In this document: in pieces, positions 1 through 64,000 of the stretch
Layout: each line of letters begins with the position of its first letter
How positions within the stretch are numbered: position 1 is the stretch's first letter
Origin: Teredinibacter franksiae
Lineage (GTDB): Bacteria > Pseudomonadota > Gammaproteobacteria > Pseudomonadales > Cellvibrionaceae
Length of the DNA: 64,000 bases
Assembly: GCF_014218805.1 (NCBI RefSeq)
Contig: NZ_JACJUV010000001.1
Span: 3,608,501-3,672,500, forward strand
Direction of reading: 5' to 3'
The notes under the pieces: generated by a model
What the model saw: only the letters and a program-made list of their open reading frames with translations
Database searches by the model: none
Told to the model about the DNA's origin: nothing
Translations under genes and position numbers: made by a program

Positions 1-1776
1 CAGCGGATAATGATCTTCACCATCGGGCATATAATCATTGTCAGTATCCGGGTTATTGGGGTCGGTACCCAGCTGGTACTCCTGCCTATTGGACAGGCGG
101 TCGTTGTCCATATCCTCGAAGCTGTCGTGTCGAAAGGGGTCGAAGTCGTTAGCGAACTCCCATTGATCGGGCAGTCCATCTTGGTCAGAATCCATGGCGT
201 ACTGTGGGTCAGTTGGTGCGACATCATCGCCATCAAAAAAACCATCGGCGTCGCTGTCGGGTTCGCTGGGGTCGGTACCTAACTGGAACTCCTGCAGGTT
301 ATTTAAACCGTCCTGGTCATTATCCTGTGTGGCGTCCAAGGGGTCGAAGGGGTAGAGGAAGCTGAAGCCATCTTCGTAAGCGTTGGGCAATCCGTCGTTA
401 TCGTCATCGATTTGATAGAGCGCATTGGTGGGGTAGAGGTCGTCAGCGTCAGGAGCGCCATCGGCATCGGAGTCTTCTAATCGCCAATCGGTGCCGGCCA
501 GATATTCTTCCAGCAATGACAGGCCATCACCATCATCGTCCATTTGGGCATCGAAAGGCATCATTGGGTCAAAGCCGTTCACAATCTCCCAGGCATCGGG
601 CAAACCGTCGCTATCAGAATCCAGCGCGCGGGTACGGTCAGTGGGGTAGAGGTCATCGCCATCTGGAATGCCATCCATGTCCGTATCGGGGTGCTGGGGC
701 TCGGTGCCTGCAAAGAACTCTTGAGAATTACCCAGGCCGTCGCCATCGAGATCTTCACTGCCATCCTGCTGGTTATAATCAATGGTGCCATGGAGGTATT
801 CATATTCGGCAGGCATACCATCGCGGTCATCATCGCGGGTGTAGTAGCCGTGTGTTGGGTAATGGTCATAGCCGTCCATCATGCCGTCTAGATCACTGTC
901 AGGGTCGAGCGGGTGTGTGTTGGCCTTAAACTCTTGTAGATTGGTGAAGTTGTCTCCGTCTACGTCCGCCCATAAATCCTGCATGTAGGGGTCGGTACCC
1001 TCGGTAACCTCCCAAAAATCGGGCAGGGTGTCGCCATCGCTATCTTGCAGGTACTGTGGGTTGGTAGGTGCGGGGTCGAAGCCGTCAGAGAATGTGTCGC
1101 CGTCTGTGTCGGGGTTTTCAGGTGACGTGCCTGCAATAAATTCCTGCAGATTGGAGAGGCCGTCGAAATCAAAATCGAAACCGGCGTCTTCTGCGAATAG
1201 TGGGTCGAGAAAGTGTAACTTCTTCTCATACGCGTTGGGCAGGCCGTCACTGTCATCATCTAGTTGGTAGCTAAAAACTAGCGGAAACGCGTCAGTAGCG
1301 TCCAGACTACCATCGCGATCACTGTCTTTGTTGTTGGGGTTTGTTCCTAGCAAAAACTCTTGAAGGTTGGTGAGCCTATCGCTGTCGAAATCGGCTGCGG
1401 CATCTTCATTGAAATTCATGTCTAGGCCGTTAATAATTTCCCAGCTGTCGGGCAGGCCGTCTTCGTCGGTATCCGAAGCTACTCTTGGATTGACGGGGGC
1501 TAAATCAACTCCGTCATCAATACCATCAGTATCGGAATCTATGAGCAGAGGGTGGGTTCCCGCTTGATATTCCTGCAGGTTGGTGAGCAAATCACCATCC
1601 ATATCGGCGTTGCTATCGGGCATGAAAAGATCGAACCCGTAAGCAGTCTCCCAAAGGTCAGGCATGCCATCGCCGTCACTGTCGGTCGTGTCGATTTGTG
1701 CGTTAACGTGGAGTGGTGTTACGGTGAGTAAAAAGACAGTGAAAATGGCGAAAATAAAGCGCGAACCTAGCATCAT
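1..1776 (-). CDS. Secreted calcium-binding (thrombospondin type 3-like) repeat protein, 3' end outside window
   Basis: The frame is open from an ATG at 1776 to the window edge (592 codons), so the C-terminus is missing. An AAGGGG ribosome site lies about 7 nt upstream. The first ~27 residues are a signal peptide (MMLGSRFIFAIFTVFLLTV, ending near NAQ). The rest is a regular array of Asp-rich motifs of the form DSDGDGMPDxWE, followed 30-35 residues later by DxDGDxLTNLQEYxxGTxP and then DTDxDGxxDGxD. These are the hallmarks of thrombospondin type 3 / EF-hand-like calcium-binding repeats. In marine bacteria such arrays act as calcium-stiffened spacers or adhesins in secreted or surface proteins. 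No catalytic domain is visible in the part present; one may lie in the missing C-terminus. Divergent from the gene at 2041. Confidence 0.85.
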   Translation of the reverse strand, partial: MMLGSRFIFAIFTVFLLTVTPLHVNAQIDTTDSDGDGMPDLWETAYGFDLFMPDSNADMDGDLLTNLQEYQAGTHPLLIDSDTDGIDDGVDLAPVNPRVASDTDEDGLPDSWEIINGLDMNFNEDAAADFDSDRLTNLQEFLLGTNPNNKDSDRDGSLDATDAFPLVFSYQLDDDSDGLPNAYEKKLHFLDPLFAEDAGFDFDFDGLSNLQEFIAGTSPENPDTDGDTFSDGFDPAPTNPQYLQDSDGDTLPDFWEVTEGTDPYMQDLWADVDGDNFTNLQEFKANTHPLDPDSDLDGMMDGYDHYPTHGYYTRDDDRDGMPAEYEYLHGTIDYNQQDGSEDLDGDGLGNSQEFFAGTEPQHPDTDMDGIPDGDDLYPTDRTRALDSDSDGLPDAWEIVNGFDPMMPFDAQMDDDGDGLSLLEEYLAGTDWRLEDSDADGAPDADDLYPTNALYQIDDDNDGLPNAYEDGFSFLYPFDPLDATQDNDQDGLNNLQEFQLGTDPSEPDSDADGFFDGDDVAPTDPQYAMDSDQDGLPDQWEFANDFDPFRHDSFEDMDNDRLSNRQEYQLGTDPNNPDTDNDYMPDGEDHYPL

Positions 1777-1862
1777 GAGCATCCCCTTCAATTGATATTC
1801 CTGTGTACCCGGGTATCAAATGCGAAAGTGCGACGGAGTTCAAGGGGGTAAATCAATAGTCG

Positions 1863-1922
1863 CACAAAAACGTGACTTGTGTTGTTAACCCTAATGTTTA
1901 ACAGGGAATTTACGTTTTTGTG
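1863..1922. promoter_or_regulatory. Nested inverted repeat in divergent intergenic region
   Basis: CACAAAAACGT (1863-1873) is exactly complementary to ACGTTTTTGTG (1912-1922). Inside it, TGTTAA (1883-1888) pairs with TTAACA (1898-1903) around almost the same centre. The element lies between two divergently transcribed genes, so an operator or a structured leader is possible. No known regulator consensus was recognised. Confidence 0.35.
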
Positions 1923-2040
1923 AACTTGCCGGTTACCCATATACACGTAATGTCGCAAAAATGATTATAAGAATCTCATTGTTTTATAGGGATTGCTATA
2001 TACTGTTACCACACGTAACAAATGAAGTGGGTGTACATCT

Positions 2041-2325
2041 GTGAACGCATTTATACGATTGATTGTGTTACCTGCTGCGCTGCTCTCAGCGAATGTCATG
2101 GCTTCGGATGGCTTGACTTTAGAGCAATTGACGTCAGCGAAAGCCGTTGTGGCTGAGTACAAGGAGTTACGTAAGACCTGTGCAGGCACTGTTGGAGAAG
2201 AGCGCAAGCAGTGCTTCAAGGTATTGAATGATGCAAACGCAAGCTACCAAAATGCCAAAAAAGAGTTGGCAAGCTTACGTATTCACGACGATACAAATGT
2301 GCATCTGGTGAGCCAGGCTTACTAA
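2041..2325 (+). CDS. Small exported protein of unknown function
   Basis: Encodes 94 residues from a GTG start. Residues 1-22 form a signal peptide (hydrophobic core LIVLPAALLSANVMA, likely cleavage after VMA). The mature part is short, charged and predicted helical, with two cysteines (RKTCAGTVGEERKQC) ten residues apart that could form a disulphide in the periplasm. No family was recognised. The gene stands alone and is followed within 30 bp by a strong terminator, which supports its being a real, independently transcribed gene. The start is uncertain because the ribosome site upstream (AAGTGGGTG) is weak. Confidence 0.6.
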   Translation: MNAFIRLIVLPAALLSANVMASDGLTLEQLTSAKAVVAEYKELRKTCAGTVGEERKQCFKVLNDANASYQNAKKELASLRIHDDTNVHLVSQAY

Positions 2326-2345
2326 GTAGTAAAAAGTCGATTTAC

Positions 2346-2382
2346 AAAAAACCGATTGCCGGCAACAGCAATCGGTTTTTTT
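2346..2382 (+). terminator. Rho-independent terminator after the small exported protein
   Basis: Stem CCGATTGC (2352-2359) pairs with GCAATCGG (2368-2375), preceded by A6 and followed by T7. The A-run on the left means it could also work on the other strand. Confidence 0.85.
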
Positions 2383-2599
2383 ATGCACAGGATGTGCGGT
2401 ATGCCGCGAAGGCCAAGGATGGCCGAGCAGAAAATTGCTCCTCGGCAATTACGTCCTGTGTTGCTTTAACTTGCTACATTCCTGTATCGATGCATTTTCC
2501 GTGCTTTCGCCAGTTAATCGTCATGCGAACGAGATGAGTGCGGCTGCTGCCGCAAGCCTCCGGTGTATTCAATTTTATCTGTGGATATATCGGCCATAT

Positions 2600-2634
2600 A
2601 AAAAAGGCCCTCACGCGAAGCGTAAGAGCCTTTT
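2600..2634 (-). terminator. Rho-independent terminator of uxaB
   Basis: Read on the minus strand, AAGGCTCTTACGC pairs (one weak position) with GCGTGAGGGCCTT around a TTC loop and ends in a T-run. It sits about 20 bp beyond the uxaB stop. The rest of 2383-2599 holds no convincing gene. Confidence 0.75.
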
Positions 2635-2655
2635 CGCTCAGGTCTAACTTAAGGT

Positions 2656-4110
2656 TTATGCGCTGGCAATAGTACCGGCAATACCTTTTTCCAAAATGGC
2701 AACAACGTTGTTACCTACTAGCTCGGCCAGGCCATCCAGTTCGGTCAGATCCTGACCCCAGAAATCGGCATTAGCCAAGAACGCATTTACAACCGCTTTG
2801 GCAGAATCGGCAGAGCCATCGTATTGCTTCCAAGAGTTTGCGGCGAAATCGAGCACTGACTGGTCGTCGTTCAACGCAATTTCTTTACCGTTTACTTCAC
2901 CTTTGTAGAAAGTAATCAGCGAGGCGAGTGAGTAACAGAGCTTAGAAGGCAGTGCGCCTTTACGGGCTATATACTCAGTAACCGAAGGCAGTACGCGGGT
3001 TTTGAACTTGGATACAGAGTTCAGTGAAATACTCATTAGCGCGTGCTTGAGGAACGGGTTGCGAAAGCGGTCCAAGACATCGTTGGAGAACTGTTTCAGC
3101 TCGTCGTCTGGGAGGTCGAGAGTAGGTACGATTTCATCGAAGATCGCGCCCTTAATATAAGCACCCACCACGTCGTCTTCAACTGATTCACGTACATGCT
3201 CGATACCGTATAGGTAAGAAACCGGTACCATAGTGGTGTGTGCACCGTTGAGAATTCGAACTTTACGGGTGCGGTACGGTTCCATGTTGTCGGTGAAGAC
3301 CACGTCTAGGCCGCACTGCTCGGAAGGAATTTCGTCTTTAACCGATGCCGGGCCTTCGATAACCCACAAATGGAATTGCTCACCTTCAACCACCAAGTTG
3401 TCTTGATAGCCTAGCTCTTGTAATAGGCTGTCGATTTTGTCGCGGGGGTAGCCCGGTACAATGCGGTCAACTAGGGTGTTACAGAAAACGTTGGCGTCTT
3501 TCACCCAAGCTTTAAACGCATCACTCAGGCCCCAATCGTCGGCGTATTGCAAAATGATCTTGCACAGGTTATCGCCGTTACGGTCGATGAGCTCGCAAGG
3601 GATAATGATCAGACCTTTGTCGGTAGCTCCAGCAAAGGCTTCAAAGCGGTGGTGCAGCAATGCGGCCATTTTAGCTGGGAAGCTACTGGGTGGCGCGTCG
3701 TCCAGTTTGTCGCCTTTGTGGTAGGCAATACCGGCTTCGGTAGTATTGGAGATTACGAAGCGCAGGTCATCACTGGCGGCAACGGCTTTCAAGGCATCGA
3801 AATCCAGGTAGGGGTCGATACCGCGTTGTATACAGTCGATAACTTCGTTTTCGCTTACGGCTTCGCCATTTTTAATACCGTTGAGGTAAATGGTGTAAAG
3901 GCCGTCTTGATCGTTGAGCATTTTAATCAGGCCCTTGTCGATGGGCTGCACGGCTACCACACCGCCGTCGAATCCGGCCTCTTTATTCATTTTGTTGATC
4001 ATCCAATCAACGAATGCACGTAGAAAGTTACCTTCTCCAAACTGCAGCACGCGCTCTTTGTATACAGGAGCTTGGTGGGTGGAACGATTAAGTTGTGGTA
4101 AGTCGCTCAT
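2656..4110 (-). CDS. uxaB: Tagaturonate reductase (altronate oxidoreductase)
   Basis: NAD-dependent reduction of tagaturonate to altronate, the second step of galacturonate breakdown after pectin degradation; cytosolic. The protein has an N-terminal nucleotide-binding region with the QFGEGNFLRAF motif near residue 20, and the C-terminal mannitol-dehydrogenase-type domain with RVLNGAH-like KVRILNGAHTTMVPVSYL, typical of this long-chain family. I chose the ATG at 4110 because it gives 484 residues, close to the ~483 of known UxaB, and starts MSDLPQLNR. The frame stays open upstream to 4227, but those 39 codons are not family-like. It stands as a single gene with its own terminator; other uxa/uxu genes are not in the window. 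The pectate lyase at 45998 would feed the same pathway. Confidence 0.88.
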   Translation of the reverse strand: MSDLPQLNRSTHQAPVYKERVLQFGEGNFLRAFVDWMINKMNKEAGFDGGVVAVQPIDKGLIKMLNDQDGLYTIYLNGIKNGEAVSENEVIDCIQRGIDPYLDFDALKAVAASDDLRFVISNTTEAGIAYHKGDKLDDAPPSSFPAKMAALLHHRFEAFAGATDKGLIIIPCELIDRNGDNLCKIILQYADDWGLSDAFKAWVKDANVFCNTLVDRIVPGYPRDKIDSLLQELGYQDNLVVEGEQFHLWVIEGPASVKDEIPSEQCGLDVVFTDNMEPYRTRKVRILNGAHTTMVPVSYLYGIEHVRESVEDDVVGAYIKGAIFDEIVPTLDLPDDELKQFSNDVLDRFRNPFLKHALMSISLNSVSKFKTRVLPSVTEYIARKGALPSKLCYSLASLITFYKGEVNGKEIALNDDQSVLDFAANSWKQYDGSADSAKAVVNAFLANADFWGQDLTELDGLAELVGNNVVAILEKGIAGTIASA

Positions 4111-4322
4111 ATCTCGAAGCCTTTTATTGTCAAGAATATTGGTAAACCAGATGGTGCGGCGTGGTTGGCTTGTGCGCCAAGGCTGGTCAGACCAATTATT
4201 ATATATCGACTCTAAAAATAGAGCCAAGGAATCCTTTTGTTATAGCAGGATTTTGGCGGTAGTGAGGTGTTAGCGCTGAAGAAAGTACGATTGGGAGAAA
4301 TTTTACAGTACCAGAGGCTTTT

Positions 4323-4352
4323 ATAGGGTAGCACAGCGCTGCGGTACCCTAT
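4323..4352 (-). terminator. Possible weak terminator of the LysR gene
   Basis: ATAGGGTA (4323-4330) and TACCCTAT (4345-4352) form an 8-bp perfect stem just beyond the LysR stop. The following T-run is poor, so the call is tentative. Confidence 0.35.
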
Positions 4353-4381
4353 CGAGTTGCGGGTGTTCGCCAAGTTTGGGT

Positions 4382-5389
4382 TTACGGTGAGACCGTCGCT
4401 TCTTCTAACTCCCGATTGGTGCGGTGCTCAAAATTTGGTCGAATACTGGTGTCGGCGTGCTCGTGAGCAACATCGGCCACCAAACGGCGTAGCCACTGGT
4501 GCGCAGGGTTAAAGTGCAGTAGTGGGCTCCATGCCATGGTGAGTTCCAATGGCGGAATACCAAATGGCGGTGGAACAAATACTAAGTTTGGATTGTGCTT
4601 CTGTAGTTGTGCCGCTTTACTCGGCAGGGTTACGATCATTTCGCTTACTTCAACCATTTGCAGGGCGGCTTGATAGTGACGGGTAAATACACTGATATGG
4701 CGCTTCTTGTCGATACAGTTCAGTGCAGCGTCCACCCAGCCGAGTCGCTGAACATCATCGGGGTTCACACCAACATCGACCCCCATACCGGTTTTACTTA
4801 CCCAGATATGCTGGGCTTCCATATAACTATCGAAATCAAAGTTGTTGGCGATGGTGTTGTCTGCTGCGAACACACACTTGAAGTTGTCTCGCCATAACAG
4901 CGTTTGGTAAAAGGATTGAGGCAATTCGTCGAATCGGTTAATGACAAAGTCGACAAAGCCCTGTTCAACATCGTGTGAACTAACATCACTGGGGGCCATA
5001 ATGTCGATGGAGATATGCGGTGCCATTTCTCGCAGTTTTGCCAGCACTAAAGGCATCAACGCCGATTCGCCGTAATCGCTTACGGCGATACGGTAAAAAT
5101 GTTCACTCTTTTCTGGCGCGAATTTATTCACTGGCTGAACGACTTGTTCTACCTGTATTAGCAAATCGCGTACATGGGGTTCCAGGTGTTGAGCACGTTC
5201 GGTAGGCTTCATACCTTCGCTGGTACGCACCAGTAAGGGGTCGTCGAACAATTGTCGTAAACGTTTGAGTGCGTTCGACATGGCCGGTTGAGTAATGCCC
5301 AAGAATTCTGCCGCTCGAGTAACGCTTTTCTCCCGTAGCAGCACGTTCAGTGCGACCATCAAATTGAGGTCAACGCCATGTAGATTCAT
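4382..5389 (-). CDS. LysR-family transcriptional regulator
   Basis: 335 residues. Residues ~6-65 form the winged helix-turn-helix typical of LysR proteins (LNLMVALNVLLREKSVTRAAEFLGITQPAMSNALKRLRQLFDDPLLVR), and the rest is a periplasmic-binding-like effector domain. The opening MNLHGVDLNLMVALNVLL is typical of the NodD/LeuO-like branch of the family. The inducer cannot be read from sequence. It lies upstream of uxaB on the same strand with a 270-bp gap, and next to msrQ/msrP downstream of its promoter, so its target is not evident from context. LysR regulators usually control a nearby or divergent gene, but none is divergent here. Confidence 0.9.
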   Translation of the reverse strand: MNLHGVDLNLMVALNVLLREKSVTRAAEFLGITQPAMSNALKRLRQLFDDPLLVRTSEGMKPTERAQHLEPHVRDLLIQVEQVVQPVNKFAPEKSEHFYRIAVSDYGESALMPLVLAKLREMAPHISIDIMAPSDVSSHDVEQGFVDFVINRFDELPQSFYQTLLWRDNFKCVFAADNTIANNFDFDSYMEAQHIWVSKTGMGVDVGVNPDDVQRLGWVDAALNCIDKKRHISVFTRHYQAALQMVEVSEMIVTLPSKAAQLQKHNPNLVFVPPPFGIPPLELTMAWSPLLHFNPAHQWLRRLVADVAHEHADTSIRPNFEHRTNRELEEATVSP

Positions 5390-5476
5390 CGCCGTATCCG
5401 CATTCAGTTAAATTATAGTAGGGGTATAACTAAGGTATACGCCTGTATGAATTTGGAAACACCGAGATAAATCAAA

Positions 5477-6055
5477 TTAATGTCGAATAGGGTCTTTTAG
5501 TGCGAAAAGGTATAGCCTGTGCCCCAAAACCAGCGCTAGCCATAACGTATAAATCACGACTTCCGCGTAGTCGGCGCGTATTAGCCAGATGTAGTGTGCG
5601 ATGGCCAAAATACCTATAACGTAGATGAGTTTGTGAAGGCTCAACCAGCGGTGGCCGAGACGGCGGCGCATGTTTTTGGTCGATGTTATGGCTAGCGGTG
5701 TGAGTAGCAGCCAGGCGCAAAACCCGAGAGTTATGTAGGGGCGGTCGAGTATGTCGTCCCACACGTAGGCCAATGAAAGGGATTGGTCGAAAACCCAGTA
5801 GATGCAAAAATGCAGGCAAACGTAAAAGTAGGCGTACAGCCCTGTCATACGTCGGTAGCGCATGACCTTTTTCCAATTGAAGAGGTTTTTAAGGGGCGTG
5901 TGACTAAGGCTGACAAGTAGGCAGATAAGCGCCCATTTACCCGTTTCGTGGGTGAGGGCCTCCACCGGGTTGGCGCCTAGCCGGTGGGTGAGTAGCTGCC
6001 ATACCAGAAGTAGTGCAGGGGATAGAAGTGTGAAAAATAGGGCTGCCCTTAGCAT
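5477..6055 (-). CDS. msrQ: Protein-methionine-sulfoxide reductase heme-binding subunit MsrQ
   Basis: Integral membrane b-type cytochrome that passes electrons from the respiratory chain to periplasmic MsrP. About 192 residues with six hydrophobic segments, and conserved histidines in LVSLSHTPLKN, YVCLHFCIYW, LHKLIYVIGILAIAHYIW that fit heme ligation. It matches the ferric-reductase-like transmembrane family (former YedZ). I chose the ATG at 6055, which overlaps the msrP stop as TGATG, a typical translational-coupling arrangement; a TTG one codon earlier is also possible. Forms an operon with msrP. Confidence 0.9.
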   Translation of the reverse strand: MLRAALFFTLLSPALLLVWQLLTHRLGANPVEALTHETGKWALICLLVSLSHTPLKNLFNWKKVMRYRRMTGLYAYFYVCLHFCIYWVFDQSLSLAYVWDDILDRPYITLGFCAWLLLTPLAITSTKNMRRRLGHRWLSLHKLIYVIGILAIAHYIWLIRADYAEVVIYTLWLALVLGHRLYLFALKDPIRH

Positions 6056-7041
6056 CAATACAATTTCTTCAGGTCCATGTTTTTATACATATGGGCCACA
6101 TCGGCTGCGTAGCCATTAAACATTTCAGTGGGCGCTTTAAAAAACTCACCAATACGGCGTTCACGTTTTTGGCTCCACCGAGGATGGCTGACTTCGGGGT
6201 TTACGTTGGAATAAAAGCCGTATTCGTTGGGGGCGATCATATTCCAGCTGGTTTTGGGCTCGGTTTTGCTGAAGCGAATTTTGACGATGGATTTAATGCT
6301 TTTGAATCCGTATTTCCAGGGTACGACAAGGCGAATAGGTGCGCCATTTTGATTGGGTAGTTCTTTGCCGTACAAACCAACGGCCATAAAGGTTAAGGGG
6401 TTCATTGCTTCATCTATACGCAGGCCTTCGCGATAAGGCCAGGAAATGGTCGATCGCCTTTGCCCTGGCAGGGGGCGACTTTTGTCGTAAAGGGTTTCAA
6501 AGGCAACATACTTGGCATCACTGGTGGGTTCAAAGCGTTTAAGTAAGTCGGCCAGAGGAAAGCCTGTCCAAGGGATAATCATCGACCAGGCTTCAACGCA
6601 GCGCAGTTTGTATATGCGTTCCTCAAAGGCGTGAGGTTTGAGTATGTCTTCCAGAGTGAATTTCCCCGGTTTTGCACATTCCCCTTCTACTACGATATGC
6701 CAGGGGTCGGTTGATAAGGCACTGGCTCGGTCGGCTGGATCGGTTTTGGCTGTGCCCAATTCGTAGAAGTTGTTGTAGGTGGTAACGTCACCTAGGCGTG
6801 TAAGGGCTTCTTTGTGTTCTTTTGTTCGTGGTGCAGAGGTTATTTTTGCCTGCCATGGTGTGGTTTTCGCGTGAGCCCATTGCGGTAAATAGCCCGCCAA
6901 AGCTGCAGCTCCGGCGTACATCCCGGTGGACATAAATTTTCGTCGCGATAAGTATAGGTTTTCGTCTGTAACCTGATGTTCGCTATACCCGTATTGTGGG
7001 TGTTTAGGGATGAGTGGAAAGCGGGGGCGGGAAGGGGGCAT
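6055..7041 (-). CDS. msrP: Protein-methionine-sulfoxide reductase catalytic subunit MsrP
   Basis: Periplasmic molybdopterin enzyme that repairs oxidised methionines in envelope proteins. 328 residues. The N-terminus carries a twin-arginine signal ([10 protein letters not shown] followed by an Ala-rich hydrophobic stretch to QWAHAK). The oxidoreductase molybdopterin-binding domain follows, with the Mo-ligating cysteine in [11 protein letters not shown] at about residue 148 and the family motif [13 protein letters not shown] near residue 250. Length and order match E. coli YedY/MsrP. It is cotranscribed with msrQ. Its molybdenum need links it to modABC at 57944-60492. Confidence 0.93.
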
Positions 7042-7146
7042 GGCATAAACCTCTTTATCGTACTGCTAGATAAGATCCCCGTACTCGGAATTGGTTCAGT
7101 TGGGTATGCAAGCTTGGGCGACACTGTGGGTGTCGTCCATTAATGT

Positions 7147-7713
7147 TTATTTTGGCAGTTTTATTCGGCAGTTTTCTTTTTTCAGTTTGGTTGCTTCTAC
7201 GGCAAAATCCAGTTCAGCACCTAGTTTTTCAAAGTCTTCGGCATAACGGCGCTTGGCCTGTTTACGGTATTTCCCTTTGATAAAACGACGAACCTCGGAT
7301 TCGGTCTGTAAAGCAAGGCCAGGCACTTCCACGGGTTTTCGGGTTTTCTCGTCGAGGGCGACCATACTAAAGTAAGAGGTATTGGTGTGTTTGCACAAAC
7401 CTTCTTTAAAGTCTTCAGATTCCACTCGAATGCCCACTTCCATAGAGGAGCGACCTACATAGTTAACCGACGCATAGAGGGTGGCAAGCTCACCAACTTC
7501 TACGGGGTTAAGGAAATTAACGGAATCCACCGATGCTGTTACACAATAGGCTTTGGCGTGGCTGGCGGCGCAGGTGTAGGCGATTTTATCCATAAGCGAA
7601 AGGATAATCCCCCCATGTACTTTGCCACCGAAGTTGGCGTAGGACGGCACCATCAGTTCTTTGAGAATAACTTGTGAATCGGAAACGGGTCGATAAATGT
7701 TAGTCACAGGCAA
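7147..7713 (-). CDS. Acyl-CoA thioesterase, hotdog fold
   Basis: 188 residues. The first ~130 match the YciA/BFIT-type hotdog thioesterase family: MVPSYANFGGKVHGGIILSLMDKIAYTCAASHA contains the conserved N-x-x-G-x-VHGG-x-L-L-x-x-x-D signature with the catalytic Asp, and VDSVNFLNPVEVGEL is the second conserved strand. The enzyme hydrolyses acyl-CoA to free acid and CoA in the cytosol. The C-terminal ~50 residues are Lys/Arg-rich and extend past the core. The listed start is TTG at 7713; a GTG two codons later is equally plausible, as neither has a strong ribosome site. Confidence 0.85.
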   Translation of the reverse strand: MPVTNIYRPVSDSQVILKELMVPSYANFGGKVHGGIILSLMDKIAYTCAASHAKAYCVTASVDSVNFLNPVEVGELATLYASVNYVGRSSMEVGIRVESEDFKEGLCKHTNTSYFSMVALDEKTRKPVEVPGLALQTESEVRRFIKGKYRKQAKRRYAEDFEKLGAELDFAVEATKLKKENCRIKLPK

Positions 7714-7744
7714 GCTACTTGTGTTGAGTTAGACAAAAGACGGT

Positions 7745-8008
7745 TTAGATCCCCATTTTACTCAACGAATCGATAATGTCGCGAACATAACGCTCAGCAA
7801 CCGGATGATGTACCGCAAACCTTGATTCAAGGTTTGTCAATAAATCGGTGATTTCGTTACTGTCCTGGCTGCGCTCAATAACATCCTGCAGCTGGGCATC
7901 GAGGTTTTGCAGCAGCTCCAGTGCCTCAACGTCTGGCGCATCGGCTTTGCCTAGTTCATCGAGTAACTCACCGGCGAGGGTTTTCAATCTGCTGGTTTCG
8001 TCGGTCAT
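7745..8008 (-). CDS. DUF4404 family protein
   Basis: 87 residues, almost entirely helical, with heptad-like leucines (LKTLAGELLDELG, LELLQNLDAQLQDVI) and the conserved ending FAVHHPVAERYVRDIIDSLSKMGI that marks the DUF4404 family. Soluble, no signal peptide; function unknown. It lies between the thioesterase and hpf, all on the minus strand, with gaps of 31 bp and 95 bp. Confidence 0.75.
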   Translation of the reverse strand: MTDETSRLKTLAGELLDELGKADAPDVEALELLQNLDAQLQDVIERSQDSNEITDLLTNLESRFAVHHPVAERYVRDIIDSLSKMGI

Positions 8009-8103
8009 AGCGGTGTGCCTCTGACGAATGATGGTTTAGGGAGAGTTCGCAATAGGCGCAACTCTCCCTGTCAGTATAGAGGGCTTAACGGGTCTTCGTC
8101 GGC

Positions 8104-8424
8104 CTAGAGTTCCTGGGTTTTCATCGGGTTTTCGTGTTGATGGGCTTTTACCGACCCCTTGCGGTGGCTTAGCGCGGCCTCCAGTTTTTTCGCAGAGCCG
8201 GCAATGGCTGCGTACAGATCTTCGTTAGAGGCGTGAACGGAAACGGGGGCGCCCAGATATTGGGTTTGGGCTTCAACTTTTTGCTCGTTTTTTTCAACTG
8301 TGACGATAACGGACAAAGCGTCTAGTTGGGGGAAATGGCTGTGTACCTTGGTGAATTTGTTATTTACGGAGTTGCGGATACCGTCAGTGATATCGACATG
8401 GCGACCAGAAATATTTATTTGCAT
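8104..8424 (-). CDS. hpf: Ribosome hibernation-promoting factor / YfiA-like
   Basis: 106-residue ribosome-associated inhibitor of the short HPF type. It starts MQINISGRHVDITDGIRN and contains VIVTVEKNEQKVEAQ, VSVHASNEDLYAAI and KLEAAL, the ordered strand-helix pattern of the family. It binds the decoding centre of 30S subunits in stationary phase. The ATG at 8424 has AGGAAAGG about 5 nt upstream; an upstream in-frame ATG (8469) would add 15 non-conserved residues. Monocistronic, not next to rpoN/ptsN as in many Gammaproteobacteria. The C-terminal tail is His/Lys-rich. Confidence 0.9.
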   Translation of the reverse strand: MQINISGRHVDITDGIRNSVNNKFTKVHSHFPQLDALSVIVTVEKNEQKVEAQTQYLGAPVSVHASNEDLYAAIAGSAKKLEAALSHRKGSVKAHQHENPMKTQEL

Positions 8425-8500
8425 ATAACCTTTCCTGTTGTTGTCCTCAGGGTGGACTTCGTGGCACATGTAGAGGGGTTGCTAATGGCTTCCCCAGAGG

Positions 8501-8556
8501 GTTGATCGTGATAAGTGATCAACAGCTTCTAACCTATGGGGTTAGAAGGGGTTTTT
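8501..8556 (+). terminator. Two adjacent hairpins with a T-run, in a divergent promoter region
   Basis: GTTGATC (8501-8507) pairs with GATCAAC (8517-8523), and CTTCTAACC (8526-8534) pairs with GGTTAGAAG (8540-8548), followed by T5 at 8552-8556. The structure reads as a plus-strand intrinsic terminator, but no plus-strand gene precedes it. It could be an attenuator in the leader of the 8641 gene, or the end of a small RNA. Confidence 0.5.
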
Positions 8557-8640
8557 CAAGCACCTGTGCCGCAGATGTTGTCGCGGCGCAATATTTTCTG
8601 TTGAATAGCGTTCTTTATTCGTCAAGGGAATTAGATCTCC

Positions 8641-8868
8641 ATGCTGGAAAAGCGACATTTGATTAAACTCGCAAACATGGCAATGCCGTTTGGCCGTTAC
8701 AAGGGCCGGGTACTGATTGACCTGCCGGAGGAGTACTTGCTCTGGTTTTCGAATAAAGGCTTTCCTCCGGGGGAGCTAGGTGAACTATTAGCGTATGCAC
8801 TAGAGATTCAGGTAAATGGTCAAGAAGCTATTCTTGATCCCTTGCGAAATTACCCCGAAGTTCATTAG
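8641..8868 (+). CDS. DUF3820 family protein
   Basis: 75 residues. The signature MPFGRYKGRVLIDLPEEYLLWFSNKGFPPGELGELL is characteristic of DUF3820, a small family of unknown biochemical role annotated in some genomes as a putative quorum-sensing-regulated virulence factor. No signal peptide or membrane segment. The gene's last codons overlap those of the convergent gene on the other strand, and a hairpin covers both ends. Confidence 0.8.
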   Translation: MLEKRHLIKLANMAMPFGRYKGRVLIDLPEEYLLWFSNKGFPPGELGELLAYALEIQVNGQEAILDPLRNYPEVH

Positions 8869-8878
8869 CCTTCGGGGT
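8852..8878. terminator. Shared hairpin over the ends of two convergent genes
   Basis: ACCCCGAAG (8852-8860) pairs perfectly with CTTCGGGGT (8870-8878), and both stop codons (ending 8868 on plus, 8865 on minus) lie in it. Neither side has a good T-run, so its strength as a terminator is uncertain. Confidence 0.5.
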
Positions 8879-9392
8879 TGCTGCTAGTGCGTATGAAGTC
8901 TGTGGCATGGCAGCTGGGGCATGGGGGAATGTTACCGGTTTTGCGAAAATGCATTTCTTTTTCGCACTTGCGGCAGCGGAGAATCCCTGGCGCGGTTATC
9001 TGCCCTGTGTGATAGCTAGAGCCCGATTCAGCCCAGTCGGCCAGCTTTGAAAAAAGGTCGCTAGCGCCATGGGCAACAGAAGCCGTGAGATCTAAAAAGC
9101 CTGCCTGCAGGTTTTCTAAGTTCTGTTTGCTAAATTGTTTCTTTGCCTGTTCGCTGAGTTCTTGGAAGTGTTTGGCGGATTGTTCCAGGTCGCGCCTGAG
9201 GTAATATTTTAGGTGCGCGCTTTCTTTTTGGGTGATTTCACCGAGTTTCACAAAATGTTCTCGGGAGGCCTCTATGGCTTTTTCCAGTGCTTCTAGCGAC
9301 TTTTCACTGGAGTCGTTAAAAATCTCTCGCGCTCGCGTAGCCATCTTTTCGTACGTGCGTGCGAGCTTGTTGTCGTCTTTCTCGTCATTCAT
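8865..9392 (-). CDS. Zinc-ribbon protein, DUF1451 (YbeL-like)
   Basis: 175 residues. Residues 1-125 are an amphipathic helical region rich in Glu/Lys/Ala (SLEALEKAIEASREHFVKLGEITQKESAHLKYYLRRDLEQ). The C-terminus is a zinc ribbon with CRKCEKEMHFRKTGNIPPCPSCHATDF, two CxxC knuckles. This layout matches DUF1451/YbeL, a cytosolic family of unknown function. Its end overlaps the convergent DUF3820 gene by 4 bp. Confidence 0.85.
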   Translation of the reverse strand: MNDEKDDNKLARTYEKMATRAREIFNDSSEKSLEALEKAIEASREHFVKLGEITQKESAHLKYYLRRDLEQSAKHFQELSEQAKKQFSKQNLENLQAGFLDLTASVAHGASDLFSKLADWAESGSSYHTGQITAPGILRCRKCEKEMHFRKTGNIPPCPSCHATDFIRTSSNPEG

Positions 9393-9518
9393 GGTGCTTG
9401 CCCGTCAGAGGTTTCCTTTCTGAGTGTAGCCCATAGTCTCGATTCTTTAACCTTTAAGGTATTACTATGGCCGCTTTCCCACAACAACGTTAGTGTAGAC
9501 AAACCTAAGGAAATTCTC

Positions 9519-10280
9519 ATGAGAATAATATCTGCAGCAGGTTGTATGGCCGTTTTGTTTCTTTGCCCCCTGGTGTTTGCGGGCGACCATGCGGCGCTGA
9601 AATCCAAAGTTGAAGCCGCTATGGCGGATGATAGCCGCCCGGAAAAGCAGGTAAAACGCGATGCTAACCGTAAACCTCTGGAAACCTTGAGTTTTATGGG
9701 GTTGAAAGATGATATGAAAGTGGTTGAGCTGATTCCTGGTGGAGGTTGGTATACCCGAATTCTTGCGCCAACACTGAAGGATAAGGGCGAGCTTTGCGTG
9801 GCCTACGGAACCAATTGGATGGGCGACCTGTTACAGAAACCCGGTTTCGATAAAGTTACCCTGCTGGCCCCCGAGAGCAAAGTGTATAAGCCGGACGGAG
9901 CGCGTTTTTATAAACTGGAAAACGAAGCGTCTGGGTTAACGGACGCCGATATGGTGCTTACCTTTCGCAATTACCACAATTTTGATGCGTACAGCCGCAA
10001 ACGCATGAACGATGAGGTGTACAAAATGCTGAAAGTCGGCGGTGTTTACGGTGTTGTCGACCATACTCGTCGGCATTTGGAACCCGATAATGATCAAAAC
10101 CGTCGTCGTTTTGACCCGGTACTGGCCATTAAGGAAATTCAAGATGCGGGATTTGAACTGATAGATTTTACCGATTTACACTACCGCCCCGCGGATGAGT
10201 TGAAGCATGAAGTTGGGCATAAAGACGTAACCGGTAAAACCGATCGTTGGACCTTAAAATTCAGGAAGGTTAAAAAATAA
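9519..10280 (+). CDS. Exported SAM-dependent methyltransferase-like protein
   Basis: 253 residues. An N-terminal signal peptide (MRIISAAGCMAVLFLCPLVFAG) precedes a class I methyltransferase-like fold with motif I VVELIPGGGWYTRILAP near residue 70, an acidic DADMVLTFRNYHNF near motif IV, and LKVGGVYGVVDHTRR as motif VI. It matches the predicted-methyltransferase group COG4798, whose members often carry signal peptides. Because SAM is not known to be abundant in the periplasm, either the protein acts on an unusual substrate or it has lost methyltransferase activity. The next gene begins only a few bp downstream and is probably cotranscribed. Confidence 0.75.
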   Translation: MRIISAAGCMAVLFLCPLVFAGDHAALKSKVEAAMADDSRPEKQVKRDANRKPLETLSFMGLKDDMKVVELIPGGGWYTRILAPTLKDKGELCVAYGTNWMGDLLQKPGFDKVTLLAPESKVYKPDGARFYKLENEASGLTDADMVLTFRNYHNFDAYSRKRMNDEVYKMLKVGGVYGVVDHTRRHLEPDNDQNRRRFDPVLAIKEIQDAGFELIDFTDLHYRPADELKHEVGHKDVTGKTDRWTLKFRKVKK

Positions 10281-10288
10281 TCAACCGA

Positions 10289-11176
10289 TTGACTTCCAAG
10301 CGATTGTTGCTTTCAATCGTTCATCGGCTGTGCCCCGTTATTGCGGGGTTGTTCTTGGTCATTGGTAACGCTGCAGCGGCCTTGGCGAACGAAGGCAAGG
10401 CGGTTCAGGCGAGAATGGAACGTGACCTGCGAGCGGGTAAGCCGCTGGTTGCCCATGTGGTGGTTGCCTTGTGCGACAACGCCTCCCAGGGAATAGTGCC
10501 GGTAAGCGCTGAACTGGGAAACGGCGATGTTCCTCGTACCAACCTATACTGGGGCGCGCTCTATGGGGTGAAAACCTATTTTTCAGGTAAGCCTGAATGG
10601 CAGAAAGTCACGCTGAAAAGCCCCGACGGCGATGCTATTCTCGAGCGTGTTGCGTTTAAATCAGTGCTAGATCGTAACGGTAAGCCGACAGAGGTTTATG
10701 TTGTTGCTGACGCTTGGAGAGGGAAAAATATACGTCAGGCTATCCGGCGTTATCTTGAATACACGGCGGGTGATTACAGTGAGCAGCTTCGAGTAGAGCA
10801 CAATGGCCAGGTGGCTACGCTTAATGCCGGTGGTGGAGCACAGCTTCATGCCTATGTTGGGCATAATGGTTTGATGGAGTTTTCGTTGCCTGCAATGACT
10901 TTGTCGAGTACTACAAAAGGCGCGAGTAGTGCAATTATTCTGGCCTGTACCAGTAAAACCTATTTTGACCCTCACCTATACCGCGCAGATGCGCATTCGT
11001 TGCTAACGACCACCGGGCTTATGGCTCCGGAAGCCTATACTTTAGAAGCGGCGATTAAGGCATGGTTTACCGGCGCTAGTGCCGAGGTTGTGCGCGATAC
11101 AGCCGCTAAGACTTACGCTGGGTTTCAGCAAGCAAATCCTGCTTGGGCTCGGCGGTTGTTCTCATTCGAGCCCTAA
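10289..11176 (+). CDS. Secreted protein of unknown function
   Basis: About 295 residues from a TTG start at 10289; the start is uncertain, since the nearest purine-rich site (AGGAAGG) is about 20 nt away. The N-terminus has a signal peptide or anchor (LCPVIAGLFLVIGNAAAALA). A middle region (VAHVVVALCDNASQGIVPVSAELGNGDVPRTNLYWGALYGVKTYF) looks like a soluble enzyme-like fold, but I recognise no catalytic motif. It lies 8 bp after the exported methyltransferase-like gene and likely shares its transcript. Confidence 0.65.
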   Translation: MTSKRLLLSIVHRLCPVIAGLFLVIGNAAAALANEGKAVQARMERDLRAGKPLVAHVVVALCDNASQGIVPVSAELGNGDVPRTNLYWGALYGVKTYFSGKPEWQKVTLKSPDGDAILERVAFKSVLDRNGKPTEVYVVADAWRGKNIRQAIRRYLEYTAGDYSEQLRVEHNGQVATLNAGGGAQLHAYVGHNGLMEFSLPAMTLSSTTKGASSAIILACTSKTYFDPHLYRADAHSLLTTTGLMAPEAYTLEAAIKAWFTGASAEVVRDTAAKTYAGFQQANPAWARRLFSFEP

Positions 11177-11381
11177 GCTGGTTAATATGTGGCCTGCTTC
11201 CGTGGCCGGCTTATTATGTATGTCTTTAGGGCACCTGTATTCTAAAATGTGTCACCGATACTCTTGTTCTGCGTACTCAGCTGGCGTTGATTTGCTATTG
11301 ATCAAAAAATACCTGTCACCTGAATGAGATTAATGTGTAATATGCGCGCCAAAGGTGCTCAGCTTGCTAGGGGAAATAGCT

Positions 11382-12062
11382 ATGAAAATAAAGAATCCGC
11401 TCACTGAGATGTTTGGCCGTTCGCCCATCAAGCCGATGGAAGAACATATCGCTGTAGCCGAATTAGCGGCCAATGAGTTAATTGCCTTCTATGACGCCAG
11501 TGTTATAGAGGACTGGGCTAAGGCCGAGGCCTGCTACAACCGTATCAGTGAAATGGAAGAGCGTGGCGATGAGATGAAAAAGCAGATTCGCCTGCATCTG
11601 CCCAAAAGTCTATTTTTACCTGTACCGCGCTCGGACCTTCTCGACCTGCTGACCAAACAAGACAAATTGACTCACCGCTGCAAAGACATAGCGGGTTTGA
11701 TGCTGGGCCGTAAAATGGTTTTCCCGTCATCACTACGAGAGACTGTGCGTGAATACTTGCAAAGTACCGTGGCAACCGTTGCCCAAGCTCGTAGCGCGAT
11801 TAACGAGCTGGATGAGCTTCTAGAAACCGGCTTTGGCGGTCGTGAGATGGAAGTTGTCGAGAATATGGTTGGCGAACTGGATGTCTTAGAGCAGAGAACC
11901 GATCAGCAGCAAATAGTCATTCGCGCGGGGCTTTTCAGAATTGAATCCGAGCTGCCGCCGGTAGACGTTATCTTTTTCTACCGCATTATCGAGGGGATTG
12001 GCAATTTGGCTGATCGCGCCCAAAAAACCGGCGAACGCTTGCTACAGCTACTCGCACGTTAA
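11382..12062 (+). CDS. DUF47 / TIGR00153 phosphate transport accessory protein (PhoU-like)
   Basis: 226-residue all-helical protein of the TIGR00153/DUF47 family, distantly related to PhoU. Recognisable parts are NPLTEMFGRSPIKPMEEHI at the start, the central KQIRLHLPKSLFLPVPRSDLLDLLTKQDKLTHRCKDIAGL and the C-terminal FFYRIIEGIGNLADRAQKTGERLL. These proteins are nearly always paired with PiT transporters and are thought to regulate them. The ATG at 11382 has AGGGGAAA 8 nt upstream and was preferred to an in-frame ATG at 11355. The PiT gene follows after 47 bp, giving a two-gene operon. Confidence 0.88.
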   Translation: MKIKNPLTEMFGRSPIKPMEEHIAVAELAANELIAFYDASVIEDWAKAEACYNRISEMEERGDEMKKQIRLHLPKSLFLPVPRSDLLDLLTKQDKLTHRCKDIAGLMLGRKMVFPSSLRETVREYLQSTVATVAQARSAINELDELLETGFGGREMEVVENMVGELDVLEQRTDQQQIVIRAGLFRIESELPPVDVIFFYRIIEGIGNLADRAQKTGERLLQLLAR

Positions 12063-12109
12063 ACCATAAGAAAGCTACCACGCTTAGAATTTCGTGAGGA
12101 CAAATTAAC

Positions 12110-13387
12110 ATGTCGATCCTGGCTGACTACGGCACCATCTTGTTGGTGTTGGGATGTATATTTTGTGTGTTTATGGCCTGGGGCGTGGGTGCTAATGATG
12201 TTGCTAACGCAATGGGAACCTCGGTTGGCTCCGGTGCCCTAACGATCAAGCAAGCCATATTTATCGCTATGGTGTTCGAATTCTTAGGGGCCTACTTGGC
12301 CGGTGGTGAGGTTACCTCCACCGTACGCAAAGGCATTATCGACCCGGCAGTAATGGAAACCACACCGCACCTATTGGTTTATGGCATGCTGAGTGCGTTG
12401 CTCGCTGCAGGTGTGTGGTTGGTTATTGCTAGCATCCTCGGTTGGCCGGTTTCTACCACTCATTCAATTGTAGGGGCTATTGTCGGTTTTGCTGCCGTTG
12501 GTATTTCTACTGATATTGTTGCTTGGGGTAAAGTGGGGACAATTGTTGGTAGCTGGGTAGTCTCTCCCGTGCTGGCGGGAAGTCTGTCGTTTCTTCTGTT
12601 CAAGAGTGTGCAATGGCTGATCTTTAATAAAGCGAACCCAGAGCAGGCCGCCCGGCGTTATATTCCTGTCTATATGTTCTTGGTGGGTTTCCTTATTTCT
12701 ATGGTCACGATGGTAAAGGGCCTAAAGCACGTATTAAAAGACAGCGGCTTTAAACTTAGTTACTTTGAAAACATTGGTATTGCCTTCGTGATGGGCCTGA
12801 TTGTAACCGGCATTGGCCTCTACTTTCTGCGTCGTGTTGATACCAGTGAGGCCCCCGACCCCGATAACCGCTTTGCTAATGTTGAAAAAGTGTTCGCTGT
12901 ACTGATGATCTTTACGGCCTGCTCTATGGCATTTGCCCACGGCTCCAATGATGTCGCCAATGCTGTTGGGCCACTCGCGGCGATTGTTAATGTTGTGAAA
13001 TCTGGCGCTATCACCTCTCAATCGTCTATGCCCAGTTGGGTGCTGCTGTTAGGGGGCTTGGGTATTGTGGTGGGTTTGGCCACATACGGTTATCGTGTTA
13101 TCGCCACCATCGGCAGAAAAATTACAGAATTAACGCCAAGCCGAGGCTTTGCGGCTGAGCTGGGTGCAGCGGGCACCGTGGTATTTGCGTCGGGCATGGG
13201 CTTACCTATTTCCACTACGCACACGTTGGTTGGAGCCGTATTGGGCGTAGGCTTGGCTCGCGGTATTGGCGCGCTCAATCTAGGGGTTATCGGCTCCATA
13301 TTTATGTCTTGGATTGTGACCTTACCGGCCGGTGCTGGCTTAGCAATATTCTTCTTTTATGTGTTCAGGGCAATTTTTGGCGCGTAA
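12110..13387 (+). CDS. pit: Low-affinity inorganic phosphate transporter, PiT family
   Basis: 425 residues, about ten to eleven membrane segments. The two PiT signature repeats are clear: GANDVANAMGTSVGSGAL near residue 27 and GSNDVANAVGPLAAIVN near residue 280. Each is followed further on by a GxPxSTTH motif (GWPVSTTHSIVGAI, GLPISTTHTLVGAV). The family moves phosphate (as a metal-phosphate complex in some members) with protons or sodium across the inner membrane. Cotranscribed with the DUF47 gene upstream. Confidence 0.93.
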   Translation: MSILADYGTILLVLGCIFCVFMAWGVGANDVANAMGTSVGSGALTIKQAIFIAMVFEFLGAYLAGGEVTSTVRKGIIDPAVMETTPHLLVYGMLSALLAAGVWLVIASILGWPVSTTHSIVGAIVGFAAVGISTDIVAWGKVGTIVGSWVVSPVLAGSLSFLLFKSVQWLIFNKANPEQAARRYIPVYMFLVGFLISMVTMVKGLKHVLKDSGFKLSYFENIGIAFVMGLIVTGIGLYFLRRVDTSEAPDPDNRFANVEKVFAVLMIFTACSMAFAHGSNDVANAVGPLAAIVNVVKSGAITSQSSMPSWVLLLGGLGIVVGLATYGYRVIATIGRKITELTPSRGFAAELGAAGTVVFASGMGLPISTTHTLVGAVLGVGLARGIGALNLGVIGSIFMSWIVTLPAGAGLAIFFFYVFRAIFGA

Positions 13388-13576
13388 TAAATCTGCGCCA
13401 GGCGTATCCATTAACATATTTATCATTATCTAGGCATAGGCCTTTTTAGCTTTAAGGGCTGCAGCAAGAAGAAATTCGGCTGAATAACGCCCTGCTTACG
13501 CTATATTTCTTGTGTTAAAACAATAATGGCGGTAATTTTATACCCGTTTGCATACTGCTCACGGATAGCCAGTTAA

Positions 13577-14479
13577 ATGACCGTCGATACCGACTGCTCT
13601 CAAACCAAGCGCGTGTTTATATCCTACAGTCACAGGGATATGGATGCTCGTCGCTTTATCAGCAACAACTTGGTCGCCCAGGGTGTTGAGGTGGACGTGG
13701 ATGAAGAGTCGCTAGAAGCTGGTGAAGGCTTATCCAGCTCCCTCCGAGTTTTAATTTCTCAATCAGACTTTACCGTTTGCCTTGTGTCTAAGTCGAGCCT
13801 GCAATCTACCTGGGTAATGTGGGAGATTCATCAGGCGCTTGCGCAAGATGGTGATGTTGGCGGCAGTAAGCTCCTACCGTGTTTCCTTGATGACTCTTTC
13901 CAAGATCCGAATGTGATCGATGCAATCGGCGAAAATATTGCAGAAGAAATTAAGCGCATTAACCTGCTTCGAGAAAAAGCCATTGCGGAAAATATGGCCG
14001 ATGATCATTTAAGTGATCGTCGTAATAGCTTAATCCGTTTTCAAAACGACCTACCTCAGCTGGTGGCCAAATTATCGGCTATGAATGTTGTTGATCTTAC
14101 GTCTGCAAATTTTGATTCGGGCTTTCGTCAGCTCTACAAAAAAATTACCGGTCGAGATGAGCTAACTGTCAGCTTAATGGATGTAAATGATGTCGCTCAC
14201 GGCGACTATCAGTCCCGCATGGATATTATTTTCGACGAGATTAATAATAATCACACCAAGGAAGCCGCCAAAAAGGCAATGGACCTGGTACGTGAATTTT
14301 TGTCTGGAGCGAAAGCGCTGCTGCGCAAGTTGGGGTTGCTGTGTGCTTCAATTGTTCGCCTGGAAGAAGCCTTTAACGAGGGGAGGATTGCCTTCGACGA
14401 GTACGATAAACGATTACAGCAGTCGGCCATGGAAATTATGGATTTACTGCCGGAAAGCCCAGCGCTAACAGGATTTTAA
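13577..14479 (+). CDS. TIR-domain protein with C-terminal helical region
   Basis: 300 residues. Residues ~11-150 are a TIR domain: KRVFISYSHRDMDARRF (strand A and box 1), EVDVDEESLEAGEG (BB region), and LVSKSSLQSTWVMWEIHQAL. In the last, Glu83 occupies the place of the catalytic glutamate of NAD-cleaving TIRs such as SARM1. After a long helical linker comes a C-terminal helical module (residues ~210-295, KKAMDLVREFLSGAKALLRKLG and RLEEAFNEGRIAFDEYDKRL) that resembles adaptor regions described for conflict-system proteins; this likeness is by eye. First gene of a three-gene operon; the ABC gene starts 10 bp after its stop. Likely role (inference): NADase or signalling component of a defence or stress system. 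A purely scaffolding role is also possible. Confidence 0.85.
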   Translation: MTVDTDCSQTKRVFISYSHRDMDARRFISNNLVAQGVEVDVDEESLEAGEGLSSSLRVLISQSDFTVCLVSKSSLQSTWVMWEIHQALAQDGDVGGSKLLPCFLDDSFQDPNVIDAIGENIAEEIKRINLLREKAIAENMADDHLSDRRNSLIRFQNDLPQLVAKLSAMNVVDLTSANFDSGFRQLYKKITGRDELTVSLMDVNDVAHGDYQSRMDIIFDEINNNHTKEAAKKAMDLVREFLSGAKALLRKLGLLCASIVRLEEAFNEGRIAFDEYDKRLQQSAMEIMDLLPESPALTGF

Positions 14480-14489
14480 GGACTTCTGA

Positions 14490-15737
14490 ATGAATGATAT
14501 TCGGCAACGAGCAGACAAGTTATTAGGTGATCTCTCCGAGCGAAAGCGAGGTTATCAGAAGCGTTTGGTCGATTTCGTGCGAGAGTATTCTGGTGATCGT
14601 AGTTTGGAAAAAATCGTCATTAAATCCAATTTTGGGTTGAATGTCAGTGATCTTGAAAAAAGTCAGTCGGCGGAAGATGATATTCGAAACATCGTGAACC
14701 AAGTTGTCCAAGGCTATTCCCGAGATAAAATTCGAGAAGTGCGTGGTCAGCGCCTCAAAAATGAAGCGCCAGCGCTTAAGTCTTTGATGGAAGAAAAAAA
14801 GGTCGCGTTTTCCTGTAAAGGTCTCACTAAGAATTTTGGGGGGAAGTTTACACTTTCACCCATTTCTCTGGAATTGCGTAAAGGTGACATTACTGCAGTC
14901 GTTGGTGAAAATGCCAATGGTAAAACAACTTTCTTTAATCTTGTGGCGGGGTTAATTAAGCCTAGCGCCGGTGAGTTAAGTTATCCTTGCCTTACCAGTA
15001 AATTGGCTTCCGATGTAGACTGGGTAGAAGTAAAAAACAAAATTGCTTATGTTCCCCAAGAGTTACCCAGTTGGTATGGCGACCTGGAGGCGAATCTTCA
15101 ATATGAAGCGGCTTCCCACGGTGTAACAGGCGAAGAGAATTGTCGTGAAGTTGATTTCGTTATTGATAGGTTAGGTTTGCGAGATCATCTGAAAACACGC
15201 TGGAAAAAGCTTTCGGGGGGAACTAAATTTCGGTTTGCTTTGGCGAAGGCATTGGTATGGAAGCCAGAATTGATGATTCTGGATGAGCCGTTGGCCAATC
15301 TGGATGTGAATGCGCAATTATCGGTACTGCAAGATATAAAAAGCCTTGCTACCAGTGTCGTGCACCCCATTGCTGTGTTTATTAGCTCTCAGCATATTCA
15401 TGAAGTTGAGTCTATTGCCGATAATATGCTTTTTCTTCGCTATGGAACCCCTGTTTTTAATGACAATGTTAAGCGCCTGGGATTGAATCGAACGGCCAAC
15501 GTATTTGAAATAGGCTCTAGTTTAGCGCCCGGCGTATTTTCCAAAATCTTTCCCGAAGTAATGCCTATAGCCATTGATTACAATGGTATGCACTACGTGG
15601 TGACATCGGATCTGGATATTACGGCAGAGACTATTTTACAATTACTCATTAATGCCGGAGCACCACCGCACTACTTTCGTGATATTAGCCGATCATCAAA
15701 ACGTTTATTTAATCAGCGCGCTGTGCAGGCAGCATAG
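14490..15737 (+). CDS. ABC transporter-type ATPase with N-terminal helical extension
   Basis: 415 residues. Residues 1-105 are a charged helical region not found in ordinary ABC ATPases (QRADKLLGDLSERKRGYQKR). Residues ~110-320 are a complete ABC ATPase: Walker A GENANGKTT near 139-147, Q-loop VPQELP, signature LSGGTKFR near 240, Walker B LMILDEPLANLD near 261, and H-loop SSQHIHEVE near 300. A C-terminal ~95-residue tail follows, as in ABC-2-type exporter ATPases. All catalytic residues are present, so it should hydrolyse ATP. It lies between a TIR gene and a polytopic membrane protein gene (2-bp gap), suggesting an ATPase-permease pair gated by or coupled to the TIR protein. Confidence 0.87.
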   Translation: MNDIRQRADKLLGDLSERKRGYQKRLVDFVREYSGDRSLEKIVIKSNFGLNVSDLEKSQSAEDDIRNIVNQVVQGYSRDKIREVRGQRLKNEAPALKSLMEEKKVAFSCKGLTKNFGGKFTLSPISLELRKGDITAVVGENANGKTTFFNLVAGLIKPSAGELSYPCLTSKLASDVDWVEVKNKIAYVPQELPSWYGDLEANLQYEAASHGVTGEENCREVDFVIDRLGLRDHLKTRWKKLSGGTKFRFALAKALVWKPELMILDEPLANLDVNAQLSVLQDIKSLATSVVHPIAVFISSQHIHEVESIADNMLFLRYGTPVFNDNVKRLGLNRTANVFEIGSSLAPGVFSKIFPEVMPIAIDYNGMHYVVTSDLDITAETILQLLINAGAPPHYFRDISRSSKRLFNQRAVQAA

Positions 15738-15739
15738 TT

Positions 15740-17680
15740 ATGGCTGTGTCTTTTCGTCGGCTACTACTATTGTCTAACCCACTATCGCAATGGCTTCGAA
15801 CCTCTTTCCCTCTGGTTTGGCGTATCCGGATTTTCTACCCGCTGTTCCTTGCTAGCTTAGTTGTGCTGGGGTTCTATTGGTATGAATTGCCCGTTACACG
15901 GCTCAGCGATGTGCCTTACTGGGTGTACCTAGAAAAACAACTCAATGCTCGCCAGTTTTCCTGGCTGATTGGTCTTGGTGTTTTGAGTTGTATCTGGGTA
16001 TTTCAGGTTTTCAAATATCCGCTTTTGGATGGCCGCGCGAGCCGGAATATGATTACCTGGGTGGTGGCGTTATTGTTGGCGCTAATTTTATTTGGTAGCC
16101 CATTTGCTCATGTACATAACCGTTTGATGAATATGTCTGCGCTTTATGACGAGAGTGCAGTTGTGGAAGATAAGCGTGTGTTAGCGGCTATGTGCAGCAG
16201 TAAATTACAGCTTGCGGACACGGAGTACCAGGGCTTTTTTGAGCGCTGGCAACAGTATCGAGGGGCTACGGCTGAGCTAAATTTTCAGACGCTCTACTCT
16301 GGCCAGAAAGGTGAGGGATTATTGTTCGAGGGTGGTTCGGACCAGTTGCCTTTGGACGCTATATCGCGTGAATTGGCAGGGCGAGGGAAAAAAGGTGGTT
16401 CAGAACAAGGTCAATGGGGGGAGCGAGAGGCGGCAGTCTTATTTCAGTTTTGCGCTAAATATAACCCTCAGGTTGTGGCTAAGTTGAAACGCGCAGAGCC
16501 CGATACTGTGTTGCGGTTTGAATATTTAGGTGAAGGTGTTGCCGGCTGGCATTTCAGTGCGGGTGTTAGCGAGCAGATTGAAACACTTGAACACGCATAT
16601 CATTATCGGCAGCTAGTTCTGAAAGGCGGTTTACTTGCGTTTCTCGTCTATCACCCACTTCTGGGTGTGTATTTCCTTGCCTCACTATCACTTAGTATCC
16701 TTGTTGTTGTTATCTCCAACCGTGGATTTGGCTCCTTTGCTGTCTGCCAAGAATTTATTGCCTACCGGTACTCACAGTTTAGAAAAAAGCTGAACTTAAC
16801 TCGGCTCGAATATTATTTCAGTCAAAGGATGCCCCGTATGTGGGCGATGGGTAATCATAACCTGATACCCGACCTTATTCTTGGGGCCGTCGCGGGTTTT
16901 TTGATTCCTTTGTTAATGCTGTTTTTAACAGAAGACGAAGATGTAAAAATGATGGGGGTATTCTTCGGCGCATTCATGGCCATGCTGCTTTATAGCGCTT
17001 ACCGTTGTGTACGATTGAGGCGATACCATGTCCCAATGGCAACCTACCCCGAAGCGTTCGTGCAGGTTCTTAGCGCGCTTGTCTTTCAGCTGCCTTTTTA
17101 TGTGTCGTTAATTTTAGTGTCTCAGTTGGGCTGGTGGTTACACGAAGACGTCTCTAGCGAGCTGACCGGTTTGGATGGCGCCGCGATTTTTTCGGCAATT
17201 GTCGGTTGGGCTGTGTTGTGGTCTGTGGTGGTGATGTTTGTTTCCAGCTTTAGTCGGGATGTTGTATCTTTGATTTTGGTGGTAATAATTCAGCCATTGA
17301 TTATTGCAATGCTTATCGGTGTGGAGGTTGAGCCAGGCGATACAGCTAGTTACGGTTTGTTTTTGCTGATTTTGTGTATGCTGTCTGGGTTTTTACCAGT
17401 GTGTAATCGCTTTCACAAATGGATAGTATTAATTTTTCTTGCGCAATTAAATCTAATGATCAGTTTTGCCTTGTTTGGTGATGACAACACTTACAGCCTG
17501 ACTAATATGGTTGAATCTATTTTGCCCGAAGTTATGGGTGAGTTGGAGTCTCGCTGGGGTTACGAGCACTATCAGGCCCTCTTCTTTGCTCTTAATCCTC
17601 TGGTTACTATTGTGATTTGGTTGCCGGTGGCAGCAGGTATGTTGCGACGTATTTATGTGTTTGAGTCGCGTCCAATTTAG
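15740..17680 (+). CDS. Polytopic membrane protein, probable partner of the ABC ATPase
   Basis: 646 residues. About three hydrophobic segments occur in the first 125 residues (IFYPLFLASLVVLGFYWY, FSWLIGLGVLSCIWVFQVF, ITWVVALLLALILFG). Then comes a ~170-residue soluble, probably extracytoplasmic domain (residues ~125-290) and some eight further membrane segments to the C-terminus. The arrangement fits an ABC-2-like permease with a large insert, but I recognise no named family. The gene starts 2 bp after the ABC gene, so translation is likely coupled. It ends convergently with the 17732 gene. Role as a permease or as a membrane effector is inferred from context. Confidence 0.75.
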   Translation: MAVSFRRLLLLSNPLSQWLRTSFPLVWRIRIFYPLFLASLVVLGFYWYELPVTRLSDVPYWVYLEKQLNARQFSWLIGLGVLSCIWVFQVFKYPLLDGRASRNMITWVVALLLALILFGSPFAHVHNRLMNMSALYDESAVVEDKRVLAAMCSSKLQLADTEYQGFFERWQQYRGATAELNFQTLYSGQKGEGLLFEGGSDQLPLDAISRELAGRGKKGGSEQGQWGEREAAVLFQFCAKYNPQVVAKLKRAEPDTVLRFEYLGEGVAGWHFSAGVSEQIETLEHAYHYRQLVLKGGLLAFLVYHPLLGVYFLASLSLSILVVVISNRGFGSFAVCQEFIAYRYSQFRKKLNLTRLEYYFSQRMPRMWAMGNHNLIPDLILGAVAGFLIPLLMLFLTEDEDVKMMGVFFGAFMAMLLYSAYRCVRLRRYHVPMATYPEAFVQVLSALVFQLPFYVSLILVSQLGWWLHEDVSSELTGLDGAAIFSAIVGWAVLWSVVVMFVSSFSRDVVSLILVVIIQPLIIAMLIGVEVEPGDTASYGLFLLILCMLSGFLPVCNRFHKWIVLIFLAQLNLMISFALFGDDNTYSLTNMVESILPEVMGELESRWGYEHYQALFFALNPLVTIVIWLPVAAGMLRRIYVFESRPI

Positions 17681-17731
17681 TTCTACAGAGGTGAATTCAA
17701 TTGTAATAAATTGGGTTTACCAAAAACTAGG

Positions 17732-19072
17732 TTAACCCTCAGACACGACAATAGAGAAAGCTGCTCGTTGTACGCCATTTTCTAGACGAAATAAAAATTG
17801 ATTTCTGCCTTTTTTTAAGGTGATTCTTCTGCGACCTTCACTCACCATCCACACCTTTTGTGCGTTGGAACTTTGCCAAACAAGAATGTCGTTTATCCAA
17901 AGCTTGGATTGGTCGTCACTGCCAATATTAAGCCAGACATTCTGCTCGCTATCGCTTAAGACCTCTGTGTAAGCATAATAGATAGCGAAGTCAGTGAATT
18001 CTGGTGGGATAATCGGTAGATGATCGTATTCTATATGTTGCCATTTTATCAGCCTGTTGTTGTCGCCGATGTACATTGCATCTAAATCAACACCTGTTTC
18101 CGGGGCGAAGCGCGTGTGTAAATTCGCTCGATCTTTGTTGGGGTAGGGGCCAATAAAATACCAGGAATCCAAAATTAACCATTGGGTTTTTTCACCGTTG
18201 CTGTCGAGTTTTCGCGAAAAAAGAAATCGTCTATCCTGTCGATTATTGGGCGGCACTTTCAGCTGTTTGCGCTTTGATGGACTTTCGCCCTTGTCTGCGT
18301 CTAGCTCTGGCGATAGAAAAGGAGTCGCGTGATAGTAGCGCTGCATTTCTGACACTAGATCTTGCCGGTTACCGCGAGACAAATTATTAAAGTGCTGTTC
18401 AACGGCGAGCGGGTTGTTGGTGTCATAGGGCGCTGAGCCACCGCTGTTGTCTTTGCTCTGCGACTGAATGTTATGGCCTTCTTGTTTTGCCTGTTCAGAC
18501 ATTTGTATTTTATCGAAAATTGTTCGTGCTTGGCGTTGATTAATGGCCGTTTTTTGTACCATCTCTTCTGCTGTGGGTTTGTGCGCTTGCTTTTCGCTAA
18601 TACTATTCTGTTCTTTCTTTTTAGTTGTCTCGTTGGTTTCGGGTGTTTCGTTGCCGGGCTCAGCGCTACGTTGTTCTTCTTGGGGTAATTGTTTTAGCTT
18701 TTCCTGCAAATAGGTGTTCTCAATTGTTCTAATATCGGCGAGCAGCTCCTCAGATTCTGTGTACAGTTGCTCTATTGTTTTATTTTCGGCTGCACCCTTC
18801 TCAAATTCGGTGATCTGATTGTTGTTGTGGGCGAGTGCATCGAGGTTTTTTTTGATGTGCTCCATGTCGTCAATACGCGATTGCATCGCTTTTTTGTAAC
18901 TGTCGTGGGTGTAATGAAGGGCTTCTACGTGTTCTGCTGCGCTAACGGTGTTCGGCGTTAGGTGCTCAAGGTTAGTTGCCACAAAATAGATGGCCGCGGC
19001 ATGCAGATACACGGAAATGACCCAGTAGGGATTCTTATTCTTAGACGGTTTTACAGGTTTAGTACTCCACAT
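17732..19072 (-). CDS. TonB-position membrane-anchored protein with C-terminal beta-sandwich-like domain
   Basis: 446 residues. A short cytoplasmic N-terminus and one membrane segment (YWVISVYLHAAAIYFVATNL, residues ~17-36) are followed by a long charged coiled-coil/low-complexity region (residues ~45-230, including IEQLYTESEELLADIRTIENTYLQEKLKQL and many Glu/Lys/Gln). The last ~165 residues (from FLFSRKL) hold WLILDSWYFIGPYPN and VWLNIGSDDQSKLWINDILVW, which look like jelly-roll carbohydrate-binding or PA14-like folds. The gene overlaps exbD by 14 bp and occupies the TonB position after exbB-exbD, but no TonB C-terminal domain is visible. Likely (inference) a PMF-driven envelope protein that reaches through the periplasm. 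Substrate unknown. Confidence 0.7.
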   Translation of the reverse strand: MWSTKPVKPSKNKNPYWVISVYLHAAAIYFVATNLEHLTPNTVSAAEHVEALHYTHDSYKKAMQSRIDDMEHIKKNLDALAHNNNQITEFEKGAAENKTIEQLYTESEELLADIRTIENTYLQEKLKQLPQEEQRSAEPGNETPETNETTKKKEQNSISEKQAHKPTAEEMVQKTAINQRQARTIFDKIQMSEQAKQEGHNIQSQSKDNSGGSAPYDTNNPLAVEQHFNNLSRGNRQDLVSEMQRYYHATPFLSPELDADKGESPSKRKQLKVPPNNRQDRRFLFSRKLDSNGEKTQWLILDSWYFIGPYPNKDRANLHTRFAPETGVDLDAMYIGDNNRLIKWQHIEYDHLPIIPPEFTDFAIYYAYTEVLSDSEQNVWLNIGSDDQSKLWINDILVWQSSNAQKVWMVSEGRRRITLKKGRNQFLFRLENGVQRAAFSIVVSEG

Positions 19073-19496
19073 CAGAGGCTGCCCGAATGCTAATATTTCG
19101 CAGGCCTTCGAATTCGCATAGATCTATTAGATGAACGATATGCTGTAAAGGCGTGTTGCGGTCACCGTCAATGCGAATATTTTGCTGCGGATTTTTCTCT
19201 GCGATGGCCTTTAGGTTTACGTGTAGTTCAGAGGTGTTAATGCGCTGATTATTGAGGAAGATATGCCCCCTCCTATTGATAGCAATAACGGTAGTGGATG
19301 CTTTGTGGTGGAGGGCTCCTAGCGCAGCCGCCGAACTGGGTAGCTGAATCGATAGCTCTTCAATGGGGTGATCGTCTTGTTTTTGCTTTTCGAAGGTGGT
19401 GGCAACGAGAAAGAAAATAAGTAGAAGGAATATACAGTCAAGTAATGGAGCTAGGTTGGGCTCGAGGTTTTCCTGGTCGTCCAGATCAACCCTCAT
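19059..19496 (-). CDS. ExbD/TolR family proton-channel subunit
   Basis: 145 residues. A short N-terminal tail leads into one membrane helix (APLLDCIFLLLIFFLVATTF) carrying the conserved Asp of ExbD/TolR (LLDCIF), then a periplasmic domain with the strand pattern TTVIAINRRGHIFLNNQRI and QQNIRIDGDRNTPLQHIVHLIDLCEFEGLRNISI typical of the family. Together with ExbB it forms a proton-driven stator. I chose the ATG at 19496, which overlaps the exbB end by 11 bp; a TTG at 19514 would add six residues. Confidence 0.87.
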   Translation of the reverse strand: MRVDLDDQENLEPNLAPLLDCIFLLLIFFLVATTFEKQKQDDHPIEELSIQLPSSAAALGALHHKASTTVIAINRRGHIFLNNQRINTSELHVNLKAIAEKNPQQNIRIDGDRNTPLQHIVHLIDLCEFEGLRNISIRAASDVEY

Positions 19497-20178
19497 CGTT
19501 GTGCCCCCCGGCAAACCAGTCGCTGGTTAACTGGTTTATTTCCTCTTCCAGAGCGATGCCGTAAAGTACTGTACGGTTCTTAAAGTAGTGGTGAAACCCC
19601 AGTGCGGGCAGTGCTACCGTAAGGCCTGCGGCTGTTGTTAGTAGAGCTTTGTAAATACCGTCGGCCAGAAGTGAAGCGTCGCCTATAGTTCCAGACTCGG
19701 CAACGACATAAAAGGCTTCGATCATACCAATAACCGTACCCAGCAAGCCTGCAAGTGGTGCGATAGTAGCAACGACGGCTAACGGGTAGGCGCGTTGCAT
19801 ATGTTTGCGCAGCTCCATTGATGCAATATCGCCAGCGCCAGTGGAGATAATGTTTAGGCTGTGTTTTCTGTGTCGGTGAATAAAGGCCAGCACCTTCGAT
19901 AGGGTGCTGTTGTCGGAGTTACACAGGTCTGAAATGGCGCTGTGTTGACCCTGTTGCCAGAGGGCGTCAACCCTTGCGGTAAGGTTAGCGGGAACAACAT
20001 ATTTTTTTTGTAGTTGAGAAAAACGTTCGATCACCACTGCTGCAGCAAGAATGGATAGGCAGAAGATAACCAAACCGGTAATGCCAAACAGGCTGAGGGC
20101 TTTGCTGGCGTCTAGGTCGAAAGCGAAAGCGGGGGCGGAGAAAAAAAGGAAAAAGGCGGGCACGGTTCGGTGCAGCAT
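19486..20178 (-). CDS. ExbB/TolQ/MotA family proton-channel protein
   Basis: 230 residues. A possible signal-like hydrophobic start (TVPAFFLFFSAPAFAF) and a first membrane helix (LFGITGLVIFCLSILAAAVVIERF) precede a cytoplasmic region. Then come the paired membrane helices with the family signature APLAGLLGTVIGMIEAF and LADGIYKALLTTAAGLTVALPALGFHHYF. This is the stator that couples proton flow to work by a TonB-like partner. The three genes 20178-17732 overlap one another and form an operon convergent with the TIR-ABC operon. ExbD and the third gene follow directly. Confidence 0.9.
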   Translation of the reverse strand: MLHRTVPAFFLFFSAPAFAFDLDASKALSLFGITGLVIFCLSILAAAVVIERFSQLQKKYVVPANLTARVDALWQQGQHSAISDLCNSDNSTLSKVLAFIHRHRKHSLNIISTGAGDIASMELRKHMQRAYPLAVVATIAPLAGLLGTVIGMIEAFYVVAESGTIGDASLLADGIYKALLTTAAGLTVALPALGFHHYFKNRTVLYGIALEEEINQLTSDWFAGGHNDEG

Positions 20179-20498
20179 GGGGTTGGATACTCCGTTATCA
20201 CGTTAGTGCAAGCGACGATTGTAGGCTGAGTGGTAATGCCGAATCAAATGTACTACATGTGTTAAGCGTTATCTTGCCTATGCTCGAGCAGGTAAAGCGT
20301 GATGAGGTTGTCGTTAATACGCGCCAAATTCCTGTCGAAGGCCTTGCAATATAAACAGTGTTAACATATATTTGCACTGTAAATGAACGCTGTGCATATT
20401 TGGTTGCGGCCTTCGTTAGAGCGCACTTAATAGGGTGCACATACAGTTTTCGAATCTGGGTCTATCGCCCGGTTCACTGCAGGAAAGGAGTTCATGTT
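20179..20498. other. 320-bp divergent intergenic region
   Basis: Lies between the exbB-like operon (minus) and the RND operon (plus) and must hold promoters for both. I see no convincing gene or named regulator site. An upstream extension of the RND frame from 20358 is not supported, as it is not family-like. Confidence 0.5.
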
Positions 20499-22976
20499 AT
20501 GAATCGATTCAGCCTTGGCTGGGCCAGTAAAATTGTTGAATACCGCAAATGGGTGTTGGCGGTGACCGCGTTATGTATTTTTGCCGCGCCACTCTCGTTT
20601 AATCGTTTACACCACGACAATTCCAACGAAAGTTATTTTGTTGAAAATGATCCAAACTTACAGGCATTCGATCGCCTAGTGGATCTATTTGGCGATCCGA
20701 ATTACCTGCTGGTAGGCGTTGAAGCACGCGAACAGGATAGGGATCTTTTCAATGTTGAAACGATCACTATGATCGACGAGATCAGTAATTTTCTTGAAGA
20801 TCATCGCCATATCACCCAGATTCGTTCATTAAGTGAGTACCAGTACACTCATGATGATAATGGCATGATGGCAACCGACGACCTCTTTGAGTATGTGGAA
20901 GATTTAGAGCAACAGCCAGAAATATTGGATGATGCTCGAGGTGTTATGGCGACAGAGCAGTTGGCACTGGAAGCATTGATTACACCGGATTTTAGACACA
21001 CACAAATCGTCGCCCGCGCGGTTTATTTACCCGGTGAAAATGTCCACAACGTAGAGCTGGTGAATGAACTGCTCGCCTTTATTGTAGAAAATGGCTATCG
21101 CGAACAGGGTTTCGAGCTTCACTTATCGGGCATGCCGGTAATAGGTGAGCGTTTTGAAACGTTGACACAGCGAGATATGGCCTGGATCAACCCGGTAATG
21201 GGTGTGGTTATGCTGGTTATCCTGTTTGTTATTTTTCGGTCGTTTTTTGCCATGGCCGTACCCATTGTGGTTATTATTGCCACCATGCTGCTGGCCACCA
21301 GTATTCAGGGGTGGCTCAAGTTTCCCTTTACGGCGGTTAACTCCGCTTTAATTCCCACTGTAATTATTTTGTGTATTGGAACCTGCGTACATGTGCTGGT
21401 GGAATTTTTTCAATTCCGCTTTGCGGGCCATGAGCCGAAGGTGGCGGCCAAAGAAGCTGTTAGCGACCTGTTTTTTGCCGTGTTGTTTACCTGTGTTACC
21501 ACGGCACTGGGTTTTATTGCCCTTTCGGTAACGGAGTTAAAGCCTGTGCGCGAATTTGCATTGCTAGCGGCACTCGCGCCCATGCTGATTTTTCTGCTGT
21601 CGATGACCACGCTACCCGCTATCCTCAGCTACGTCCCCTGGGTGCCGCGCAACAAGCGTAAGCAACTCGAAAGCGGAAGTGAGAGCTTGGAAGATATTCT
21701 TACGCAGGAAACTGTGTCTAAAAAATCGCCCATGCTTTGGTTAACGCACCACATTCCAGTGTTTACTTTACGCTATCGAAAGCCGCTTGCTGTAGTGGGC
21801 GTACTGATTACCGTGTTCAGCTTCTACAGTATTTCTCATATTCGGGTTGATTCGAATATTGTCAATTATTTTAAGAAAGACAGCTGGATGAACCAAGATC
21901 TTTTCTATTTTAACGACAATTTTAAAGGCATTACCAATTTAGAGGTAGTGGTTGATACGGGGGAAGAAGGCGGTATTAAAAACCCTGAAATTCTCCAGCG
22001 TATCGATGCTATGCAAACGTGGCTGCGTGCATTTGATGAGACAGGAAAGCCAACATCGATTATTGACTTTTTTAAACAAATAAATCAGTCGCTAAACGAA
22101 GACAATCCGGATTTCTTTCAATTGCCGACAAGCCGAGAAATGGCAGCGCAATTTTTGCTGTTGTACGAAAATACCGGCCCCAATGAAGACTTGAGCGATC
22201 TGAAGGATTTTAATGAGCAGTTTTTACGTGTGCAGATCCCCGTTCTGAATATGGATGAAGTCGATACTACGCAATTTATAGAAAGAATTAATCAGGGCCT
22301 CGAACAGCAATTTGCTGATTTGACGATAGATCTTACCGGAAACCTGATAATGAACAACGCACAGAACCGCTATGTTAACAATGGAATGTTCCAGTCATTC
22401 GGTATTGCGATTGTTGCCATAGGGTTGTGTTTTATTCTGCTTTTTCGTTCGTTTAAGTATGGCACCATCGCGCTGGCACCGAGTATTGTTCCGGTCATTT
22501 TAACGGGTGGGCTAATATCCTACGCAGGTGTTGCGATGGATTTAGGCACAATGATTGTAGGGGCGATGACCATTGGTATAGCCGTTGATGATGCTATTCA
22601 TTTAATGAGTCGTTATCTGCTCATGCGCCGTCGTGGCTATAACGTTCATGAAGCTGTCCAGTTTTCGATGAATAGCTCGGGAAGAGCGGTGGTGTTAACC
22701 TCCATTATATTGGTTACAGGCTTCTCGGTGATGTTACTTGGGTCATTTGTGTCGTACATCTATGTAGGGCTTTTCTCTGCAATGATTATGTTGTTTGCGC
22801 TTCTTGGAGACATTATTTTTATGCCCGCGTTACTGTATTTGGTCGATGGGGATAAAAGCACGATTGCGGCTGTATTGAATAGGGCGTCCAGCGAAGGTGA
22901 AAGCCGGGGTAAAGCTAAGGCGCCAATAGCCCAGCATTCATCTGCGGTTGTAACAGACAGAAATACGACTATATAA
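20499..22976 (+). CDS. RND/MMPL-family exporter
   Basis: 825 residues in two homologous halves, each with one membrane helix, a large periplasmic loop and about five helices: the RND superfamily of predicted exporters (COG1033). Start MNRFSLGWASKIVEYRKWVL; second half carries LGTMIVGAMTIGIAVDDAIHLMSRYL, with the GIxVDDxIH motif of MMPL proteins involved in proton transport, and a matching helix in the first half (IILCIGTCVHVLVEFFQF). Shorter than AcrB-type pumps and near the size of hopanoid/lipid transporter HpnN. The ATG at 20499 has AGGAAAGGAG 8 nt upstream. Followed by a LolA-like protein and an outer-membrane barrel, which suggests lipid or other hydrophobic cargo moved from the inner to the outer membrane. 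Confidence 0.88.
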   Translation: MNRFSLGWASKIVEYRKWVLAVTALCIFAAPLSFNRLHHDNSNESYFVENDPNLQAFDRLVDLFGDPNYLLVGVEAREQDRDLFNVETITMIDEISNFLEDHRHITQIRSLSEYQYTHDDNGMMATDDLFEYVEDLEQQPEILDDARGVMATEQLALEALITPDFRHTQIVARAVYLPGENVHNVELVNELLAFIVENGYREQGFELHLSGMPVIGERFETLTQRDMAWINPVMGVVMLVILFVIFRSFFAMAVPIVVIIATMLLATSIQGWLKFPFTAVNSALIPTVIILCIGTCVHVLVEFFQFRFAGHEPKVAAKEAVSDLFFAVLFTCVTTALGFIALSVTELKPVREFALLAALAPMLIFLLSMTTLPAILSYVPWVPRNKRKQLESGSESLEDILTQETVSKKSPMLWLTHHIPVFTLRYRKPLAVVGVLITVFSFYSISHIRVDSNIVNYFKKDSWMNQDLFYFNDNFKGITNLEVVVDTGEEGGIKNPEILQRIDAMQTWLRAFDETGKPTSIIDFFKQINQSLNEDNPDFFQLPTSREMAAQFLLLYENTGPNEDLSDLKDFNEQFLRVQIPVLNMDEVDTTQFIERINQGLEQQFADLTIDLTGNLIMNNAQNRYVNNGMFQSFGIAIVAIGLCFILLFRSFKYGTIALAPSIVPVILTGGLISYAGVAMDLGTMIVGAMTIGIAVDDAIHLMSRYLLMRRRGYNVHEAVQFSMNSSGRAVVLTSIILVTGFSVMLLGSFVSYIYVGLFSAMIMLFALLGDIIFMPALLYLVDGDKSTIAAVLNRASSEGESRGKAKAPIAQHSSAVVTDRNTTI

Positions 22977-22989
22977 GGAGTGGTTTAAC

Positions 22990-23778
22990 GTGAAACATAT
23001 ACTAGCAGCGACTGTGTTTATTTGGGGTGCGGTTTCGGCTCATGCACAAACGGCCGACGACATAATGAAAAAGGTGGACGATCGCTACACGGGGGATACC
23101 AGCACGTCGGATGCAACACTGGTGTTGATCGACAAGAAAGATCGCCAGCGGGTACGAGAGCTCAGCCTTTATTCGATAGAAAAAGACGATGTTGAAAAAT
23201 CGATTATATTTTTTCGCTCGCCGTCTGATGTGAAGAATACATCGTATATGTCGTTTGACTGGAAAGCCGAAGCGAAAGAGGATGATTCTTGGTTATATCT
23301 GCCTGCATTGCAGAAGGTTCGTCGTGTTGCAGCGTCGGATGAGTCTGGTTCTTTTATGGGTAGTGATTTTGCGTATGTTGATATTAATGGTACAGACTAC
23401 GAAGATTTTGATTACACCTTGGAGAATGAAAGTGAGCCTGTCGATGGTCACGATTGTTGGGTTGTTAAGTCGATACCGAAAAATGAGGCCGTAATTAAAG
23501 AAACGGGTTATACGGAATCGGTTTCTTGGGTGCGCAAAGACAACTACATGGTTGTGAAAGCGGTTATCCAAGTGAAAAAAGGTAAACGAATCAAATACTT
23601 TGCAGCAAAAGATATTGAAAAAATACAGGGTGTATGGACAGCGCAAACTTTACAAATGGTGACTACTCGTAGAGGTAAGCGTGAGCACAGTAGTGTGTTT
23701 AAAGTGCATAATTTGAAGTACAACCAAGGTGTAGATGAATCAATGTTCGATACTCAGGCGATGCAGCGGGGTTTGTAG
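22990..23778 (+). CDS. LolA-like outer-membrane lipoprotein-sorting protein (COG2834)
   Basis: 262 residues from a GTG start with AAGGAG 9 nt upstream. A signal peptide (ILAAATVFIWGAVSAHA) precedes a LolA-like half-barrel domain. Recognisable is the sequence DIMKKVDDRYTGDTSTSDATLVLID, then SIIFFRSPSDVKNTSYMSFD and DDSWLYLPALQKVRRV, a pattern typical of COG2834 proteins that accompany RND/MMPL genes. The family binds lipids or acyl groups in the periplasm. It sits 13 bp after the RND gene and 3 bp before the barrel gene. Confidence 0.87.
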   Translation: MKHILAATVFIWGAVSAHAQTADDIMKKVDDRYTGDTSTSDATLVLIDKKDRQRVRELSLYSIEKDDVEKSIIFFRSPSDVKNTSYMSFDWKAEAKEDDSWLYLPALQKVRRVAASDESGSFMGSDFAYVDINGTDYEDFDYTLENESEPVDGHDCWVVKSIPKNEAVIKETGYTESVSWVRKDNYMVVKAVIQVKKGKRIKYFAAKDIEKIQGVWTAQTLQMVTTRRGKREHSSVFKVHNLKYNQGVDESMFDTQAMQRGL

Positions 23779-23781
23779 TCG

Positions 23782-25128
23782 ATGCCGCAATTAAAAAACG
23801 CCGTATGGGCTATCGGGTTTCTTGCCTGTACAGCCGTGGCTAACGAAGACTTCTTCGATAGTGTTGAAGTTGAACTCGATAACGAAACAGAGCAAGATTC
23901 GACCATATTGTCTCATCGTGGTTATGTCCAGCTTATCGGCAAATACGGCTTGCAGGACCCTGACCCCAACTTTCCTTTTGCGCGAGACCGGGCCGCGCTT
24001 GACCGGGTGAGGACGGATGCTTTTATTGAGCTGCGTGGCGAGGCATCGGACAATGTTTACTGGCAGCTTAGCGCTAAAGCAGAACTCGACTGGTTGCAAT
24101 GGCAGCAGGGCGAAAGAGACTGGACGTTGCACCGCGAAGACCTGCGTCTAAAAGATGCGTATTTAGATGCAAGTTTCAACAACGGCCTGTGGTTGCGAGC
24201 GGGTAATCAGGTGCTCGCCTGGGGAGATTCCGAAGGGCTGACGATTACCGATGTGCTTAGCCCGGTAGACTCTCGAGAGCCGGGGCAGGCAGAGCTGCAA
24301 GATTTACGCGAACAAATACCGGCGATCATGGTTTCACTCCCCAGCGTGGGGGGCAAGCTGTCTACGGTCGTCACATACCAGGCTGGCCACAACCTCTACG
24401 CCGACAGTGACCAAGCGTTTTACCCTTATATTGCGCTAGTCGGCAGTGGTGTAACGCTTACCGAGCAGGCGCCTGAGGAGGAGTGGGAGTTGGCGGTGCG
24501 CTGGGAGCGGCAGTTCAATGGTGGTGATGTATCACTTATGGCTGCTGAGGTGAACGATAACGCGTTTGCGGTAAAGGACATTCAGGTTGTCAATGCTACG
24601 CCCTTGGTAACACTGAGCCAAGAGCGTATACGGGTAGCTGGGGCAACGATGAATCGAGTATTTGGCGATTGGTTATTGCGTGCTGAACTCGCACACTACT
24701 GGGATCAACCGGTGGAACTCGGCGGTACGCTTCCGTGGGTAACACAAAACCAGTGGCGCAGTATGGCGGGTATTGAATACGCGGGTATCAATGATCTTAC
24801 GATCACTTATGAGGCTAGTTCAATCTTCGCGCCAGAAGTGGCTTCGGTATCTTTAAACGATACTATTGAAACGCCGCAATGGCAGCTTGGCCATGTTTTC
24901 CGGATGCGTCATACTGCACTTAATGAGCGCTTCACCCATTCGCTGTGGTTAATGGCATTAACCAGTGATGACACTCAGCTGGCTCGGTGGGATATGAGCT
25001 ACCAATTGTCTGACAAGTGGACGCTAGCGCTCGCGGCAATCGGCTACCGTAACCGCAACCCGGCATCCATGCTGTATGCCTTCCGAACGAATGATACGCT
25101 CAACGCTTCGGTAAAATTGAGTTTCTAG
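23782..25128 (+). CDS. Outer-membrane beta-barrel protein (DUF1302-like)
   Basis: 448 residues. A weak signal peptide (MPQLKNAVWAIGFLACTAVAN) is followed by alternating amphipathic strands with aromatic girdles (VYWQLSAKAELDWLQW, NNGLWLRAGNQVLAWGDSEGLTITDVLSPVD), ending in a typical C-terminal Phe (SVKLSF). The RAGNQVLAWGDSEG...DVLSPVD segment is close to what is seen in DUF1302-type barrels that occur with RND and LolA-like partners. It would complete an envelope-spanning route. Last structural gene of the operon; the TetR gene follows after 32 bp. Confidence 0.8.
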   Translation: MPQLKNAVWAIGFLACTAVANEDFFDSVEVELDNETEQDSTILSHRGYVQLIGKYGLQDPDPNFPFARDRAALDRVRTDAFIELRGEASDNVYWQLSAKAELDWLQWQQGERDWTLHREDLRLKDAYLDASFNNGLWLRAGNQVLAWGDSEGLTITDVLSPVDSREPGQAELQDLREQIPAIMVSLPSVGGKLSTVVTYQAGHNLYADSDQAFYPYIALVGSGVTLTEQAPEEEWELAVRWERQFNGGDVSLMAAEVNDNAFAVKDIQVVNATPLVTLSQERIRVAGATMNRVFGDWLLRAELAHYWDQPVELGGTLPWVTQNQWRSMAGIEYAGINDLTITYEASSIFAPEVASVSLNDTIETPQWQLGHVFRMRHTALNERFTHSLWLMALTSDDTQLARWDMSYQLSDKWTLALAAIGYRNRNPASMLYAFRTNDTLNASVKLSF

Positions 25129-25160
25129 AACCCGAAAGGCTTCTTTATTGTGAGGTTTTT

Positions 25161-25850
25161 TTGCAAAATAGTAAGGCCACCAAACAGAACGGTAGTTATC
25201 ACCACGGTAATCTCAAGCGGGCTCTGGTTGATGCCTACATAGAGCTGCTGGAAACCGTCCCGGTAGAAAAGTTGTCCCTGCGCAAGCTAGCCGGCCACGT
25301 GGGGGTTGCGCCAACGGCTGTGTACAATCATTTTGCTGATAAAGAAGCGCTGCGCTCAGAAATCAAATTACGTTGTCTGCGACATTTTACTGAATACCTC
25401 AATAATAGTTCTGAAGGCGAAGAATCACCGGAAAAGCGTATCCGTAATCTTGGCCGAGCTTATTTTCAATATTCGGTTGAGCACGTGCGTTACTTTGAAA
25501 TGATGTTTCAAGATGAATTGCCCGATGAATCGATCACGCAAGAATTGATCGATGCATCAACGGCGGCGGAAATGTCTGTGCGTTCTGCCGTTGTTGATTT
25601 ATTGCGGAAGCATAATCTGCCATTGAATCCCTATACAGAGGGGTTGGGTACTTTTACTTGCTGGTCTCTGGCGCATGGGGTTAGCGCGCTGGCGGCTAAA
25701 CATGTGAACCATAATGCGTGTATGTCGGGTCGCTGGCCGCAAGAATTTATGCTGTGCGACAAAGAAAGCATTAAAGCTTCTTTTGGCGCTATGACCGACG
25801 TTCTCGTTGCGGGCCTTATTAGCACGGCAAAGGATTACGCAAGTAAATGA
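25161..25850 (+). CDS. TetR-family transcriptional regulator
   Basis: 229 residues from a TTG start, with GAGG six nt upstream. Residues ~12-60 form the TetR helix-turn-helix (HHGNLKRALVDAYIELLETVPVEKLSLRKLAGHVGVAPTAVYNHFADKEAL). The C-terminal domain has the WHG-type pattern (RYFEMMFQDELPDE, LGTFTCWSLAHGVSALAAK). It is downstream of the RND-LolA-barrel genes and probably controls them, sensing the exported hydrophobic molecule (inference). Its stop overlaps the acylphosphatase start (ATGA). Confidence 0.88.
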   Translation: MQNSKATKQNGSYHHGNLKRALVDAYIELLETVPVEKLSLRKLAGHVGVAPTAVYNHFADKEALRSEIKLRCLRHFTEYLNNSSEGEESPEKRIRNLGRAYFQYSVEHVRYFEMMFQDELPDESITQELIDASTAAEMSVRSAVVDLLRKHNLPLNPYTEGLGTFTCWSLAHGVSALAAKHVNHNACMSGRWPQEFMLCDKESIKASFGAMTDVLVAGLISTAKDYASK

Positions 25851-26140
25851 TCTGTTATTACAAAATAATCGGGCTGGTGCAGGGCGTTTGTTTTCGGGTC
25901 AGCACACAGGAGCAAGCAGCAGCATTAGGGTTACAGGGGTGGGTGCGTAACAGCTCCGATGGTGCTGTTGAGGTGCTGGCAAATGGCTCCCCCGATCAGT
26001 TACAAGTGCTCGAACAGTGGCTCAACAAAGGGCCAACCTATGCAAAAGTAGCGGCGGTTGATATGCGTGAAATAGCGCCAACCGATCCCGACTACGCTTC
26101 ATACGCAAACCTGTCCGCAGGTTTCCATATTACTTACTAA
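25847..26140 (+). CDS. acyP: Acylphosphatase
   Basis: 97 residues; hydrolyses carboxyl-phosphate bonds in acylphosphates. The conserved first half GLVQGVCFRVSTQEQAAALGLQGWVRNSSDG contains the catalytic Arg17 and Asn35. The small alpha/beta ferredoxin-like fold continues with VEVLANGSPDQLQVLEQWL. It overlaps the TetR stop by 4 bp, so it is probably cotranscribed with it. The canonical GVxFR is here GVCFR, which is acceptable variation. Confidence 0.92.
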   Translation: MICYYKIIGLVQGVCFRVSTQEQAAALGLQGWVRNSSDGAVEVLANGSPDQLQVLEQWLNKGPTYAKVAAVDMREIAPTDPDYASYANLSAGFHITY

Positions 26141-26158
26141 CTTCAGTGTTTCTCTCAC

Positions 26159-27163
26159 ATGCCTGTTACTAACTTTATTGCGCATCGCGTGCAGCGGTTA
26201 TCACCGTCTGAAAATTGTAAAATTCAATTACGTTCCGAAGAGTTCAAGCTAAACGGAAGAATCGAAGAAGTTTTTCGAGAGTTAAAACAATCTTATCTTA
26301 AACGTTTAGGTAAGCAGTATGGCCGATTCTCAGACGATATTGGCCAGTTTCCGCTTTCGAGCTGGATTAAGGAGCTGTTGGAAGACAAAGTCAGTTTTGT
26401 GAAATTTACAGAACAGCTACTTACGCAGCTCAGGAGCCTATTTGATAGTGGCGAATTTTCTGTAGAAGGCCATTTTTTTGTCGCACTGGAAAAGCTGGAA
26501 ATCGGAAACAGTATTTACTGCTTCTGGGCGCATCAAAATCAAGCTGCAGCATTGGATGGCGAGCTGAACTTCAGTGACGTGCAAACGCTAGAAACGGCGA
26601 ATGTTGCCTGGGCAGCAAAAATTAATATTGAAGAGTGGGTAAGTGGAGCTTCGCAGCATTACTTAGGCGTAATTGCTTGGCGTGGCGAAAAAGAAATTTC
26701 CGACGCGTTGCTCGATGTAATAGGGTTTACCGATAGGGTAGACACCAAAGCCGATACCGAGGTGTTTCTAGAAGCCGTTGAAAGCTATGTGGGTAAACTC
26801 TCGGAAGAAGAGGTTTCACCGGCTCGCGATAAAATTGTGGAGTACTGTCTTGAGCAAGACAAATTAGGGCAAGCCGTGGAGCTGTCTGAGTTGTCTCGAG
26901 AGGTGAATACCGGTGCGCCTAATGAATTCTATCAGCAGTTGCAAAGCCATAACCCTAAAATAAAAAAGGAATTTATTGCCGACCGTGGGCAGGTAAAGAA
27001 TTATGTGCGTATCAGCGGCCGTGATGAGTTAATGAGCATGAGCTTTGCTTCGGATTGTCTCGGAGAGACGATTGTTTATGATGCTGAGACAGATAGCCTG
27101 ACTATTCGTAAAATTCCCTCTGCATTGAAGGCGCGACTAATGAAGCACCTTAGGGAAGGGTAG
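26159..27163 (+). CDS. yejK: Nucleoid-associated protein NdpA/YejK
   Basis: 334 residues, matching the size of E. coli YejK. Start MPVTNFIAHRVQRL, then HFFVALEKLEIGNSIYCFWAHQ, and a C-terminal DRGQVKNYVRISGRDELMSMSFASDCLGETIVYDAETDSLTIRKIPSALKARL that is diagnostic of the family. The protein binds the nucleoid and is thought to protect DNA; its exact role is unsettled. It lies 18 bp after acyP. Confidence 0.92.
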   Translation: MPVTNFIAHRVQRLSPSENCKIQLRSEEFKLNGRIEEVFRELKQSYLKRLGKQYGRFSDDIGQFPLSSWIKELLEDKVSFVKFTEQLLTQLRSLFDSGEFSVEGHFFVALEKLEIGNSIYCFWAHQNQAAALDGELNFSDVQTLETANVAWAAKINIEEWVSGASQHYLGVIAWRGEKEISDALLDVIGFTDRVDTKADTEVFLEAVESYVGKLSEEEVSPARDKIVEYCLEQDKLGQAVELSELSREVNTGAPNEFYQQLQSHNPKIKKEFIADRGQVKNYVRISGRDELMSMSFASDCLGETIVYDAETDSLTIRKIPSALKARLMKHLREG

Positions 27164-27269
27164 TCTTTTCTCGTTAACGGGGAGGGGTAAGCGGGAGTAC
27201 GTGGAGAAACAGTACAGATAATATTGGATGCTCATTCGAAGCGAGCACCCAATACGCGTAAAGCCTAAC

Positions 27270-28055
27270 TTAGTAGGTATAAACCAAAGTGACAGAGCTC
27301 TGAGTGTCTGTTTTGTCGAACTCCGGTTGAACGACAGAGTTATGACTTACAGTAAAGCCAGCTTTTAATGCAAAAGAGCCGTTGATAGCCGTTGTAAGCG
27401 CTGTTTCTGCTTTAGTTTTAGTGTTTTTATCGGTGTCTGGAGATATTTCAGAGCTCAGTGTTTGGGTGAACTTTGCATGGTCAGTGATTTGCCACTTATA
27501 GTTGGCTGAAATACGCAATACCACGTTTTCGGACTTAACCCCTTCTTCCGTTACAATACCGTTTGCGTCGGTAATATCATCCGTTGTGGAGAGAGCTAGA
27601 CCCGGGCCGACGTTGTAGAGTAGTTGTTGGTTTTCAGTTTTGAAAAGGCGGTCAGAATAACCCGCTGCTATAGTCCCTTGGTATTCATAGCCACTAAATT
27701 TATCTTCCTCGTAAGAGGCGAACATGAATAGGCCGCGGTGTTCTTCATTTAGCTTGTAGTCGCTTTGGGCTGAGGCGAAATATTTTTCGGCGTCTACCCT
27801 GTCTTCAGTCGATGGCACATCATCTATTATAATATCGACTTGGTTTTCCTTGTAGAAAGCCTCGACAATATAATTGTTCAACCATTTATCGAGGTTGTGC
27901 TTGATATCAAGCTTTCCTTTGAAGGCAGTTGATTGGGTGTTACCGGTGGTGATCAGGGCTCCAACTTCAGCTTCTGCTTGAATGGGTTTTGTCTCTTCAG
28001 CAGCAAAGCTTGAAATAGATAAAACTGAAGTTAGCGAGGCGACCAAAAGTCTCAT
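27270..28055 (-). CDS. DUF481 outer-membrane protein (YdiY-like, salt-induced)
   Basis: 261 residues. Signal peptide MRLLVASLTSVLSISSFAAE, then a DUF481 barrel: EAEVGALITTGNTQSTAFKGKLDIKHNLDKW, FASAQSDYKLNEEHRGLFMFASYEEDKFSGYEYQGTIAAGYSDRLF and a C-terminal SSVTLVYTY ending in an aromatic residue. This order is characteristic of the YdiY-like 'salt-induced outer membrane protein' family, of unknown transport role. GAAGGACACCTC immediately upstream of the ATG is a good ribosome site. A possible weak hairpin (TTGGATGCTC/GAGCACCCAA near 27220-27250) lies beyond the stop. Confidence 0.88.
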   Translation of the reverse strand: MRLLVASLTSVLSISSFAAEETKPIQAEAEVGALITTGNTQSTAFKGKLDIKHNLDKWLNNYIVEAFYKENQVDIIIDDVPSTEDRVDAEKYFASAQSDYKLNEEHRGLFMFASYEEDKFSGYEYQGTIAAGYSDRLFKTENQQLLYNVGPGLALSTTDDITDANGIVTEEGVKSENVVLRISANYKWQITDHAKFTQTLSSEISPDTDKNTKTKAETALTTAINGSFALKAGFTVSHNSVVQPEFDKTDTQSSVTLVYTY

Positions 28056-28179
28056 GAGGTGTCCTTCTATGGAGTAGTATTGGGAGATTGAGTTTAATGT
28101 TTAGAAACTAAAACAATCGTACATAAACCGTTTTTTTACGGCCGCGATTCTGACAGGATAAATACAGAAAACAACCTCT

Positions 28180-28929
28180 ATGGATAAAAAAAAAGCTATC
28201 GAATCGTTCAATTTTCCCGTCATTGGTCGCGTCCATTCTTGTTATAAAGAAAAATTTGGAATTCCACGCCAATCAGGCCTGGTTACAGCAGCGCAGGCAC
28301 GTATTGAAATAGTTTCGCCCTACAATAATTCCGAGGCTTTTTATGGCCTAGAACACTGTAGCCACCTCTGGTTACAGTTTGTGTTTCACCGAAGTCTAGA
28401 GCATCAATGGCGACCGCGCGTGCGTCCACCACGGTTGGGTGGCAATAAAACTTTAGGGGTGTTTGCAACTCGCTCTCCGGTCAGGCCATCGGCGCTAGGG
28501 CTATCGGTTGTCGCATTGGACCGTATTGAGACTGAACGGGAGCTGAACCTCTATGTTCTTGGCGGCGACCTGCTTGATGGCACCCCTATTATCGACATTA
28601 AACCTTATGTGCCTTATGTGGATTGCATAGATAGCGCCAAAAACGCTATTGCCGATACCCCTCCCGCCCTTTTACCTGTGTATTTTTGCGCTAAAGCAGA
28701 AGAACAGCTAAGTAGTATAGAAAACAGCCAGCAAAGGCGCATAATTATTGAGCAGGTTTTACAGCAGGATCCTCGACCTAGTTACCAAAAAACAGACGGC
28801 GGCCGAATATATGGCATGAAAATCTTTGATTTCGACCTAAAATGGCGTTATTTAGAGTCGAACTGCGGCGATCTAATAGAAGTGGTTGCTTTAGATGGCG
28901 ATGAATCCGGCAATCGTTCCGATTGCTGA
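28180..28929 (+). CDS. trmO: tRNA (N6-threonylcarbamoyladenosine(37)-N6)-methyltransferase TrmO
   Basis: 249 residues of the TsaA/TrmO family. The signature PVIGRVHSCYKEKFGIPRQSGLVTAAQARIEI, GLEHCSHLWLQFVFH, and RPPRLGGNKTLGVFATRSPVRPSALGLSVVALDRIE are all present; the C-terminal domain ends DPRPSYQKTDGGRIYGMKIFDFDLKW. The enzyme adds a methyl group to ct6A/t6A37 in some tRNAs using SAM. Length is close to the 235 residues of E. coli TrmO. Its end runs close to the GltD-like gene at 29021. Confidence 0.92.
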   Translation: MDKKKAIESFNFPVIGRVHSCYKEKFGIPRQSGLVTAAQARIEIVSPYNNSEAFYGLEHCSHLWLQFVFHRSLEHQWRPRVRPPRLGGNKTLGVFATRSPVRPSALGLSVVALDRIETERELNLYVLGGDLLDGTPIIDIKPYVPYVDCIDSAKNAIADTPPALLPVYFCAKAEEQLSSIENSQQRRIIIEQVLQQDPRPSYQKTDGGRIYGMKIFDFDLKWRYLESNCGDLIEVVALDGDESGNRSDC

Positions 28930-29020
28930 AAAACCAACCATTTGCGCTATATCAAATTTCAGCCCGGAAAAATGGCCTAACCTATTTTTAATAATTGGCC
29001 TTACCAGAGGTTGGATAATA

Positions 29021-30649
29021 ATGAATATTCGCTCAGCAGATATGACCACGCCTCCCGACCTTACCTCTAGTGCCGGTACGGGACCCTCCGCAGACAAACG
29101 ACCTGTCTATCAGGATTATTTACCACCGTGTAATAACGCTTGCCCCGCCGGGGAGAATATCCAAGGGTGGTTGGCGCTGGTGCACGATGGACGTTACCAA
29201 GATGCCTGGCAATTATTAGTTGAAAATAACCCTATGCCCGCTGTTCATGGCCGGGTGTGTTATCACCCCTGTGAATCTGAGTGTAACCGTGAGCAGGTGG
29301 ATGGCGCGGTGGGTATTCATCAGATAGAGCGCTATTTGGGTGATATGGCCATCGAGCAGGGGTGGATACCGAAATTCACCAGCCGTAAAACGGGTAAGCG
29401 GGTGTTGGTCGTTGGGGCAGGCCCCAGCGGTTTAAGTGCGGCCTATCAGCTTGCTCGCCTAGGCCATACGGTTGAGATTCGCGATGCCGGCACTATTGCC
29501 GGCGGCATGATGCACTTTGGTATCCCTGCGTACCGTCTTCCGCGCAAAATTTTACAGGCCGAAATTAGCCGCATCGAAAAAATGGGCGTAAAGATTACAC
29601 TCAACCACAAGGTTGAAGACCTGCAAAAAGAAAAAGAGCAGGGTGCCTTCGATGCGGTTTTTGTTGCTGTGGGTGCGCATATATCCAAAAAGATCAATAT
29701 TCCTTCACGGGAAGCGGGGCGCATTCTCGATGCGGTGAATTATCTCCACGACGTTAGCTCTGGAAATCAACCTCTGCTCGGTCGCCGAGTAGCCATCTAT
29801 GGTGGAGGTAACACCGCTATGGATGCCGCTCGCACGGCAAAACGTTTGGGTGCGGAAGAAACACTGATTATTTACCGTCGCGACATGGAGCATATGCCCG
29901 CGCATCAATTCGAAGCCGAAGAGGCGATGGAAGAGGGTGTGAAAATTAATTGGTTGCGCACTATTCATGAAATAGACGAAGACCAAATTAAAGTTGAAAA
30001 AATGGAACTCGATGACAGTGGGCGCCCACAACCAACGGGTATCTTTGAAACCTTGGAAGCCGATGCGTTAATTCTTGCCCTTGGCCAAAATATCGATTCA
30101 CAACTCATGCAGTATATTCCCGGCGTTGATTTCACTGACGATGGCACCGTGCAAGTGGACAGCCATATGATGACCGGGCAACCGGGTATATTTGCAGGGG
30201 GCGATATGGTGCCCAGCGAGCGCACGGTCACCATCGCAACGGGTCACGGCAAAAAAGCGGCGCGTAATATTCACGCCTTTATTAGCGGCCAGGCCATGAC
30301 GAAGAAGAATCCTGCCGACGTAGTGGGTTTAGATTCACTCAATATTTGGTATTACGCCAGTGCCAGTCAATCGCAACAACCTGTTGTTCCCGCCGATGAG
30401 CGGAATAAGAGTTTTGATGAGGTCCTTGGTGGCTTAACCCCCGCCGAAGTAAAGTACGAGGCCAGTCGTTGCTATTCATGCGGCAATTGTTTTGAGTGCG
30501 ACGGCTGCTACGGCGCATGTCCGGAAAATGCGATTATAAAACTCGGAGTTGGGCGCTTTTACCAAATTGATTATTCGCTTTGTACAGGCTGTGGTGCCTG
30601 TACAACACAGTGCCCAACAGCCGCCATTCATATGACTGAAAAAGTGTGA
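29021..30649 (+). CDS. GltD-like NAD(P)H oxidoreductase with extra iron-sulfur clusters
   Basis: 542 residues. Residues ~35-110 have the N-terminal Fe-S domain (CNNACPAGENIQGW and CYHPCESECNR). Two Rossmann folds follow, VVGAGPSGLSAAYQLARLGH (~131) and IYGGGNTAMDAARTAKRLGA (~260), with GGDMV for flavin binding. The C-terminus adds two four-cysteine motifs (CYSCGNCFECDGCYGACP near 485 and CTGCGACTTQCP near 523). This is the glutamate synthase small-subunit-like family found next to pyruvate:ferredoxin oxidoreductase, where it likely passes electrons between NAD(P)H and the low-potential carrier rather than making glutamate. The ATG at 29021 was chosen over an in-frame ATG overlapping trmO (28895). 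nifJ starts 10 bp after its stop. Confidence 0.88.
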   Translation: MNIRSADMTTPPDLTSSAGTGPSADKRPVYQDYLPPCNNACPAGENIQGWLALVHDGRYQDAWQLLVENNPMPAVHGRVCYHPCESECNREQVDGAVGIHQIERYLGDMAIEQGWIPKFTSRKTGKRVLVVGAGPSGLSAAYQLARLGHTVEIRDAGTIAGGMMHFGIPAYRLPRKILQAEISRIEKMGVKITLNHKVEDLQKEKEQGAFDAVFVAVGAHISKKINIPSREAGRILDAVNYLHDVSSGNQPLLGRRVAIYGGGNTAMDAARTAKRLGAEETLIIYRRDMEHMPAHQFEAEEAMEEGVKINWLRTIHEIDEDQIKVEKMELDDSGRPQPTGIFETLEADALILALGQNIDSQLMQYIPGVDFTDDGTVQVDSHMMTGQPGIFAGGDMVPSERTVTIATGHGKKAARNIHAFISGQAMTKKNPADVVGLDSLNIWYYASASQSQQPVVPADERNKSFDEVLGGLTPAEVKYEASRCYSCGNCFECDGCYGACPENAIIKLGVGRFYQIDYSLCTGCGACTTQCPTAAIHMTEKV

Positions 30650-30659
30650 GGAGTGAATA

Positions 30660-33600
30660 ATGGACGCGAATAAAAATACCGCCGTACAGGTCACTCTCGA
30701 TGGTGGCGAAGCCACAGCCTATGTGGCCTATAGAACCAATGAAGTTTGTTCTATTTACCCTATTACGCCCTCATCGCCAATGGCAGAATTTGCCGACGAG
30801 TGGGCGAGCCAGGGTGTTAACAACCTGTGGGGGCAGACGCCGTTGATAGCCGAACTGCAAAGTGAAGGCGGTGCCGCAGGTACGGTACACGGAGCTTTGC
30901 AAACGGGTGCGTTGACCACAACATTTACGGCCTCCCAAGGCCTGATGTTGATGATTCCCAATATGTATAAAATTGCCGGGGAATTAACACCAACGGTTTT
31001 TCATGTGGCCGCGCGCTCTTTGGCTGCGCAGGGGCTTTCTATTTTTGGTGATCATCAAGATGTAATGGCCGTTCGCCAAACTGGTTTTGCACAACTGGTT
31101 TCTTCCTCTGTGCAAGAATGTCACGATATGGCGCTAATTGCCCAATCAACAACCCTAAAAAGCCGTGTGCCCATCGTACATTTTTTTGATGGCTTTCGTA
31201 CCTCACATGAAGTTAGCAAGATCTCGATGTTAGCAGATGAGCACATTCGAGCCATGATTGATGATGAGCTAGTATTCGCGCACCGCAGCCGTGCGCTAAA
31301 TCCAGACAACCCAAAAATGCGCGGAACGGCGCAAAATCCGGATACCTATTTTCAGGGCAGGGAAACCGTTAATACCTATTACAGTCAAAGCATTAACATT
31401 TTTGAAGAGAATTTCAAAAAATTTGCTGAACTGACCGGTCGTCACTATCAGTTGTTTGAATACTTTGGCGACCCAAAAGCCACTCGTGTACTCATACTCA
31501 TGGGTTCCGCCACCGAAACAGTTAAATCAACGGTGGAGTATTTAAACAAGCAAGGCGAGAGCGTTGGCGCTATTCGGGTGCGCCTCTACCGGCCATTTAG
31601 CGCCGAGCACTTGCTACGGGCACTACCGAAAACGGCAGAAAAAATAGCGGTACTGGATAGAACCAAAGAGCCGGGTTCAAACGGCGAGCCGCTATACAAA
31701 GATGTCGTTACTGACTTAGCGCAAGCACACAGCAATGGGCTGCGCAGTCGCATGCCGCGGGTTATAGGCGGCCGTTACGGTTTATCGAGTAAAGAGTTTA
31801 CGCCTGCAATGGTGGCGCGAGTATTTGAAGAATTGAATGCCGAAAAGCCTAAAAACGGTTTTACGGTTGGTATTACAGACGATAAATCGTTTACCAGTCT
31901 CGATAATATTAAACCCCTGGATATTGAAGCGGATGAAACAATTCGTGCGCTTTTTTACGGACTGGGGGCTGACGGTACGGTGGGTGCCAACAAAAACAGC
32001 ATTAAGATTATTGGCGCTGAAGACCGTTTTTCTGCGCAAGGTTACTTTGTTTACGATTCTAAAAAAGCCGGCAGTATGACCACCTCGCACTTACGGTTTG
32101 GCCCGCATAAAATTGAGTCACCTTACTTAATAACCTCCGCGTCGTTTGTGGCTTGCCATCAGTACAATTTTATCGATCACGTAGATATCCTTGCGGGCGC
32201 TAAACGCGGTGCCACCTTCCTACTAAACAGCCCCTACGGCAAACATGAGGTGTGGGATAAGTTGCCACAACATCTACAGCGGAAAATAATTGAAAAGGAA
32301 GTGGCGTTTTACGTTATAGATGGGGCACGTGTTGCGCGCTCGGTGGGCATGGGAAGTCGTATCAATACTGTAATGCAAACCTGTTTCTTTGCGCTCAGCG
32401 GCATAATGGAAAAAGAAGAGGCGATAGCAAAAATTAAAAGTGCCGCGCAAAAAAGCTATGCCAGAAAAGGTCAGGACATTGTTAAGCGTAATTTCGCGGC
32501 AATAGATTCTGCGCTTGCTCACCTAGAAGAAGTAAATTATCCGCAGGTGGTGACCAGTGAGTACAATCCAGACCCAATGCAAGCCTTTGATAATGCACCA
32601 GATTTTGTAAAACAGGTGACCAGTCAAATTATCCTAGGTAAGGGCGATTTAATTCCCGTTGCCCAATTGCCCGACGACGGCACCTTTCCAACCGGAACAA
32701 CCCAGTGGGAAAAACGCAATATTGCCGCGGACTTACCTATCTGGGAATCTGAATTGTGCATTCAATGCGGCAATTGCGCCATTGTATGCCCGCACGCCTC
32801 GATTCGCGCCAAATTCTATCGGGCACCCGAGTTGGAGAGTGCTCCAGATAGCTTTAAAACCTCTCACGTGACGGCACGCGGGTTTCCCGATTTGCGCTAC
32901 ACGTTGCAGGTGTACCCGGAAGATTGTACCGGTTGTGGGCTGTGCGTACGTGCTTGCCCGGTGAACGATGCTGAAGATGAAAGTCGTCATGCGATTAACA
33001 TGCAACCGAAAAACGATTGGTTAGCGCAAGAAAAGGAAAACCTGACGTTTTTCGAAACGCTGGAGTATAACGACCGCGCCACCGTCGATTTTTCTAATGT
33101 TCGCGGTGTGCAATATTTACAGCCATTGTTTGAATTTAGTGGCGCCTGTTCTGGGTGCGGTGAAACACCCTACCTTAAATTAATTAGTCAGTTGTTTGGT
33201 GGCAGGGCTTTAGTTGCCAATGCTACTGGCTGCTCTTCCATTTATGGCGGTAATTTACCGACAACACCTTGGGCGCAAAACAGTGAAGGTAAGGGGCCCG
33301 CTTGGTGCAACTCGTTGTTCGAGGATAACGCTGAGTTTGGCTTCGGCTACCGTTTAACCGCCGATCAGCATCTAAAGTTGGCGCGTATGCGTTTGCTGGA
33401 ATTGCGCGATAAGCTCGATGTTGATTTAGTGGATGCCGCGCTTGGTGCCGAACAGCAACTGGAAAGTGATATTCGCAAGCAGCGCCAGCGGGTAATCGTG
33501 CTGCGTGCTGCTCTGGAAACATTGGATGACCCCAAAGCCAAAGATTTACTCTCTGTAATTGACCATTTGGTCAGGCGCAGCGTCTGGATTGTAGGCGGCG

Positions 33601-34250
33601 ATGGCTGGGCGTACGATATTGGCTACGGTGGAGTAGACCATGTAATTGCCAGTGGCCGCGATGTGAATGTGTTGGTAATGGACACCGAAGTCTACTCTAA
33701 CACCGGTGGTCAGGCGTCGAAGGCAACACCCATTGGGGCAGTCGCAAAGTTTGCGGCGGGTGGTAAGGTGGTTCCGCAAAAAGATCTTAGCTTACAGGCT
33801 ATTGCCTACGGCAGCGTTTATGTCGCGCGCATTGCCTTGGGAGCAAACCCTCAACAGGCTTTACAAGCTTTCCGCGAGGCTGAAGCCTACCCTGGGCCAT
33901 CGCTAATTCTGGCTTACAGTCATTGTGTAGAGCATGGTATTAGTATGGATGAGGGGCTGACTCAACAGAAGCTGGCGGTTAAGTGCGGTTACTGGCCCCT
34001 ATATCGTTACAACCCAAGTCTTCACTCCACTGGTCGGAATCCGTTTATGCTTGATTCATTGCGGCCGTCTATCGACATGCAGGAATACGCGTACCGTGAA
34101 AATCGCTACAAAATCCTGCGTAACCGGAACCCCGAAGAAGCCAAGCGCTTGATGAGCTTGGCTCAGCAAGTCGTTAATCAGAAGTGGTCTGTATATGAGG
34201 AGATGGCCACCCGCGATGTGCACGCGTTTACGCCTGATACGCGTAACTAA
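30660..34250 (+). CDS. nifJ: Pyruvate:ferredoxin (flavodoxin) oxidoreductase
   Basis: 1196 residues, the standard size. Oxidatively decarboxylates pyruvate to acetyl-CoA with low-potential electrons. Domain I begins DGGEATAYVAYRTNEVCSIYPITPSSPMAE with the TPP half-site; the ferredoxin-like insert carries CIQCGNCAIVCPH (~700) and CTGCGLCVRACPV (~758); CSGCGETPYLKL (~829) supplies the third cluster; GDGWAYDIGYGGVDHV (~980) and DTEVYSNTGGQASKATP complete TPP binding. The gene follows the GltD-like protein as an operon. It suggests low-oxygen or redox-flexible metabolism in this bacterium. Confidence 0.95.
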   Translation: MDANKNTAVQVTLDGGEATAYVAYRTNEVCSIYPITPSSPMAEFADEWASQGVNNLWGQTPLIAELQSEGGAAGTVHGALQTGALTTTFTASQGLMLMIPNMYKIAGELTPTVFHVAARSLAAQGLSIFGDHQDVMAVRQTGFAQLVSSSVQECHDMALIAQSTTLKSRVPIVHFFDGFRTSHEVSKISMLADEHIRAMIDDELVFAHRSRALNPDNPKMRGTAQNPDTYFQGRETVNTYYSQSINIFEENFKKFAELTGRHYQLFEYFGDPKATRVLILMGSATETVKSTVEYLNKQGESVGAIRVRLYRPFSAEHLLRALPKTAEKIAVLDRTKEPGSNGEPLYKDVVTDLAQAHSNGLRSRMPRVIGGRYGLSSKEFTPAMVARVFEELNAEKPKNGFTVGITDDKSFTSLDNIKPLDIEADETIRALFYGLGADGTVGANKNSIKIIGAEDRFSAQGYFVYDSKKAGSMTTSHLRFGPHKIESPYLITSASFVACHQYNFIDHVDILAGAKRGATFLLNSPYGKHEVWDKLPQHLQRKIIEKEVAFYVIDGARVARSVGMGSRINTVMQTCFFALSGIMEKEEAIAKIKSAAQKSYARKGQDIVKRNFAAIDSALAHLEEVNYPQVVTSEYNPDPMQAFDNAPDFVKQVTSQIILGKGDLIPVAQLPDDGTFPTGTTQWEKRNIAADLPIWESELCIQCGNCAIVCPHASIRAKFYRAPELESAPDSFKTSHVTARGFPDLRYTLQVYPEDCTGCGLCVRACPVNDAEDESRHAINMQPKNDWLAQEKENLTFFETLEYNDRATVDFSNVRGVQYLQPLFEFSGACSGCGETPYLKLISQLFGGRALVANATGCSSIYGGNLPTTPWAQNSEGKGPAWCNSLFEDNAEFGFGYRLTADQHLKLARMRLLELRDKLDVDLVDAALGAEQQLESDIRKQRQRVIVLRAALETLDDPKAKDLLSVIDHLVRRSVWIVGGDGWAYDIGYGGVDHVIASGRDVNVLVMDTEVYSNTGGQASKATPIGAVAKFAAGGKVVPQKDLSLQAIAYGSVYVARIALGANPQQALQAFREAEAYPGPSLILAYSHCVEHGISMDEGLTQQKLAVKCGYWPLYRYNPSLHSTGRNPFMLDSLRPSIDMQEYAYRENRYKILRNRNPEEAKRLMSLAQQVVNQKWSVYEEMATRDVHAFTPDTRN

Positions 34251-34674
34251 ATACACGGCGGCGGAGTGTTTGTTTTTTTCGGGATTAGCGCTAGTGTCGA
34301 TAGCGGCTCCATGCGCATTAGCCAGTGGCATGGGCGCTCGTACTATCCACTGGCAGGCCTTTATTTGCGTGTGGTTGTATGCCACGGGGGCGTCTTATTG
34401 GTTAACTATTGGGGACTAAATGCAATGCAAACAGGGTTCTCTGTGAATCTACGAAAAATGGTGAAATTCGTGGCGCATAGTTCAAAATAAGCCTGTACAT
34501 GGGTGAATAGTCCGGCTAATATTCCGCCAGCTAGAAAGAAAGTAACATCTTTAAAATCTCCATTTCGTTGTTTTATCCGTAATACCTCGTCCTGCAGTTT
34601 CTAAGTACCAGTCTCTTTTTTTCGCTACCCGTGCCAAATTAAGGCGTTATAAAATTTAATTTCAGGATATTGTT
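34251..34674. other. 424-bp intergenic region upstream of the cold-shock gene
   Basis: No convincing gene. The last 100-170 bp before 34675 is AT-rich and would hold the long leader typical of csp genes. Small frames at its 5' end overlap the nifJ terminus and are not supported. Confidence 0.55.
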
Positions 34675-34884
34675 ATGTCAGATACCGTTACAGGAACCGT
34701 AAAATGGTTCAACGAATCTAAGGGTTTTGGTTTTATCGAACAGGAATCCGGTCCCGATGTATTCGCACACTTCAGTGCAATTACCGGTGATGGTTTTAAA
34801 ACTTTGGCCGAAGGCCAGAAAGTTCAGTTTAAAGTGTCTCAAGGTCAAAAAGGCCCGCAGGCTGAGAACATTGTTGCTGTCTAA
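34675..34884 (+). CDS. Cold-shock protein, CspA family
   Basis: 69 residues forming one cold-shock OB-fold. RNP1 KGFGFI and RNP2 VFAHF are intact in [35 protein letters not shown]. It binds single-stranded RNA and DNA and acts as an RNA chaperone in the cytosol. The ribosome site is TCAGGATATTGTT before ATG. Monocistronic with a strong terminator. The precise paralogue (CspA/C/D/E) cannot be decided. Confidence 0.95.
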
Positions 34885-34905
34885 ATAGCATTTAGATTTT
34901 TCAAG

Positions 34906-34939
34906 AAAAGGGCAAGCCTAGTGGGCTAGCCCTTTTTTT
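34906..34939 (+). terminator. Rho-independent terminator of the cold-shock gene
   Basis: AAAAGGGC-A-AGCC pairs with GGCT-A-GCCC around TAGT, with one mismatch, then a run of about eight T (ending near 34939). Confidence 0.85.
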
Positions 34940-35735
34940 TGGCCATAAATACGGCTTATGGTGTTGTAAGTTGATATTCGAGCGCTCGACGCTGTATTTT
35001 CAGCGGCAATTGTACCTGCCTTATCTCTAGATTGAGGTCGAATTTAGTCACTTGAGATGCTGTATTGGTTTGTGTCGTTTGATGCAATTGCCTCGGCGAG
35101 CTGTATGAGTGCCGTGCTGTGTCCATTAGCTGTTTGCTTTCTCGGGTTTTCCCCCCACACAATAAAATACGGCAGTGTATGAGCGCTATGTTTGGTTTAG
35201 GAGGCCAAAAGTCCCGTGTGACTATTGCTGTGATACTTATCCGCTATGGTTGCTACCGTGGTTTTGCCGTTGTTCATAATATTTGGGTGGGGAAACGATT
35301 GGTTGACGCTACCCTGCCAAATATTATACGAGGTGCCCTAAGGATGCTCGTGCGTTACTTTAGGTGATTTATAACTTTTCTTATGGTGTTGATGGCGCGC
35401 AGTCTGTGGCGGCTAAAGTGGTGAGTTTGGGCGGTTGTCTTTGTGACGAAGTTTGTGTGGAAAGCCTAAAAATTTTGATCGAATATTTATTTGTATTATT
35501 GTAAGCATCTTACCGGTACAATTTCGTTGCATGTGTTATTTCCTATAAAAATAAAAACAAACATACTTATTTCAATGTTTTTCGACACCAGATTTTCCGA
35601 TGACCTTGCGTTTTATTCGGTTGCACGCAAAGGCTGTCGTCTATTTTTTCTTTTTTGTACTTATCTCTTCGTTTTTCCGGGCCGGTTAAACCATCAACGT
35701 TTCAATAATTAAACACGTGATACAGAGGCAGCCCT
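34940..35735. other. About 800 bp with no supported gene; contains an 11-bp inverted repeat
   Basis: Short frames on both strands look like chance. ATAATATTTGG (35276-35286) is the exact inverse of CCAAATATTAT (35317-35327), with a 30-bp spacer, and could be a structured RNA, a protein site or a mobile-element remnant. The last ~250 bp is AT-rich and is probably promoter for the CBM2 gene. Confidence 0.45.
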
Positions 35736-37539
35736 ATGCTGAATAAAAATGTGAAGCGGTTTCGCTTGTCATATCTTCTCGGGCTATATTTATTTGTCTG
35801 CAACGGTTTGGCATTGGCCGAATGTGAATATGTCGTTACAAACTCTTGGGGCGCGGGTTTTACTGCCGCCATTCGGATTACCAACAGTTCCTCATCTAGT
35901 ATTAATGGCTGGCTGGCAGGTTAGTTGGGATTACAGTCAGAACGTGGTTACCAATGTATGGAATGCGAACCTGAGTGGCAGCTATACCACTACAAACCTT
36001 GGATGGAATGCTGGTATTGCACCGGGGAAAAGTGTTGAATTTGGTTTCTAGGGCGAAACCATTGGCGGCGTTATAGAGCAGCCAACAGTAACCGGTACCC
36101 TGTGTGACGGCACGGTATCGAACAGCTCCAGCTCGTCTCCGAGCAGCGCCAGTTCTTTTTCGTCCAGTAGTTCTTCCAGAAGCAGCTCCTCCTCCAGTAG
36201 TCGTTCTTCCAGAAGCAGCTCCTCCTCCAGTAGTCGTTCATCCAATAATGGTGGCGCGGTTCCTTATCAAGCCATTACAGATGAATTCACACAGTTGAAC
36301 GCAACGACTAGTAATGCGCTCTATCGGGATTCAGACCGTTTCAGGGTTTATTACGCAGGCAACGGTATGTCTGGCGGTGATGGTAATCTATATCAAGAGT
36401 CACAGCAGAATATTGATTTAGGTTTGGCTCACCTTGAGTCGGCGTATGAGTATTTCGTTAACGAACGCGGCTTTCGATCTACGGCTTTGCCGCAAAATAC
36501 CGATCAGGGGCCGTACTACAAAATGAACTTGTACGTGAGTACAACGTTGAATGCTGCCGGTGCGATGGGTGCCGACCCGAGAATGGGGTTGAGTTTTATT
36601 GAGCTAAAAGGTGGCAATGGCGAAATTTCTATCCCCGGTATTGCGGTACGCGAGTTTGGTCATTCACTTACGTATACCGCCGAAGGCTGGGTGGACCAAG
36701 GTCGAACCGGTGCCTGGTGGGAAACCATCGCTAATTGGGTAGCGGATGAATATCAATCCAGCCCTGCCTATCAAAGGGTTCGCAACGAATTTGGTTTGCC
36801 GGATAGTAGCGGTGTGTTGAATACTGATGTTGTACTTGGGCGTTCTTACCTGACCATTGTGCATCAAGAAAATCTTTATGATGCTTGGCCATTTATCGAA
36901 TACTTGGACAACAATCCAGATAACTATGCCGGTCTTGGCGCAATGGTTGTGCCGAACCTCTTCAGTAATCATTTAAAAAATAATGAAACACCGTTGCATG
37001 TACTCGAGCGGCTGGCGGCTCCAGTGAGCGTGCAGACAATTTTAGGGCGTTACTGGGCACGTATGGCCTATTTAGATATTAATAATACTAGGGCATTACA
37101 GCGCTTTTTGAATGTGCGTAACAATAGCAATTTCCGCAGTCAGGCCTACGCTAACTTAGCGTCTGTAGGTAATAATACTTACCAGGTGAAAACCGAGAAA
37201 AAACCGTATTATGGTGGTGCTAATATTACCCCGCTACAAGTCACCGACGGCGGCGCGATAAATGTGTCTGTTAGCAATTTAGGCAACGGTTTGTCCGACA
37301 GTAATTTCACCGCAACGCTGGCTATTCGCAATAGTAACGGTAGTGTTCGCTATATTGATTTGATCAACGGTAGCGGACAGGTAACGATTGCCAGTGGTGA
37401 GGAGGTCAGCCTTGTAGTAGCCAACACACCTGATTCGCTTTACCGATACAATGCGTTTGAATCGACTAGTGCAAGTCCTGAATTACAGGGGTTGAATTAT
37501 CAGCTGAGTATTACCGGTGCGGTTCCACAGGAGCTGTAA
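35736..37539 (+). pseudogene. Broken secreted CBM2 - polyserine - DUF6055-like protein
   Basis: An ATG at 35736 (GAGG upstream) opens a signal peptide ([18 protein letters not shown]) and a CBM2 module [21 protein letters not shown]...INGW. At about 35908-35920 the sequence GGCTGGCTGG carries an extra four bases relative to the expected INGW-QVSW. This shifts to a TAG at 35922, while the next frame continues [21 protein letters not shown] to GKSVEFGF. There TAG (36049-36051) stands where CBM2 proteins have Gln (CAG). The frame then stays open from 36052 to 37539: polyserine linker (36106-36245) and a ~410-residue domain resembling DUF6055, with VREFGHSL where a zinc-protease-like HExGH would be expected. 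So two disabling lesions plus a possible lost His. A downstream ATG at 36295 could still give a truncated, unsecreted product. Confidence 0.82.
36178..36243 (+). repeat. 33-bp tandem repeat in the polyserine linker
   Basis: Two adjacent copies (36178-36210 and 36211-36243) encoding Arg-Ser-Ser-Ser blocks differ at one base. The unit is 11 codons, so copy-number change would keep the frame. Confidence 0.85.
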
Positions 37540-37584
37540 CGGTTGTAATAGATAACCATGTTTGCTGGCATTAACTGCTGGCGT

Positions 37585-37623
37585 AAAAAAAAGCCCGGAA
37601 CTTATTCTTCCGGGCTTTTTTTA
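37585..37623. terminator. Bidirectional terminator between convergent genes
   Basis: AAGCCCGGAA pairs with TTCCGGGCTT around CTTATTC, flanked by an A-run on the left and a T-run on the right. It serves both the CBM2 pseudogene and the GH44 gene. Confidence 0.88.
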
Positions 37624-37640
37624 TTGTGCAGTGGGTTACG

Positions 37641-39506
37641 CTAGCGGGAGCGGCGAACGGCCGATAGCCAGAACCCTAATACTAAAAATAGCCACCCTGT
37701 TGAGCCGCCACCGCCGGAAGATGACGGCGTGTTGTTATTTGATGTGCTGGAACTTGCTAGGGTACTTGAAGAGCTGCTCGATGATGAGTCGCTACTGCTG
37801 CTTATTGAGGAGCTACTGGAAGATGATTCACTACTTGAGCTTGATGAAACACTGCTACTGGAATTGTCGCTGCTAGACGAACTGCTGGAGCTGGAAGAGC
37901 TGCTGGATGACGAATCGCTTGACGATGAGCTGATACTGTCCGTTGATAAAACCAAATGGTAGGCCGAAAGCGCCGGTAGAGCATAACTAAAGCTGTTATT
38001 GGTTACGGCCACCTCGCCCAGACTTTCAATGGCGGTGGAGCCATCGGTTAAACGCCATGCCGCCGCTGAGGCAAAGGCAGTGCTCGAGTTTATGCTGAAG
38101 CTACCGTTAAGGGTTTCCTTGGTGTTTTTATTCAGTACGATAATGTGTAAGTTATCGGTGCTGGCATTAACCGCAGCGTAAATGGAGCTGTTGTCTTTAT
38201 CGGTCATTGATGCATCGACACTGGTGGTGCCAAAGCTGGCATTCGCACCGTCGTAATTTCTGAATAAACGAAAGGCCGAAGCGAGATAGTTTGGCTTATC
38301 GTTCAGCAACCAGAGGTTAGCGGCGTACACATCGTATTTTGCAAAAATACCCAGCGCATCAATTTGTGCAAGGCCACCGGAAATATCGTCGCTGCCGCCG
38401 AAATTATATTCGGTAAACGCCAGCTCTGTTCCGGGGTAGTGCGTGCTAATAGATGTTTGAACGTGGGGGATTAAAGGTAGTTGTTCAATACGATTATCGA
38501 CAATCCAGCTGTTTTCCGTATACTCCGTATCCCAAAGGGTGCGGGGTGCCTGCAGGCGTGCAAGTTGGTCATTGACTGAATTTGCATCATTGTTGGTAAT
38601 GCGCTGGTCACCTTTAGCTTCTGAGTAGTAGTGCAGGTCTAGAACATTAAGCAGTCGTTTGCCTTCTATTTCGGAGGCGCTTTTCATCTGTGCCAAATAA
38701 TAGTCGACATACCAGTTATAGCTACTGAAAAAGCTCGCCCAGTCCGGTGCGGATTGCAGGTCCAGGTAAGCGCCAAACCCATAAAGTGCAGGGCCGAATA
38801 TACTGGCTGACGGGTCTACATTTTTAACGGCGGTTGCCAGCGCCACTGAGCGGGTAACAAGCTCTTCGGCGCCTACCGGGTTTGGGTGTAGGCGAGGGTG
38901 TGTGCCGGCCCACAGGGCAGGTTCATTGTCGAGGGAGTAGGCAAATACGCCGCCGTTGTCTGCTGTACCGTAACGGTCTACCAGAAAGTTGACTAGCTCA
39001 TCCATATAAACGGCGTTATCGGTTAAGTCGGGTGAGAGCGAAAAAGTGGAGCCCTTGCTGGCGTGCGCGGGAATCCAACGGCTGGAGGGCGCCGCTTCGG
39101 TTTCACTCACCGTGCCGCTGCCATCGGCCGACACATAGCCGGCCATTTGCAGGGTTATAATCGATTTTGCAGTAGCGGCATCATCAATAAACGAAGTGAG
39201 CACAATGCCGGGTGTGGAGCCGTCGGCCCCGTTGGGGATTAAGAACCCATCATTATAGTTAAACCAATCTTCGCCAGCGCTAGACCAGTTGTTCTCCCAG
39301 TTGTAGCCGGTTAAGCGGTTGCCACCCATACGGTATAGTGCCAGGTTTTCATTGCCGGTTAGGGTTTGGTTGGTACCGTAAATAAGAGGGCTAATTTCGT
39401 GGCGGAGGTTTTCGGCTGAAACCGAAAAGCTGACATCCACGGCGGAAGCGGCGGCGGAGAGGGAAGCGAGAACTGATGCTAGATAAACGCGTTTATAATT
39501 ATTCAC
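37641..39506 (-). CDS. GH44 endoglucanase/xyloglucanase with polyserine linker and GlyGly-CTERM tail
   Basis: 621 residues from a GTG start. Signal peptide (VYLASVLASLSAAASA), then a GH44 catalytic region (residues ~25-525) with the acid/base Glu195 in SLDNEPALW and the nucleophile Glu366 in LAFTEYNFGG, and MGGNRLTGYNWENN near residue 60. A polyserine linker (~526-600) follows, then SSGGGGSTGW-LFLVLGFWLSAVRRSR. This Gly-rich stretch, membrane helix and Arg cluster is a GlyGly-CTERM sorting signal processed by rhombosortase and usually linked to type II secretion. It cleaves beta-1,4-glucan or xyloglucan outside the cell. The linker codons are diverse, not a simple DNA repeat. No CBM is present. 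Confidence 0.9.
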   Translation of the reverse strand: MNNYKRVYLASVLASLSAAASAVDVSFSVSAENLRHEISPLIYGTNQTLTGNENLALYRMGGNRLTGYNWENNWSSAGEDWFNYNDGFLIPNGADGSTPGIVLTSFIDDAATAKSIITLQMAGYVSADGSGTVSETEAAPSSRWIPAHASKGSTFSLSPDLTDNAVYMDELVNFLVDRYGTADNGGVFAYSLDNEPALWAGTHPRLHPNPVGAEELVTRSVALATAVKNVDPSASIFGPALYGFGAYLDLQSAPDWASFFSSYNWYVDYYLAQMKSASEIEGKRLLNVLDLHYYSEAKGDQRITNNDANSVNDQLARLQAPRTLWDTEYTENSWIVDNRIEQLPLIPHVQTSISTHYPGTELAFTEYNFGGSDDISGGLAQIDALGIFAKYDVYAANLWLLNDKPNYLASAFRLFRNYDGANASFGTTSVDASMTDKDNSSIYAAVNASTDNLHIIVLNKNTKETLNGSFSINSSTAFASAAAWRLTDGSTAIESLGEVAVTNNSFSYALPALSAYHLVLSTDSISSSSSDSSSSSSSSSSSSSSSDNSSSSVSSSSSSESSSSSSSISSSSDSSSSSSSSTLASSSTSNNNTPSSSGGGGSTGWLFLVLGFWLSAVRRSR

Positions 39507-39759
39507 TATGATTTACCTGCGTGTGCTGTTTGTTTTGACATAATAGTACCCGGTCTTTAATGGCGCCTGACACTCGATTCTACGCCAATTTTGAAAGGGT
39601 AAACATCGATTTAGTAACAAAAATATACGGCTGTAAGTGTGGAGGGGCTGGGGGTTAAATTGATCTAGTTGTGCAGGGGTTAACCTCTACTTGCGTATCA
39701 GAAAAATTACGCTTAACGTTGGTGCTCTTAATTACCTGGCCAAATAGGGCGTTGATACA

Positions 39760-40233
39760 ATGAACGATATTTACACGTCTCCCGAATCCGATCTTAATGT
39801 TGCTGTAAGTAGCCATCGGGATTTTAAGCTTTATACACTCACGGGTATGGGGGTGGCGACTTTTTTTGGTACTCCCATTGCCGGTGGCTTTCTGCTCTCA
39901 CGGAACTACAAAGCGTTGGGGATGGGTGTGGAGGCAAGTAAAGCCCTATGGATTTCTATTGGGGGGACGATTTTATTTATATTAGCTTTGATGTTAATTG
40001 AACAATTTGTTGCGCTTCCACAAATTTCTTACGCTGTTCCTCAGGTAATTATTGTGCACCAACTGGCGAAGTACTACCAGGGTGAATATATTGAGCAGCA
40101 TAAGGTGGAAGCGGGGTTGCTGTATTCCAATTGGCGTGCGTTTGGTATTTCATTGTTGATTATGTTAGCTGTTTTGGCTTTAACTATTTCCTTGGCACTT
40201 ATTTGGGTTGGTGTCTGGGGCGGTGGTTTCTAA
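39760..40233 (+). CDS. Small inner-membrane protein of unknown function
   Basis: 157 residues with three or four hydrophobic segments (LTGMGVATFFGTPIAGGFLL, LWISIGGTILFILALMLI, FGISLLIMLAVLALTISLALIWVGVWGGGF) and a soluble N-terminus (MNDIYTSPESDLNVAV). The DIYTSPESDL-type opening is common in small uncharacterised proteobacterial membrane proteins. No function can be assigned. It is followed within a few bases by a VOC-family remnant. Confidence 0.7.
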   Translation: MNDIYTSPESDLNVAVSSHRDFKLYTLTGMGVATFFGTPIAGGFLLSRNYKALGMGVEASKALWISIGGTILFILALMLIEQFVALPQISYAVPQVIIVHQLAKYYQGEYIEQHKVEAGLLYSNWRAFGISLLIMLAVLALTISLALIWVGVWGGGF

Positions 40234-40236
40234 AAT

Positions 40237-40611
40237 ATGAATAGAAATAAAACGGTGCTTGGGTGGAAAAATCACCCACTGGACACGATGCATTTGTAAA
40301 AATTGATCTGGTTGGATACGCGCTTTGCCTCCTATCCCGGCAAGACCTAGCGAAAGATGCACTATATTCGTGTTTGGAAGGTAATGGTTTTATGGGTATT
40401 GGCCTGGTGTATTTAGCAAAAACACCGGAAGAAGTACCACAAATTCTGTAAATACCGTTGAGGCAGGTGGAACCCTTGTCAAACCTGCAGCCGCTGGGGA
40501 ATTACAGGCTATTGTAAAGACTCTAATGGGCATCTCTTTGAAGCGGATTATGGGGAAGCCTGGGGGTTTGAAAAGGGCCATAGGTTAGTGGTAGACAAAG
40601 TGAATGAGTAA
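40237..40611 (+). pseudogene. Decayed VOC (glyoxalase/bleomycin-resistance) family gene
   Basis: Three frames together spell a VOC protein. NKTVLGWKN (from 40237) continues in another frame as GHDAFVKIDLVGYALCLLSRQDLAKDAL and FMGIGLVYLAKTPEEVPQIL to TAA at 40449-40451. Then NTVEAGGTLVKPAA (from 40451) lies in a second frame, and GITGYCKDSNGHLFEADYGEAW to TAA 40609-40611 in a third. The EAGGTLVKPA and DSNGHLFEADYGEAW segments are characteristic of the family. The first ~25 residues expected at the N-terminus are missing. At least two frameshifts make a functional product unlikely. Sequencing error could mimic this only if several errors fell in 350 bp. Confidence 0.72.
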
Positions 40612-40643
40612 CACAGATTTAACCGCGGGTTGATAGAGTATTT

Positions 40644-41570
40644 ATGGAAAATGTAATTTCAATTAAAGATTTAAATAAAACGTACAAGGGTGGTTTTACC
40701 GCCCTTCGTAATATTAATTTGGATATAAAAAAGGGTGAGTTGTTTGCGCTGCTAGGGCCAAATGGTGCAGGTAAAACGACCTTAATTAGTATTGTCTGCG
40801 GCATTGTTAATGGCACTAACGGGCGTGTGCTAGCCGGTGGTTTTGATATTGCAAAAGAATACCGGGCAGCCCGGCGTGCGATTGGTTTGGTGCCGCAAGA
40901 AATTTCCACTGATGCTTTTGAAAGTGTTTGGGCAACGGTTGTTTTTAGTCGAGGCCTATTTGGCAAAGCGCCAGACCCAGCCTATTTGGAAAAGCTTCTG
41001 AAACAGCTTTCGCTATGGGAAAAGAAAGACGCGCAAATAAAGACGTTGTCCGGCGGCATGAAACGCCGTGTCATGATTGCAAAGGCGTTGTCTCACGAAC
41101 CTGAAATTTTGTTTCTGGATGAACCCACAGCAGGCGTTGATGTTGAATTGCGGCGCGACATGTGGAAAATGGTGAAAGATTTACAGACGTCGGGTGTGAC
41201 CATAATATTAACAACGCACTATATTGACGAAGCGGAAGAGATGGCAGACCGCATAGGTGTTATCAATAAGGGCGAACTTATTCTTGTTGAGGAAAAAGAA
41301 CGTTTGATGCAAAAGCTGGGTAAGAAACAGCTGGCTATCCAGCTTCATGTGCCTCTTCAGCAGGTGCCCGCCGGCCTTGAGAGGTTCAACCTTGATCTCA
41401 GTGATGACGGCTACTCGCTCATTTATACTTTTGATACACAGGACGAAAATTCTGGTATTGCCGAGTTGTTGCGTTGTCTCGATGAAAAAAAACTTGAGTT
41501 TAGAGATCTTCATTCCAGTGAAAGCTCACTCGAAGATATATTTGTAAATCTGGTGAGGGAAGAATCATGA
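40644..41570 (+). CDS. ABC-2 type transporter, ATP-binding protein
   Basis: 308 residues. Walker [11 protein letters not shown]-loop VPQE, signature LSGGMKRR, Walker [13 protein letters not shown] and H-loop TTHYIDE are all intact in the first ~225 residues, with a C-terminal extension typical of NodI/DrrA-type ATPases. Energises the permease that follows; substrate unknown (drugs, polysaccharide or lipids are common for the family). The 3' end overlaps the permease start by 4 bp. Confidence 0.92.
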
Positions 41571-42328
41571 ATTTATACGGTATTCGCGCTATCTATATGT
41601 TTGAAATGGCGAGAACAGGCCGTACTCTTATGCAGAGTATTGCCTCACCAGTGTTGTCTACGTCGCTGTATTTTATTGTGTTTGGTGCGGCAATTGGTTC
41701 CCGAATGGGCGATATAGATGGCGTAAGCTATGGTGCCTTTATCATCCCTGGGCTAATTATGTTGTCTTTACTAGGCGAAAGTATTTCGAATGCTTCGTTC
41801 GGTATATTTTTCCCGAAGTTCTCTGGCACGATATACGAAATATTGTCGGCACCCGTGTCGCCAATGGAGATTGTGATTGGTTATGTCGGTGCTGCGGCTA
41901 CAAAATCTGTAGTTTTGGGAGGGCTTATTCTGTTAACGGCCCGCGTGTTTGTTGATTATGATATTGCTCACCCGGTGTGGATGGTGTCCTTCTTAATGCT
42001 TACGGCGGTTACCTTTAGTATGTTCGGTTTCATTATTGGTGTGTGGGCCGATGATTTTCAAAAGCTACAGGTTATTCCGTTAATGGTTATTACCCCGCTC
42101 ACTTTTTTGGGCGGTGCGTTTTACTCCATCAGCATGCTACCTGAAACTTGGCAAAAATTGACGTTGTTTAATCCTGTGGTGTATCTGATTAGCGGTTTTC
42201 GTTGGTCATTTTACGGTGTTGCTGATGTGAATATAGGCGTAAGTCTGGGTATGACCCTGTTTTTCCTAACGGTTTGTCTTGCAACTGTTTGGTGGATTTT
42301 TAAAACAGGCTATCGTATTCGGCAATAG
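41567..42328 (+). CDS. ABC-2 type transporter, permease
   Basis: 253 residues, about six membrane segments, of the ABC-2/NodJ family. [45 protein letters not shown] is the conserved central region, and [34 protein letters not shown] the C-terminal motif. Partner of the preceding ATPase (ATGA overlap). The operon ends in a strong terminator. Confidence 0.92.
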
Positions 42329-42367
42329 TGTTTCTTTTGCACGAATCTGTGTAGATTGAACAACAAG

Positions 42368-42399
42368 AAAGGCCAGAGCGTGAGCATCTGGCCTTTTTT
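42368..42399. terminator. Terminator between convergent ABC and TonB-receptor genes
   Basis: GGCCAGA (42371-42377) pairs with TCTGGCC (42387-42393), preceded by AAA and followed by T6. Works for the ABC operon and perhaps for the receptor on the other strand. Confidence 0.8.
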
Positions 42400-42432
42400 G
42401 TTGGTTAGTTGAATTATAACGTGGGGCAGTGG

Positions 42433-44514
42433 TTAAAAGCGGTAGCTTGCACTCAGCTGCGCATTTTGTGGTGCCGCATAGTAGCTTTGGCTCCAGTAGA
42501 GGCTGGTGAGGTATTTTGTGTCGGTAATATTGTTCAGGTTGAGTGCCACATTAACGGCTTCGTTAATGTCGTAGCTTACGTAGGCCGAAAGCACGGCGTA
42601 GCTGTCTTGTGAGATGGGGCCGTTAGCAATTTTACTTTGCCAACGAACACTTGCGCCAATCGAGAGGGCTTCTACTGGCGTGTATTGAGCGGTTGCTTTG
42701 AGGGTTTTACGCGGTACATAGGTGCGAACGTCGTCACCTTCTGGAGATTCAAGTGAAAGTTGCGTATAGCCTGCGGTGAGCAGTAATTCGTCGGTTATTT
42801 TTCCGCTGGCTTCTAGCTCAAAGCCTTTGGCGTTGATTTCAATACCGCTGTAGTAAGACAAGCCTGTCTCTGGTTCAAAGCCGGCATATTCTGCATAGTT
42901 TTCCTGGTTTGCTGTAAATACAGAGGCGCTGGTGAGTAACTCGCCGTTCAACAATTCGGCTTTAACACCCAGCTCGCTGCTGGTGCCCACTGCAGGGCCA
43001 AGATTTGTTAGCTCCTCGTTAAGTTCGCCTTGGGGCTCGTAAATATCGCTGTAACTGGCGTAAAGGTTTACGCCTTGTGTAATTTCGTAGGTGGTGCCGA
43101 TATAGGGGCTAAGTTCGGCATCATCTCTGTCCATGGTTTCGCCAAAACTGAAACCTTTGGATGTAGCATCAATAAAATTGGCGCCAGTGATGAATGAAAG
43201 CTTATCGCTTAGGCTCCAATTCGCCACTGCGTAGAGGCGTTTAGTATTGGTGTCGAAGTTGGATTCAACCGAGCCTTCGCCAAAATTTGGACGTGGAATT
43301 TCATTGCCGCTCCAGCCGGGAAACGACGGTAGAGCTCCCCAAGCGGGAGAGTCGGCAGGGGCGACGTAATCCAGATAACCTTCGTTCGATTTACTTGCAT
43401 TCAAGCCCATAGCGAGGCCATGGTTACGGCCTGCCAGCTCAAAATCACCGATCAAGGTGGAGTCGAGCATATTTTGGTCGCGGGTGTTCAGGTACTTTCC
43501 GGGCCAGCCATAAAGACCAAGACCGGTGTCGGCGTCGATGTCTCCATAGGTGTAGAACAATTCAGAGGGTACTTCGCGATCGTTGTGGGTGAGGGTTGTA
43601 GTCCATATCCAGTTGCCTAACTCCAACTGTAATTCGGCAAATGCGCTGGTATCGTCGGTTTCGTAAAAGCTCCAGTTCATGGTGGTGGACGCCGAAGTAT
43701 CGTATTCGGCCTGGCTACCGTCGGAGTTCTGTAGCGGCAGCGCACCCCATAAAACATTTTCAGAGCGAGCTGCCTGATGGGTGAGCCCCGCCGTGAATGT
43801 TGCGTTACGTGAAAGCTGACCGTCAATGACGCCATAGGCAATTAGGCGTTCTTTACTGTAGTTGTCCAGGTGACTGTCGGTACTGAGGTCGGCAACGGCA
43901 ATTCGAGCTGCCCAAGAGCCGGATTCGGTAATCGGTGTGGAAATATCGGCTTCAATTCGGCGCTTGTTCCAGGAACCTAATTCAAGGCTCGCATTGGCCT
44001 GTAGGTCGTTGGTAGGGCGTTTACGCACATAGTTAATGGTGCCTGAGGGGTTGCCAGTACCGGTAAGTAAGCCATTTGCGCCTCGCACAACTTCCACTTT
44101 GTCGTAGATAAACGTGTCTAAGTCACCCACTAGGTTCCAAGTGAAAGGCAGTCCGTGGCCGTCTACCTGCATACTTTTAATGTCGAAACCGCGGGAATTA
44201 AAGTAGGTGCGGTCGGTTTCCACTTCATCTACATTCACACCGACGGCGAGTTTAAGTAGCTCAGTAATATTGTCTAGGGCAAAGTCGTCGATAAGAGCGC
44301 GGTCAATAATGCTGACCGATTGCGGCGTGTTGAACAGTGATAAATCCAGGCCTATTGCGCCTTTACTTGTGCGCTCATCACGCAGACCAATAATATGCAT
44401 TTCCTCAATGGACTCGGCGCTGTTAGTTTCGTCGGCGAGAACGGGCTGTTGAGCAAGTAGGGATACTGCGCAGGCAAGGGCTGTTTGGCGGTAGGGTAAC
44501 GAAGAGGGTTTCAT
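42433..44514 (-). CDS. TonB-dependent siderophore receptor
   Basis: 693 residues from the ATG at 44514. Signal peptide (TALACAVSLLAQQPVLA), then the plug domain (TSKGAIGLDLSLFNTPQSVSIIDRALIDDFALDNITELLKLAVGVN, RGFDIKSMQVDGHGLPF, VEVVRGANGLLTGTGNPSGTINYVRKRPT) with the family's PQSVSII and GNPSGTINYVRKRPT motifs typical of FhuE/FpvA-type siderophore receptors. The barrel ends at NAQLSASYRF, with a terminal Phe. It imports a ferric siderophore using TonB energy. A Fur-like box lies upstream and a PepSY protein is divergent, as expected for iron uptake. An ATG at 44559 would add 15 residues and is less likely. Confidence 0.9.
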   Translation of the reverse strand: MKPSSLPYRQTALACAVSLLAQQPVLADETNSAESIEEMHIIGLRDERTSKGAIGLDLSLFNTPQSVSIIDRALIDDFALDNITELLKLAVGVNVDEVETDRTYFNSRGFDIKSMQVDGHGLPFTWNLVGDLDTFIYDKVEVVRGANGLLTGTGNPSGTINYVRKRPTNDLQANASLELGSWNKRRIEADISTPITESGSWAARIAVADLSTDSHLDNYSKERLIAYGVIDGQLSRNATFTAGLTHQAARSENVLWGALPLQNSDGSQAEYDTSASTTMNWSFYETDDTSAFAELQLELGNWIWTTTLTHNDREVPSELFYTYGDIDADTGLGLYGWPGKYLNTRDQNMLDSTLIGDFELAGRNHGLAMGLNASKSNEGYLDYVAPADSPAWGALPSFPGWSGNEIPRPNFGEGSVESNFDTNTKRLYAVANWSLSDKLSFITGANFIDATSKGFSFGETMDRDDAELSPYIGTTYEITQGVNLYASYSDIYEPQGELNEELTNLGPAVGTSSELGVKAELLNGELLTSASVFTANQENYAEYAGFEPETGLSYYSGIEINAKGFELEASGKITDELLLTAGYTQLSLESPEGDDVRTYVPRKTLKATAQYTPVEALSIGASVRWQSKIANGPISQDSYAVLSAYVSYDINEAVNVALNLNNITDTKYLTSLYWSQSYYAAPQNAQLSASYRF

Positions 44515-44582
44515 TTGTACTATCCAATATGGGTTGACGGAGAAAGATTTTGACGCCAATATAGCACCGGTAATGCAAATGT

Positions 44583-44603
44583 CAATGATAATGGTTATTA
44601 TTT
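44583..44603. promoter_or_regulatory. Fur-box-like operator between receptor and PepSY genes
   Basis: TGATAAT (44586-44592), one spacer base, and GTTATTA (44594-44600) match the 7-1-7 Fur inverted repeat at 12 of 14 positions (ideal second arm ATTATCA). It lies about 70 bp upstream of the receptor start and about 60 bp upstream of the PepSY start, so it could repress both genes when iron is plentiful. Confidence 0.65.
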
Positions 44604-44658
44604 GTAATGGGTCAAATTAACCTCTTCTTTCTCTACTTTCTGCGGCTAGAAAAAATTT

Positions 44659-45837
44659 ATGCGTTCTTTACTTCCTCACTTGCACCGTTGGTTTGGCTTG
44701 TTTATGGCTGTGTTTTTATTTGTTTCCGGGCTCACTGGCGCCATTATTTCCTGGGATCATGAACTGGATGAAGCATTGAATCCGAGTATGTACAAAGCAA
44801 GCTGGGAGGGAGAGACAGCAACGGCTCTAATGTTGGCAAACCAGCTGGAAACCCAAGCTCCGAATACCATCGTAACCTTTCTACCTTTAGCGATAGAGCA
44901 GGGACATGCGTTAAATCTTTTTGTCAAGGAGCGCAGTGCTGATACTCAGCTGGATTACAATCAAATAGCCCTTAACCCGGGAACGGGGGAAGTTCAGGCA
45001 AGTCGTATGTGGGGGGCGGTGTCGCTCTCTCGCGAGAACCTTTTGCCCTTTCTTTACAAGCTGCACTACTCCATGCACCTGCCGGATATTGGTGGTTTAG
45101 AAACGGGAGTTTTATTGATGGGCATTGTTGGCATTGTGTGGGTACTGGATTGTTTGGTGGTGCTGTGGATCTCCTTTCCTGCGCGTCGTAGCTGGCGTAA
45201 ATCCTTTGCTTTTCGTTTTAAGTCTGGGGGCTACAAACTGAATTTTGATCTACACCGTTCCGGTGGTGTTTGGTTGTGGTTTTTCATGTTAATTCTGGCC
45301 ATTACATCGGTCTCGATGAATCTCGGTTTTCAGGTCGTGCGTCCGTTAGTTAATAGTGTCTCCCCGCTTACGCCAAGCCCGTTCGAAACGGCCCCCTTCA
45401 GTGAATATTCCACACCTCATTACAGTCGTGAGCAGATACTGGAGCGTGCACTGGCCGAAATCGAGGAGCGCGAATTGGACCTGAGCTCACCGCTGGGGGG
45501 GATTTTCTTTGCGCGCGATTACAATGTGTACGGAGTTGGTTTTTTTGAAGGGGGCAATAGTCACGGAGATGGCGGCTTGGGTAACCCTTGGTTTTATTTC
45601 AGTGGCGAAGATGGCCGCTATTTGGGGGCCAGTCTACCCGGTGAGGGCAGTGCAGGCGATATCTTCATGCAGGCACAGTTTCCGCTACATAGTGGCAGAA
45701 TTTTGGGTGTGACGGGGCGGGTCATCGTATCGTTTTTGGGGTTGATGGTTGCCGTTTTTTCGGTAACGGGCGTGATTATCTGGATGCGTAAGCGCCGAGC
45801 GCGAGCTGCGCAGTCATTACGAGCTGAGTGCGCATAA
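44659..45837 (+). CDS. PepSY-associated membrane protein (iron-regulated, PiuB-like)
   Basis: 392 residues with four main membrane helices (LFMAVFLFVSGLTGAIISWDHELDEALNP, IVGIVWVLDCLVVLWISFP, GVWLWFFMLILAITSVSMNL, IVSFLGLMVAVFSVTGVIIWMRKRRAR). The first and last helices carry the SGLTGAIISWDHELDE and VTGVIIWMRKRR motifs of the PepSY-TM family, found with siderophore receptors and proposed to reduce ferric siderophores at the inner membrane. Divergent from the TonB receptor with a shared Fur-like box. Confidence 0.88.
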   Translation: MRSLLPHLHRWFGLFMAVFLFVSGLTGAIISWDHELDEALNPSMYKASWEGETATALMLANQLETQAPNTIVTFLPLAIEQGHALNLFVKERSADTQLDYNQIALNPGTGEVQASRMWGAVSLSRENLLPFLYKLHYSMHLPDIGGLETGVLLMGIVGIVWVLDCLVVLWISFPARRSWRKSFAFRFKSGGYKLNFDLHRSGGVWLWFFMLILAITSVSMNLGFQVVRPLVNSVSPLTPSPFETAPFSEYSTPHYSREQILERALAEIEERELDLSSPLGGIFFARDYNVYGVGFFEGGNSHGDGGLGNPWFYFSGEDGRYLGASLPGEGSAGDIFMQAQFPLHSGRILGVTGRVIVSFLGLMVAVFSVTGVIIWMRKRRARAAQSLRAECA

Positions 45838-45997
45838 GCTCACAGCGCTAGTTTCGGTATGAATCGTGAAATTTTGTCTGAGATCACAGTTATCGTAGCC
45901 GCTGGTCGACGAAGGCTGGCGTACAAAATGATCTGTTATACTGCGCCGCTATATTCGATGTTAATTTTTATTTCGATTAACTAGGTGTCTCTACGCT

Positions 45998-47752
45998 ATG
46001 TTCAAGTACCTCTCACTTTTCCTGTCTGTGTCCCTACTCGCTGCCTGTGGTGGCGGAGGCTCGTCTTCAAGCAATGACGACAATTCCAGTTCTAGCTCCA
46101 GTGTCTCTTTGTCTAGTTCCTCTTCGTCAGTGGTATCTTCTAGTAGCTCTTCTTCGGCGAATAGTGAGTCTTCCAGTAGTAGTCAATCTAGCGCAAGCGA
46201 TTCGTCCTCCACTACACCATCCTCGAGTTCTAGCCGTTCATCTTCCGAGTTATTGATTCAGGAAGATTCGCAGGGCTTCTGCCGTGTGGATGGTGATATT
46301 GAAAGTGAGCACGCCGGTTATACCGGTAACGGCTATGCCAATACCACTAATGCGGCGAATATGGCGGTCAGTTGGCAGGTGAGCGCTAGTTCGGCCAATA
46401 CTTACAGCGTGACATTACGCTTTGCCAACAAAGGTACAGCGGCACGTTCTGGCACCTTGGTTGCGAATGGCAACGACGGCAGTGCAGCCGTATTTGACTT
46501 GGCGTCCACCGGTGACTGGGATACGTGGCAGGAAGAAACCCAGGATATTGCTTTAGATGCCGGTTCAAATACGTTGGTTATTACCGCGCAATCGACCGAT
46601 GGGTTGTCGAATATCGATTCTATTCGTATCCAAGGCGAGGGCCTTTCTCTTGAAGTTTGTGCGGGTGCTTCGTCCTCCAGCAGTTCCTCCGCCAATAGTA
46701 GTACTTCCTCTAGCTTTAGTAGCGTTGCTGTTCGAGCACCCAAGCTTGAAGGTTGGGCGACTGAAAATGGGGGTACCACCGGTGGTGCTGGCGGAAATAC
46801 AGTAACCGCAACCACGGGAGCGGAAATTAATCAGGCGATGTGTGGCCGGGCTTCTGATACGACCCCTCTTATTATTTATGTCGATGGCACGATCAACCAT
46901 GACAACACCACCAGTGCTAGCGGAAGTTGCGACACAACTGGCGAGGAGATTCAGTTTAAAGGTGTGAGTAATATCTCATTGATTGGTGTGGGTGATCGCG
47001 GTGTACTAGACCAAGTGGGTATTCACGTACGTGATGCGTCCAACATTATTGTGCAAAATCTTCATATTAAAAACGTGAAGAAATCCGGTTCACCCACGTC
47101 TAATGGTGGTGATGCCATCGGTATGGAAGCGGGTGTTCACAATATCTGGATAGACCACAATACGCTCGAGGCCAGCGGCGGTGAAAGCGATGGTTACGAT
47201 TCTTTGGTCGATATGAAAAGTGATGTGAAATACGTAACGGTTTCCTACAACTGGTTGCGGAATTCAAGCCGTGGTGGGTTGGTTGGCTCCAGTGACACTG
47301 ATGATAAAAATAGTTTTATTACCTTTCACCATAATTGGTACGAAAATATAGAACAGCGCACGCCTTTGTTACGCCACGGCGAAGCCCATAGTTTTAACAA
47401 CTATTGGTCGAACCAAAGTAATGGCGATATGATTCACGGGATTAATGCACGCATGTACAGTGAAGTGCTTGTGGAAGGTAACTATTTTTACAACTCGAAC
47501 AATCCGTTGTTGGCGTCCACGGATTCTTCCGAGCCTGGATGTTGGACAGCATACGAGAACACAATCGACAACATTCAGTACACTCGCACCGTTGCTAATG
47601 GTAAGGCTCATGCCGTACCTGCCATTGTTGATGGTCAGCTGCAGTCGAGTTGCGCCACCGATGTAACGGTACCCTATAGTTACGAACTGGAAGCGTCAGC
47701 CAATATTCCTGCTGTTGTTACTCAGAACGTGGGTGTGGGACTTCTAGACTAA
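45998..47752 (+). CDS. Secreted pectate lyase, PL1, with CBM35-like module (lipoprotein)
   Basis: 584 residues. The signal ends in a lipobox (LLAACGGGG), so it is predicted to be a lipoprotein, followed by a polyserine linker. Next is a beta-sandwich CBM35-like module (residues ~90-220, IESEHAGYTGNGYANTTNAANMAVSWQV and NIDSIRIQGEGL), a second polySer linker, and a PL1 beta-helix. The beta-helix shows NIWIDHNTL, YDSLVDMKSDVKYVTVSYNWLRN (calcium-binding Asp region) and the catalytic Arg region EQRTPLLRHGEAHSFNNYW. It cleaves polygalacturonate by beta-elimination with calcium. Its products feed the uronate pathway including UxaB. Confidence 0.9.
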   Translation: MFKYLSLFLSVSLLAACGGGGSSSSNDDNSSSSSSVSLSSSSSSVVSSSSSSSANSESSSSSQSSASDSSSTTPSSSSSRSSSELLIQEDSQGFCRVDGDIESEHAGYTGNGYANTTNAANMAVSWQVSASSANTYSVTLRFANKGTAARSGTLVANGNDGSAAVFDLASTGDWDTWQEETQDIALDAGSNTLVITAQSTDGLSNIDSIRIQGEGLSLEVCAGASSSSSSSANSSTSSSFSSVAVRAPKLEGWATENGGTTGGAGGNTVTATTGAEINQAMCGRASDTTPLIIYVDGTINHDNTTSASGSCDTTGEEIQFKGVSNISLIGVGDRGVLDQVGIHVRDASNIIVQNLHIKNVKKSGSPTSNGGDAIGMEAGVHNIWIDHNTLEASGGESDGYDSLVDMKSDVKYVTVSYNWLRNSSRGGLVGSSDTDDKNSFITFHHNWYENIEQRTPLLRHGEAHSFNNYWSNQSNGDMIHGINARMYSEVLVEGNYFYNSNNPLLASTDSSEPGCWTAYENTIDNIQYTRTVANGKAHAVPAIVDGQLQSSCATDVTVPYSYELEASANIPAVVTQNVGVGLLD

Positions 47753-47775
47753 TATTGTATAAGGTTCAACATAAG

Positions 47776-47804
47776 CGCCGGGCCTATTTGCCCGGCGTTT
47801 TTTT
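47776..47804 (+). terminator. Rho-independent terminator of the pectate lyase
   Basis: CGCCGGGC (47776-47783) pairs with GCCCGGCG (47790-47797) and is followed by seven T. Confidence 0.88.
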
Positions 47805-47863
47805 GTCCAAATTTAACGGTGTTTTTTTTTGCAATGTCGGTTTTTACCAACAGGGAAACGGGC

Positions 47864-49780
47864 TTAGGCTTGTTTTTTACTCGCTACTTTGTAGAGTGAA
47901 TAAGCAATAGCGGCGATAACGAAAATACCTACCCATACAGGCAGTTTGAAATTTAGAGCGATAATGTTGGGGTTGCCGCTGATAACGATTGGAATGGCCA
48001 TGAATATGCCTATTAACGCTTCGCCGGTAATAAGGCCTGAAGCAAACAGTAGACCATTGTGATTGTTTTCGCCTGGGGCGTTGTTCTTCAGCTTCTTTTT
48101 CACAAAATGTGCGAGTAAACCACCGATAACAATAGGAACCGAAAGCTCCAACGGTAAATAGATGCCTACGGCTACAGCGAGTACGGGTGCGCGCCAGTTA
48201 CTGTCGCGTTTTTTTAAATATTCATCAAGAATAATAATCGCTATACCAATAGCACTGCCAATCCACACCATGCCCCAAGGTAACCCACCACCAAACACAC
48301 CTTTTGCGACCGAAGCCATAAGGGTTGCTTGCGGAGCGAGTAATGCATCGGGGTGCTCGGCGGTAGGCGCGCCTATACCGTAGGCGGCCAGTAATAAATT
48401 GAGGATGGGTGCCATTACAAGCACGGCAGAAATAACACCAACCGCCTGCATAAGTTGCTGCTTCCAGGGTGTTGCACCAAGAATAAAACCGGCTTTTAAG
48501 TCTTGCATATTGTCGCCACCAATAGCCGCGGCGGTGCACACAACGGCGCCAATCATGATGGCCGCTGCTGCGCCGGTACTGGCCTCTTTGCCCATTAACA
48601 AAACGAGTAAGAGAGAGCTGAATAAAATCGTTGCGATGGTGATGCCCGATACTGGATTGTTCGATGAACCGACAAGGCCCGCCATATAAGCGGCCACCGC
48701 CGAAAATAAAAATCCAGTAATAACCATAACCACCGCCATCAAAAAAGCGATGCCTAGGGAGTCGACGATGTTGTAATAAACCGCAAAAATGGGTAGTACA
48801 AATAGCACAATACCCGCAAGTACAAATTTCATTGGTGTATCGTGTTCTGTGTGGTCGTAACTTTCTCCAGGTTCAAATTTTTGTTTTTTCAACCCGTTGC
48901 GAATCCCCGAGAGCAATGAGCCGCGCATGGAAACTAACGCCCAGATGCCACCCACCAGCATGGCACCCACACCTAAGTAGCGAATTTTTGCTGTCCAGAT
49001 ACTGTAGGCCAAATCTTCGGCGGCCATACCGTTGGCAAATTTTGCTGCAAGTAAGGGGTCGGTATCGAGAAAAAAGGTGGAATAAATAGGGATGGCGATA
49101 TGCCAAGATATAACGCCGCCTAAAAATATTAGTACAGCAATGTTAAGCCCTACAATGTAGCCAACGCTGATAAGTGCCGGAGATAAGTTACTGCCGATAT
49201 ATCCAATGCTACTTTGGCCAAAATAAGTGGCCGACTGTGCGGTACCCGACCAAAGCTTTAAACCTGTTTCACATAGTTTTGTTACGGCACCAATAGCCGC
49301 CGACCAGGCCAGAATTTTTAAACCTTGACTACCACTTTCACCTACACGCAATACTTCTGCTGTTGCCAGCCCCTCTGGAAACTTTAATTTCTGCTCGACA
49401 ATTAACGTGTGCCGTAAAGGTACGGTAAACATAACCCCTAGCAAGCCCCCTAGGCCGGCAATAATGCAAACCCACCAATAATCAAATACATTCCAGTAGT
49501 CGAGAATAATCAGCGCGGGTATCGTGAAAATGACACCGGCGGCAACGGATTCTCCCGCCGAGGCAGCCGTTTGCACGATATTGTTTTCAAGAATATTGGA
49601 GTTTCGGAAAAGCCTTAGCAGCCCCATGGAAATAACCGCCGCTGGAATGGAAGCCGAAACTGTCATGCCCGCAAATAGGCCAAGATAGGCGTTGGCGGCG
49701 GCAAGAACCATGGACAATACAATGCCGAGCAGAACGGCCTTTACTGTTAATTGAGGGGCGGGTTGATTTAGGGGCGGCAT
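47864..49780 (-). CDS. OPT-family oligopeptide transporter
   Basis: 638 residues with about 14-16 hydrophobic segments. Motifs of the family include LTVKAVLLGIVLSMVLAAANAYLGLFAGMTVSASIPAAVISMGLLR at the start, EQKLKFPEGLATAEVLRVGE and GGDNMQDLKAGFILGATPWKQQLMQ. Imports peptides or metal chelates across the inner membrane; substrate cannot be told. Starts at ATG 49780 with GGAG ~8 nt upstream. Single gene. Confidence 0.9.
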   Translation of the reverse strand: MPPLNQPAPQLTVKAVLLGIVLSMVLAAANAYLGLFAGMTVSASIPAAVISMGLLRLFRNSNILENNIVQTAASAGESVAAGVIFTIPALIILDYWNVFDYWWVCIIAGLGGLLGVMFTVPLRHTLIVEQKLKFPEGLATAEVLRVGESGSQGLKILAWSAAIGAVTKLCETGLKLWSGTAQSATYFGQSSIGYIGSNLSPALISVGYIVGLNIAVLIFLGGVISWHIAIPIYSTFFLDTDPLLAAKFANGMAAEDLAYSIWTAKIRYLGVGAMLVGGIWALVSMRGSLLSGIRNGLKKQKFEPGESYDHTEHDTPMKFVLAGIVLFVLPIFAVYYNIVDSLGIAFLMAVVMVITGFLFSAVAAYMAGLVGSSNNPVSGITIATILFSSLLLVLLMGKEASTGAAAAIMIGAVVCTAAAIGGDNMQDLKAGFILGATPWKQQLMQAVGVISAVLVMAPILNLLLAAYGIGAPTAEHPDALLAPQATLMASVAKGVFGGGLPWGMVWIGSAIGIAIIILDEYLKKRDSNWRAPVLAVAVGIYLPLELSVPIVIGGLLAHFVKKKLKNNAPGENNHNGLLFASGLITGEALIGIFMAIPIVISGNPNIIALNFKLPVWVGIFVIAAIAYSLYKVASKKQA

Positions 49781-49835
49781 GCGCTTACTCCGTACTTAAG
49801 TTTTTATTTATTGTTATACATAATAAAGGTTTAGA

Positions 49836-52139
49836 TCAGCGATTATCTAGTGCTATCTCTGGTAGTGCGTGTGCAGCCGTACTGAAGTCCAGCAAGCTCA
49901 TTCGCGTAAATCGAAATAATTTCGCTATTAGTACATCTGGGAATTGCTGTATGCGGGTATTGTATTGGGTAACTGAATCATTAAAGCCGTTGCGGATCAT
50001 GGCAATTTCGTTTTCCAGCTTTACGATGCGGCGATGTAAGTCTTGTATGGATTTATCGGTGTTAATCTCTGGGTATTTTTCTAGGGTTATTTGTAGGTTA
50101 TTGATGAATGTGTGTTCATTGCGCATATATCGATTCACCTCATTGGTCGACTGTTGCTGCATGGATTGGCTGCGCAATCGTGTTATTTGCGTGAGTAAAC
50201 CTTTTTCGTGAGCAAGTAAAGCTTTGGCGACTTTTTCCAATTGAGGAATAAGTGTTGCGCGTTTTTTCAAGCTTGTTTGAATGTTAGCCCAGCCGCGCTT
50301 GCAGCGCTGGCGAAGAAATATTAAGTCGTTAAACATTATTATAAGCATAATCACGCTTAAAAAAAACGGTGCAGCCAGTGACGCAATTAGGTAGTCGAGG
50401 CTAGAAAAACTGCCGTTACTGCCCGCAATAATGAGCAGAGCCAGAAACATCGCGCTAATGCCCACCGTGAGCATTCCCATACCGCGGTTGGCTTTCATCA
50501 GCATAACTTCGTGTTCGGGTCTATTGCTGATGATATAAGGTGCTTCTTTATCGTGGGTGAGTACCAATGTGTCGCCCCGGCTTTTGTCGGGTACGGCTTT
50601 ACCCAAACAATAAAGTGTGTCGCCGGGGCTTAGACGTTTTTCGGTATAGCGGTAGCGGCCTTCGCGCCTGCTGGTGCAGTGCTTGGTTATAATTTCGGCC
50701 TTGCCGGGAAATAGACGAATTTTGCCTTCGTCGTCATTACAGTAGAAGGGCTGTTTTTCTTGCCGATCTTCAATGGTTACCCAGCGCGTATTCTTACCGC
50801 TACTGCGTCGTTCTTTGACGGTGTAGTGAAACCAGCAGCAGGGCTGGTTAGATACAGGGCCTATCAGGGTGTTTTTACCTTCTTCTTCCGTGAGCGTGCC
50901 AGTAACTTCCGTTAACCCACAGGTAACGCCTGCGGTTTTTCGCGTAGGTAAATTTTCTTGTATTCGTTTTACTTTAATAAAGCGAAAGGCCAGCCACCCG
51001 GTAATAAAGGTAATGGCAACGGCCACTAGGTTTAACCAGGCGGTATCTGCCGTTTTGGTTCGCTCAAAGGACGCCATTTGTTCGTTTGCGATTTTTAATT
51101 GTTCTGCGGGTAGTTGTATAGGCGGTGGCGTGTCCAAATTGTTCATGCGAGCGTAGATGTTTTCGGGGAAACGATCGATTTGCTGCAGATAATGTTCGCG
51201 TACAAGGTGGCTTGCTATGCGCCAGCTATTGACCCGAAGCTTGTCATCGGTTGAAAGAGCGGAATGGGGCGGAGCGTTAACATCAAAGCCGGGTATCGCT
51301 TTAAGTTTGTAGTTTGCCATTAATGCCTGCGTCAGTGTTTGTGAACGATTTAGCTGCTTTTGGTAATGCCCGTAACCCGTGAGCACATCCTCTTGCAGGC
51401 TCTTCCAGCCGTAGTGAAAAAGTAAACCGGTGCAACAGAGTGAGGTAAGACTAAGGTATATTAATATCTTGTGCAGGCGAAAACAGAACATTACGCACCA
51501 GCACATCAGAACCAGCGCTGCAATTGCGCTGGCTAATAAAAGAAGAGCACTCCAACCCATACGACTGCGTTCGTTAGCCGCAGTGCCGGAGGAAATAATG
51601 GGTACATACTCGCCTAGTGTTTTAAAATTAACATGAGGGTTGTTTAATTCTGGCTCCATCCAGCCAAAAACTGTAATCCATTGGTTGTTGTCTATACGCC
51701 ATTCGGTATAGCGGTGGTCGCCGGTTTCTTTGAAAAACGCCTTTGGTGCATTCCATTGAATTGTATGTAGCGCATCCGCCGCTCGCAGGCGTGCGCGACC
51801 GCTACCGTCATCTAGATAAAAGTCTAGGCCTCGGGTTTCATCGCGCAGAGTGCGCCAATGGGTATCGCCATCACTGTCTCGGTATTCCTCTTCGACAAGG
51901 TAACGGTAATAAACGCAGGCAGTGTTGGTCATTGGTGAGGTTAGCGATTGCTCTGCCTCAATGGCATAGCCACGTAGCTGAACCTCTCCATAGGTACTGC
52001 CGAGAACTGAGGTAACAGGGATGCGCTCGAGTTTGCGAAAATCTAAAATTTTGTCAAATGCCAGTTGGCTGAAAAATAGCGAGCCAAAGAGTAACCCTGT
52101 GGCGGCAATAAAAACTAGAATGCGTCGTACAATATTCAA
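49836..52139 (-). CDS. Membrane fusion of two GIDE/BAM-like domains and a LemA domain
   Basis: 767 residues from a TTG (52139) with AGGGG about 8 nt upstream; a longer frame exists but overlaps the macrodomain gene. Residues ~45-165 and ~405-515 are two copies of one domain: TSPMTNTACVYYRYLVEEE...RGLDFYLDDGSGRARL against IGPVSNQPCCWFHYTVKER...QPFYCNDDEGKIRL. The pattern matches the GIDE/BAM domain known from mitochondrial E3 ligases such as MUL1, but no RING finger is present. Membrane helices lie at ~7-24, ~197-245, ~367-388 and ~555-605. The C-terminus (~603-755) is a LemA domain (FNDLIFLRQRCKRGWANIQTSLKKRATLIPQL). The stop of the macrodomain gene is 10 nt upstream, so the two are an operon. 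Confidence 0.82.
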   Translation of the reverse strand: MNIVRRILVFIAATGLLFGSLFFSQLAFDKILDFRKLERIPVTSVLGSTYGEVQLRGYAIEAEQSLTSPMTNTACVYYRYLVEEEYRDSDGDTHWRTLRDETRGLDFYLDDGSGRARLRAADALHTIQWNAPKAFFKETGDHRYTEWRIDNNQWITVFGWMEPELNNPHVNFKTLGEYVPIISSGTAANERSRMGWSALLLLASAIAALVLMCWCVMFCFRLHKILIYLSLTSLCCTGLLFHYGWKSLQEDVLTGYGHYQKQLNRSQTLTQALMANYKLKAIPGFDVNAPPHSALSTDDKLRVNSWRIASHLVREHYLQQIDRFPENIYARMNNLDTPPPIQLPAEQLKIANEQMASFERTKTADTAWLNLVAVAITFITGWLAFRFIKVKRIQENLPTRKTAGVTCGLTEVTGTLTEEEGKNTLIGPVSNQPCCWFHYTVKERRSSGKNTRWVTIEDRQEKQPFYCNDDEGKIRLFPGKAEIITKHCTSRREGRYRYTEKRLSPGDTLYCLGKAVPDKSRGDTLVLTHDKEAPYIISNRPEHEVMLMKANRGMGMLTVGISAMFLALLIIAGSNGSFSSLDYLIASLAAPFFLSVIMLIIMFNDLIFLRQRCKRGWANIQTSLKKRATLIPQLEKVAKALLAHEKGLLTQITRLRSQSMQQQSTNEVNRYMRNEHTFINNLQITLEKYPEINTDKSIQDLHRRIVKLENEIAMIRNGFNDSVTQYNTRIQQFPDVLIAKLFRFTRMSLLDFSTAAHALPEIALDNR

Positions 52140-52149
52140 TCGTTGACCC

Positions 52150-52665
52150 CTAAAACGTTCTGCGTGAAAGCGCGTGCTTGTATTGGGCGCACATAGCCTC
52201 GCTGAAGCAAGCAAAAATAACCAATTGTAGATGGGTATGATCGGTGAGGTAGCTGCACACTTCTTCAACTGCTGTGGCACAGGCTTCGGAATGGGGGTAG
52301 CCGTATACACCACAACTTATGGCGGGAAAAGCAATAGAGGGAATATGATGCCGGCCGGTTAGTTTCAGGCATTGCCGGTAGCAAGACTGAAGTTCGGCCT
52401 TCTCACCCTGGTGGCCACCATGCCAAACCGGGCCAACGGTGTGAATAATATGGTCCGCCAGAAGTCTATAACCTGGTGTTATACGTGCTTCGCCCGTATC
52501 GCAACCACCGAGCGTTTTACAGTAATTCAGCAGTTCTGGGCCAGCTGCGCGATGAATGGCGCCGTCTACACCACCGCCGCCGAGTAAGCTGGTGTTCGCC
52601 GCGTTCACTATAGCGTTTACTTCGAGGCGGGTGATATCGGTGTGCTGTACAAGAATCTCGGTCAT
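52150..52665 (-). CDS. Macrodomain protein (O-acetyl-ADP-ribose deacetylase / ADP-ribose hydrolase, YmdB-like)
   Basis: 171 residues, a single macrodomain. VNAIVNAANTSLLGGGGVDGAIHRAAGPELLNYC (residues ~15-48) and IPSIAFPAISCGVYGYPHSEACATAV are the ADP-ribose-binding signatures of the YmdB/MacroD-like group, including the NAANxxLxGGGGVDGAIHxAAG stretch. The enzyme removes ADP-ribose or acetyl groups from ADP-ribosylated targets. It is cotranscribed with the GIDE-LemA fusion. Confidence 0.92.
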   Translation of the reverse strand: MTEILVQHTDITRLEVNAIVNAANTSLLGGGGVDGAIHRAAGPELLNYCKTLGGCDTGEARITPGYRLLADHIIHTVGPVWHGGHQGEKAELQSCYRQCLKLTGRHHIPSIAFPAISCGVYGYPHSEACATAVEEVCSYLTDHTHLQLVIFACFSEAMCAQYKHALSRRTF

Positions 52666-53164
52666 TTTTGTACTCCTTTACCTGAGGGTAAACGGAGTAT
52701 CTAAGAAAATCGCTCCGCTCGCCAGAAATTGATGGGGTGAGGTTGCAGTAATTTGCTGAATGGCGGTAGAGGGGCCTACATAAAGCCAGAGTTTAAAAGC
52801 AATTGAATAGCGAAGCCCTTGCATTTCTTTTGTCGAATATGTGCCAGATACGGTTCACAAAACCGGTTGGGTGTGAGTTTTTTGGCGATAATGGCGTAGT
52901 TTTCGTTTACTTACCCATATTGGTTAAATCGATACCCATTTGTTGATTGGCTCTGTAGCTTTACGCTGCCGGAAGGCCTAAGTTTTCGAAATGGGTTAGG
53001 GTATTTTAATGCATGTATAAGTAATCACTTGGCAAAGATCGGTGAACACTAGCGGGTGTTTGTGGTAAAAATGTTACATGAGTATTCGCATTGTATGCAA
53101 AATGAACGGTCGCTTGGGAAGTGGCAATTTACTAGTTGGAACAAAGCTCTTAGGCGTCTTTACA
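52666..53164. other. About 500 bp between the macrodomain gene and the DTW gene
   Basis: I see no supported gene here. In-frame upstream ATGs of the DTW frame (53078, 53102) lie in it, but the protein they would add is not family-like. It must contain the DTW and macrodomain promoters. Confidence 0.5.
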
Positions 53165-53869
53165 ATGACAAATCAGTTTTTAGCATTAAAAGCCAAGCGA
53201 TTGGCAGAAGCGACACGGGTTTTTAACGCGCGGGGGAAATCTGTGGTGCGGTGTGATCGCTGTCAGTTGGCCGAACGTGCCTGTATTTGCCTGTACTGCC
53301 CAGAGTCTAGTTGCAAGAGCCATTTTGTATTGCTGATGCACCACAATGAAGTGTTTAAGCCAACGAATACCGGGCGGTTGATTGCTGATGTATTTCCGGC
53401 AAGTACGCAGGTGAGCTGCTGGAGTCGCACCCATCCGGAACCGAATTTACTGGAGTTACTTAAGCAACCTGATCGACGCTGTTATATTGTGTTTCCGGAA
53501 AATGTAGATCACCACCCAAGTACAGAGGCACTGCCGGAGGACGGTAAGACGAACACCTTTATTTTGTTGGACGGTACGTGGAAGCAGGCGCGCCGTATGT
53601 TGACGCTTAGTCGGTGGTTGGATGGTATTCCAACATTGGCGTTTCCGGAATCACTTTTACGAGGGTATGCCGTCAGAAAGTCTGAACATTTACACCAAGT
53701 TTCGACGGCGGAAGCCGGTGGCTTGTGCTTGCAGTTGGCCAATGAGCCGCTTCAAGCCAACAAACTGTTCGACTATTTTAAAATTTTTAATTTACATTAT
53801 TTAGCAACGCGGGGCAGCTATCAGCCTGAACTGACCGATTTGCATGAAAAGCTGCTGCGCCGTGAGTAA
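53165..53869 (+). CDS. DTW-domain tRNA-uridine aminocarboxypropyltransferase
   Basis: 234 residues. A cysteine-rich N-terminal zinc-binding part (RCDRCQLAERACICLYC) is followed by the DTW domain with HHNEVFKPTNTGRLIADVFP, FILLDGTWKQARRML (the D-G-T-W motif, ~135), and a C-terminal RKSEHLHQVSTAEAGGLCL. It transfers an aminocarboxypropyl group from SAM to uridine in tRNA (acp3U), as does E. coli TapT. The start chosen (53165) gives the typical ~230 residues. Confidence 0.9.
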   Translation: MTNQFLALKAKRLAEATRVFNARGKSVVRCDRCQLAERACICLYCPESSCKSHFVLLMHHNEVFKPTNTGRLIADVFPASTQVSCWSRTHPEPNLLELLKQPDRRCYIVFPENVDHHPSTEALPEDGKTNTFILLDGTWKQARRMLTLSRWLDGIPTLAFPESLLRGYAVRKSEHLHQVSTAEAGGLCLQLANEPLQANKLFDYFKIFNLHYLATRGSYQPELTDLHEKLLRRE

Positions 53870-53918
53870 GGAAGATCTCGATTAACACGATTTGATTTCT
53901 CCCACACGTATGCTGGTA

Positions 53919-56468
53919 TTATCGACAGCTTTTAGCTTTGATGGAGCGGCCCGGTTTTTCCTTCAGTGGCTCCTCCGGCCAACGGTGTTTTGGGTAGCGG
54001 CCCCGCATTTCCTTCGCAACCTCGAAGTACGATGTTCGCCAAAAATTTGCTAAATCGCTGGTGGTTTGTATCGGTCGGCGAGCGGGCGATAGCAGTTCGA
54101 AGCGCAAGGGTACCTTACCTCCGCCGAGCTTTGGCGATTCGAGTTCACCAAACATTTCTTGCAGGGCGACGGAAACCGTAGGCCCTTGGTTTTCATCATA
54201 GTAAATACTCACCTGCTTATTGCTCGGCGTTGTGTAGCTGGCGGGAGCTTCACGTTCCAGTTGTTGCTGTTGTTCCCAGTTTAGTGCGCCAGCCACTATG
54301 GCCAAGGCGTCTAGCTTTTTCAGTTCGCTAATGCTGTTTAGGCTAGTGGTATAGGGAAGTAGCCATTGCTCAGTTGAGGCTAAAAGTGACGCCTTCGAGA
54401 GCGTTGGAAAGCGGGTGCTCTGCTCCCCTAGCCATTGGGCCCTGGCGAGCCAGCGTTCACATTTCTCTGTCCAGTTTAAAAGTTCAAATGCCTGAGTTTT
54501 TACAATGGACTGTAAGCAGTGTTGAAATTTTTCACGCGGAATTTCGGCCAACATTTTGCAGCTTAGTTCGAGTGCTTTGTAGCGGGTATAGTTACGGCCG
54601 GTTATTTTTTGTTTTTGCTGATCGTATTGGAATTCGTCTTGCTCATGAAGGTGATCTTTTAAGCACAGCTTAACCTGCTCGAACGATACTTGCGCGGCAC
54701 TGAATATTTGCCCTTCTCGCTTTTGACCGTCGGCGTCAGCAACGACTAGCCAGGGGCTGTCGAACAGTGGATCACCTTCTCGCAATATAACGCCACGCCT
54801 ATTCGCTAGCTGGTAGTGACCGCTACCGCGCGAGCGCTGTTTTGCCAATCGGTCTGGGTAGGCGGCGAGCAGAAGTGCGCCAATCGCCAATTTTAGTGCA
54901 GCGAGGGGAATTTCTTTGCGGTTGTATGTAAGTTTTAGTTTGCGCTCTAAATTACGCTGGGTATTCAATAACGATTCTAGCGCTGTGCGGCGTATGGGGT
55001 AGTTTCTCAGAGCCGTTACTTTATGTTTATGATATTCCTGAATAGCGATTATTCGCTCGGTAATATCAACACTGCGGTGGTGTGCGTCACCGGCCTGAAC
55101 AGTAAAAATATCCTGTTCGTTTAGCAATGCGGCCAGTAGGCAGGCAACGGAGGCCTCGGCGTTTTTTTGGTTTGCCGATAGCACCATAGCGGCGAGCCGG
55201 GGGTGCAGTGGCAGCGCGTTAGCTTGCTTACCCATTGAAGAAAGCTGATGGTTGTTCTTCGTTAGCCCAAGTATCTGCAGTGTTGCTTTGGCCGAGTCAA
55301 AATGCGCTTTAGGCGGCGCCGTAAGCCAGTTGATTTCGCTGTAATCAGCGGTACCCCAGTTGAGTAAATTCAGCACAAGAGGGGTTAAGTCTGCGGATAG
55401 TATTTCTTCCGCTTGAAAAGCCTTCAGGCTGTGGTGGTTGGTTTCATTCCACAGGCGCACACAATGGCCGGCGCGTACACGCCCGGCGCGGCCCTTTCGT
55501 TGCTCTGCCGAAGCCTTGGAAATATACGCCGTCTCAAGGCGAGTCATATCACTGGCGGGGTCGTAGGTGAGCACACGCTCTAGGCCACTATCTATAACAC
55601 AGGTAACACCCTCAATGGTTAAGCTAGTTTCGGCAATATTGGTAGAGAAAATAATACGACGTTTTTGTTGAGCACCGGTATGAGTTTGCAGTGCGCGCTC
55701 CTGCTGATCCAGCGGGAGAGCACCGTACAAGGGTAAAAATTCTAAGGTGTCGTCGTTAAAAAAGTTATTGGCCTCGTTCAGGCATTGTTTGATTTCGCGT
55801 TGGCCGGGCAAAAATATCAAAAAATCGCCTTCGCTCACGTTTTTAAGTGCATTGGCTACTTCAGCGATTACCTGGTGGCCGAGGCGATATTTGTTGTTGA
55901 TTGGCTGCGTGTGCACAACTGTGACGGGAAAGCTGCGCCCCGGACATTCGACAATTGCTGCTCCCCCTAAGTATTGGGCCATTTTTTGAGTGTCGATAGT
56001 AGCTGACATAACCAAGAGTTTTAGGTCGTCGCGTAACGATTGTTGAACCTCTAGCGCCAGTAATAGCGACAGGTCGGCATGTATCGAGCGCTCATGAAAT
56101 TCGTCAAAAATGATGAGTGCGGTATTGGCTAGCTCCGGATCGGCCTGTAAGCGGCGAGTTAAAATGCCTTCTGTTACAACTTCGAGAACCGTCTCACTGG
56201 AGACTTTACGGTCATTACGCACCTGATAACCCACTCGCTGACCAATTTTTTCGCCTAGCTGGTGCGCCAAATAGTGAGCTATGGAGCGAGCCGCGACTCG
56301 TCGAGGTTCGAGCATGACGATTTTCTTATTGGCTAACCAGTCGGCCTCTAGCAGGCGGAGAGGCAGCGCGGTAGATTTGCCGGCCCCCGGTTCGGCTTGC
56401 AATACCAGCGCAGTGTTTTGGCCAAGTGTGGTCAAAATGGTATCTAAATGGGCGTGAATGGGTAGCAA
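53919..56468 (-). CDS. hrpB: ATP-dependent RNA helicase HrpB
   Basis: 849 residues from a TTG at 56468 (GAGG about 9 nt upstream). The DEAH-box helicase begins LPIHAHLDTILTTLGQNTALVLQAEPGAGKSTALPLRLL (Walker A). It continues with IIFDEFHERSIHADLSLLLAL (DEFH box), MSATID, and RAGRVRAGHCVRLW. The C-terminal HrpB domain ends RPIQTTSDLANFWRTSYFEVAKEMRGRYPKHRWPEEP, diagnostic for HrpB. It is a 3'-5' RNA helicase of unclear role. A frame upstream to 56567 exists, but those 33 codons do not look conserved. Divergent from lepB. Confidence 0.93.
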   Translation of the reverse strand: MLPIHAHLDTILTTLGQNTALVLQAEPGAGKSTALPLRLLEADWLANKKIVMLEPRRVAARSIAHYLAHQLGEKIGQRVGYQVRNDRKVSSETVLEVVTEGILTRRLQADPELANTALIIFDEFHERSIHADLSLLLALEVQQSLRDDLKLLVMSATIDTQKMAQYLGGAAIVECPGRSFPVTVVHTQPINNKYRLGHQVIAEVANALKNVSEGDFLIFLPGQREIKQCLNEANNFFNDDTLEFLPLYGALPLDQQERALQTHTGAQQKRRIIFSTNIAETSLTIEGVTCVIDSGLERVLTYDPASDMTRLETAYISKASAEQRKGRAGRVRAGHCVRLWNETNHHSLKAFQAEEILSADLTPLVLNLLNWGTADYSEINWLTAPPKAHFDSAKATLQILGLTKNNHQLSSMGKQANALPLHPRLAAMVLSANQKNAEASVACLLAALLNEQDIFTVQAGDAHHRSVDITERIIAIQEYHKHKVTALRNYPIRRTALESLLNTQRNLERKLKLTYNRKEIPLAALKLAIGALLLAAYPDRLAKQRSRGSGHYQLANRRGVILREGDPLFDSPWLVVADADGQKREGQIFSAAQVSFEQVKLCLKDHLHEQDEFQYDQQKQKITGRNYTRYKALELSCKMLAEIPREKFQHCLQSIVKTQAFELLNWTEKCERWLARAQWLGEQSTRFPTLSKASLLASTEQWLLPYTTSLNSISELKKLDALAIVAGALNWEQQQQLEREAPASYTTPSNKQVSIYYDENQGPTVSVALQEMFGELESPKLGGGKVPLRFELLSPARRPIQTTSDLANFWRTSYFEVAKEMRGRYPKHRWPEEPLKEKPGRSIKAKSCR

Positions 56469-56669
56469 CGCTGGTGAACCTCGGATAGCTCGTGGAATAC
56501 AGAAAGGCGTAATGTTACCAGTCTGGGCTGGTATAGGGCACGCGGGTGTTGCGTAAGAGCGAACCATAGCGCAATGGGATTGTCGAACTGTGGGTGTAAG
56601 GCTCTGGGGTTTACCCAGTAATCACCTGTAGCTGTGCTAAATTTAGGCGAAAATCGAATGGGATTGGCT

Positions 56670-57368
56670 ATGAAAAAATTGATTTTGAAAATTTGGCGCG
56701 AAAATAAAACCTTTATTGTGTTTCTCTCGTTAATGCTGCTATTTAGAAGTGCGGTTGCCGATTGGAATACGGTGCCAACGGGTTCAATGAAGCCCACCAT
56801 TGAAGTGGGAGATCGGATTTGGGTAAATAAGCTTGCTTACGACCTTAGGGTGCCGTTTACCTCAATGTCGCTATACCGTGTTTCCGACCCAGTTCGGGGC
56901 GACATTGTGGTCTTCGATTCAGCGGTATCGGATATACGATTGGTTAAGCGGGTTGTTGGGGTGCCGGGTGATGTCGTCGAAATGCGCGATAACCGGGTGT
57001 ATATCAATGGCGAATCATTGTCCTATAGCTCGGTGAAAATAACAGACGAATTCGCCGAACTGCGTGAAAACTTGGTGGGAGTTGAGCACCGTGTTCGCGT
57101 ACATTCTAAACCTTCTACCTACGCCAATTTTGAACCTGTTAGGGTGCCTAGTGACCAGTATTTGGTTTTGGGAGATAACCGTGACAACAGTGCCGACTCT
57201 AGAGCCATTGGGTTTGTGCCTAGAAACGAAATGATCGGTCGCGCGCGGCATGTTGTATTGTCCTTCAATTATGATAATTTCTATATTCCTCGTACCGAGA
57301 GAGTTCTAGAACCTTTAGATTCTCAAGAGGGGAGTAAAGTTTCGCCGAGCGCTAAACCGGAGGCGTGA
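56670..57368 (+). CDS. lepB: Signal peptidase I
   Basis: About 232 residues. A membrane helix (TFIVFLSLMLLFRSAVA) precedes the catalytic core: Ser39 in VPTGSMKPT, the general-base Lys93 in RLVKRVVGVPGD, and GDNRDNSADSR near residue 175. It removes signal peptides on the periplasmic face of the inner membrane. The protein is shorter at the N-terminus than E. coli LepB, with only one clear membrane helix. ATG 56670 was chosen; in-frame ATGs at 56634 and 56658 are possible. No lepA is next to it, so this may be a second, non-canonical SPase gene. Confidence 0.9.
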   Translation: MKKLILKIWRENKTFIVFLSLMLLFRSAVADWNTVPTGSMKPTIEVGDRIWVNKLAYDLRVPFTSMSLYRVSDPVRGDIVVFDSAVSDIRLVKRVVGVPGDVVEMRDNRVYINGESLSYSSVKITDEFAELRENLVGVEHRVRVHSKPSTYANFEPVRVPSDQYLVLGDNRDNSADSRAIGFVPRNEMIGRARHVVLSFNYDNFYIPRTERVLEPLDSQEGSKVSPSAKPEA

Positions 57369-57370
57369 TT

Positions 57371-57784
57371 ATGATTGGACAATGCTTGTGTGGCCAGATT
57401 GAATTTGAATTCGTGCCTGTGGGGGATACAGCGTTGCGCTGTTATTGCTCTATTTGCCAGTGCTCCCACGGCGCCGATTGTGCTACGCAACTTATCTCTA
57501 AGAAAAGTTCTTTGCGTCTTATTTCCGGAGATTCGTTGGTGGCGTAATACAGTTATAGCCCTATGGGTGTTCGAGCTTTTTGTAGTAATTGTGGGGCTCG
57601 GTTGATGAATTACGCAAAGGCAAAAAACGACTACATGAGTGTTGCGTTGGCTTGCGTTATTTCTGATCACAAAATAAAGCCAGTTGCGAATGTGCAGGTT
57701 GCTTCTAAACCACAATGGGCACAGCCAGATGATAGCGTGCCTTGTTTTGATGAATTTCCTGTCGATATTACTAAGTATCTTTAG
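57371..57784 (+). pseudogene. GFA-family (glutathione-dependent formaldehyde-activating / CENP-V-like) gene interrupted by a stop codon
   Basis: Starts MIGQCLCGQIEFEFVPVGDTALRCYCSICQCSHGADCATQLI with CxCGxIxFE and CYCSICQ zinc-binding motifs, and reaches ISGDSLVA, then TAA at 57545-57547. The same frame continues YSYSPMGVRAFCSNCGARLM (AFCxxCGxxL) and ends at TAA near 57782. So only one codon, at a place where the family usually has a charged or polar residue, is a stop (CAA or AAA to TAA would explain it). It begins 3 bp after the lepB stop with GGAGG upstream. It is probably a pseudogene; a sequencing error is possible. Confidence 0.78.
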
Positions 57785-57943
57785 GGCACACTTCTGGTAA
57801 TTGATGTTAGTTTTTGCACTTTACGAGCGAGCCATACTCAGCGTTAAAACTTTGTCACAGACTACCAATATGCCGGTAAACATTTTTTTTGCGCAAGAAC
57901 CACACATAAAGCCGGAAGCGAAAATAAACTGATACGAAGTAGC

Positions 57944-59041
57944 TTAAAGGTTGTCTTTCATTAACGATACACTTTTTATTTGCGCGTATACCTGTTGACC
58001 GGGGGCTAGGTTTAAATGAGACAGTGAACGGCGGGTGATACGCGAAAGCATTGGTGTTGTTTTTGCTTTTAGTTTTACCAAAACCTGTGCTGGGTCGGGG
58101 GTATCCGTAATCTGATCCACTATAACCGGTAGTATATTACTGATACTGCTACGCTCGGCTAAATCCAACGCTAGGCTCACATCACGTGCAAGTATTCTTA
58201 TGCGCACACAGCTATCGGGTTGCAAGTCTTTCTGTGAAACAACTAGATCGCCATAATCGGTTTTGAGTTGCGTTAAGTGGTACTCGGGCAGATGACATTT
58301 AACTCTGCCGTCTGTCACTACACAGGCTTCTTCAAGGTCTGTAAGCGGTAAATTATTGTCGGTAAGTAGAGCATTAAGTTCGCCCTCGGCAATAACGGCG
58401 CCTTTATCCATCAGAATCATTCGGTCTGCAATACGTACAACTTCTTCAATAGCGTGGCTGACATAAAGGATGGGGATTTCGAGACGGCGATGGAGATGGT
58501 CGAGGTAGGGCAATATTTCGGTTTTACTGCGCTGGTCGAGGCTGGCCAGAGGCTCGTCCATCAACAGTAATTTCGGGCTGGTAAGCAGCGCTCGTGCAAT
58601 TCCGACGCGTTGTTGTTGACCACCAGAAAGCTGGTGAGGGAAGCGCTTAAGAAGATTTTCTACACCCAATAGCTGCACGGCATCATCAAATGTAATTGTG
58701 CGCTCGGCAGGGTTTATACGCTTGTAACCATACAGCAGATTTTTTAAAACGGTAAGGTGAGGAAATAACCCCGGTTGTTGGAAAACATAACCTATGGGTC
58801 GTTTGTGTACCGGTAAAAACGTTTTTTCATTTTGAAATACCTGCTCACGAAACTGTATCGTACCGCGCACGGTGTTTTCCAAACCAGCAATACTTCGCAG
58901 CATGGTGGTTTTTCCTGAACCCGAAGCGCCAAAAATGGCTGTGGTGCCACGACAGGGAATGGATAAATTTATCGTCGATTCAAAATAGTTTTTGTGCAGG
59001 GTGTAGTTTAGGCGCAGGTCGTTCTTCGTCGATGTGTTCAC
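57944..59041 (-). CDS. modC: Molybdate ABC transporter ATPase
   Basis: 365 residues. Walker A GASGSGKTTML near residue 38, Q-loop VFQQPGLFPHL, signature LSGGQQQRVGIARAL and Walker B KLLLMDEPLASLD. The C-terminal ~100 residues contain a TOBE/MOP molybdate-binding domain (SRITRRSLSHLNLAPGQQVYAQIKSVSLM). Energises ModB. It overlaps modB by 4 bp and follows modA-modB on the same strand. Confidence 0.93.
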   Translation of the reverse strand: MNTSTKNDLRLNYTLHKNYFESTINLSIPCRGTTAIFGASGSGKTTMLRSIAGLENTVRGTIQFREQVFQNEKTFLPVHKRPIGYVFQQPGLFPHLTVLKNLLYGYKRINPAERTITFDDAVQLLGVENLLKRFPHQLSGGQQQRVGIARALLTSPKLLLMDEPLASLDQRSKTEILPYLDHLHRRLEIPILYVSHAIEEVVRIADRMILMDKGAVIAEGELNALLTDNNLPLTDLEEACVVTDGRVKCHLPEYHLTQLKTDYGDLVVSQKDLQPDSCVRIRILARDVSLALDLAERSSISNILPVIVDQITDTPDPAQVLVKLKAKTTPMLSRITRRSLSHLNLAPGQQVYAQIKSVSLMKDNL

Positions 59042-59718
59042 GATTGTCTTCGCCTCTGACGCTGATCAAGTACTTGCAGGCACAGCAAAACCAAAAAAGC
59101 GAAGATTAGCATTCCGGCCGCTAGCCAATGAGCCTGCTGGTATTCTTGGCTTTCGACATGGTCGTATATGGCCATGGAAAGCACTTTGGTTTCGCCGGGG
59201 ATATTACCGCCGATCATCAGAACAACGCCAAACTCACCCATGGTGTGAGCAAAGGAAAGTACAACGGCGGTGAGTAATGCGGGCCGGGCTAGAGGTAGGG
59301 CAATGGTAAAAAATCGATCGAGTGCTGAGGCTCGAAGGGTTGCGGCAACGTCCCAGGGTTGATTACCCATTAATCGAAAAGCATTTTCCAGTGGTTGTAC
59401 GGCAAACGGTAATGAATAAATCACCGATGCGACCACAAGCCCCGAAAACGTAAACGGCAGAGTTCCCAGGCCAATGGCATTGGTCATTTGGCCTACGAAT
59501 CCTTGAGGGCCAAGCAGTATCAGTAAATAGAACCCGAGAACCGTTGGTGGTAGCACCAGCGGCATGGCTACCAGCGTTGACACCAGTGGGCGCATAAAGC
59601 TGTGGCTTCTTGCGAGCCACCAGGCTAGAGGCAAGGCAATAAAAATAAGTAGCCAAGTGGTAACGACCGCTAGCTTTAAGGTGAGCCAAATGGGAGTAGT
59701 GTCTAGGGATGCCAGCAT
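59038..59718 (-). CDS. modB: Molybdate ABC transporter permease
   Basis: 226 residues with about five membrane helices; the EAA-like loop LGTLPFTFSGLVVASVIYSLPFAVQPLENAFRLMGNQPWDVAATLRAS and GEFGVVLMIGGNIPGETKVLSMAIYDHVE are characteristic of ModB. Inner-membrane channel of the molybdate importer with ModA and ModC. Confidence 0.93.
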   Translation of the reverse strand: MLASLDTTPIWLTLKLAVVTTWLLIFIALPLAWWLARSHSFMRPLVSTLVAMPLVLPPTVLGFYLLILLGPQGFVGQMTNAIGLGTLPFTFSGLVVASVIYSLPFAVQPLENAFRLMGNQPWDVAATLRASALDRFFTIALPLARPALLTAVVLSFAHTMGEFGVVLMIGGNIPGETKVLSMAIYDHVESQEYQQAHWLAAGMLIFAFLVLLCLQVLDQRQRRRQS

Positions 59719-59751
59719 GCTCTCTAACGTATGTGTTGGGGGGAGAAGAGG

Positions 59752-60492
59752 TTACTGTGTATAACCATTTTGTGCAATTCGCGTGATTGCGGCTTCACTC
59801 TGTAAATAATCGAGAAAAGCCAAGGCCGCAGCGTTTTTTACGCCTTTTTTCAGCAGCACCGCTTTCTGTGTTAGTGGGGTATGAAAATTTTCGGGAACAT
59901 GCCACCAATAGCCACGCTTTTGTTCCGGCATCATTATTAATTGTGATAGTGAGATAAAGCCAGCATCGACGCTACCGCTGGCAATAAATTGCAGGGTTTG
60001 GGTAATGTTACTTCCAAAAATTGTTTTATACGGTGGTATTTTCTGGTCAAGTAAATTAGCAGCGGCCGATTGTGACGCTGCACCATAGGGCGCTAGCTTA
60101 GGGTTTGCCATTGCCAGTGTGCGAAGGGTGGAAAAATTGGGTTTGTCTTCCCGCGGACTTTCCTTTGGCGCCCAGTAAACAAGTTGACCTCGGGCGTAGA
60201 TGAAGCCGCTGCCTTGTATGGCATTACCCCTTTTTAATAGCTCGTCTGCTCTTTTACTATCTGCCGATAAAAAGGCATGGAAGGGCGCGCCATGTTCAAT
60301 CTGGGCAAATAGTTTTCCGGTTGAGCCGCTCACGATCACCAATTTGTGCGGTGTTTGTTGCTCAAAAACAGTTGAGAGCTGTTTAAGTGTCGGCGCAAAA
60401 TTTGCGGCAACGGCTATGCGTGCGGTTTCCGCATTAATGCTCAATGACAAAAACAGAAGTGAGGCACTAACGATCTTTTTCAGTGTGCTCAA
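59752..60492 (-). CDS. modA: Molybdate ABC transporter substrate-binding protein
   Basis: 246 residues from a TTG with GAGG six nt upstream. Signal peptide (ASLLFLSLSINAE), then VAANFAPTLKQLSTVFEQQTPHKLVIVSGSTGKLFAQIEHGAPFHAFLSADSKRADEL, where the SGSTGKLFAQIExGAP motif and FLSAD are the oxyanion-binding region. Binds molybdate or tungstate in the periplasm. Its 5' end overlaps the MscS gene by 26 bp, so modABC is probably read from a promoter upstream of or within that gene. Confidence 0.92.
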   Translation of the reverse strand: MSTLKKIVSASLLFLSLSINAETARIAVAANFAPTLKQLSTVFEQQTPHKLVIVSGSTGKLFAQIEHGAPFHAFLSADSKRADELLKRGNAIQGSGFIYARGQLVYWAPKESPREDKPNFSTLRTLAMANPKLAPYGAASQSAAANLLDQKIPPYKTIFGSNITQTLQFIASGSVDAGFISLSQLIMMPEQKRGYWWHVPENFHTPLTQKAVLLKKGVKNAAALAFLDYLQSEAAITRIAQNGYTQ

Positions 60493-61621
60493 AATTCACC
60501 TCGTTGAGTATTGGCGTAGAAAGGCTAACGCCTTCTATTTCAGCCGCCGTAAAAACCGCTTCGTTAACGTGAAACAGACTGCGAATTAGGTGTTTCCTGA
60601 CTGACGAGGTAACCTTGGTATTTGGGATTCGCTCTAGAAACACCCATAGTGTGTAATGAAGTGCAAAATCTCCGGTTGAGGTTAGTGCCCACTCGAATTC
60701 TCTATCGCGATTGATCATAACGGATTTGTTGGCGCAGCAATTGTCAAACGCAGACGTAAAAATTCGATCAATACGTGACTTATATCGATTCAATTGATCT
60801 ACTCGTTGCTCTTGATCGTTAACGGGTAACGCGGGGTAGCCTATTTTATAGGTAATGGATTTACGTAAACCATCGGTCGAGGCTACGCGGCTAAGGTTAT
60901 CAATTTTACTTTTTATGAACTGACTGTTGCGAATGAGCGTGCGGTGGTTGTTGCGAACATCGTAGAGAACAATATAGATAAGCGATACCTTGCTTATGAT
61001 GTATTCGTCTGGGTATCCATCGACGACGACAACATCACCATCCTCTAGGATGCGGGAATTAAGTACAATCAACCCGCTTATAATGTCGGGCGCCCAAGCA
61101 TTACTGGTAAACGCAAAGAAAGCAGCAATAATTCCGAATATACCGGTTGTCTCCAGCAGGCCGTTGGCACCCCAAATTTTTATCAGTGTATAGATCAGTG
61201 TAATAACAATGAAAATCAAAGATAGCAGATCTACAAGCCTAGAACTGTATGTGTCGAGAAATGTAATTTTTTCATCAATGGTTTTTTCGTTGCCAAAGCG
61301 ACGGCGGGAGAGGTAGCAAAGCAGTTTGTAGCAATAGAGCGCAGTATAAACAGCCGCCAAATTCAAACCAATTTTTATAAAAGCATTTTGGTAGTGATCG
61401 TTGACGCGTAGTAACGCAATATCAAGCAAATGCAGTATTAGAATGATAAGGTTAACCGACCTGAAGATACGCAGTGTAATGCGGTTTTCTTCATCGGCAT
61501 CTACAAGACTTAGAATGGGCTTGGCAAATAAAAGTAAGCCGATATTAACGGCAAAGATGAAACCATGGGCTACCCATTCCGGTTGGGTTAGCTCAGGAAT
61601 TAGCCAGGCTAATGCGTTCAA
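60467..61621 (-). CDS. Mechanosensitive channel, MscS family
   Basis: 384 residues with about four or five membrane helices in the first ~190 residues. The pore-lining helix and beta domain TGIFGIIAAFFAFTSNAWAPDIISGLIVLNSRILEDGDVVVVDG match MscS. A cytosolic part follows (NNHRTLIRNSQFIKSKIDNLSR and an alpha/beta C-terminal domain). It releases solutes during hypo-osmotic shock. It ends within the start of modA. The wider 'small-conductance' family also contains non-channel homologues. Confidence 0.85.
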   Translation of the reverse strand: MNALAWLIPELTQPEWVAHGFIFAVNIGLLLFAKPILSLVDADEENRITLRIFRSVNLIILILHLLDIALLRVNDHYQNAFIKIGLNLAAVYTALYCYKLLCYLSRRRFGNEKTIDEKITFLDTYSSRLVDLLSLIFIVITLIYTLIKIWGANGLLETTGIFGIIAAFFAFTSNAWAPDIISGLIVLNSRILEDGDVVVVDGYPDEYIISKVSLIYIVLYDVRNNHRTLIRNSQFIKSKIDNLSRVASTDGLRKSITYKIGYPALPVNDQEQRVDQLNRYKSRIDRIFTSAFDNCCANKSVMINRDREFEWALTSTGDFALHYTLWVFLERIPNTKVTSSVRKHLIRSLFHVNEAVFTAAEIEGVSLSTPILNEVNFEHTEKDR

Positions 61622-61867
61622 GGCGAGATCTCCGTTTGATAACTACAGGCTGTAATGACCGATAATAGCGTTTGAGCGATAAAACTCCAATTAGTAGCAG
61701 TGCGCTTAAGACAAAAAGATTTCGTGTGGGGGGGGGGCCGCTTGTGTGTTCTGGGGCTATCCGGTGGCGACTTCAAATTTGTACTCTCCGGCGCCTTGGC
61801 GCGAAACAGGAGGGTTTTAAGGCAACAATATTGCGTTTATACGTGCCAGGGACAATACTTAAATTCT

Positions 61868-62797
61868 ATGTTCAAGTTCGTAACCCATCGTTTTCTCCGT
61901 TGCCTTAGTGTAGGGGGGGTGTGTTTGGTAGCTGCTGTTCATGCCGAAGACCTGGTTATCATGCAGGCCCCTGCCGATGCTCAAGATCGACTGCAGGATT
62001 ACACCTACGCTGTAGTACTGCGGGCGCTGAGGGAAACTGAAGGCGACTATGGTCGATTCAGGTTGCGGGAAACGGCACACGCGATGGTTCGCGATCGCCA
62101 GTTTTCGGCTCTTCACAAGGGCAAGGACCTTACGGTTCTAACTTCGCCACCAAAACGACAGTGGTCTAAAAAAGTGATTCGGGTGCCGTTCCCGATTCAG
62201 CGGGGGATCTCCAGCTACCGTATTTTCATGTTGATGGAGGAGCACAAAGAATTATTGAAAAATGTGCATACGTTGGCGCAATTAAAGGCCGTTTCAACGG
62301 GCTCCAGCTCTGATTGGTCTACAACCCAGATTTTGGCCGATCACGGGTTTAATCTGGTGGTGGGTTACGGTTATGCGACTATGTTCGATATGCTCGCCCA
62401 GGGTCGTTTTCAAACATTTAACCGTGGCGTAAACGAAATCCCCATTGAACTCGAGATATTCTCACGCAAACATAAACAGTTGACGTATGACCGATATGTA
62501 GCGGTTTATACCTACCTGCCGAATTACTTTTATGTGTCACCGCAGCACAAACGCCTTGCGCATCGAATAGAGGCCGGTCTTATTAAGATGCATAAAAGTG
62601 GTGCATTGGATGAGCTATTTACTGCACATTACGGTAACTTGGTAAAGGGTTTTGACTTAAAAAATCGGCGTATTTTTTATATTGAAAATACCAATCTCGA
62701 GCCGGGTATGTACGCGCAGGACAAACAGTATTTGCTGGGTTTTCAGCAGAAGCCAGAGGCGATATTGGAGAGTAGCCCAGCTAAGCGCCAAGAGTGA
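61868..62797 (+). CDS. Periplasmic solute-binding-like protein
   Basis: About 309 residues from the ATG at 61868. A signal peptide (VTHRFLRCLSVGGVCLVAAVHAE) precedes DLVIMQAPADAQDRLQDYTYAVVLRALRETEG and SSSDWSTTQILADHGFNLVVGYGYATMFDMLAQGRFQTFNRGVNEIPIELEIF, which resemble the two lobes of a family-3 solute-binding protein. No ABC permease or ATPase is adjacent, so it may be a sensory or orphan binding protein. The start has a weak ribosome site; an in-frame ATG at 61700 exists, but the frame between crosses a run of ten G (61728-61737). Confidence 0.55.
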   Translation: MFKFVTHRFLRCLSVGGVCLVAAVHAEDLVIMQAPADAQDRLQDYTYAVVLRALRETEGDYGRFRLRETAHAMVRDRQFSALHKGKDLTVLTSPPKRQWSKKVIRVPFPIQRGISSYRIFMLMEEHKELLKNVHTLAQLKAVSTGSSSDWSTTQILADHGFNLVVGYGYATMFDMLAQGRFQTFNRGVNEIPIELEIFSRKHKQLTYDRYVAVYTYLPNYFYVSPQHKRLAHRIEAGLIKMHKSGALDELFTAHYGNLVKGFDLKNRRIFYIENTNLEPGMYAQDKQYLLGFQQKPEAILESSPAKRQE

Positions 62798-62830
62798 GGC
62801 TCCGCATCCTTGCGGGCGATTCCTTAAATA

Positions 62831-62858
62831 CCCCGAACTCGGGTAGCGGAGTTCGGGG
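62831..62858. terminator. Strong hairpin between convergent genes
   Basis: CCCCGAACTC (62831-62840) pairs perfectly with GAGTTCGGGG (62849-62858). T-runs are weak on both sides. Likely terminator between the solute-binding gene and yebG. Confidence 0.5.
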
Positions 62859-62885
62859 GGCGCCATAGTAAAAGCTTGACCTAGG

Positions 62886-63185
62886 CTAGCCCGCTATGGA
62901 GGTAACGATTGCTTCGCCGGTCGCTTTTTCTTCGGTAGAATTTTCGCTGGCTTCCAGCAGTACCGAAGGCTTGCCTTTGCAGGCTCTTACTAGATCTTCG
63001 CTGCGTTTTGCCAGCAGCAGGCCAATGGCCTCGCAGGCTTGTTCGCTAACATCGGGGATTTCGCTCTCAATAAGGCTGGTGATATTGGCTGCTAACTCCA
63101 GCATTTTATCGTGAGCTTCTGCGGACTTTTTATCTTCGAACATACTACCATCCCGGTCACATTTCCAAACTGCAATTACCGCCAT
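62886..63185 (-). CDS. yebG: SOS-regulated protein YebG
   Basis: 99 residues from the ATG at 63185, with AAGGAG eight nt upstream. MAVIAVWKCDRDGSMFEDKKSAEAHDKMLELAANI is the defining start of YebG (AVxxWxCDRDGxMFxDKxxAxxHDKxLE). DNA-damage-inducible in E. coli, role unclear. The C-terminal half (SVLLEASENSTEEKATGEAI) is acidic and variable. Its promoter carries a near-ideal LexA box. An ATG at 63224 would lie on that box and is not used. Confidence 0.92.
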   Translation of the reverse strand: MAVIAVWKCDRDGSMFEDKKSAEAHDKMLELAANITSLIESEIPDVSEQACEAIGLLLAKRSEDLVRACKGKPSVLLEASENSTEEKATGEAIVTSIAG

Positions 63186-63214
63186 AACGGGCTCCTTAGG
63201 GTGAAAATTCACAA

Positions 63215-63234
63215 TACTGTACAAGGATACAGTA
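63215..63234. promoter_or_regulatory. LexA (SOS) box upstream of yebG
   Basis: TACTGTACAAGGATACAGTA has both conserved half-sites (TACTGT and ACAGTA) of the SOS box, 30 bp upstream of the yebG start. This implies direct LexA control. Confidence 0.9.
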
Positions 63235-63264
63235 TTGTTTGTGATGTAGTAAAGGGCGGAGTAC

Positions 63265-63582
63265 TCAGGTGGCGTGTATTTTATTAAACTTTTTGGTGAT
63301 TATGACCGTAATCAGTACGGTAAGACGTTGAATGATGTCTTCATCGGTACTGTTGGCGAGACGCTCGCGCACTAGCGCTTGAACCTTTTGGAATCGTTCA
63401 CTATCAATTGAGTCTAGCGTTTGCAGAAGGTTGATTGTGGCGCGCATAAGTTCGTTATAATCACCATTGCCATAGTTTAGGGTGAATTTGTTTGCGTGGC
63501 GTTCTAGTTCCTTTATCTTCATAGCCTGCAGGCTTTGAACGTAATCAGCTTCAGTTGCCGTGAGAAGATCGCGAGTTTTCAT
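63265..63582 (-). CDS. Small helical protein of unknown function
   Basis: 105 residues starting MKTRDLLTATEADYVQSLQAMKIKELERHANKFTLNYGNGDYNELMRATINLLQTLDS. Predicted helical, no signal peptide or membrane segment; the end (IITKKFNKIHAT) is basic. I recognise no family. It lies 80 bp upstream of yebG on the same strand, so the LexA box sits between the two and is likelier to act on yebG. Real coding is likely given its even amino-acid composition. Confidence 0.6.
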   Translation of the reverse strand: MKTRDLLTATEADYVQSLQAMKIKELERHANKFTLNYGNGDYNELMRATINLLQTLDSIDSERFQKVQALVRERLANSTDEDIIQRLTVLITVIITKKFNKIHAT

Positions 63583-63629
63583 AATGGGGAGGGGCTTCCT
63601 GCTTTGGGTACATATAAGGGGTTACAAGG

Positions 63630-64000
63630 GTGGATTATAAACGACCTTGTTGTAAAAGTTGCGGGCGACCGGAAATTGCCTGTTTGTGCCGCTTGGTGGA
63701 GGCGGTCGAAACGTCTGTAGAGCTGGTAATTTGGCAGCACCCTAGTGAGCAGCGGCGGGCTAAGGGTACGGCGAAGTTACTGCATTTGTGTTTACCGAAC
63801 AGCCGATTGGTGTGCGCGCAGCAGCAATTGCCAGCCGATCTGAAACTCGACGTTACTCGCTGTGCACTGCTCTATCCTGCAGCTCAGGGTGAAGAAACTA
63901 CTGCTAGTGAGGGCTGCCGTGTAGACCAGCTATTGGTGCTGGATGGCACTTGGCGAAAAAGTCGAAAACTGCTCTACCTGAACCCCTGGTTGGCGGCGCT
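63630..64000 (+). CDS. Second DTW-domain protein, 3' end outside window
   Basis: A GTG at 63630 (AAGGGG 8 nt upstream) opens VDYKRPCCKSCGRPEIACLCRLVEAV, a Cys-rich start, and continues through IWQHPSEQRRAKGTAKLLHLCLP to LLVLDGTWRKSRKLLYLNPW, the DGTW motif of DTW-domain transferases. The end runs off the window. It is a paralogue of the 53165 gene, with a shorter insert. Likely also a tRNA-uridine aminocarboxypropyltransferase of different tRNA specificity. Confidence 0.85.
   Translation, partial: MDYKRPCCKSCGRPEIACLCRLVEAVETSVELVIWQHPSEQRRAKGTAKLLHLCLPNSRLVCAQQQLPADLKLDVTRCALLYPAAQGEETTASEGCRVDQLLVLDGTWRKSRKLLYLNPWLAA

Follow-up and report, generated by a model that had tools for sequence, protein, structure and literature searches.

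In the conflict systems described in the main text of Kaur et al. 2021 (PMC8195603), effector-associated domains (EADs) at protein termini recruit TIR, trypsin and caspase effectors by homotypic contact, and the swapping of effectors around one core via a common adaptor belongs to this published principle. The locus presented here resembles the EAD-coupled systems in the main texts of Kaur et al. 2020 and 2021 (vWA-MoxR ternary, iSTAND, EACC1 and NucA-trypsin) in that a small terminal adaptor appears to be common to a core NTPase and to separate effectors encoded nearby, but its core differs in being made up of an ABC ATPase and a polytopic membrane protein. The term 'ABC' is absent from the main texts of PMC8195603, PMC7159879 (Kaur et al. 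2020) and PMC10907252, as is 'EAD11' from the main texts of PMC8195603 and PMC7159879, and in the open-licence literature an ABC-EAD system was found in neither titles nor abstracts; we provisionally regard an ABC-type core for EAD systems as undescribed.

Thoeris, SPARTA, TIR-SAVED and other TIR defence systems have in common with the locus a TIR domain predicted to process NAD, whereas the partner genes here encode an ABC ATPase and a membrane protein; Thoeris was rejected, as neither partner is matched by a ThsA model of Pfam or PADLOC. ABC-2-type exporters are similar in their complete ATPase motifs and many-helix partner, and the ABC relatives are named ABC-2 type ATPase by JGI, but the adaptor-like N-terminus, a membrane partner in no searched family and a TIR gene in the operon set the locus apart; as an ABC-2 permease candidate, the membrane protein has no family match in Pfam or NCBIfam and a low-confidence model. 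Finally, the ATPase part of the ABC protein matches mad3 of MADS in PADLOC (E=7.2e-19), a match that looks generic because the same protein matches 189 NCBIfam families, and MADS was rejected, with the TIR and membrane proteins matching no mads model.

The TIR, ABC ATPase and membrane protein genes

The window, the whole stretch of 64,000 nucleotides from Teredinibacter franksiae that was analysed, contains three adjoining genes on the forward strand with operon-like spacing, the TIR and ABC genes lying 10 bp and the ABC and membrane protein genes 2 bp apart, as the first-pass annotation had read them. Their GC contents (46.4, 43.3 and 46.4%, against a mean of 48.3 with an SD of 2.6 for 31 window genes) give no evidence of transfer, since other window genes are equally low.

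The first gene (13577..14479) encodes a TIR protein of 300 aa, with the TIR fold at residues ~8-194 and an EAD11-like helical C-terminus at ~195-300. The Pfam TIR_2 family matches residues 13-112 (E=3.1e-18), and Glu83, noted earlier as intact, aligns with a Glu in the corresponding stretch of the solved TIR structure 7uxr (E=9.8e-4) and is conserved in a sister TIR, 27% identical, from a related locus of the same class (L093). A TIR fold with its catalytic Glu is thereby supported, and NADase is the predicted activity. The structure model was built on two alignment rows (best of five 67.6, others 42.6-50.4), and the fold comparison hardly probes the C-terminus and is uninformative on that part; the best PADLOC matches were restricted to the TIR part. 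A word-based protein search of limited reach returned only the window's own protein, and there was no match in plasmids.

The second gene (14490..15737) encodes the ABC ATPase of 415 aa, in which an EAD11-like N-terminus (~1-106) is followed by the ATPase domain and a family C-terminus. Both the complete motifs and the ~105-residue extension upstream of the ATPase domain that had been claimed for it were confirmed: Pfam ABC_tran matches residues 122-269 (E=1.6e-23), and in an alignment of 38 family members G144/K145, Q190, S242-G243-G244 and D265-E266 do not vary, and H302 hardly does. With the ABC as query, 470 relatives were found at E<=1e-20; among the 120 listed, the best non-self relative has 49% identity at 98% query coverage, and 5/120 carry a precomputed Pfam EAD11 match. 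No match to phage was obtained at E<=1e-40.

The third gene (15740..17680) encodes a polytopic membrane protein of 646 aa. Hydropathy analysis gave 12 hydrophobic segments rather than the roughly 11 helices first proposed, while the large inserted loop was retained (184 residues, 123-306). The loop at 326-378 has 8 K+R and 3 D+E, and because of this charge pattern we suggest that the N-terminus and loop 326-378 are inside and that loop 123-306 is outside, i.e. a predicted periplasmic loop. An N-terminal P-x-x-W element occurs twice, at 24-27 and 365-368. A profile of this N-terminal unit, built from 55 relatives with the window and L093 left out, recognised both halves of the L093 membrane protein (37.0 and 35.6 bits), to which the window protein is homologous (BLAST E 9.5e-5). 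In the window protein itself it recognised the second half, with 13.8 bits (E=0.003; the top of 1000 shuffled second halves reached 5.0 bits as domain); for the first half the best domain scored 12.3 bits and the overall score was -0.4. Two units seem to have been fused in the window protein, because two relatives (L135 and L165) also have two units each and another locus has separate single-unit genes, four of this family lying in series behind one ABC gene (L137:8734-12316). The membrane family members tested have no confident family in Pfam, NCBIfam or PADLOC, the word-based protein search, with its limited reach, returned only the window's own protein, and there was no match in plasmids or viral contigs. 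The predicted structure is of low confidence (pLDDT 47.7, pTM 0.27) and was left out of the fold search.

EAD11-like tails of the TIR and ABC proteins

The helical tails noted earlier on the TIR and ABC proteins held up and could be refined to EAD11-like. When the TIR C-terminus was compared with effector-associated domains, this likeness emerged from custom profiles and family links, but the Pfam cut-off was not reached: Pfam EAD11 gave 0.013 for the TIR tail, below the cut-off, and no match for the ABC tail. A 16-sequence EAD-like profile, consisting of four effector EADs and 12 ABC N-termini and excluding the window, scored the window TIR tail at 17.1 bits and the ABC N-terminus at 11.3 bits, with 0/2000 shuffles as high for both. 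Without four ABC N-termini from loci, the resulting 12-sequence profile gave 19.0 bits (0/2000) and 8.9 bits (1/2000), respectively, and a profile of the four effector EADs failed to separate the window tails (TIR 8.9 bits, 1/2000; ABC -0.3 bits, 337/2000).

In profile-profile comparisons, the 26 ABC N-termini of the window clade matched the five EAD11-annotated ABC N-termini with a probability of 95.8% (E 7.6e-9), and the latter matched the effector EADs with 96.0% (E 3.8e-9; 95.2% without the window TIR). The lone window ABC tail reached 73.9% (E 2.8e-5) with the annotated set, and the lone window TIR tail 51.6% (E 1.5e-4) with the annotated ABC set and 46.4% (E 2e-4) with the other effectors. 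Between the window ABC clade and the effector EADs the probability was 30.9% (E 5e-4), falling to 0.75% once the window TIR was removed, and the direct comparisons were negative, both for the window ABC clade against the lone window TIR tail (0.1%) and for the effector EADs against the lone window ABC tail (0.3%). All controls, four reversed and 40 column-shuffled, stayed below 1%. The two window tails are therefore linked via family members and not directly, given that family comparisons are high and direct ones negative. The window TIR, the window ABC and a stand-alone EAD of L093 have in common a stretch K-x-x-x-D-[LF]-V-R-[DE]-[FY].

The EAD profile was also run on 2773 ORFs from 61 loci, where the non-ABC matches at E<=1 were the four effectors of the profile and two proteins outside it, the window TIR and a caspase (L007), each encoded directly 5' of an ABC gene. 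It scored above 10 bits on 27 of the 61 ABC proteins, the window ABC not among them; it also misses E<=1 in the scan. At family level, core protein and effector of one locus carry the same type of adaptor, as judged from L094 and from the match between the annotated ABC N-termini and the effector EADs, while the L093 ABC protein, with no Pfam EAD11 match, speaks against this. The idea that the two tails are docking partners, voiced in the first-pass annotation, fits the comparative evidence, with both tails being EAD11-like and four further loci pairing the ABC-membrane genes with an EAD-like effector.

The ABC-membrane pair and its effectors in other genomes

The 61 loci compared were the window, three of the same class (L093, L094 and L095), a plasmid locus (L086; L087 was excluded as the same plasmid system), 12 from an 80-locus set in which the remaining 68 loci (E 3e-24 or weaker) were set aside as generic ABC genes, L096, L097, and 42 more. 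In 59/61 a gene with at least five hydrophobic segments lies at most 50 bp behind the ABC gene on the same strand, the exceptions being L138 (contig end) and L174 (73-bp gap), which indicates that the ABC ATPase and membrane protein are a conserved and widespread pair. An EAD-like effector was found in 5/61 loci, namely a TIR protein in the window and L093, a trypsin in L094 and L086, and a caspase in L007, although as the sample is mostly Bacteroidota and does not include the closest relatives P0004-P0019, such counts are not unbiased rates. Effectors thus appear to be swapped around a constant ABC-membrane core.

In L093 the order is EAD-TIR (TIR_2 4.9e-17; EAD11 0.033), stand-alone EAD11 (1.6e-6, 28.4 bits, above the cut-off of 26), ABC and membrane gene, with neighbours overlapping or abutting; its ABC protein has no Pfam EAD11 match and a weak DrrA-type C-terminal match (E=0.014). 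In L094 the ABC gene (EAD11 6e-7, 29.8 bits, above the cut-off of 26) and membrane gene are followed by the trypsin gene (Trypsin_2 3.3e-19; EAD11 0.0095). L086, on a mobilizable plasmid of the cyanobacterium Tolypothrix, has the ABC (EAD11 0.058) and membrane genes and then, on the opposite strand, a 115-aa gene and an EAD11-trypsin gene (EAD11 4.6e-15). The L007 caspase gene (Peptidase_C14 4.5e-7) overlaps the ABC start by 4 bp, and its product has a C-terminus that is EAD-like by custom profile (17.7 bits, 0/2000 shuffles) and is not detected by the four-effector profile; Pfam EAD11 matched nothing in this or 9 further Bacteroidota genomes. Next to the L094 set (11204-18923), three more genes may make up a second conflict system; they encode an ATPase of AAA/NACHT-like type, a trypsin fused to an ATPase, and a subtilase-trypsin protein.

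No EAD-like effector was found by profile in 56/61 loci, including 55/56 of the Bacteroidota loci, so the pair either has another role or functions without an effector; among the five non-Bacteroidota loci only L095 is without one. The neighbours of pair-only loci, some of which were compared with Pfam, often look housekeeping-like by eye. L004 was not counted as effector-coupled, as its papain-like C1 peptidase with DUF4384 has no EAD match; this peptidase, the third gene after the ABC gene, and a 391-aa family-less protein lie behind the pair (L004:9555-12309) and are possibly another effector set, one with no EAD match.

The trio is not a conserved core set: the membrane protein was found in 1/144 genomes of the family, this being the window's own genome, and a variant set is carried by the mobilizable cyanobacterial plasmid. 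The ABC sequence was found in 1/390 genomes of the order (1e-38), and the ABC alignment in 2/369 of the class (1e-70), 3/398 of the phylum (1e-80), 3/247 Bacteroidota (1e-80), 45/395 of one Bacteroidota class (1e-80) and 0/5 other genomes (1e-60), counts which include the own genome where it was in the set and for which mostly 4 to 7 candidates were scored per genome. The plasmid matches of the ABC protein were three records of one system.

A tree of the ABC domain was made with 83 rows (60 loci and 23 proteins; L138 was too short and left out). A supported clade (99/92) comprises 50 loci, none with an EAD-like effector; all five effector-coupled ABC proteins lie outside it, and they are not one group: the window falls with P0005, P0007 and P0008, L093 with P0086 and L086 with P0103, while L094 and L007 sit on long branches whose position is uncertain. 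The N-terminal extension is missing from four effector-less ABC proteins (L005, L153, L165 and L172), and those of L136 and L157 begin near a contig end. We infer that the starting point was an ABC-membrane pair whose helical N-terminus was optional, and that adaptor-bearing effectors joined it more than once; the adaptor may already have been part of a housekeeping ABC-membrane pair by the time effectors gained it.

Possible roles of the trio

Gene order, folds and motifs, the family-level adaptor relationship and effector swapping are all indicated at sequence level, and with a probability of roughly 0.55 we read the trio as an envelope-anchored conflict system, probably of the abortive type, in which, on the best reading, the ABC-membrane complex would sense a cue and activate the TIR NADase by adaptor contact. 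The ABC ATPase and membrane protein would form an ABC-transporter-like complex in the inner membrane, of which the predicted periplasmic loop or the transport cycle might sense, for example, a phage-caused disturbance of the envelope. An ATP-driven change would then expose or cluster the ABC adaptors, which would recruit and oligomerise TIR proteins via EAD-EAD contact; the assembled TIR domains would cleave NAD+ or produce an NAD-derived signal, and growth of the affected cell would stop.

The role in envelope stress that was offered as an alternative from the start would make the exporter-like pair a stress or transport regulator, with the TIR protein as a regulatory or NAD-linked signalling subunit and no part in defence. 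We consider this less likely but keep it because the pair alone is common (45/395 genomes of one Bacteroidota class), and the lack of an EAD-like effector in 55/56 Bacteroidota loci also speaks for it, as does the Omp85/POTRA protein after the pair in two loci (L133:4017-5804 and L134:4168-5937), a hint of an envelope role. It accounts less well for one set being plasmid-borne (L086), for the sporadic occurrence among the window's relatives and for the exchange of TIR, trypsin and caspase as partners, which are the effectors that the main text of PMC8195603 describes in EAD conflict systems. An envelope role may nevertheless be ancestral for the pair, as the effector-less pair occurs in many Bacteroidota genomes.

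In known systems, signals made by TIR proteins gate partner proteins, and an ABC-membrane pair would be apt as a membrane effector; on these points the signal made by the TIR protein could be NAD-derived or of another kind, and the ABC-membrane complex could act as executioner in the form of a gated pore or pump that opens through the adaptor. This order of events seems improbable, as relatives substitute proteases for TIR, which make no such signal, and EADs sitting on the effectors suggest that the effectors are the recruited parts. Least probable of all is that a TIR gene happens to lie ahead of an unrelated ABC-membrane pair and that the tail likeness is a generic helical resemblance, an explanation that gained slightly because the direct comparison of the window tails was negative. 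While the window EAD matches are singly sub-threshold and the protein search gave no close homologues of the TIR or membrane protein, chance does not sit well with gaps of 10 and 2 bp, a homologous EAD-bearing TIR in the same gene order at L093, four further loci with EAD-like effectors and reversed and shuffled controls below 1%, and it was set aside on gene spacing and the L093 gene order.

For the conflict-system reading, a wider proposal is made tentatively and at somewhat less than even odds: an ABC-transporter-like membrane machine would be an immune receptor, a bacterial death-adaptor platform in which an envelope complex takes the place of a cytosolic STAND or MoxR ATPase in sensing invasion and in assembling TIR, trypsin or caspase effectors via an EAD11-type adaptor. 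If this is true, EAD-coupled conflict systems would gain a core of the ABC-transporter type that is anchored in the envelope, and transport or envelope sensing would be tied to bacterial TIR and protease effectors. The proposal would also offer a testable origin for one adaptor family, with EAD11-like N-termini already present on an effector-poor pair common in one Bacteroidota class.

With regard to the surroundings of the trio, the reverse-strand region at 17732-20178 contains ExbB-like and ExbD-like genes (Pfam 4.3e-23 and 6.6e-24) and encodes a 446-aa protein without Pfam family; a search for the downstream flanking gene, that of the 446-aa protein, found it in none of the 7 other genomes of the genus. 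On the forward strand, 20358-25128 encodes consecutive MMPL exporter, LolA-like and DUF1302 proteins, which resemble an envelope lipid-transport set.
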